From positions 1 through 23,790 of IMG/VR virus record IMGVR_UViG_3300047166_000015: DNA of 23,790 bases. One strand, written 5' to 3'. Source of the DNA: a virus. Position numbers and translations under genes: made by a program. Shown here in pieces: positions 1 through 23,790 of this stretch. Every line of letters begins with the position of its first letter. The stretch's first letter is position 1. The notes beneath the pieces are model-generated. The model searched no databases. It was not told where the DNA came from and saw only the letters and a program-made list of their open reading frames with translations.

Positions 1-1
1 G

Positions 2-679
2 GCCAAGCAGCAGGTGCCGGGGGCGTATGTGGTTGCCACCGATCAGGTGCGCAAAAACTTTGATCTTGTGATGGGCCTTTCACAGACCGATCCGCAACGG
101 TTTCTTCAAATCCACACGGACTCTCCCGACATGGTGAACGGTTTGACGATCCAAATGCGCAGCGCGATTGATACCCAACAAAGAGCCATAAGTGAACGCT
201 TGCGTGCGGGTGTAAGTGGCGGCCAGATGGATGGCGCGATTGCGGCGGCGCGGCCGGTATTTGAAGCGGCTGGGGTTTTGGCCACGAAGCAAAAAGGCCA
301 AACGGATGCGGATGTTCCCGCCTATAATCAGGCCGTTGGGATGCTGCGCACGGAGGTCAACGATTATTTCGAGAAAAACGGCAGAATGCCCGATGACAAA
401 ACCTTGCAGGGCATGGCGCGCGCCGTGACCTTGCAGGGTTTCGTGCCAGGGGATAGGTCGTTTTTTGGCATGGGACCGCCAAAGGATCAGCCGGTTTACA
501 CGCTGCAAAACCAAGGCAAGCCATACCAGATCGACATCAACGCGCCCGCCGCGCAAGCCCTGGCGGCGCCGCTGGTGAATGAATTTATCAAGCAGGCGGG
601 CCATCCGCCCGATGAAGCCACCATCGAGGCAATGCTGAGAAGCAGGTATCCGTCGCTTAACTTCACGAGCGGGCAATAA
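2..679 (+). CDS. Virion-associated protein, C-terminal part (5' truncated by window edge)
   Basis: The reading frame is open from the first bases of the window with no stop, so the GTG at 14 need not be the start; this is probably the C-terminal ~225 residues of a longer protein. It is soluble, mostly helical in character, and has no catalytic motif I recognise. Its stop (677-679) overlaps by one base the start of the giant virion gene (TAATG), so the two are translationally coupled and likely belong to the same virion module. In podovirus-like phages the gene before a giant ejected protein often encodes another internal virion protein or a lytic transglycosylase. That is a context inference only, as the diagnostic N-terminal part is outside the window. 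Confidence 0.75.
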   Translation, partial: AKQQVPGAYVVATDQVRKNFDLVMGLSQTDPQRFLQIHTDSPDMVNGLTIQMRSAIDTQQRAISERLRAGVSGGQMDGAIAAARPVFEAAGVLATKQKGQTDADVPAYNQAVGMLRTEVNDYFEKNGRMPDDKTLQGMARAVTLQGFVPGDRSFFGMGPPKDQPVYTLQNQGKPYQIDINAPAAQALAAPLVNEFIKQAGHPPDEATIEAMLRSRYPSLNFTSGQ

Positions 680-3600
680 TGTCGGGCAGCAATGTGGTGC
701 CGTTTCCGGCGCCCGCCCCGCCGCCCCCGCAAGCAACGCCTCTGCCGCCGCCCGTGGCAGCACCCGTGCCGCCAGCGCCCCCGGCGGCGCAATCGGCTCC
801 GGCGCTGCGGTTGCCGCCGCCCTCGTCGCCCAACGAATCCGACGATACGGCGGCGTTTGTGGCGCAGTTCGTTAAGAAGCAATCCCCGCCCGCGCCGCCG
901 GCCGATGCGGGCGATCAGACGCCGCCTGGTCAGGTTCCGTCCGCGCAAGTGCAGTTGCCGCCGGGGCAGCCGGAGCCAAGTTCGCCGGACGAGTCCGATG
1001 ACACCGCGGCGTTTGTGGCGCAATTCGTTCATGCGCAGCAGGCCCCGGCGACCGCGAACATGGTGGCCGCCCAAGGTTCCAACCCGGACAAAACCGCGCA
1101 AGCCATGGCGACGGCGGCCAAGCTCGGCCTGCCGGTGCCGGCGGTGGAAGCCGACCCGCAGCACTATGCCGACCTCGCCAAGCTATCCGATGACCGCCAG
1201 GTCGTGGCGCGCGATCCGGCGCTGCAAGATTGGATCAAGCAGGACCCGACCAACGCCAAGCTGGCCATTGATGACATTGCGCATCTGGGGGTCATCGGGC
1301 GGCTGAGCCGGGGGCTGGATGAAGGGCGGCTGCAATATCAGGAAGGTGGCGTTGAGGCTAAAAACGCGCTGGCCGGGCCGTTTGGCGGGCCGTCCGCAGC
1401 CAACATCAATCTGCTCGATGCCATCAAAACGCAGTTGCAGTTGGCCCAAGGGCAGGATGAGTTGGCCGATGAGGCGCGGGCGCAAACGGCCATGGCGCAG
1501 CGCGGCGGCCAGCCCGCTATGCAAGGGCATTTGACCGAGCGTGGCTTTGCACCGCAGGCCGGGGAGTATGCCGCCAGCGTTCCGGGCATGGGCGTCTATG
1601 GGGACGTTGCCCAAGGGGTGGGCGAGTTTGCCGGGGCGTCGAAACCGATAGCGGAACAGGCGGCCCTGGCCGCAGGGACCTATGCTCTGGGGCCTTTGGG
1701 GGTGGCCTACCGCACCGCTCGGATGGTTGGCGCGGGCGGTGAGGTGGGGATGGCTGTAGCGCCCGCGTTGGGTCGCGCGGCTGGCATGGGGTTGGGCAAG
1801 GCTGCGCAGATGCTCGGGCCGGCGGCTTTGACCGCCATGGTGGGCAATCAGGTCGTGAGTAGCTACGGGCAGATTTACGACGCGCAGAACGGCGTGAAGG
1901 ACGCCAACGGGCAAGAGATACCCGAGACAACCAAGCAGCTTGTGGCGGCCGGTGGCGCCATACTGGCGGGCGGGGTCATGGCGGCCGGAGGCGGGGCGCA
2001 GCTTGGCCGGTTGCTCAACCTGCCGAAAATCACGTTCGTCCACGATCTGGCGGTGGCGGCGGCGCGGGTGCCGACCGTGCAGCGGGCGTTTGGCAATCTG
2101 TTCGCGGGCGCGGCCAAGGCGGGCATCGTCAACGCGCTGTTGGGCATGGGCATCAACGGCGTGCAATCGGTGGCGCCGCAGATTGGCATGGCGGTGACTT
2201 CGCCGAATTTCGAGACCGTGTTCAACAACCCGGACAAATACGCGGCGCTCAAAAAAGAGATTATTGAGGGGTGGGAGGACAATCTGTTGCTGGGGGCTGG
2301 CCTGCATGTGCCGGCGGCGGGCGTTTCGTTGATGTACGATGTGGGCCGCGCCTCGGCGGCCGGGCGGGCGGCGGAGCTATGGGGCGGCATGATGGACGCC
2401 GCGGCGCAGAGCAAAACCCGGATGCGCGCGCCGGCTTCCTTTGAAGCGTTGATGAAGGCTCATTCCGGCGATGCGGTCTATGTGAACGGTGACGCGCTGG
2501 CGACGTATTATCAGGAAATTGGTTCCGCGCCGGGGGCAAAGAACGATCCGTTTGCGCAGGTCGTGCCGGATATGAAGGATCAGCTTGAACGGGCGCAATT
2601 AACCGGCGGGGTGGTGGAAATCCCCCGGGCGTCTTTTGCCGCAAGGCTCGCGGGCTCCAATGCGGATTACCGGCTGCGTCCGCATATCAAAATCACGCCG
2701 GACGGGATGAGCGCGGAAGAGGCGCAGCAATTCCTGAACGACAACCCCGATATGTTCAAGGGGTTCGATCTGGAGTCCTTGGCTGCCAATGGTGGCGAAG
2801 GGCCAACCCGGGGACACACCTTCGAGGTGGTGAACGTCGCCGAAAATTCCGATGACGCCAAAAACCCGTTGCTGACGGTGCGCGATGAGACCGGCCAGGA
2901 AATCCCTGTCCAAGCCGAGGATTTTAACAATTTCATGCAAGGCCGCCAAGCGACCATCACGCGCGGCGAGGGCGGCACTGGCAAGGTCGGTGAGCACGCC
3001 AACACGCTTGAGGTGGGCGATATTGTCCGCACGGCGGAAGGGGCGCGCGAGGCGGTGCGGGCCGATGTCATGCGCCAGTTGCAGGCAGCCGGGCAGACGG
3101 AGAATCAGGCCAAAACCAACGCGGCGCTGTTTGTGGCGTTTTTTGGCACGATGGGCAGGCTCATGGGGCTTTCGCCCGAGGCGATTTACCAGGCGGAGAA
3201 TATCCAAATCCAGCGTGAGGCGGCCTACGTGGCGGGGCCGGGGCGGTATGACGATCTTGACGCCGCGATTGACGCGAACCGCGCCGGGCGCGGGGGACCA
3301 AGCGACCGCGAAATTTATGGCCCGAGTTTGCTGGAATACCTGACGGAAAAGCCAAACCCGCGCACGCTGGCGGAGGCGCAAAATATGCCCCCGCGCAAGC
3401 TTGCCGGCGGCTTGGTTGATACCGGCGGCAATTTGAAAAGCATGGGCGCGGGCGTCTGGCATTTAGAAGTCAAGACGCGGCGCAAGTTGATAAATGAGAA
3501 CGGGCAACGGCTGCATGAGGCGGCGAAAGATGCCTATGATGCGAGATATTTTCCTGAGCATACCACCACCACCACGCCCGAACAGCTTTTGGCTGCGATA

Positions 3601-6600
3601 CGGGATGAGTTGCACGGGAAAAAGCGTTATCCTGAAATGAGCTATGAGGCTCAAGAAAAACTGCACCAGCGCGAATTGGTCAACTATGTAAACTACCTGG
3701 CGAATGAGGCCGGGCTCGATTTGAAGTCGATGACCAACGATCAGGTGCGGCAAGCCTTTGCTGAGTTCGAGGGGCAGGCGGCGCCGAAGCCAAACCCGGA
3801 CGCGGAATTTGACCAAACAGTTTATCGTGGCACGCCGCAATTTGAACAGCGCCAAGGCGAGACCAAACGCGGTTCTATCCAGTTCCACGAGGGGTTGACG
3901 CTCATCAACCTGTTCAAAAATGCCGACGCCTCCACCTTTCCTCACGAGGCGGCGCATTTGTTTCTGGACATCATGGATCGTGCCGTTCGGACGCCGGACG
4001 CGACGGCTGAGATGCGGACGGACATGGGCAAATTGCGCAAGTGGCTCGGGGTGGGTGAGGACGAAAACCTTCGGGACAATGTGGCGGCGCATGAAAAGTT
4101 CGCGCGTGGTTTCGAGACCTATCTGAAAGAAGGCAATCCGCCTTCTGAGGAATTGCGCGGCGTGTTCGCCAAACTCTCGGCCTGGATCACGCGGGTTTAT
4201 CAGCGGTTGAAGCAGAGCGGCCAGCCGATCAACGATGAGGTGCGCGGCATCATGGACCGGATGTTGGCGACCCGCGAAGCCGTGGATGAGGCGCAAGCCG
4301 CGATGGGAACGCTGAACCCAACGTTCAAAGATGCCAAAATGGCGGGGATGTCGGGGACGCAGTTCAATCTGTACGTCAACAAGATCGCCAAAAAACAAGA
4401 TGAGATTTATGACCGCGTTTTGGCGCGTGTCAGCAAAATGGAAGAGATCAGGCAGACCAAGGCGTGGAACGATGAGCGCGCCGCGCAGATGCCGCATGTT
4501 GAATATGATGTCATCCAAGGCAATCCGGGCGCGCGGACCTGGAGTTATTTTGCGTATGCTAAGGACCTGCTTCGCCCAGACAGGGAAATACCGCGCACGA
4601 AGCTTTCAGAGGCCGCCGTCAAGGCGATCCTCGGGGAGCGCATCATGGGGCTGCCCGATGGCATCCTGGCGCGCAAGAAGGTCCAGGCTGGCGAGGGTAA
4701 GCTCATTGTGGTCCACCCGGACGATGTGGCTGCGGCGTTCGGCTATTCGACTGGCAAGCAAATGCTGGAGGACATGATTGCGGCCAACATCGGCCGCCGC
4801 AACGCCGAACAGGCGACGGGCCGGGATATGTCGTTGAACGGGTATGTGCGGCACCTGACTGAACAAGCCATTCGTGATCGTCTCAATGAAATGTTTGGCG
4901 ACCCTTTGCACGATGGGACGATTGCAGAGATCGCGCAGGAAGAGGCGCACAAGGCATCCACGCTGGACCTTATCAGCACGGAGTTGCGGGCGCTGGCCAA
5001 GCGCAACGGCGAGCCGCCGCCCTGGTCTGTGGAGCAGGCCAAAGCCTGGGTCCAGGAGAGTTTCCTGAAAACCAGCATCCGCCAGGCGATCAAGCCTGGC
5101 CCTTACATTAAGGCCGAACAGAAGGCCGCCCGGGATGCCGAGATCGCGTTGCTGCGGGGCAATGTGGTGGATGCGCTCAAAGCCAAGCAGCGGCAGATGT
5201 TGGCCCATATCGCGGCCGGCGAGGCGCAAGCCTTCAAGAAGATGTATGATAAGACGGTTGCTAATTGGAAAAACCTGGGCAAAACGGTACGGTTGCCCAA
5301 GATCGAGCCGCATTTCGCCGATCAGATTCACGCGATCCTGGACACCATCGGCATCCCGATTGCCCGTGACGCCGATGAGTTGCGCCGGGGCACGGCCGGA
5401 CAAAACTTGACCGATTTTATAGCCGACCGGCAGGAGCAAGGTTGGCAGATTGATGTGCCGTTGTTTCTGCACAACGTGGTGGGCAATCAGTGGCTTCGCC
5501 CGGGGCAGTATGATTATCGAGATTTTAATACCCATGATTTCATGCTCACGTCCGATCTCATTACGTCTTTGAAGCATGTTGGCAAGGAGGTGAATGAAAT
5601 CCTGGTTGGCGAAAAGCGGGAGGATTTTCAAAGCCGCAAAGCGCAAATGCTGGAAGAGGCAAAAGACGTGCCCAACATCTGGCGTGAAAGCGGAACGCGG
5701 GTTCCGAAGGGGCTTGAGTTGGTGCTGACACGCGGGCTTCTGGGCACCGGGCGGGAGTTGAAGGCCAATTTGCGGCGCCTGGAAAACGCGATGATTATGC
5801 TGGGCGGGCGCCATGGCCGCGCCTTTGTGAGCGCGATGGTCGATGCGCTGAAAATCAGCGCGGCGCGAAAAGACAAATACATGGAAAAAGTTCACCAGCA
5901 ATTCAAGGATTTGTATGCCTCGATGCCGAAGGAGTGGCGCGAGCGCGATGATGACAAGATAGACGTGCCTGAGTGTCCCAAGAACGGCAGCACATTATGG
6001 TCGCGCGAATCTTTGCGGATGGTCGCCATGAACATGGGCAACACGGGCGACCGGTCCAATTTTGAAAAAATGTATAAAGGCGAGGGATGGGATGCGGAAG
6101 CTGTTTATGACGCGCTGAGATCAAAAAAGTATTTGACGGCGGACGACTGGAATTATGTGCAGGGCGTTTGGAACATCATGGATGAATGGAAGCCGGTTTT
6201 TGATGAATTTCAACGGCGGATGACAGGGGTTGGCATTACCTACGTGAAGGCCGAGCCGATCACAACCGGCCACGGGCAAACGCTGCGCGGCGGTTATTTC
6301 CCGGTCATGTATGACGCGGTGAACGCGAACACCGCCATGATGCGCGAAAAGATCGAGGGGGTCGAGGGTCAGGAGAGCGACAAGGGGCCGTATGGCCGGG
6401 GCAGTTTGGCGGCGCGCACCTATCAGGGCGCCATGGTCAACCGTACCGGTTATTTTGGTCCGTTGACCTATGATCCCATTGCGTTCGCTAACCGGTTCAC
6501 CGACATGATCCATGACTTGGCGTACCGCGAGTCCATCATGAATGCCTGGAAACTGGTCAATGATCCCGAGATCAAGGCCATGATGATCGACAAGCTCGGG

Positions 6601-7782
6601 CCGGAGTTGCAGGCAAAGTTTAACCCGTGGCTGCGCGATCTGGCGGGCATGAGCGGCAAGCTAGATAACCGTGATCGCTTTATGCAAAATATGACGAAGC
6701 GGTTTCGGCTATGTTCGACCGCCATGTATATTGGGTTTAACCTTATGACCACGGCGTTGCACGGGCCTACCGCTTACATCCATTCGCTGGGTGAGACTGA
6801 CAAACTGGCCGCGATTAAAAACTCCTTGGGCTTGGCGGATTTTAGAATGAGCAATCCGCGGTGGCAGTTCATTATGAACAACTCGCTTGAATGCGCCGAA
6901 TTGGCCAAGCATGTCGATCTTGATGCCAGGCAGAATTTGCGCAGCATTTTGCAAAAAGAGAATTGGCAGACAAAGACTCTTAATGTCGCCTCGCAGTTGT
7001 CGCAATGGCTTCTCGCAAAAAGTCTGGTTTTTTCGGCTGGTGTGGTTTGGGAGACAGAATATGAAAAATTAATGGATCAGGGGATGGAGCATGAAGAGGC
7101 CGCTCTTGCGGCGGATCGAGCGGTGCGTGTGTCGCATGGCGGTGTGAATTTTATGGATCAGGCGGAAGCGTTTCGCAGCGAAGGAATCATGCGGAATCTG
7201 CTTTGGTTCGGCGGTTTCTGGAACAGCATCTTCAACAAATATGTTGACACAATCGCCATCGGTAAACGCGGCGTTTATGCGGCGCGCGCGGGCGACATGC
7301 AGGGCGCCAAAGAGGATTTTGGCAAAGTTCTTTCCAACACCTTTACATATCTTTTGATGCCGGCGGTGATTACGGCTGCGGCGCGCGGGTATTTACAAGG
7401 CGACAAGCCGGACAACGAGAGTTTTGAGAAATGGTATCTTGAAAACTTGTTGGTGGAACCGGCGCAACCTTTGCCCATCATCAACGCGGTGGCCAATATG
7501 TGGCTGCGACACCAAAAGACGCCGGACGTATTCGGCCCGGAGGAGACGATCTCTGACATTGTGGCGGCCGGACGCAATGATTATGATTTGTTCCAAACCG
7601 GGCAATATGATCCAAACATTCTGTTGCACAATGTGGAGGCGGTTGGATCAGTGGTGCCGCTGCCTGGCGCGGTGCCGCTGACCAAAGCCGGCGAGTATCT
7701 TTGGGATTGGGGAGATGGAAATTTGCCCCAGCAGACCCTTGCGGATGTGGCCAAAGGGGTGTTGCGCGGGCCACCTCACTAA
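679..7782 (+). CDS. Giant polyvalent virion protein with HEAAH zincin-like motif (2,367 aa)
   Basis: The ATG at 679 follows a GAGCGGG ribosome-binding site and overlaps the upstream stop. Residues 1-125 are Pro/Ala-rich and contain a 17-residue repeat (49-65 and 101-117). Residues ~320-500 are Gly/Ala-rich and strongly hydrophobic, as expected of virion proteins that insert into host envelopes. At 1075-1093, LINLFKNADASTF is followed by HEAAH (H1089, E1090, H1093), the zinc-metallopeptidase signature seen in phage 'polyvalent' proteins, which are multi-domain proteins injected with the DNA. Charged helical segments make up much of the middle, and hydrophobic stretches recur near 2013-2035 and 2219-2240. 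The size, Ala-rich membrane-active segments and position before the lysis genes suggest an internal, ejected virion protein that acts during DNA entry. The metallopeptidase assignment rests on the motif; other domains are unrecognised. Confidence 0.85.
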   Translation: MSGSNVVPFPAPAPPPPQATPLPPPVAAPVPPAPPAAQSAPALRLPPPSSPNESDDTAAFVAQFVKKQSPPAPPADAGDQTPPGQVPSAQVQLPPGQPEPSSPDESDDTAAFVAQFVHAQQAPATANMVAAQGSNPDKTAQAMATAAKLGLPVPAVEADPQHYADLAKLSDDRQVVARDPALQDWIKQDPTNAKLAIDDIAHLGVIGRLSRGLDEGRLQYQEGGVEAKNALAGPFGGPSAANINLLDAIKTQLQLAQGQDELADEARAQTAMAQRGGQPAMQGHLTERGFAPQAGEYAASVPGMGVYGDVAQGVGEFAGASKPIAEQAALAAGTYALGPLGVAYRTARMVGAGGEVGMAVAPALGRAAGMGLGKAAQMLGPAALTAMVGNQVVSSYGQIYDAQNGVKDANGQEIPETTKQLVAAGGAILAGGVMAAGGGAQLGRLLNLPKITFVHDLAVAAARVPTVQRAFGNLFAGAAKAGIVNALLGMGINGVQSVAPQIGMAVTSPNFETVFNNPDKYAALKKEIIEGWEDNLLLGAGLHVPAAGVSLMYDVGRASAAGRAAELWGGMMDAAAQSKTRMRAPASFEALMKAHSGDAVYVNGDALATYYQEIGSAPGAKNDPFAQVVPDMKDQLERAQLTGGVVEIPRASFAARLAGSNADYRLRPHIKITPDGMSAEEAQQFLNDNPDMFKGFDLESLAANGGEGPTRGHTFEVVNVAENSDDAKNPLLTVRDETGQEIPVQAEDFNNFMQGRQATITRGEGGTGKVGEHANTLEVGDIVRTAEGAREAVRADVMRQLQAAGQTENQAKTNAALFVAFFGTMGRLMGLSPEAIYQAENIQIQREAAYVAGPGRYDDLDAAIDANRAGRGGPSDREIYGPSLLEYLTEKPNPRTLAEAQNMPPRKLAGGLVDTGGNLKSMGAGVWHLEVKTRRKLINENGQRLHEAAKDAYDARYFPEHTTTTTPEQLLAAIRDELHGKKRYPEMSYEAQEKLHQRELVNYVNYLANEAGLDLKSMTNDQVRQAFAEFEGQAAPKPNPDAEFDQTVYRGTPQFEQRQGETKRGSIQFHEGLTLINLFKNADASTFPHEAAHLFLDIMDRAVRTPDATAEMRTDMGKLRKWLGVGEDENLRDNVAAHEKFARGFETYLKEGNPPSEELRGVFAKLSAWITRVYQRLKQSGQPINDEVRGIMDRMLATREAVDEAQAAMGTLNPTFKDAKMAGMSGTQFNLYVNKIAKKQDEIYDRVLARVSKMEEIRQTKAWNDERAAQMPHVEYDVIQGNPGARTWSYFAYAKDLLRPDREIPRTKLSEAAVKAILGERIMGLPDGILARKKVQAGEGKLIVVHPDDVAAAFGYSTGKQMLEDMIAANIGRRNAEQATGRDMSLNGYVRHLTEQAIRDRLNEMFGDPLHDGTIAEIAQEEAHKASTLDLISTELRALAKRNGEPPPWSVEQAKAWVQESFLKTSIRQAIKPGPYIKAEQKAARDAEIALLRGNVVDALKAKQRQMLAHIAAGEAQAFKKMYDKTVANWKNLGKTVRLPKIEPHFADQIHAILDTIGIPIARDADELRRGTAGQNLTDFIADRQEQGWQIDVPLFLHNVVGNQWLRPGQYDYRDFNTHDFMLTSDLITSLKHVGKEVNEILVGEKREDFQSRKAQMLEEAKDVPNIWRESGTRVPKGLELVLTRGLLGTGRELKANLRRLENAMIMLGGRHGRAFVSAMVDALKISAARKDKYMEKVHQQFKDLYASMPKEWRERDDDKIDVPECPKNGSTLWSRESLRMVAMNMGNTGDRSNFEKMYKGEGWDAEAVYDALRSKKYLTADDWNYVQGVWNIMDEWKPVFDEFQRRMTGVGITYVKAEPITTGHGQTLRGGYFPVMYDAVNANTAMMREKIEGVEGQESDKGPYGRGSLAARTYQGAMVNRTGYFGPLTYDPIAFANRFTDMIHDLAYRESIMNAWKLVNDPEIKAMMIDKLGPELQAKFNPWLRDLAGMSGKLDNRDRFMQNMTKRFRLCSTAMYIGFNLMTTALHGPTAYIHSLGETDKLAAIKNSLGLADFRMSNPRWQFIMNNSLECAELAKHVDLDARQNLRSILQKENWQTKTLNVASQLSQWLLAKSLVFSAGVVWETEYEKLMDQGMEHEEAALAADRAVRVSHGGVNFMDQAEAFRSEGIMRNLLWFGGFWNSIFNKYVDTIAIGKRGVYAARAGDMQGAKEDFGKVLSNTFTYLLMPAVITAAARGYLQGDKPDNESFEKWYLENLLVEPAQPLPIINAVANMWLRHQKTPDVFGPEETISDIVAAGRNDYDLFQTGQYDPNILLHNVEAVGSVVPLPGAVPLTKAGEYLWDWGDGNLPQQTLADVAKGVLRGPPH
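823..1029 (+). repeat. Two in-frame copies of a 17-residue acidic motif in the giant protein
   Basis: Codons 49-65 (bases 823-873) and 101-117 (979-1029) encode SSP(N/D)ESDDTAAFVAQFV, 16 of 17 residues identical, offset by 52 codons. Each copy is surrounded by Pro-rich linker. It looks like a duplicated short linear motif, perhaps a docking site for another virion protein. Confidence 0.8.
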
Positions 7783-7855
7783 AACGTGAATTGCATAGCG
7801 CCTTACCTCTGGTAGTCCTTACAAAAGGTAATGTTTAATTTTGTGAGGCGGTGCA

Positions 7856-8374
7856 ATGGTTTTTGAAAAAGTGTGTAAAGTATTTGATCGTATCGGGACC
7901 GTCCTGGGGTTTCTTTTGCTGGGCGCCGGGTTTGTTATTATGATGGCAAGCGTTTTATGTTACGAGGTGTTCTGGTGGCACAAGATGATGGCGAACGTGG
8001 CTTATGCGGAAGCCAACCCGTTAGACGGCGATAGCGGGTGGTTTTTTGCGGGGCTTTGGCTGTTGCCGATTGTCATTCAAGCGTGGGGCGTTTTATATCC
8101 GCTGTACCTATGGGTCTCCGGCAAAGCGAAAGACGATCCGGCGCACCCCGACTATGTGCGGCCAGCTTACAAAGAGTCGCCCGAGGAAATAGCCCGTATG
8201 AAGGCGGCGCAGGAAAGGTTTCGGGAAAGCGTTAATAACCCAGAATTGTTTAGGCAAAGAGCGGAAGAGGCCGCGGAGAGGAAAAGGCAATACATGGCAA
8301 AATATAAGCGGTTGAAAGAGGAATACCGGCGGTTTTACCCGGATCGTCATCACCCCGAAGAGGATGACGACTGA
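7856..8374 (+). CDS. Small two-helix membrane protein with charged C-terminal tail
   Basis: The ATG at 7856 has a GAGGCGG ribosome-binding site 73 bases after the giant gene. The 172-residue product has two hydrophobic segments (~14-38 and ~62-86), with a short polar loop between, then a highly charged Lys/Arg/Glu-rich tail (about 105-172) likely to form a long helix or coiled coil. The topology is consistent with an inner-membrane protein with a cytoplasmic tail. Lying between virion and lysis genes, it could be a holin-like or superinfection-exclusion protein, but nothing in the sequence decides this and I do not recognise the family. A hairpin terminator follows at 8442-8469. Confidence 0.8.
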   Translation: MVFEKVCKVFDRIGTVLGFLLLGAGFVIMMASVLCYEVFWWHKMMANVAYAEANPLDGDSGWFFAGLWLLPIVIQAWGVLYPLYLWVSGKAKDDPAHPDYVRPAYKESPEEIARMKAAQERFRESVNNPELFRQRAEEAAERKRQYMAKYKRLKEEYRRFYPDRHHPEEDDD

Positions 8375-8406
8375 GCGGCCCGGCCCCACCCCGGCCAAAC
8401 TCTTTG

Positions 8407-8436
8407 TTGGCATAACTAACCCGAAGCCCTATATAT
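8407..8436 (+). promoter_or_regulatory. Candidate sigma70-type promoter upstream of lysis cassette
   Basis: TTGGCA (8407-8412), a 17-base spacer and TATATA (8430-8435) make a good -35/-10 pair. The predicted start of transcription, near 8442, coincides with the first base of the hairpin annotated next, so a transcript from it would begin with that stem-loop. It is called from consensus match only. Confidence 0.4.
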
Positions 8437-8441
8437 CCCCC

Positions 8442-8469
8442 AAGCCAGGAGCGTTGCTTCTGGCTTTTT
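8442..8469 (+). terminator. Rho-independent terminator-like hairpin with T-run
   Basis: AAGCCAGGAGC (8442-8452) pairs with GCTTCTGGCTT (8456-8466) through one G-T wobble, leaving a three-base loop, and is followed directly by T bases to 8469. It most simply ends transcription from the membrane-protein gene at 7856-8374. Confidence 0.7.
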
Positions 8470-8482
8470 CGCAGTGGCGAAA
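8467..8482 (+). promoter_or_regulatory. Small hairpin covering the ribosome-binding site of the first lysis gene
   Basis: TTTCGC (8467-8472) is complementary to GCGAAA (8477-8482) across a four-base loop. The right arm is part of the GAAAGGG Shine-Dalgarno region before the ATG at 8492, so the hairpin could limit translation initiation. It lies immediately after the terminator hairpin. Confidence 0.35.
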
Positions 8483-8491
8483 GGGCATGAC

Positions 8492-8821
8492 ATGGGCCTA
8501 TCCGATCTCCTGGCGACCGAGAGCAACCGCACGGGGCTAAGCCTTTGGATTGGCACGGCCATTGTGGCGGCCATCCAGTATTTCATCCTGCATCAGACCC
8601 CGGCCACGGCTGATTTGCTGGGCGCGGTGGTGGGGCTGCTGAAAATCCTCCAGCCCGACGCCAATGTGACCGTGACCCAACTCGCTTCCGAGATCACCGC
8701 CGTCAAAGCCCTGATCGCCGCCCCGGACGCGGCCAAGCTCGGGGCCGTCATCAACGATACCGAGGCGCTGGTGGCCGGCGCCGTCAATGATCCAACCGCA
8801 GCAAAGGCAGGCAAGCTATGA
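8492..8821 (+). CDS. Small membrane protein, holin candidate
   Basis: The ATG at 8492 is preferred over an in-frame GTG at 8474 because GAAAGGG lies six bases before it. The 109-residue product has a clear membrane helix near residues 15-33 (GLSLWIGTAIVAAIQYFIL), a second weaker hydrophobic stretch (~38-52), then an Ala-rich soluble tail. It is the first of four overlapping genes that end with a lysozyme: its TGA overlaps the next ATG (ATGA at 8818-8821). Position and size fit a holin or lysis-accessory protein, but holins lack conserved signature residues, so the function is inferred from context. Confidence 0.7.
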   Translation: MGLSDLLATESNRTGLSLWIGTAIVAAIQYFILHQTPATADLLGAVVGLLKILQPDANVTVTQLASEITAVKALIAAPDAAKLGAVINDTEALVAGAVNDPTAAKAGKL

Positions 8822-9126
8822 GCACCACGATTGAGTCCGACATCAACACCGCCGTGAACCTCGCCGCCCAAGCAACGGCGGTGGCCGCCGCCGTCTCAGG
8901 CAACCCGGCCGCCGCGACGGCTGCGGGGGCCGTTGAGGCGGTTGCCGCCGTCACCCAGGCCGTGGAAGGGGCTGCACCCCATCACACCGCCGTTGCGGCC
9001 ATTGGGGCGGGCGTGCAGGCCCTTGCGGCAACGCCCATCGTGCAGAGCAACGCGCAGGCGGCGGGGCTCGCCAGCATCGCGTCGAGCTTCTTTTCGTGGC
9101 TGCAATCCGAGTTCGGCAAGCTGTAA
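8818..9126 (+). CDS. Ala-rich small protein of the lysis cassette, unknown function
   Basis: Its ATG overlaps the preceding stop (ATGA), indicating coupled translation. The 102-residue product is very rich in Ala and Val, with low-charge helical stretches at about 10-50 and 58-80 and a short aromatic C-terminus (SSFFSWLQSEFGKL). No clean transmembrane helix or catalytic motif is visible. Its place between a holin candidate and an XhlA-like protein suggests an accessory lysis or virion role. I do not recognise the family. Confidence 0.7.
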   Translation: MSTTIESDINTAVNLAAQATAVAAAVSGNPAAATAAGAVEAVAAVTQAVEGAAPHHTAVAAIGAGVQALAATPIVQSNAQAAGLASIASSFFSWLQSEFGKL

Positions 9127-9131
9127 GCTCG

Positions 9132-9437
9132 TTGCCCTTCAATGAAGACGGCTCTCCGTCACCCACACTTTTGCAACTCGCGTCCCGGCTTGCCTTGGTA
9201 GAGAAGTCTGTCGAGGACGTGCGCCATGAGGTGCGCGGCATGGATGGCAAGATGGATACGGTGGTCGAGTTTGTGACGGCCGAAAAGGCGGTGCGGGAGG
9301 AACGGCGCCAGGCAACGCAGTATCAGGAGCAAAGCCTGAACCTGTCGCTGCAAAAGGTGGTGGCGCTGGGCACCATGATCGGCGTGGCCATCGGTGCGGT
9401 GGAGTGGCTGGTGCGGACGTTTTCGGGGCACCCATGA
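9132..9437 (+). CDS. XhlA-like holin-associated protein: coiled coil plus C-terminal membrane helix
   Basis: The start is uncertain. The frame is open from a GTG at 9096 inside the previous gene, and a TTG at 9132, six bases after the previous stop, suits reinitiation; neither has a strong ribosome-binding site. The product (~101 aa from 9132) has a heptad-like charged region (LASRLALVEKSVEDVRHEV onward), a charged stretch, then one C-terminal hydrophobic helix (VVALGTMIGVAIGAVEWLV) and a short tail. This architecture matches the haemolysin XhlA type of phage lysis proteins. The TGA overlaps the lysozyme ATG (ATGA at 9434-9437). Family assignment is by architecture, not residue identity. Confidence 0.7.
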   Translation: MPFNEDGSPSPTLLQLASRLALVEKSVEDVRHEVRGMDGKMDTVVEFVTAEKAVREERRQATQYQEQSLNLSLQKVVALGTMIGVAIGAVEWLVRTFSGHP

Positions 9438-9889
9438 CCGACACCTGGGGCATGGCCGAGATGGTCAAGCAGTTGATCCCCGAGGAAGCGGTGCGGCTGT
9501 ATGTCTATGATGACGCGACCGGCCAGGCGATTCGGGCGGGCACCGTGTGCCGCGGCAACCCGACAATCGGTATCGGGCGCAACCTGGCCGCCAACGGGAT
9601 CAGCGCGGCGGAAGCCGATCTCATGTGCGTCAACGACATCAACCGCATCGCGGCCGATCTGGACAACCGGCTGTCCTGGTGGCGCAAGCTCTCGCCCGTC
9701 CGGCAGCGCCAGATATTGGACCTTGCCTTCAACATGGGGGTTGGCGGGCTGCTCAATTTTACCCATTTCCTGGCCGCCATGCAGGCCGGACACTGGCCCG
9801 ATGCGGTGGCGGAATTGCAGGAAAGCCACTGGTGGCAGGAAGCCGGCACGCGCGGGCCGGCGATTGCCGACCGCATCCTGACCGGATAG
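9434..9889 (+). CDS. T4-type lysozyme (glycoside hydrolase family 24), phage endolysin
   Basis: The ATG at 9434 (GGGG at 9425-9428 upstream, ATGA overlap) gives 151 residues. EAVRLYVYDD aligns with the T4 lysozyme segment holding the catalytic Glu and Asp, placing them at E18 and D27. PTIGIGRNL places the third catalytic-triad Thr at T44. The C-terminal pattern (SHWWQEAG...R...ILTG) also matches T4 lysozyme. The enzyme cleaves the MurNAc-GlcNAc bond of peptidoglycan at the end of infection. There is no signal peptide or N-terminal anchor helix, so release to the periplasm should depend on the holin-like genes just upstream. Confidence 0.95.
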   Translation: MTDTWGMAEMVKQLIPEEAVRLYVYDDATGQAIRAGTVCRGNPTIGIGRNLAANGISAAEADLMCVNDINRIAADLDNRLSWWRKLSPVRQRQILDLAFNMGVGGLLNFTHFLAAMQAGHWPDAVAELQESHWWQEAGTRGPAIADRILTG

Positions 9890-10036
9890 CCCCGAGTCGT
9901 TCTGCTTTTGTTCCGCCCTGTCGCATAAATGAGGTGTGGCGCGTTAAGGTTGAACAAGTTTTCATATTTGCGCGTGACAGTCTTAAGACTTTGATCTAGC
10001 CTTGTCTTGTTACACTCCATCTTTGAGAAGGATGAC
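9890..10036 (+). promoter_or_regulatory. 147-base intergenic region with a 12-bp palindrome
   Basis: It separates the lysis cassette from the next + strand operon. A perfect palindrome, AGTCTTAAGACT, lies at 9979-9990, followed by an AT-richer stretch and an AAGGA ribosome-binding site before the ATG at 10037. The palindrome could be an operator. I see no convincing -35/-10 pair with normal spacing. Confidence 0.35.
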
Positions 10037-10417
10037 ATGACAAGAGCAATGGCAAAGCGCATCAAAGCGCTTGCGTCGAAGCACGCGCAGGCAACCCGGG
10101 TTAAACCGGCGGTGATTTTAGACGATACGTTCTTTCACATGAGTCAGCTAAAAGTTGGCGACACGCTGATTTGTTATGGCCGATGGCAGCCTTTATCGCG
10201 CTGGGTCATTTTGAATTTTGACAGCCATTACCTTGGAAAAACCGTGGGCGTCATCAAAGTCAAAAAGGTCAATGAGTTGCGCCGGTTGGGCGACATCGTG
10301 ACGGTGCGCAACATCGACACGCAGGAAATCAAGAAGCTTTCGTTTGCTTATATGAGCTATTCCGCGATCTGGCGGCTGGCGCCGGATGCCAAAGCGGAGG
10401 CGGCCGATGAAGGTTAA
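10037..10417 (+). CDS. Hypothetical phage protein (126 aa)
   Basis: The ATG at 10037 follows GAGAAGGA; an in-frame TTG at 10007 would be an upstream alternative. The N-terminus is basic (residues 1-30), followed by a region with alternating hydrophobic residues that looks beta-rich and then an acidic Ala-rich tail. I recognise no family. The basic start could bind nucleic acid, but this is only a composition argument. The stop overlaps the next gene by 11 bases, so the genes from 10037 to 12365 form one operon. Confidence 0.7.
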   Translation: MTRAMAKRIKALASKHAQATRVKPAVILDDTFFHMSQLKVGDTLICYGRWQPLSRWVILNFDSHYLGKTVGVIKVKKVNELRRLGDIVTVRNIDTQEIKKLSFAYMSYSAIWRLAPDAKAEAADEG

Positions 10418-11207
10418 AATCGGTGGCGTCGAGATCGAAATAGCGAGCGGCTATCTTAGATACGATGCGGATAGCGACACGGTGTTTCTGATGCCAAGCG
10501 CCGCGCCGACGCTCAACCATGCGCCCGCCCCGGTGCCGCGCATGGCGCCATTGCCAAGCGAGCCGACGCCGCGGAACGAAGATGGCCGCCGCCGCCCGCG
10601 CACGCCCGAACAAATTGCCGCTGCGGTTGAAGGGAAGGCGCGGGCCAAAGCCGCCAGGGCTGCGGCGGTTTATGCCGATGATCCCGACGCGCTCCGCAAC
10701 GCCAAGCGCGAGGCGGATAGGCTGTATCAAAAGGAGCGGCGGGCGGCGCTTCGCGGCAAAGGTCCAGGCAAGTCGCAAGCGCAGTTGGAAGCGTTGGCAA
10801 AAGCCAGGGTGGCAAAGGCGGCAAAGCGCGCCGCGGACGCAACGCCGGAAAGGCCGAGGAGTCTACATGGTGAATATCTGGCGGCGGCAAAGCGGGCAGA
10901 GGCCGCCATTGTGGCAACCGGCGGCGACCTGGCGCAGACGAAGGCGGAATTGACCGCCTCGGTCATCGCGTTTTTGAAAAAAGAAGAAGAGCCGGTTTCG
11001 GCGCAAATGCTGACAAAAGTGTGCTTGGGGATGTTCAAGGGCGACAACGAAAAACGCTATTTTGCGATACTGTTGGATGACTTGGTGGAACAGGGCAAGA
11101 TTATATGCGCCCTGCCCGACAAGCCCGGCGCCAAGCGTTGGTATGAAATCGCGCCCCCAAAAGCCCAAGCCCCGACGCGCCCGGCCCTGGAGACGGCGGG
11201 GACGTGA
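10407..11207 (+). CDS. Basic Ala/Lys-rich protein with possible C-terminal winged helix
   Basis: The ATG at 10407 has GGAGG six bases upstream, which favours it over an in-frame ATG at 10386. The 266-residue product starts with a short beta-like segment (KVKIGGVEIEIASGYLRYD), has a Pro-rich linker (~40-70), then a long basic helical region (~75-165). It ends in a compact domain (about 175-255: TASVIAFLKKEEEPVSAQM, then a helix and FAILLDDLVEQGKI) with the spacing of a winged-helix DNA-binding domain. The function is unknown. DNA or chromatin binding is plausible from charge and the wing-like C-terminus. Its TGA overlaps the next start (GTGATG). Confidence 0.7.
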   Translation: MKVKIGGVEIEIASGYLRYDADSDTVFLMPSAAPTLNHAPAPVPRMAPLPSEPTPRNEDGRRRPRTPEQIAAAVEGKARAKAARAAAVYADDPDALRNAKREADRLYQKERRAALRGKGPGKSQAQLEALAKARVAKAAKRAADATPERPRSLHGEYLAAAKRAEAAIVATGGDLAQTKAELTASVIAFLKKEEEPVSAQMLTKVCLGMFKGDNEKRYFAILLDDLVEQGKIICALPDKPGAKRWYEIAPPKAQAPTRPALETAGT

Positions 11208-11464
11208 TGAACGGCGTGGTCAACGAGGCGCATAACCGCATGATTGACCGGCTGCCCATGTGGGTGGTCTATCGCCCCACAACAAAGGACCATCCGGGCT
11301 TGTGGATCGCGCGGATGCACCTGACGCTGCCGGAGAACCAGGCAACGGAGGTGCATGTGATCGGCGAGACGCTGAAAGCGGTGCGGGACAAGCTGCCCAC
11401 CGGGCTCTACCCGATGCGGCGCGACCCCAACGATGACCCGGTGATTGAGGAGGTGTGGCTGTGA
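11207..11464 (+). CDS. Hypothetical small phage protein (85 aa)
   Basis: The ATG at 11207 has GGGG five bases upstream; the adjoining GTG at 11204 is also possible. The product is a single small alpha/beta domain with WVVYRPTTKDHPGLWIARMH near the N-terminus. It shares a general pattern (P-W-V-Y-...-G-W-A-R) with other small unassigned phage proteins, but I cannot give it a function. It ends in an overlap with the Cys-cluster gene (GTGA at 11461-11464). Confidence 0.7.
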   Translation: MNGVVNEAHNRMIDRLPMWVVYRPTTKDHPGLWIARMHLTLPENQATEVHVIGETLKAVRDKLPTGLYPMRRDPNDDPVIEEVWL

Positions 11465-12015
11465 GCGACTCCCTTGTGCTCTACGCGCAACCCATCCGCG
11501 GGCGGGCGTGCGGCGCCTGCCAAGTGTGCTGCGAACAGATCAGCGGGCATGAGATCGGCAAGGAGGCGGGCGTCAAATGCCGCCACCAGTTTTCAAAAGG
11601 CTGCCGCATCTATGCCAAGCGCCCCATCTCCTGCCAGTATTGGTCCTGCCGGTGGCTCTATGACCCCGACGCGGCCGGGCTGCGCCGGCCGGACATATCG
11701 GGCTACATGGTCGATCCCAAGCCAGAAAACATGATCGTGGACGGGCAGGTTCAATTTGCGTTGCCGGTGTGGATTGACCCCAAACGGCCGGACGCCCACC
11801 AGGCGCCGGAGCTACGCGCCTATCTGGAAATCGTGGCGGTGAAATATCGAATGCCGGCGATGATGCGGTTCACTCCCTATGACGGCTGGGTACTGGTGCC
11901 GCCGCAGTTGGTGGCTCACGGTGAATGGATGGAGATCAGGCTGGAAGGCCAAGCGCCGTTGCCGCCGGACGAATTTCGCGCGGCCATGGCGGCGGCGCTG
12001 GCGTCCGCGACATGA
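11461..12015 (+). CDS. YkgJ-like cysteine-cluster protein
   Basis: The GTG at 11461 overlaps the preceding stop; 184 residues. The N-terminal third carries eight cysteines, C17-x2-C20-x2-CC (23-24), C40, C48, C58 and C63, followed by WL, with RP-x2-C-Q-Y-W-S-C. This is the pattern of the YkgJ/CxxCxxCC family, thought to bind a metal or Fe-S cluster. The family is found in flagellin N-methylase relatives and many uncharacterised bacterial and phage proteins. The C-terminal two thirds is a beta-rich domain without obvious catalytic residues. The family role is poorly defined; metal binding is the secure part of the prediction. Confidence 0.85.
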   Translation: MSDSLVLYAQPIRGRACGACQVCCEQISGHEIGKEAGVKCRHQFSKGCRIYAKRPISCQYWSCRWLYDPDAAGLRRPDISGYMVDPKPENMIVDGQVQFALPVWIDPKRPDAHQAPELRAYLEIVAVKYRMPAMMRFTPYDGWVLVPPQLVAHGEWMEIRLEGQAPLPPDEFRAAMAAALASAT

Positions 12016-12365
12016 TCCGGCGCGGCCCGGGGCTCTACATCCTGGACGACGCCGGCAACCCGGTGGCGACGGATGATATGTTCGTCTGGGGCCTGTTCAT
12101 GTCGAGGGCCAAGCGGGCGGTCGCGCAAGAAATGATCGGCGATGTCCGCGTCTCAACCGTGTTTCTGGGGCTCGATCATCAGTTTGGCGACGGGCCGCCC
12201 ATCCTATGGGAGACGATGGTGTTTTGGCCCGATGAGGGCGGCGATGAGTGCCACCGCTATTCGAGCCTGGCCGACGCCAAGGCGGGGCATGAGGCGGTGG
12301 TCGCGCGGATTGAAGGGGTGGTTGAGGCGGGGTTGGGGCTGGATGAGGGGGTCAAAAGAAAATAA
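12012..12365 (+). CDS. Conserved small phage protein (117 aa)
   Basis: The ATG at 12012 overlaps the upstream TGA (ATGA), which fixes the start despite the open frame further upstream. It has the motif VSTVFLGLDHQFGDGPPILWE, then ETMVFWPDEGG and an HRYSSLADAKAGHE segment. I recognise this arrangement from many unassigned phage accessory genes, including actinophage ones. It has no membrane helix and a Glu/Val-rich C-terminal helix. Function unknown. It is the last gene of the 10037-12365 operon. Confidence 0.8.
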   Translation: MIRRGPGLYILDDAGNPVATDDMFVWGLFMSRAKRAVAQEMIGDVRVSTVFLGLDHQFGDGPPILWETMVFWPDEGGDECHRYSSLADAKAGHEAVVARIEGVVEAGLGLDEGVKRK

Positions 12366-12380
12366 ACGGCAAAACCGCCT

Positions 12381-12409
12381 AATAAGCGTTTTAGATCAAC
12401 ACGCTTATT
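12381..12409 (+). terminator. AT-rich inverted repeat, possible weak terminator
   Basis: AATAAGCGT (12381-12389) and ACGCTTATT (12401-12409) form a 9-bp stem with an 11-base loop, followed by TTAG. It lies 16 bases after the stop at 12365, in a strikingly AT-rich patch. The T-run is short, so it could instead be a protein-binding site. Confidence 0.4.
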
Positions 12410-12496
12410 TTAGGGTTTGTAATGTAAGCGATATTATAGATTTACACTTTGATTTTTGAATGTTTATTGTGGTTCGCCAAAAATAGGAGAACGGCA
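12410..12496 (+). promoter_or_regulatory. AT-rich leader of the HTH gene
   Basis: This stretch is much richer in A and T than the rest of the window. A weak promoter match is TTTACA (12441-12446), then 17 bases, then TTATTG. An AGGAGA ribosome-binding site precedes the ATG at 12497. The composition suggests a recent arrival or a regulated promoter. Confidence 0.3.
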
Positions 12497-12790
12497 ATGG
12501 CATTAAGTGATCTGGTTTATATGTCTGTGGATGAGGTGGCCGAATACGTTCGAGTGCGCAAAGATAGTGTGGCACGCTTGGTCAAAGCGGGGATGTTGCC
12601 GGCGCCGGTTTGCAAATTCGGACCGCGGAAAGCACGGTGGTATCGGCCCGATGTGGATAAGGCGATGGGTGTCGAGCCGCCGGAAAAGGACACCAGTGAA
12701 ATGGACAGCTTCCGAGCGCAGTTGGAAGCGAAAAGCAAAAAAAGACATGAAATCTGGAAGGGCTCGTTGCTTCATAAGGATTACCGCTGA
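12497..12790 (+). CDS. Small HTH protein, excisionase/AlpA-like regulator
   Basis: The ATG at 12497 has AGGAGA seven bases upstream; the frame's upstream extension lacks a ribosome-binding site. In the 97-residue product, YMSVDEVAEYVRVRKDSVARLVKAG (about 8-32) is a MerR/HTH_17-type helix-turn-helix, followed by a short wing (KARWYRPDVDKAMG), as in excisionases and AlpA-type activators. The C-terminus is charged. It is monocistronic, just outside the candidate attP, and converges on the integrase gene. It may therefore be a second recombination directionality factor, or a late or accessory transcription regulator. Confidence 0.75.
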   Translation: MALSDLVYMSVDEVAEYVRVRKDSVARLVKAGMLPAPVCKFGPRKARWYRPDVDKAMGVEPPEKDTSEMDSFRAQLEAKSKKRHEIWKGSLLHKDYR

Positions 12791-12844
12791 CTCGCGCGCC
12801 GGTTGTAATATCACGTTCGCGTGAGGCGGCATTTAGACCGTGAA

Positions 12845-12880
12845 AAAGGGGGTGGAGGCCAGATCGGTCCCCACCCCTTT
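12845..12880 (-). terminator. Strong hairpin terminator between convergent HTH and integrase genes
   Basis: AAAGGGG(G)TGG at 12845-12855 pairs with CCACCCCTTT at 12871-12880 with one bulged G, extended inward by GGCC/GGTC. Read on the - strand, the stem is followed by a run of five T, so it suits leftward transcripts from integrase. It may also work on the + strand for the HTH gene. Confidence 0.6.
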
Positions 12881-12904
12881 CCATTTCCGGGACTCAAATG
12901 CCCT

Positions 12905-12966
12905 AGAAAAATTTTCTCTTTTCAGAACAACTCTAACCGCGTATTAGACATGGTATGGGTTGTTCT
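12905..12966. other. Candidate attP core region
   Basis: This non-coding stretch beyond the integrase 3' end holds nested inverted repeats. AGAACAAC (12924-12931) and GTTGTTCT (12959-12966) enclose TCTAA (12932-12936) and TTAGA (12944-12948), which are separated by exactly seven bases. Two short inverted core sites around a 7-bp overlap is the usual form of a tyrosine-integrase crossover site. AGAAAA-A-TTTTCT (12905-12917) and the duplicated GCCTAC (13016-13021, 13024-13029) are nearby. I see no tRNA 3' end. The rest of 12791-13031 holds a TTCG-loop hairpin (12811-12824) and the terminator. Confidence 0.35.
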
Positions 12967-13031
12967 TCGTTTGTAAGTCATTGATTTTGCAGGCGTTTGG
13001 CCTTTTTTCAAATAAGCCTACATGCCTACGA

Positions 13032-14066
13032 TTACAATGGGTTATTGGGCGTTCGTCCATCTTCGTCATCCCACCTCTTTGCCATAGCCGATTTGGCCAG
13101 CTTTAACCGGTCGCGCATCTGCACGTAAGTTGCCACGCTGTTGGGGTGTTTATGCCCGCTCACGCCCATGATCTCATACGGGCTGGACCCGCTATCGGCG
13201 AGTTGCGTGCAGACCAGCTTGCGGATGCCGTGGGTGTTGATCTGGCGCTCAACGCCAAGCTTCCTTATGGCGTATCCAAGCCGGCTACTGAGGGTTTTGG
13301 GGTTGTAGGGCTGCCCCAGCTTGTTGAGCAACACATAGTCCTTGGGATCGCCCCACTTCCAGGTCACATGGTCAGTCATAAGCTCGCGCATGAAATCTGG
13401 CTTGAGCGGTATAATCCCTTGCTGTCCGTTTTTGAGTTGCTGGTGTTCGCCAATGCACTCGACCCCGCGCTCGGTGATTTGCTCCCATTGCATGGCGCAA
13501 AGATCACTGGCCCGCAAAGCGGTCGCGTAAGCCATCTGGATCACCCTGCTATAATGAACAGGCAAATGCCGCTTGCACAACTCATATTCTTCCTTTGTCC
13601 AGGTCAGCAACGTCCCGATCACTAAGTCTTTTCCCAGGTTGGTCGCTGGGGAAAATGGGATATATCCATATTCCACGCACCAGGAGAAAAACCTTGATAT
13701 GGCGCGAACAAAAACCATCCCCGCACCATGCCCTGATTTGCTTTGGCTGCGCGTGTTGGCTAAGGTTATGATGTTGTCCCGAAGGGACATAAGATGTCTG
13801 CGGTCTATGTCTTTCAACAGATGTTCCCGGCCTAACTCATCCGGGGCCGCATAGGTATCTTCAAACATCTTCATATAGCGTGCATTGTTTAGTTTTGTGC
13901 TCGCTCTAAGATTTTTCCAGGCAGGGCTTTCGCGGTACGCGGTCAAAGCCTCCATGACGGTAACGCCGCTTGGCCGCCTAGTCGGCTTGCGCGGATATTT
14001 GTAGGTTTTTACAGTGCCATTGGCAAGCGTGTGCTTTCTCTTACTTGTAGCCTTTAATCTTTTCAT
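13032..14066 (-). CDS. int: Tyrosine-recombinase phage integrase
   Basis: The 344-residue product starts at ATG 14066 behind GGAGCGG. After a basic N-terminal arm-binding segment (1-35) comes a SAM-like core-binding domain (~36-145) and a catalytic domain (~150-330). The active-site residues are all visible: R185 (ATALRASDL), K212, H279-x-x-R282 (THGIR), H305 (SGHKHP) and the nucleophile Y314 (VATYVQ). It would catalyse site-specific integration and excision at the attachment site, which usually lies beside the gene; the candidate attP is just downstream. The 5' end overlaps the excisionase-like gene by 26 bases, so both should be co-transcribed. Confidence 0.95.
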   Translation of the reverse strand: MKRLKATSKRKHTLANGTVKTYKYPRKPTRRPSGVTVMEALTAYRESPAWKNLRASTKLNNARYMKMFEDTYAAPDELGREHLLKDIDRRHLMSLRDNIITLANTRSQSKSGHGAGMVFVRAISRFFSWCVEYGYIPFSPATNLGKDLVIGTLLTWTKEEYELCKRHLPVHYSRVIQMAYATALRASDLCAMQWEQITERGVECIGEHQQLKNGQQGIIPLKPDFMRELMTDHVTWKWGDPKDYVLLNKLGQPYNPKTLSSRLGYAIRKLGVERQINTHGIRKLVCTQLADSGSSPYEIMGVSGHKHPNSVATYVQMRDRLKLAKSAMAKRWDDEDGRTPNNPL

Positions 14067-14286
14067 TTAACCGCTCCATTGCTATATCGGGGTCGCGCCC
14101 CGCCGTCACGCTACTGAAAACGGCGTCTAAGGCAAGACGGTCAAATCGCGGCGAGCGGTATCCGAGACTGTAATCCGGGGCCGGAATTTTTTTGTCCTTA
14201 ACTAGACGTTGCAACCGGTCGAGCCGCACGTCCAGATATTCCGCCGCCTGCCGCGGGCTCAACCAACGCCTGTCAAATTGCCCCAT
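14041..14286 (-). CDS. Excisionase-like HTH protein
   Basis: The ATG at 14286 is preceded by GGAAGTAAGG; an open frame continues upstream but lacks support. The 81-residue basic product begins with WLSPRQAAEYLDVRLDRLQRL (8-28), a winged HTH_17/excisionase-type helix-turn-helix, and a Pro-containing wing (KKIPAPDYSLGYRSPRFDR). It sits directly upstream of, and overlaps, the integrase gene, the usual place for a recombination directionality factor that shifts integrase towards excision. A transcription-regulator role cannot be excluded. Confidence 0.75.
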   Translation of the reverse strand: MGQFDRRWLSPRQAAEYLDVRLDRLQRLVKDKKIPAPDYSLGYRSPRFDRLALDAVFSSVTAGRDPDIAMERLNEKIKGYK

Positions 14287-14312
14287 GACCTTACTTCCCA
14301 GATCGTTGCATC

Positions 14313-14555
14313 TTAATGCTTGGTTGCTTCCATGCCGGCGGGCCGCTCCTCGGTGCGCTCGTCGGGCAGCGATTGTTGCGCCGCGTCCAGCATGACGCCA
14401 AAGCAAACATGGCAGCAGTTGCGCAGCACATTGCGCACGGGCGGCTCACCATCCTGGCTCGGCCATTCGATCAGCACGGCAACCTTGGCTTCCGGCCCAT
14501 GCTCTTCCAGCACGCCCACAAGGGCCTCAAGCAGCGCGTCCAAATTCTCAACCAT
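14313..14555 (-). CDS. Hypothetical early protein (80 aa)
   Basis: The ATG at 14555 has a GAGGAGA ribosome-binding site and overlaps the end of the upstream gene by eight bases. The product has a Leu-rich N-terminal helix (MVENLDALLEALVGVLEEHG), a short strand (KVAVLIEWP), a Cys cluster (NCCHVC) in mid-protein and a charged C-terminus. I do not recognise it. It is the last small early gene before the excisionase/integrase pair. Confidence 0.65.
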   Translation of the reverse strand: MVENLDALLEALVGVLEEHGPEAKVAVLIEWPSQDGEPPVRNVLRNCCHVCFGVMLDAAQQSLPDERTEERPAGMEATKH

Positions 14556-14850
14556 CCTGGCTCTCCTCGATCAAAGTTTGCAGTTCCGGCCCCGGTTTTA
14601 CGGCCATCCATTCGCACAATGCCACGCGCCAATCGAGCATGAGCGGCGAGTTGCCGGCGGCCTGCAAAACCGCGATGTTCCGCAGGTAATCCAGCGTCTT
14701 ATCGGCGGCGGCGGCGTGCATCCTTTCGATGGCCACGATCATAAACCGCCGGCTGTCAAAATCCTCGCGGCGCCAATGGTCGGCCGGCGTGCCATAGCCG
14801 CATAGGCGCAACACCTCATCGCGCTCCGCTGGGGCGATGAGTTGTTTCAC
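14548..14850 (-). CDS. Hypothetical early protein (100 aa)
   Basis: The GTG at 14850 overlaps the stop of the zinc-ribbon gene (GTGA), which selects it over the longer open frame that runs to 15024 inside that gene. The product is mostly helical, acidic and Trp-containing (WRREDFDSRRFMIVAIERMHAA is split by no obvious motif). It shows no transmembrane helix or metal site, and I do not recognise the family. Confidence 0.7.
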   Translation of the reverse strand: MKQLIAPAERDEVLRLCGYGTPADHWRREDFDSRRFMIVAIERMHAAAADKTLDYLRNIAVLQAAGNSPLMLDWRVALCEWMAVKPGPELQTLIEESQDG

Positions 14851-15086
14851 GCGCCTTCGCCCCGCAGCCCGGCCATGACCTTTTGCATCATCGCCATATC
14901 CTCCGGCGGCGGCGGGATGCCGGCCCAGTCCTGGGTGTATTCGCACGCATCGCACACCCAGCCGCCAGGCGTGGCGATCAGGCTGGCGCCGCAAGCGCAG
15001 GTGTAGGGGGCCATAAAGTTGCAACGCTGCACGGCGTTGAGCCGCCGGACGGTTTCATCATCCCATGGGGCGTAAATCTTGCTCAT
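14847..15086 (-). CDS. Small zinc-ribbon protein (79 aa)
   Basis: The ATG at 15086 overlaps the preceding stop (ATGA). The middle of the protein carries C30-A-C32 and C45-D-A-C48 around a short beta hairpin (GASLIATPGGWV), a compact zinc-ribbon arrangement, with an additional C22. Such small ribbons often mediate nucleic-acid or protein contacts; nothing more specific can be said. The C-terminal ~25 residues are Pro-rich then helical. Confidence 0.7.
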   Translation of the reverse strand: MSKIYAPWDDETVRRLNAVQRCNFMAPYTCACGASLIATPGGWVCDACEYTQDWAGIPPPPEDMAMMQKVMAGLRGEGA

Positions 15087-15514
15087 CCGAAATGCCTCTC
15101 AACCTTTGCCCCATCCGCGATGTCGATCAGCCGCGCCATGCGCTTTCTGATATGCTCGAAAATAGCCGGCGCGCGCACGGGAAGCTCGGCCAAGCCGGTG
15201 CCGATGCCATCTTCGGGCAGCACGATGGTTCCGCCGTTTAGCAGAAAATGTTCCAGATCATTGAAGGCGTGATCGATCTCCCGTTTGATTTCGGGGTGTT
15301 CATGCCAATCCCGATTTTTGAAAAAATCCCATTCCGCCCGGCTCGGGCGCCATTTGGTGGGGATGCCGATGGCGTTGGGCTCGCCCCGCATCTCGAACGC
15401 CTGGCCGCCAAAACCGCTGCGGCGCATGTTGTCGCCATACGCGAACAGCACATCCGGGTTAGCCTGGAGGTCGGCGCGGCGGATAAGTTTTTGGAAGATG
15501 ACGCGGCCGGTCAT
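15083..15514 (-). CDS. Conserved phage protein with GDN / GGQA / RGEPNAxGIxTK motifs
   Basis: The ATG at 15514 overlaps the upstream stop (ATGA), which rules out the long upstream extension; 143 residues. Conserved-looking blocks are YGDNMRRSGFGGQA (26-39), RGEPNAIGIPTKWRPS (43-58) and LPEDGIGTGLAELP (99-112). I recognise these from a widespread unassigned family in large and temperate phages, which I believe is catalogued as a DUF. The last block resembles the glycine-rich phosphate-binding loop of macrodomains, suggesting nucleotide or ADP-ribose binding, but this is an analogy. Its role in infection is unknown. Confidence 0.8.
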   Translation of the reverse strand: MTGRVIFQKLIRRADLQANPDVLFAYGDNMRRSGFGGQAFEMRGEPNAIGIPTKWRPSRAEWDFFKNRDWHEHPEIKREIDHAFNDLEHFLLNGGTIVLPEDGIGTGLAELPVRAPAIFEHIRKRMARLIDIADGAKVERHFG

Positions 15515-16179
15515 TGGGGGAGGGCCGGTTGAAGGATCGGCGGCAGCAACGGTTGGGCGCGCGCAATCGCTTGGTTCAATTCGTCCATCGCCTCCGGGCC
15601 GTCCTGTTCCGCCATTGTCACCAGTTTGGGCAACCCGCGCTCCATGGCATCCGCCACCTCCTGGCCGGTGGCGTGGCGGCCCTCCGTCCACCATTCCACG
15701 GTGTAGGGGTCGCCAAGCGAGATCAGTTTGCCGTTATGGGCGTCAATCAGCGTGTAGCTCCTCGATGTCCAAAGCGCGGCAACCCCCGGATTGTGGGCCA
15801 GCATCACGCCTGGCGGCGGCGGTAAATCCTCCGGCATCCCGGCCTCGCGGCGGTGCGCGTGCGGCTGGGTCAGAAACGGGCACGCCACCAGCGCATAAAG
15901 CGCGCACTCCCGATGGCTGGGCGGCTCGGCGCTCACCCGGTTGACCACGCACATGGGGCCGATGGGCCAACACAAGAATTTGCCCAACGGCTGCCCGCAA
16001 AGAAAACAACGGTTGTTGTTGACGCAAAGCCGCCATTTGGCAGGGTCCATGACCCGCAGGTCAACCTCGCCGTCAATCTTGGCGGCAAAAAACAAAGCCG
16101 GAAAGCCGTTCTTTGTAAGAGGCAACGCCTTCATGCGGGGCGGCATGGTGAGTTTGGCGATGGAGGGGTGAAGTGTCAT
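15511..16179 (-). CDS. Conserved early phage protein with CxxCG motif (222 aa)
   Basis: The ATG at 16179 follows AGAAAGGA; the longer open frame to 16251 would overlap the next gene. Residues 58-62 (CFLCG) begin a segment with PLG, GPMCVVNRVSAEPPSHRECA and CPFL. This Cys/His-rich block could bind zinc through C58, C61 and later Cys/His residues. The C-terminal half includes SRSYTLIDAHNGKLISLGDP and an acidic helix. I recognise the segment as recurring in phage hypothetical proteins but know of no function. It lies in the run of overlapping early genes. Confidence 0.75.
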   Translation of the reverse strand: MTLHPSIAKLTMPPRMKALPLTKNGFPALFFAAKIDGEVDLRVMDPAKWRLCVNNNRCFLCGQPLGKFLCWPIGPMCVVNRVSAEPPSHRECALYALVACPFLTQPHAHRREAGMPEDLPPPPGVMLAHNPGVAALWTSRSYTLIDAHNGKLISLGDPYTVEWWTEGRHATGQEVADAMERGLPKLVTMAEQDGPEAMDELNQAIARAQPLLPPILQPALPQ

Positions 16180-16193
16180 GTCGTGTTCCTTTC

Positions 16194-16415
16194 TCACCAG
16201 TCCTGGTCCGCAACGCGCTTCACGATAACCCAGCCTCCGGGCGGGCTCCACGTCGCTTTGAAATAAGCCCGGTGCGCGTCCCCCATAGCAACCTTGACAT
16301 GGGGCGGCACATCCGCCGATTCGACAAGCTGACGCCGGTCGCGGCGGCTATCGTAGACCAGCCACGGGCCGTCCGGCGGGGTTATTGGGCGTTGGATTTT
16401 GACGATCTCGGGCAT
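16194..16415 (-). CDS. Hypothetical small early protein (73 aa)
   Basis: The ATG at 16415 follows AAGGA. The product is basic, with PITPPDGPWLVYDSRR near the start and KATWSPPGGWVIVKRVADQDW at the end, giving a small beta-rich domain with conserved-looking Trp and Pro residues. No function is assigned. Pentanucleotide array A begins 15 bases upstream of this start, so the gene's leader RNA includes that array. Confidence 0.7.
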   Translation of the reverse strand: MPEIVKIQRPITPPDGPWLVYDSRRDRRQLVESADVPPHVKVAMGDAHRAYFKATWSPPGGWVIVKRVADQDW

Positions 16416-16430
16416 TTTTTGGTCCTTCTT

Positions 16431-16485
16431 GCGTTGCGCCGCGTTGCGTTGCGTTGCGCCGCGCCGCGCCGCACAGCGCTGCGCA
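16431..16485. repeat. Pentanucleotide array A: 11 GCGNN units
   Basis: Eleven consecutive 5-base units fill the space between the genes at 16194-16415 and 16494-16985. Ten begin with GCG and one with GCA. Their last two bases are mostly TT or CC. On the leftward mRNA the unit reads CGCNN. The array ends nine bases before the stop codon of the upstream gene. Confidence 0.9.
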
Positions 16486-16493
16486 GTTAACTT

Positions 16494-16985
16494 TCAAATA
16501 TTTTTCAGCATATCGCGCAAAACCTCTGCCGTGGGTTTCGGTTTGGTGTCCTCCGTTGCCGCCGCTTTCTGAGCTTTTTCCGAAGCGGCAAACTCGATCA
16601 GCGCGCACATGGCAATCTCCCGGTTGGCCGCCAGGGCCGCCTCCCGCGGCATGTCGTTGGCCGCGCATACCGCGCGCATCATGAAACGGCCAGCCTTTGC
16701 CGCCTTGCGCTTGATGCGCGACCGCGCGTTGGCGCCAACGAGGTGAGTGTCCTGCGGCGGCAGCCGCATTTGCCCCACCTTCCAGATCGACGCGAAAATA
16801 GCGCCGCTCTCCCGATTGAGATTTTCAATGGCGCGCATCAGAACATACCGCTTTTCTTTGACATCAAACCCCACTTCGCGGCTAAGCGTTTCATAGGTGA
16901 TAATGCCGCCAATCGGCGCCTCGGCCAAAATTGCCTGGATCGCTTTTATTTCGATGGCGGTTTTTAGCATGGGATCAAAGTTCAT
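16494..16985 (-). CDS. Winged-helix-like early protein flanked by pentamer arrays
   Basis: The ATG at 16985 has GGAG six bases upstream; 163 residues. Residues ~10-72 (AIQAILAEAPIGGIITYETL, then LSREVGF, a helix and GAIFASIWKVG) have the helix-helix-strand spacing of a winged helix-turn-helix. A basic region follows (RSRIKRKAAKAGRFMMR, 88-104), then Ala-rich helices and a Lys/Thr linker. It is probably a DNA- or RNA-binding regulator, not a recognised family. Array A lies directly downstream and array B directly upstream, so its mRNA is bounded by the repeats on both sides. Confidence 0.75.
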   Translation of the reverse strand: MNFDPMLKTAIEIKAIQAILAEAPIGGIITYETLSREVGFDVKEKRYVLMRAIENLNRESGAIFASIWKVGQMRLPPQDTHLVGANARSRIKRKAAKAGRFMMRAVCAANDMPREAALAANREIAMCALIEFAASEKAQKAAATEDTKPKPTAEVLRDMLKNI

Positions 16986-17003
16986 TACGGACTCCGATTA
17001 AGG

Positions 17004-17275
17004 GCGTTGCGCTGCGAGGCGTTGCGCGGCGATGCGCTGCGCTGCGCGGCGACGCGCCGCGGTGCGCTGCGGCGCGGTGCGAGCGAATAACAAAACAAAT
17101 CGTTGCGTAGCGACGCGGCGCGGCGCGTTGCGCTGCGGAGCGCGGCGGGGTGTAGCGGTGCGAGCGAATAACAAAACAAATCGTTGCGTAGCGACGCGGC
17201 GCGACACGTTGCGTTGCGTGGCGTTGCGGCGCGTACCGCTGTGTTGCGAGGCGATGCGGTGCGAAGCGATGCGAC
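17004..17275. repeat. Pentanucleotide array B: 16 + 12 + 18 units with two identical spacers
   Basis: The array has three blocks of 5-base units: 17004-17083 (16 units, all GCG-first), 17105-17164 (12, one exception) and 17186-17275 (18, three exceptions). Identical 21-nt A-rich spacers at 17084-17104 and 17165-17185 separate the blocks. The region fills almost all of the ~300 bases between two early genes. All open frames across it arise because CGCNN cannot form a stop codon on the - strand, so I call no gene here. Confidence 0.9.
17074..17203 (+). repeat. Perfect 49-bp direct repeat inside array B
   Basis: Bases 17074-17122 and 17155-17203 are identical over 49 bp, with an offset of 81. 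Each copy has two pentamers, the 21-nt spacer beginning CGAATAACAAAACAAAT, and the following three pentamers plus three bases. The spacer ends can pair weakly (AGCGA with TCGTT, one wobble) around a 13-base A-rich loop. The motif GTTGC-GTA-GCGAC just after it can form a second small hairpin. Confidence 0.9.
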
Positions 17276-17282
17276 CTCATGA

Positions 17283-17879
17283 TTAGGCGGCGAGCAATTC
17301 GCGGTTGTCAACCCAAGTCAGCGAGGCGACTTTGAAGCGGCCATTGGTGCCGCCCTTTTCGGGGCGGAAGCGGCCCGTGCCAATATACATTCCAGCAATT
17401 TGCAACATTTCCTCAAAAACGTCCTTAGTGATAATCGGGTCGAGAATGTGAACATCGAATTTCGTTTCCCATTCGACGAGTTGCGGAAACATCCGTGGCA
17501 CGCGCTTGCCGGAGCCGCGTACCCCGTCCGCGTTGGCGGAAATCAAAATCGGTTTCACCGTTTCGGGATCAATGTTCAGAGCGGGGTCCGACAAAATCGC
17601 TATGCCGCTCAAAAACTTCGCGGTCCAGGTCGCCTTGCCCTGGCCAGGGATTTGGCGCTTGGAATACTTGGCCGCCGCCGCGATGGCTTGGTGCAGTCCG
17701 TGAGCGGGGATCACCACCGTTTGCTTGCCGTTGACCGTGGCGACGTTCATTTTTGAGCGCCAGGTGCGCTTGTCGTACGCATCATGCGACTCCCGCTCCA
17801 AGTGTGGTTGATCGTGCTGGCGCGATTGAGACAGCGGCGAAAGGCCGATGATGTGGCAGGTTGCGATAGAAAAATTCAT
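17283..17879 (-). CDS. Conserved phage protein adjacent to recT, possible RAMP/Cas7-like fold
   Basis: The ATG at 17879 has AGGAG six bases upstream; 198 residues. It opens with a strand and loop, IIGLSPLSQSR (10-20), then HDAYDKRTWRSK, a strand-helix unit VVIPAHGLHQAIAAAAKY (55-72), a central region, and near the C-terminus IGTGRFRPEKGGTNGRF (166-182). I recognise this family as a recurrent neighbour of recT in proteobacterial phages. The 'IP-x-x-x-L-x-x-A' strand-helix and the Gly-rich loop resemble signatures of RAMP/Cas7 RNA-binding domains, but that is a by-eye analogy. Pentamer arrays B and C flank it immediately on both sides. Confidence 0.8.
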   Translation of the reverse strand: MNFSIATCHIIGLSPLSQSRQHDQPHLERESHDAYDKRTWRSKMNVATVNGKQTVVIPAHGLHQAIAAAAKYSKRQIPGQGKATWTAKFLSGIAILSDPALNIDPETVKPILISANADGVRGSGKRVPRMFPQLVEWETKFDVHILDPIITKDVFEEMLQIAGMYIGTGRFRPEKGGTNGRFKVASLTWVDNRELLAA

Positions 17880-17910
17880 TTCGGTCTCCTATGGAAAGGC
17901 GTTGAAAGGG

Positions 17911-17980
17911 ACGTTGCGTTGCGTTGCGGTGCGCAGCGTTGCGCCGCGCTGCGATGCGTTGCGCTGCGGCGCGGTGCGAC
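17911..17980. repeat. Pentanucleotide array C: 14 units
   Basis: Fourteen units lie between recT and the start of the 198-aa gene; the first begins ACG and the other 13 begin GCG. TT is the commonest final dinucleotide (5 of 14). The array ends eight bases before the recT stop codon and is separated from the downstream start by ~30 bases that carry the ribosome-binding site. Confidence 0.9.
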
Positions 17981-17988
17981 GGTGTTCG

Positions 17989-19056
17989 TTAGCGGGCCTC
18001 CTTTGGCGTAAGCTCGCGCTCGCGCCGGTCAAAGGCTTCCGCAACCTTCTTGACGGACTCCGGCCGCGCTTTGCGGTTGAGTTCGCGCCATTCGACAAAC
18101 AGAGGTTGTTTGGACAGAGAAACCAATTCGGCCAGGCTGGGGCACGCCTCGATATGCGCGATCAGCCCGGCGGCGCCGTCATCTGGCGCATCCGGCAATA
18201 CCTCGCCGGTCTCGGCGTCAAAGGTGCGCGGTGGGGCGGGTTGCGCCTGCACCGCGCGCTCCAACTCATCAAGTTTACTTACACGTTCCCGGCTCGCCGT
18301 GGCGGCGGGCGCCGCCGCCGCCGGCTGGTCGGTGATGTCGGCCGCCTCGCCATCAACATAACGTTCATCAACCACACGATCCACGGCGCGCGAGAGCCGG
18401 TCATCGCCGTCACGGTCCGTGCTGCTTGGCAATTTTTTGTATAGCCGGCGGATGGCGGTTTTGCGCCACATCTCGGTTGCAAACGGGCCGCCCCAAGGCC
18501 CTTTGCTCCATTGTTTGTTGACGTTGCGAGCCGCTTCCACTTGTTTCGCCGTCAAAACTTCACGCTGTTTTTCGCCAGAGCGAAGAGTCGCCACCGCATA
18601 GCACGCAATCGGTTGCGCGTTGTCAGCAAGGTCCAGGTTGCGCTCATGCTCAATCCGGGGCTCGTCGCCCAAAATCACGGCAAAATGCTCACCTTTGTAA
18701 ACGATCTCCGCGTGCAGCGAGAGAATTTCACCGCTGTTGCGGGCCAGTTTCATAAGCCCCGCTGTCATCGGTTGCCAGGTCGCGGCCTCCGCCCCCAAAA
18801 GACTGTTCCACCGCCGCACCAGAACACCCTCCCGGCCATCGGGCAAAAGCCCATCAGCGGCGGCTTTCTGGCATTCGAGAAACAGCGTGCGCTGGTCCGT
18901 CTGCAACAACTTCGGGTCTTTTTGTACGGCCAACATGCAAACGCGCTCGAACCGCTCATAAGAAATATGGCTCGGCAACGCCGCGCGTATTTGCGCCTCA
19001 ACCCGCTTGAAGTTTTTCTGGAAGCTCTGCGCCTCCACGTTCATGATCTCGTTCAT
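17989..19056 (-). CDS. recT: RecT-family single-strand annealing protein
   Basis: The ATG at 19056 overlaps the exonuclease stop (ATGA). The 355-residue product has the RecT core: RVCMLAVQKDPKLLQTDQRT (38-57), then the DGLLPDGREGVLV block (68-80), WQPMTAGLMKLARNSGEI (94-111) and an EIVYKGEHFAV strand. A Pro/Ala-rich linker at ~245-280 joins a C-terminal acidic helical tail. RecT proteins coat ssDNA left by a partner 5'-3' exonuclease and anneal it to complementary strands, driving phage recombination. The YqaJ nuclease immediately upstream is that partner. Array C follows the gene. Confidence 0.93.
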   Translation of the reverse strand: MNEIMNVEAQSFQKNFKRVEAQIRAALPSHISYERFERVCMLAVQKDPKLLQTDQRTLFLECQKAAADGLLPDGREGVLVRRWNSLLGAEAATWQPMTAGLMKLARNSGEILSLHAEIVYKGEHFAVILGDEPRIEHERNLDLADNAQPIACYAVATLRSGEKQREVLTAKQVEAARNVNKQWSKGPWGGPFATEMWRKTAIRRLYKKLPSSTDRDGDDRLSRAVDRVVDERYVDGEAADITDQPAAAAPAATASRERVSKLDELERAVQAQPAPPRTFDAETGEVLPDAPDDGAAGLIAHIEACPSLAELVSLSKQPLFVEWRELNRKARPESVKKVAEAFDRRERELTPKEAR

Positions 19057-19976
19057 TTGGCCCCCGTTTCTTTCACGTCCAACCGCCGATAGCCTTTGCG
19101 CCCGCCAATATGCTGGCCCACCATGCCCAGCGTTACCAACCTGCCGGGATCGTCGGCCACCTCGATGTATTTGGCCGAAAATCCGTCCGTCCAGGCGGAG
19201 CGGGCCGCCCCCAGCTTTTCCATGATGCGGGCCTTGGCCAGCGCCTCCTCCTTCTCCAGCTTCTTGCGCTGCTCGGTCAGTGCCAGAAGCTCGGCGCAGA
19301 GTTCGGGAAATTCGTTGTCGCCGGTCAGGTTTATGCTGGTATTTGATATGGTCGGATTGAGTTCTTTCAGCGCGTAGAAGGAAGAGTCCGAACCATCAAT
19401 CGGCGGCGGCTTGCCTTCGTCAATCGATTTCCAGAACGCGGTAACACGGGCACGGATTTCGGCGATGATCGCGGGCCGCGCCTCATACTCGTAGATTTCA
19501 AGCCGGTTGCCGCCCACCAGCGCCCCCACCGCGCCCCATGTCATGTTGCTGGCCGCTAATTGATGTTGCAGTTGCAGAAGGATGTGAATCGGCGGCTCGT
19601 TGTCCAGCCATTTGCGTTTCCATTCCACCGCGTCAACGTTCTTGATTTCCAGCGCGCCGAAATTCTCCACCGTTTCGATAACAAAATCCAATGTCGCGCC
19701 AAGGCCGGGTGTGGTCACGTCAACCATGTGCCCGCCTTTGCGGATGGGCCAGCCCTTGCGGCGAGCCACCACCTCGGCGATGGCGGTCTCAAGATCGTTG
19801 CCCCAGTCAATGCGCTCGGCACTCATTTCAGGCGGCGCGATGAGCCCGGCCTTCACGTTCCAAAGCGCATAGTGTGAAAGCTGGTAGGGCTGCTGGCAAC
19901 CAAACAGAGCCGCCACCTCGGACCCGCCGACGACGGACAGGCGGCGGCGGTGCCAGTCGGCATCGTGGCCGCTCAC
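19053..19976 (-). CDS. YqaJ/lambda-exonuclease-family nuclease
   Basis: The GTG at 19976 overlaps the stop of the small membrane-protein gene (GTGA), so I choose it over the long open extension to 20108. The 307-residue product has RRRLSVVGGSEVAALFG near the start, WGNDLE (E63), GATLDFV (D97), the E-x-K pair ALEIKNV (E110, K112) and HILLQLQHQL (Q135, Q137, H138). These are the ordered motifs of the PD-(D/E)xK YqaJ viral recombinase family. It should degrade 5' strands of dsDNA ends processively with Mg2+ and load RecT, encoded by the overlapping next gene. The C-terminal ~130 residues are helical. Confidence 0.92.
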   Translation of the reverse strand: MSGHDADWHRRRLSVVGGSEVAALFGCQQPYQLSHYALWNVKAGLIAPPEMSAERIDWGNDLETAIAEVVARRKGWPIRKGGHMVDVTTPGLGATLDFVIETVENFGALEIKNVDAVEWKRKWLDNEPPIHILLQLQHQLAASNMTWGAVGALVGGNRLEIYEYEARPAIIAEIRARVTAFWKSIDEGKPPPIDGSDSSFYALKELNPTISNTSINLTGDNEFPELCAELLALTEQRKKLEKEEALAKARIMEKLGAARSAWTDGFSAKYIEVADDPGRLVTLGMVGQHIGGRKGYRRLDVKETGAK

Positions 19977-20113
19977 GACGCAATCACCAGCACGGCCAGC
20001 CCCATGGCGAGCAAGCAAATGACCGTGAAAAACTCGGCCACAAGCACGAGCGGCCGGGCGCTGAACAACCAGCGCAACACGCGCTGCCGGCGGGTGGGCG
20101 GGCGCCACAACAT
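19973..20113 (-). CDS. Single-pass membrane peptide (46 aa)
   Basis: The ATG at 20113 overlaps the stop of the upstream gene (TGATG). After a basic N-terminus (RRPPTRRQRVLRW-like charge), one membrane helix runs from about residue 22 to 45 (VLVAEFFTVICLLAMGLAVLV). The positive-inside rule puts the N-terminus in the cytoplasm. Its overlap with both neighbours supports it as a real gene, but its role is unknown. Confidence 0.6.
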   Translation of the reverse strand: MLWRPPTRRQRVLRWLFSARPLVLVAEFFTVICLLAMGLAVLVIAS

Positions 20114-20367
20114 CACTGCACCAGGCCGGCGGCGCGCAGGCGTCCGCGGCTCGCCCGGGCCGCCTCGCGCTTGTCGATCATCGCCCCCTCGGCCCACGCG
20201 AAAAGCCGTGCGAGGGCATCGCGCAGGTCGCCCGGGAGGTCGGGCGGCATCTCCATGGCGGCGGCGGTCAGATGCCCGCAGAACGCCTCCGCCTCATCCC
20301 GGCGCACCTCATCGTTGATGTAAACCAACTCAGCCTCATTGGCCGCATCCTGATGCCCCAAAGCCAT
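20113..20367 (-). CDS. Hypothetical early protein (84 aa), first gene of the leftward operon
   Basis: The ATG at 20367 is best placed for GGGAGG; an ATG at 20370 and a longer frame to 20430 are weaker. The product is acidic and helical, with EAFCGHLTAAAMEMPPDLPGDLRDALARLFAWAEGA in the centre (given here as composition; positions ~30-66) and a basic C-terminal helix. I recognise no family. It begins the overlapping recombination operon and lies just downstream of the DnaA-box region. Confidence 0.65.
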   Translation of the reverse strand: MALGHQDAANEAELVYINDEVRRDEAEAFCGHLTAAAMEMPPDLPGDLRDALARLFAWAEGAMIDKREAARASRGRLRAAGLVQ

Positions 20368-20411
20368 CATACCCTCCCAAAGCACAACCTGTGGTGAGCA
20401 TGGTGTAACAA

Positions 20412-20446
20412 AGCCGCCGCCAGCGTGCAACCGCTCAAAGGCGGCT
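20412..20446 (-). promoter_or_regulatory. Leader stem-loop of the leftward operon
   Basis: AGCCGCC (20412-20418) and GGCGGCT (20440-20446) form a perfect 7-bp stem with a 21-base loop in the leader of the leftward operon. No T-run follows, so it is more likely an RNA-stability or regulatory element than a terminator. A weak leftward promoter lies further upstream, in the DnaA-box region (- strand TTGCGC, 17 bases, TCTAAA). Confidence 0.35.
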
Positions 20447-20459
20447 AGGACATTACATC

Positions 20460-20507
20460 TGGGGATAAGTCGGGGGATATTGTGGATAAGTTTTAGACTG
20501 TGGATAA
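20460..20507 (+). other. DnaA-box cluster, candidate replication origin
   Basis: TGTGGATAA, the complement of the strong DnaA box TTATCCACA, occurs perfectly at 20481-20489 and 20499-20507. A one-mismatch copy (TGGGGATAA) lies at 20460-20468. All point the same way and are spaced 21 and 18 bases apart, close to two helical turns. The surrounding region 20368-20631 is otherwise non-coding. No replication initiator gene is visible in the window. Confidence 0.5.
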
Positions 20508-20552
20508 CTCAACAGCGCAACCGGAAGTAAGCACCAGATGCTAAACAGGTGA

Positions 20553-20581
20553 TTGACTCCCGTCCATCTTTAGGTTGTATT
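20553..20581 (+). promoter_or_regulatory. Candidate rightward promoter
   Basis: TTGACT (20553-20558), 17 bases, then TGTATT (20576-20581). It would drive the small gene at 20632, towards and against the repressor gene. Confidence 0.4.
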
Positions 20582-20631
20582 TCGGCCCTCTTTCGGCTTT
20601 CTTGCCGTCACACGGTGAAAGGGGACAAAAA

Positions 20632-20793
20632 ATGCCTTGCAGAGAACGCGCGCCTGGGGCGCCCGCGCCGGCCAAGCCGCCTGTGATCCGGGAGCCTCAG
20701 ACGGTGCTGGTCACTCCGAAGGCACCCCCGAAATATGTTCGGAAATCAAAACCCGCTTCAACCGCGCAAGCTCTTGCTCGGCCCGGAAGCTGA
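20632..20793 (+). CDS. Possible small basic protein (53 aa) convergent with the repressor
   Basis: The ATG at 20632 has a strong ribosome-binding site (GAAAGGGGA, six-base spacing) and a promoter-like sequence ~50 bases upstream. The product is basic and Pro/Ala-rich (APGAPAPAKPPVIREP...KSKPASTAQ) with no recognisable fold. Its 3' half overlaps the end of the repressor gene on the other strand by 83 bases, so transcription here would be antisense to the repressor. It may be a genuine small gene, or only the signal for an antisense RNA. Confidence 0.4.
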   Translation: MPCRERAPGAPAPAKPPVIREPQTVLVTPKAPPKYVRKSKPASTAQALARPGS

Positions 20794-21091
20794 CCGCGAT
20801 GTCGAGCAATCGCTGGGCATTCTCCGGCGTCAACCCGTCCAAAATACTTTTGGCCTTTTCCTCGGGAAACGGCCGGTCTGATACCAAGTCGTTCAAGCTG
20901 CACCCCAAAGCCCGGGCGATTTTGCACATTCTCAAAATGCCGGGGTCCGGGCTTTTGCCCGCAATGATGTCGCGCACCGCCGTTTCCGCCAGCCCGGCGT
21001 CCAACGCTAATTTTTTTTGATAGGTCTGCCGGGCCTCCATCCACATAATCAGGTTTTCAACGAGCCGGGTGCGGGACACTGTTTGGGACAT
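20711..21091 (-). CDS. CI-type phage repressor (HTH)
   Basis: The ATG at 21091 is chosen because an upstream ATG at 21124 abuts the operator palindrome and has no ribosome-binding site; AGGAT lies ~10 bases before 21091. The 126-residue product contains YQKKLALDAGLAETAVRDII (24-43) and a following helix (GILRMCKIARALGCSLNDLV), the HTH_3/Cro-CI fold. The C-terminal helical part (~75-126) has no S24 peptidase residues, so it is a short repressor without self-cleavage. It faces the Cro-side gene across a palindromic operator, the classical lysogeny switch arrangement. Confidence 0.85.
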   Translation of the reverse strand: MSQTVSRTRLVENLIMWMEARQTYQKKLALDAGLAETAVRDIIAGKSPDPGILRMCKIARALGCSLNDLVSDRPFPEEKAKSILDGLTPENAQRLLDIAVSFRAEQELARLKRVLISEHISGVPSE

Positions 21092-21124
21092 AAGGTTTTG
21101 ATCCTGTGGGATTGGGACAGCCAT

Positions 21125-21146
21125 GTTGTGGGAAATATCCCACAAC
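21125..21146. promoter_or_regulatory. Operator palindrome between divergent regulators
   Basis: GTTGTGGGA (21125-21133) and TCCCACAAC (21138-21146) form a perfect 9-bp inverted repeat around AATA. Half-site-like TGTGGGA recurs at ~21104-21110 on the repressor side. The site overlaps the -10 of the predicted repressor promoter, so binding would block it. Confidence 0.65.
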
Positions 21147-21160
21147 TTTAGGCTCGTCAA
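21132..21160 (-). promoter_or_regulatory. Candidate repressor promoter
   Basis: On the - strand, TTGACG (21160-21155), a 17-base spacer and TATTTC (21137-21132). The -10 element lies in the centre of the operator palindrome, which suggests autoregulation. Confidence 0.4.
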
Positions 21161-21214
21161 GCTAAATGGCCCACACGCTTGACGCGATGGCCTAGCCGCC
21201 ATTATCCTGGGGTG

Positions 21215-21505
21215 ATGAACCAGCATGAAGCGTTTCTCAAGGAAATCGAGGATTTTCTGACCGCAACCGGCATGGCCCCGACGCGGTTCGGGCGGGAAGC
21301 CGTTAGCGATCCCCATTTTGTGGCCCGGGTTCGGCGGGGCGGCAATGTGACATATCGCACGAGTGACCGCGTGCGCTCCTACATGGCGGGCGTGCGCGGC
21401 GCGGCGTTGTCGTTCGTGCGGCCCATTGACCGTCCCTCTTTAGGCAAAAGCCCGAAGGCCACCGCCGCCGCGATCACGGCGAAGATTTTGGAGCTATTCG
21501 CGTGA
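21215..21505 (+). CDS. Cro-side HTH regulator (96 aa)
   Basis: The ATG at 21215 follows CTGGGG; an upstream TTG at 21179 lies in the promoter region and is less likely. The N-terminal part (FLKEIEDFLTATGMAPTRFG, EAVSDPHFVARVRRGG and SDRVRSYMAG) matches a family of small HTH proteins common in alphaproteobacterial genomes and phages. The rest is a flexible, basic segment ending in a helix. It is the first gene rightward of the operator and divergent from the repressor, so it is the likely Cro or early-regulator equivalent. Its TGA overlaps the next start. Confidence 0.75.
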   Translation: MNQHEAFLKEIEDFLTATGMAPTRFGREAVSDPHFVARVRRGGNVTYRTSDRVRSYMAGVRGAALSFVRPIDRPSLGKSPKATAAAITAKILELFA

Positions 21506-21651
21506 AAGCTTGGCGCGAAGGCTCGTTTGAGCCGCCCGCCCGCCCGGAGCGCGATGCCTCGGGCCGGCGTGATGTCTGGGTGCTGGTCGCCTGCTTGGCC
21601 CTGGCCGCTTCGCCCGCTTTGGTCGCCCTGCTCGCGCTGGGGTGGCTGTGA
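21502..21651 (+). CDS. Small membrane protein (49 aa)
   Basis: The GTG at 21502 overlaps the previous stop (GTGA), indicating coupling. A charged N-terminus rich in Arg, Glu and Pro (1-24) is followed by one hydrophobic helix (about 25-48: VWVLVACLALAASPALVALL). The protein is too short for most gene finders. Its position before a strong terminator makes it the last gene of the first rightward early transcript. Function unknown. Confidence 0.6.
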   Translation: MKAWREGSFEPPARPERDASGRRDVWVLVACLALAASPALVALLALGWL

Positions 21652-21716
21652 TCTCCCGCCAGGAATTGGCCCGCCCTGGCGAGCGCGCTTTGGGCCAAAC
21701 CGTCTCCCTAAACTTG

Positions 21717-21761
21717 ACCCGCGCCGGGGCTGCTTTGGCCGTTCCCGGCGCGGGTTTTTTT
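21717..21761 (+). terminator. Strong rho-independent terminator
   Basis: ACCCGCGCCGGG (21717-21728) and CCCGGCGCGGGT (21744-21755) form a perfect 12-bp stem with a 15-base loop, followed by seven T (21755-21761). It ends the immediate-early rightward transcript; genes beyond it would need antitermination or their own promoter. Confidence 0.9.
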
Positions 21762-21777
21762 GCGCGGTGACGGCGCC

Positions 21778-22023
21778 ATGGTGGCTGTCTCGGTGCGCGC
21801 GCAAGCCTTCGAACTGAAACGCCTGCGCTATACCAACGCTGAGATCGCCTACGAGCTACGCCTAAACATCACAACGGTTGCGAAACTGTTTTGCGATGAT
21901 CCGATTATCCAAAGCGCGCCGCCAGATGAGGTGTTGCGCGAGCGCAAATGCCTGCGGTGCGGCGAGGAAATCGTGGTGCCGCGTCTGATTTTCCGGTGCC
22001 TCCCGTGCCGTAAACGGGATTAA
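21778..22023 (+). CDS. HTH plus zinc-finger regulator (81 aa)
   Basis: The ATG at 21778 is the first start after the terminator; a GTG follows at once and an upstream TTG lies in the T-run. Residues 12-38 (LKRLRYTNAEIAYELRLNI) form a sigma-like or resolvase-like HTH. C58-x2-C61 and C74-x2-C77 make a zinc finger or ribbon at the C-terminus. It is most likely a DNA-binding early regulator. No strong ribosome-binding site is visible, so expression may be low or need upstream read-through. Confidence 0.75.
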   Translation: MVAVSVRAQAFELKRLRYTNAEIAYELRLNITTVAKLFCDDPIIQSAPPDEVLRERKCLRCGEEIVVPRLIFRCLPCRKRD

Positions 22024-22037
22024 TTCAGGAGCGTTCC

Positions 22038-22355
22038 ATGAACATCACGAAGGCGAGGGTTCGTGTGCTTGAAAAAGCACGCGCGGGGAAACTTATGATT
22101 CTGGGCGGTTTTGGCGGCGACACCGCGGACATCAAGCCGGTGTCAAGCCCGATTTTTGAGCATCGCACCGCCGTTCTGGTGCTGTTGCAGGCGGGGCTTG
22201 TGCAAGCCGGCGATGGGTTCAACCAGTATGAGTTGACGGAGGCGGGCAAGGCATTGCTCGATGCGGCGCCGCCCTGTTTGCGGCCCGGTCATGTGCCGAA
22301 GCGGTACAAGCCCAAGGCTGCCGTTGAAACGATACGGTCTGTCGATGGGGCGTGA
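22038..22355 (+). CDS. Winged-helix-like early protein (105 aa)
   Basis: The ATG at 22038 has CAGGAG six bases upstream. The segment from about 40 to 75 (HRTAVLVLLQAGLVQAGDG then YELTEAGKALLDA) has the helix-wing pattern of small winged-helix proteins where 'LT-x-x-G' marks the wing end. The N-terminus is basic and Gly-rich. It is likely a DNA-binding accessory protein. Its TGA overlaps the nuclease GTG. Confidence 0.7.
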   Translation: MNITKARVRVLEKARAGKLMILGGFGGDTADIKPVSSPIFEHRTAVLVLLQAGLVQAGDGFNQYELTEAGKALLDAAPPCLRPGHVPKRYKPKAAVETIRSVDGA

Positions 22356-22711
22356 GCCGCGAAACTGAGTTCCAACTCCACCGCGCCTGCGCGGAGTTTC
22401 TGGACTGGGCGCTGCCGAGCAATGCCTACCATACCGCCGTTGACGCTGGCGCGCATTCATCGCGCGGGGCCGGCGCCAAAGCCAAAGCCCGGGGCGTCAA
22501 AGCCGGGTTCCCGGACCATCTGATTTTCTACGCCGGGCGCCTGATTGCCATCGAGTTCAAAACCGCCACGGGCAAGGTCTCGCCCGCGCAACATGAATGC
22601 CACGCCCGGCTGCGGCTCAACGGGGTGCTGGTCTATGTCTGCCGCTCCGTCGAAAGTCTGCGGCTCGCCCTGGAAGAAGCAGGCATCCCGCTGCGGGCGC
22701 GGCTGTCGTGA
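22352..22711 (+). CDS. VRR-NUC domain nuclease
   Basis: The GTG at 22352 overlaps the previous stop (GTGA); 119 residues. The signature GVKAGFPDHLIF (48-59, P54-D55), IAIEFKTATG (E68 and K70) and a Q in SPAQ (80) form the PD-(D/E)xK VRR-NUC active site. The N-terminal E6 and a helix complete the usual fold. Single-domain phage members cleave branched DNA, such as Holliday junctions or replication forks, so a role in resolving recombination or packaging intermediates is likely. It lies between an early regulator and the methyltransferase, with overlapping frames. Confidence 0.9.
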   Translation: MSRETEFQLHRACAEFLDWALPSNAYHTAVDAGAHSSRGAGAKAKARGVKAGFPDHLIFYAGRLIAIEFKTATGKVSPAQHECHARLRLNGVLVYVCRSVESLRLALEEAGIPLRARLS

Positions 22712-23604
22712 GGGCTTATTATAACGAAATCGATCCGTTTTGCGCGCAATGGCTGCGCAACCTGATAGCGCGCGGCCTGCTGCCGCCGGGGGATGTTGAT
22801 GAGCGGTCAATCAAACTTGTCAGCCCAGATGACCTTCTGGGATTTACTCAATGCCACTTCTTCGCCGGCATCGGCATCTGGCCCCACGCCTTGCGCGCCG
22901 CCGGATGGGATGACGCCCGCCCCGTCTGGACCGGAAGCTGCCCCTGTCAGCCGTTCTCCGGCGCGGGCAAGGGCGGCGGCTTCGATGATCCCCGCCACCT
23001 CTGGCCAGACTGGTATCGGCTCGTCAAAGCCGCCCACCCTGTCTCAATCCTTGGCGAACAGGTTGATGGTCCGGCTGGCCGGGCGTGGTTCGACCTTGTA
23101 TGCGCAGACCTGGAAGCAAGCGGCTACGCCTGCGGGCAGGTCGTATTTAATTCTGCGAGCGTCGGCGCTCCCAACATCCGTCACCGCCGCTTCTGGCTGG
23201 CCCACACCAACCGTCAAAGCCAGGAGCGGGGGCGCGACCACGGACCCGGACAAGGTTTTGGCGCGGGCGAAGGGCGGGCACGCGAACGATTTGCAGGATT
23301 TTGTCCAGTTGGCGGTGGGCTCAACCACGCCAGCATCGCGGGATTACCGGACGCCGAACCACCGGACTTTGACGGAGCGCGGCGGGGGCGAACAGTTGCC
23401 CAACCAGACGGTCCATCCGATCCCTGGCGCGAGCTTGAATGGATCGACTGCCGTGACGGAAAATCGCGGCCTACTCAACCCGGAATTTTCCCGCTGGCTC
23501 CAAGGTATCCCGGCGATGTGGGGAAACTACGCGCCTACGGCAACGCGCTCAACGCCATCGTCGCGCAAGAGTTCGTCGCCGCCGTGATGGACGTGATCCC
23601 ATGA
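22708..23604 (+). CDS. Cytosine-C5 DNA methyltransferase
   Basis: The GTG at 22708 overlaps the nuclease stop (GTGA), so the in-frame extension to 22597 is rejected; 298 residues. Motif I is HFFAGIGIW (50-58). Motif IV is GSCPCQPFSGAGK, with the catalytic Cys at C80. A motif VI-like LGEQV stands where ENV is usual, and IRHRRFW matches motif VIII (Q/R-x-R-x-R). LRAYGNALNAIVAQEF near the end is motif X. It transfers a methyl group from AdoMet to cytosine in a specific site, protecting phage DNA from restriction or marking it. The target site cannot be read from sequence. A second protein-like frame overlaps most of it. Confidence 0.92.
   Translation: MRAYYNEIDPFCAQWLRNLIARGLLPPGDVDERSIKLVSPDDLLGFTQCHFFAGIGIWPHALRAAGWDDARPVWTGSCPCQPFSGAGKGGGFDDPRHLWPDWYRLVKAAHPVSILGEQVDGPAGRAWFDLVCADLEASGYACGQVVFNSASVGAPNIRHRRFWLAHTNRQSQERGRDHGPGQGFGAGEGRARERFAGFCPVGGGLNHASIAGLPDAEPPDFDGARRGRTVAQPDGPSDPWRELEWIDCRDGKSRPTQPGIFPLAPRYPGDVGKLRAYGNALNAIVAQEFVAAVMDVIP
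22799..23587 (+). CDS. Overlapping +1-frame protein inside the methyltransferase gene (262 aa)
   Basis: The ATG at 22799 has GGGGG six bases upstream and opens a second frame nested in the methyltransferase gene. Segments such as NATSSPASASGPTPCAPPDG, LAGRGSTLYAQTWKQAATP, SGWPTPTVKARSGG and LNPEFSRWLQGIPAMWG match, as I recall them, a recurrent protein family annotated beside or within phage cytosine methyltransferases. The product is Ser/Thr/Pro-rich with WPTP motifs and has no known catalytic site. If both frames are translated, the DNA is dual-coding. In GC-rich DNA chance open frames are common, so residue resemblance is the main argument. Confidence 0.55.
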   Translation: MSGQSNLSAQMTFWDLLNATSSPASASGPTPCAPPDGMTPAPSGPEAAPVSRSPARARAAASMIPATSGQTGIGSSKPPTLSQSLANRLMVRLAGRGSTLYAQTWKQAATPAGRSYLILRASALPTSVTAASGWPTPTVKARSGGATTDPDKVLARAKGGHANDLQDFVQLAVGSTTPASRDYRTPNHRTLTERGGGEQLPNQTVHPIPGASLNGSTAVTENRGLLNPEFSRWLQGIPAMWGNYAPTATRSTPSSRKSSSPP

Positions 23605-23790
23605 AAAACCCCCGCCCCACCCAACCCCTGTTGCCCATGCAAGCCCGCGAGCGCGGCCCGGACGGCTCGCACTTCTCGCCCGGCTTTGAAGCCGCATTCT
23701 GCTCGGTGTGCGGCTCGCCTGAATTGATCGCCATCGCGCCTGGCAGCGCCCCGGCTGTCGCCCCCGGCGGCTTTGCCGTGAGCGCGGGCC
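23601..23790 (+). CDS. Partial hypothetical protein, truncated by window end
   Basis: The ATG at 23601 overlaps the methyltransferase stop (ATGA), and the frame stays open to the window end (63 codons). The visible part has a Pro-rich start (MKNPRPTQPLLPMQ), a Gly/Ser segment and a CSVCG motif, which may belong to a zinc site completed further on. No family is recognisable from this fragment. Confidence 0.6.
   Translation, partial: MKNPRPTQPLLPMQARERGPDGSHFSPGFEAAFCSVCGSPELIAIAPGSAPAVAPGGFAVSAG

Follow-up and report, generated by a model that had tools for sequence, protein, structure and literature searches.

Pentanucleotide arrays beside a Cas7-like gene in a viral genome probably encode VIPR guide RNAs on a C-N-C scaffold

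The stretch of viral DNA analysed here, referred to as the window (23,790 nucleotides; IMG/VR record IMGVR_UViG_3300047166_000015), is in our judgment, with a probability of roughly 0.9, the site of a phage VIPR locus of a clade with a CNC scaffold, in which arrays of NNCGC units would encode guide RNAs that silence the genes of competing phages. The window most likely encodes about five such guide RNAs (vrRNAs), each of roughly 11-16 NN units. The analysis established the anatomy of the locus, the homology and predicted fold of its proteins, the linkage of the arrays to Vipr, their strand and constant 3' end, and the one-base-skip matches made by guides of the clade.

Introduction

VIPR systems, as presented in a 2026 preprint, consist of a phage RAMP protein (Vipr), an accessory gene (vap) and guide RNAs (PMC13142463). 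Their guides are described there as 9-16 YNNGG repeats in which the NN bases read duplex DNA and one target base is skipped per unit (PMC13142463). In that system Vipr belongs to the ancestral RAMP family and has a thumb domain in contact with the guide, and it binds vrRNAs of ~100 nt. Seven types are distinguished, with a GGY/NN unit "or a related consensus", and the arrays have an invariant 3' tail, for which a structured pseudoknot is shown in the SUSP1 clade (PMC13142463). A first-pass annotation of the window, which recorded the arrays and knew of no described function for them, is superseded on that point by this description.

Results

Organization of the arrays

A recount in register gave 71 units in five blocks of 11, 16, 12, 18 and 14, with GCG at the start of 65 units and 15 of the 16 possible trailing dinucleotides in use (TT 16, CT 9, CC, AC, GC and GT 6 each, TC none), in exact agreement with the earlier hand count. 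Read along the gene (minus) strand, the unit is NNCGC. Perfect runs extend over 8, 16, 9, 4, 5, 6 and 13 units. When the window was shuffled 100 times with dinucleotides preserved, four or more units in a row arose 0.14 times per shuffle and the longest run was 4, as against the observed 16 and 13.

The blocks lie between genes, in three gaps of a single minus-strand operon, whose order is YqaJ exonuclease, recT, array A, the 198-aa gene vipr, arrays B1, B2 and B3, the 163-aa gene vap, array C and a 73-aa ORF. The candidate guide arrays all lie on the minus strand. Array A (17911..17980), between recT and vipr, has 14 units with the NN series GT AC GC AG AA AT AG GG AA TG AC, followed by a constant 3' end, AA AA AACG. 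Downstream of vipr, array B1 (17186..17275; 18 units) reads GT AT TT AC AT CT AA AG TA GC AA CA AA, then AACGT GT GC GT TA AACG, and is followed by B2 (17105..17164), with 12 units of CT AC TA CC CG TC AG AA GC GC GT TA. Array B3 (17004..17083), upstream of vap, has 16 units (CT AC GC AG AC GG GT CG AG AG AT CG AA CT AG AA), and the 11 units of array C (16431..16485), downstream of vap, are of low complexity (TG AG TG GG GG GG AA AA AA GG AA).

The same 21-nt linker (CGAATAACAAAACAAATCGTT) occurs twice, between blocks 2 and 3 and between blocks 3 and 4, with one copy between B1 and B2 (17165..17185, minus strand; AACGATTTGTTTTGTTATTCG on the sense strand) and the other between B2 and B3 (17084..17104, minus strand). 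The linker after B1 is likely the end of one guide RNA together with the start of the next. Because the linker is duplicated with its flanks, the arrays do expand by duplication.

The Vipr and Vap proteins

Judged from sequence profiles and a predicted structure, the 198-aa gene (17283..17879, minus strand) is vipr, encoding a single small Cas7-like RAMP. A family profile built from 37 relatives had as its sole sequence match in the PDB the Vipr of SUSP1 (36pp_D; E 1.9e-8), and hhalign of the two gave E 8.5e-9 with about 24% identity in the aligned region. The AlphaFold2 (AF2) model has a pLDDT of 92.9, and in Foldseek it matched type VII Cas7 (E 1.7e-7, TM about 0.53) as well as Csm3, Cmr and Cascade subunits. 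Residues G163, G167, G169, R170, G180 and R181 are invariant in the family, which carries a glycine-rich loop (G-loop), GIGRFRPEKGGxNGRF. A relative 75% identical to the window's Vipr is present in a Roseomonas MAG.

The 163-aa gene (16494..16985, minus strand) is predicted to be a vap with a winged-helix, DNA-binding fold, on the basis of AF2, Foldseek and its linkage to vipr. Its model (pLDDT 86.7) has an H-E-H-H-E-E wing plus long C-terminal helices; the structural neighbours in Foldseek include many winged-helix proteins, none below E 0.001, and the alignment with SUSP1 vap1 is weak (E 0.004, probability 8%). PADLOC, Pfam and NCBIfam recognized neither the window's Vipr nor its vap.

Elsewhere in the window, a VRR_NUC gene and an overlapping C5 cytosine methylase gene lie at 22352-22711 and 22597-23604, and a 2367-aa protein with a large polyvalent protein domain (LPD22) occupies 679-7782, or 30% of the contig.

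Recurrence and linkage

A scan of IMG/VR by the repeat alone, with a pattern of eight GCGNN units, found at least 119 viral stretches, many of them with several arrays, 10-16 different dinucleotides and all arrays on one strand. Among the repeat-found loci that were fetched, the 198-aa protein has a homologue in 85, the 163-aa protein in about 64 and recT in only 7. The arrays do recur beside the two genes, a check that the first-pass annotation had proposed. The same pattern in bacterial genomes gave mostly single-unit simple repeats; varied NN together with a Vipr homologue occurred there in a Roseomonas MAG (L238) and in a region of Ancylobacter (L196), the strain A. amanitiformis DSM 15561 carrying the latter, a CNC-clade locus.

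The reverse search consisted of two protein-only searches for Vipr, which yielded 88 loci and, being independent of the repeat, removed the circularity from the linkage of array and Vipr. Sense CGC/NN runs of at least 6 units lie within 2.5 kb in 58 of these loci, and of the remainder only about eight lack CNC arrays (mixed CNC, CAC or CTC). Arrays on a C[G/A/T]C scaffold thus accompany about 80 of the 88 Vipr relatives, with CGC in most, CAC in 7 and CTC in 1, and GGC or GGY arrays occur at L303, L305, L306 and L333. A vap homologue is present at 80 of the 88 loci and a recT homologue at 4, a count on which we rejected a connection with recT and annealing (the idea of a 5-nt footprint); the genes linked to the arrays are those for the 198-aa and 163-aa proteins.

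Across the relatives, CGC is kept in 4075 of 4549 units and the variation falls in two fixed columns over hundreds of arrays. The first-pass annotation was thus far right in seeing a constant scaffold that carries variable content, an "information-bearing series".

Arrays most often have 8-16 units. AA is the closing NN in 63% of them, as against 9% at internal positions, AACG follows the array in 45%, and a constant 3' end resembling AACGCAACG closes 169 of 319 arrays, which fits a guide with a 3' handle, as expected. By inspection, hairpins bracket the arrays in some relatives (for example L108 and L238); the window has no significant fold.

Six loci with divergent RAMP-like proteins (L020, L025, L065, L089, L098 and L111) carry sense GCG repeats whose second N is often G; these are possibly another VIPR type or another form of array.

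Target code

A total of 372 non-redundant guides were compared with 2.03 Mb of related phage DNA in which arrays had been masked, a match being at least 19 of 20 bases over 10 consecutive NN. Scoring was base-level with the constant AA tail units trimmed, earlier small scans having been too weak, and a low-complexity GC-run guide of L315, which had inflated the skip-3 and reversed controls, was filtered out. With one target base skipped per unit, 11 guides matched, or about 10 independent ones since two are near copies from related phages, compared with 0, 1, 1 and 1 at skips of 0, 2, 3 and 4. When the order of units was shuffled eleven times, skip 1 gave a mean of 1.0 (range 0-5). Of the 10 matches inside genes, 9 skipped the third base of the codon, compared with 2 of 8 from the shuffles.

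The targets comprise the vipr G-loop, an SNF2 helicase, a serine resolvase, AAA_24, VRR_NUC and an Sf6-type small terminase, along with a protein that resembles a large terminase by eye and has no Pfam match. An L069 guide matches the SNF2 helicase gene of L031 at 13 of 15 NN, and near-identical guides of L069 and L031 match the serine resolvase of L286. The VRR_NUC gene is matched in three phages by a guide of L044, a locus that carries only a divergent RAMP-like protein; the window phage has a member of this gene family.

At L061 (12591 onward), the guide that immediately follows the vap of that locus matches, in antisense, the vap of L071, L009 and L024; in L071 it fits 11 of 13 units with the skip on the wobble base, which is suggestive and not significant alone. 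A phase-mixture test of NN content was not significant beyond composition (z 0.85), the best fit being to antisense codon positions 1-2. For the window's own guides, target searches with 9-unit cores gave no matches and those with 8-unit cores gave 12, 8 and 16 chance-like matches, none extending. One Roseomonas guide, searched for in 250 relatives, likewise gave no match.

Taken with the published account of type II, these results suggest how the locus may work. The arrays would be transcribed as NNCGC guide RNAs, which in most relatives would close with the constant 3' end AACGCAACG. Vipr subunits would coat the guide, each taking one pentamer, holding its CGC and exposing the two N bases, a step carried over from binding measurements that concern GGY to a window whose scaffold is CGC. 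The NN series would then pair with duplex DNA, skipping one target base per unit, usually the wobble base of a codon, and binding would repress the genes of competing phages, as in type II.

Alternative explanations

The alternative that fares best, which we nevertheless consider improbable, is that the arrays derive from VIPR and act in cis or on self, as in autoregulation of vipr, and not against rivals. One L308 guide matches its own contig, and a guide at L069:1361-1460 reads its own vipr. The latter spells TT CG TC GA AA GG GG CT AA GG, which equals positions 1 and 2 of the codons for FR(S/P)E(N/K)GGLNG in the Vipr G-loop, and matches the vipr genes of 14 loci at 18-19 of 20 bases, its own included. 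The fit is better elsewhere, however, with 19 of 20 in five other loci and 18 of 20 in its own vipr, where the shortfall arises because the serine codon is AGC in place of TCN, a mismatch of a complete dinucleotide. Most strong targets, moreover, are located in other phages, which favours guides aimed at competitors.

Less probable still is a binding array at the level of DNA, in which vap or RecT would bind GCG at each half helical turn, as in an iteron or recombination site. The strict 5-bp register and the predicted winged-helix protein of the operon would suit such an array. It would, however, need no fixed strand relative to vipr, and CGC-type arrays are sense in 319 cases and antisense in 4; nor would it need a constant 3' end, wobble-skipping matches to genes or a Cas7-like partner, and the middle base of the scaffold changes among relatives.

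A structured regulatory RNA or protein sponge, the former among the suggestions of the first-pass annotation, is very unlikely: CGC-rich units could form local hairpins, but the array segments of the window fold no more strongly than dinucleotide shuffles (z -0.6 to +1.4), and no Rfam family was found in the window or in 14 related loci.

We give almost no weight to a functionless pentanucleotide microsatellite drifting by slippage from GCGTT or GCGCC, for which the prevalence of TT in the window and the duplicated linker might speak, since the observed linkage and targets contradict it, the arrays recurring beside the same two genes in divergent phages with NN content that matches target genes, as do the variation confined to two columns and the contrast with the simple repeats of bacteria; the first-pass annotation had likewise argued against simple slippage.

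Scaffold types and the Vipr tree

A quick tree of 112 Vipr rows, with several long branches, set the CNC rows apart from most GGY rows, SUSP1 and LESphi2 among them, at 96% SH-aLRT. Given this split and a scaffold of CGC and not GGY, the locus is not filed as type II. Whole arrays of CAC/NN occur at L278, L280, L288, L291, L293, L296 and L302 and of CTC/NN at L290, all with Viprs close to the window's; a single clade (98%) unites six CAC loci, with L302 and L290 placed apart, and any count of scaffold switches is approximate because the tree is quick and has long branches. L303, whose long branch adjoins the half of the tree that holds the window, has a GGC/NN array (L303:10700-10760) near a Vipr about 48% identical, which may reflect a switch of scaffold or an older state.

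We put at even odds a further proposal, that this is a VIPR branch with a C-N-C scaffold of its own, in which the middle base has been switched among close relatives (CGC, CAC, CTC) without any change in the one-base-skip, wobble-blind code, and in which some guides are directed against the G-loop codons universal to the vipr genes of rivals, the own gene being partly spared by a different serine codon.

Discussion

If these assignments hold, a months-old class of RNA-guided systems extends to a scaffold that the main text of the preprint does not mention, and the noncontiguous, one-base-skip code gains independent support, from sequence alone, beyond the systems already studied experimentally. 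Natural guides are now on hand by the hundred, and for some of them a target can be read. The distribution of scaffolds (CGC, CAC, CTC, GGY) over the protein tree makes the specificity of Vipr for its scaffold testable and orthogonal pairs of Vipr and guide possible. The guide that matches G-loop codons of vipr at 14 loci would make VIPR-against-VIPR targeting visible.

Among known systems, the Cas7 family of class 1 CRISPR (type VII Cas7, Csm3, Cascade Cas7) has in common with the window's Vipr the RAMP fold and the glycine-rich loop. Class 1 CRISPR identity was rejected: no CRISPR repeats were found in the window and no recognized cas genes beyond the RAMP in the operon, where class 1 systems have multiple cas genes. 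The guide here appears noncontiguous and is served by one RAMP, and the neighbours of vipr are recT, the YqaJ exonuclease and vap, unlike the cas genes of class 1.

Pseudomonas phage LESphi2 (OQ594955) encodes a Vipr homologue of 194 aa (tblastn E 2e-4) and, next after it, a 163-aa product, with arrays in the upstream gap, as here; its scaffold, GGC/GGY, differs from the CGC of the window.

With VIPR in general the window shares a minimal layout of vipr and one vap with long intergenic gaps, and a fixed trinucleotide that alternates with hypervariable NN, CGC here and CAC or CTC in relatives. The published type II (Escherichia phage SUSP1 and a Pseudomonas fulva prophage) differs in its scaffold, which is GGY as against C[G/A/T]C in the clade and CGC in the window, and in a Vipr related at the low identity given above and a vap that is barely alignable; of its conserved pseudoknot tail no counterpart was found beyond the short constant AACGCAACG. 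Type II nonetheless has a homologous Vipr of about 195 aa, is phage-encoded with vipr followed by vap, and has guide arrays up- and downstream on the gene strand, built of pentanucleotide units with two free bases. The one-base skip, the preference for the wobble position and targets in competing phages, other VIPR loci among them, are common to type II and the CNC clade.
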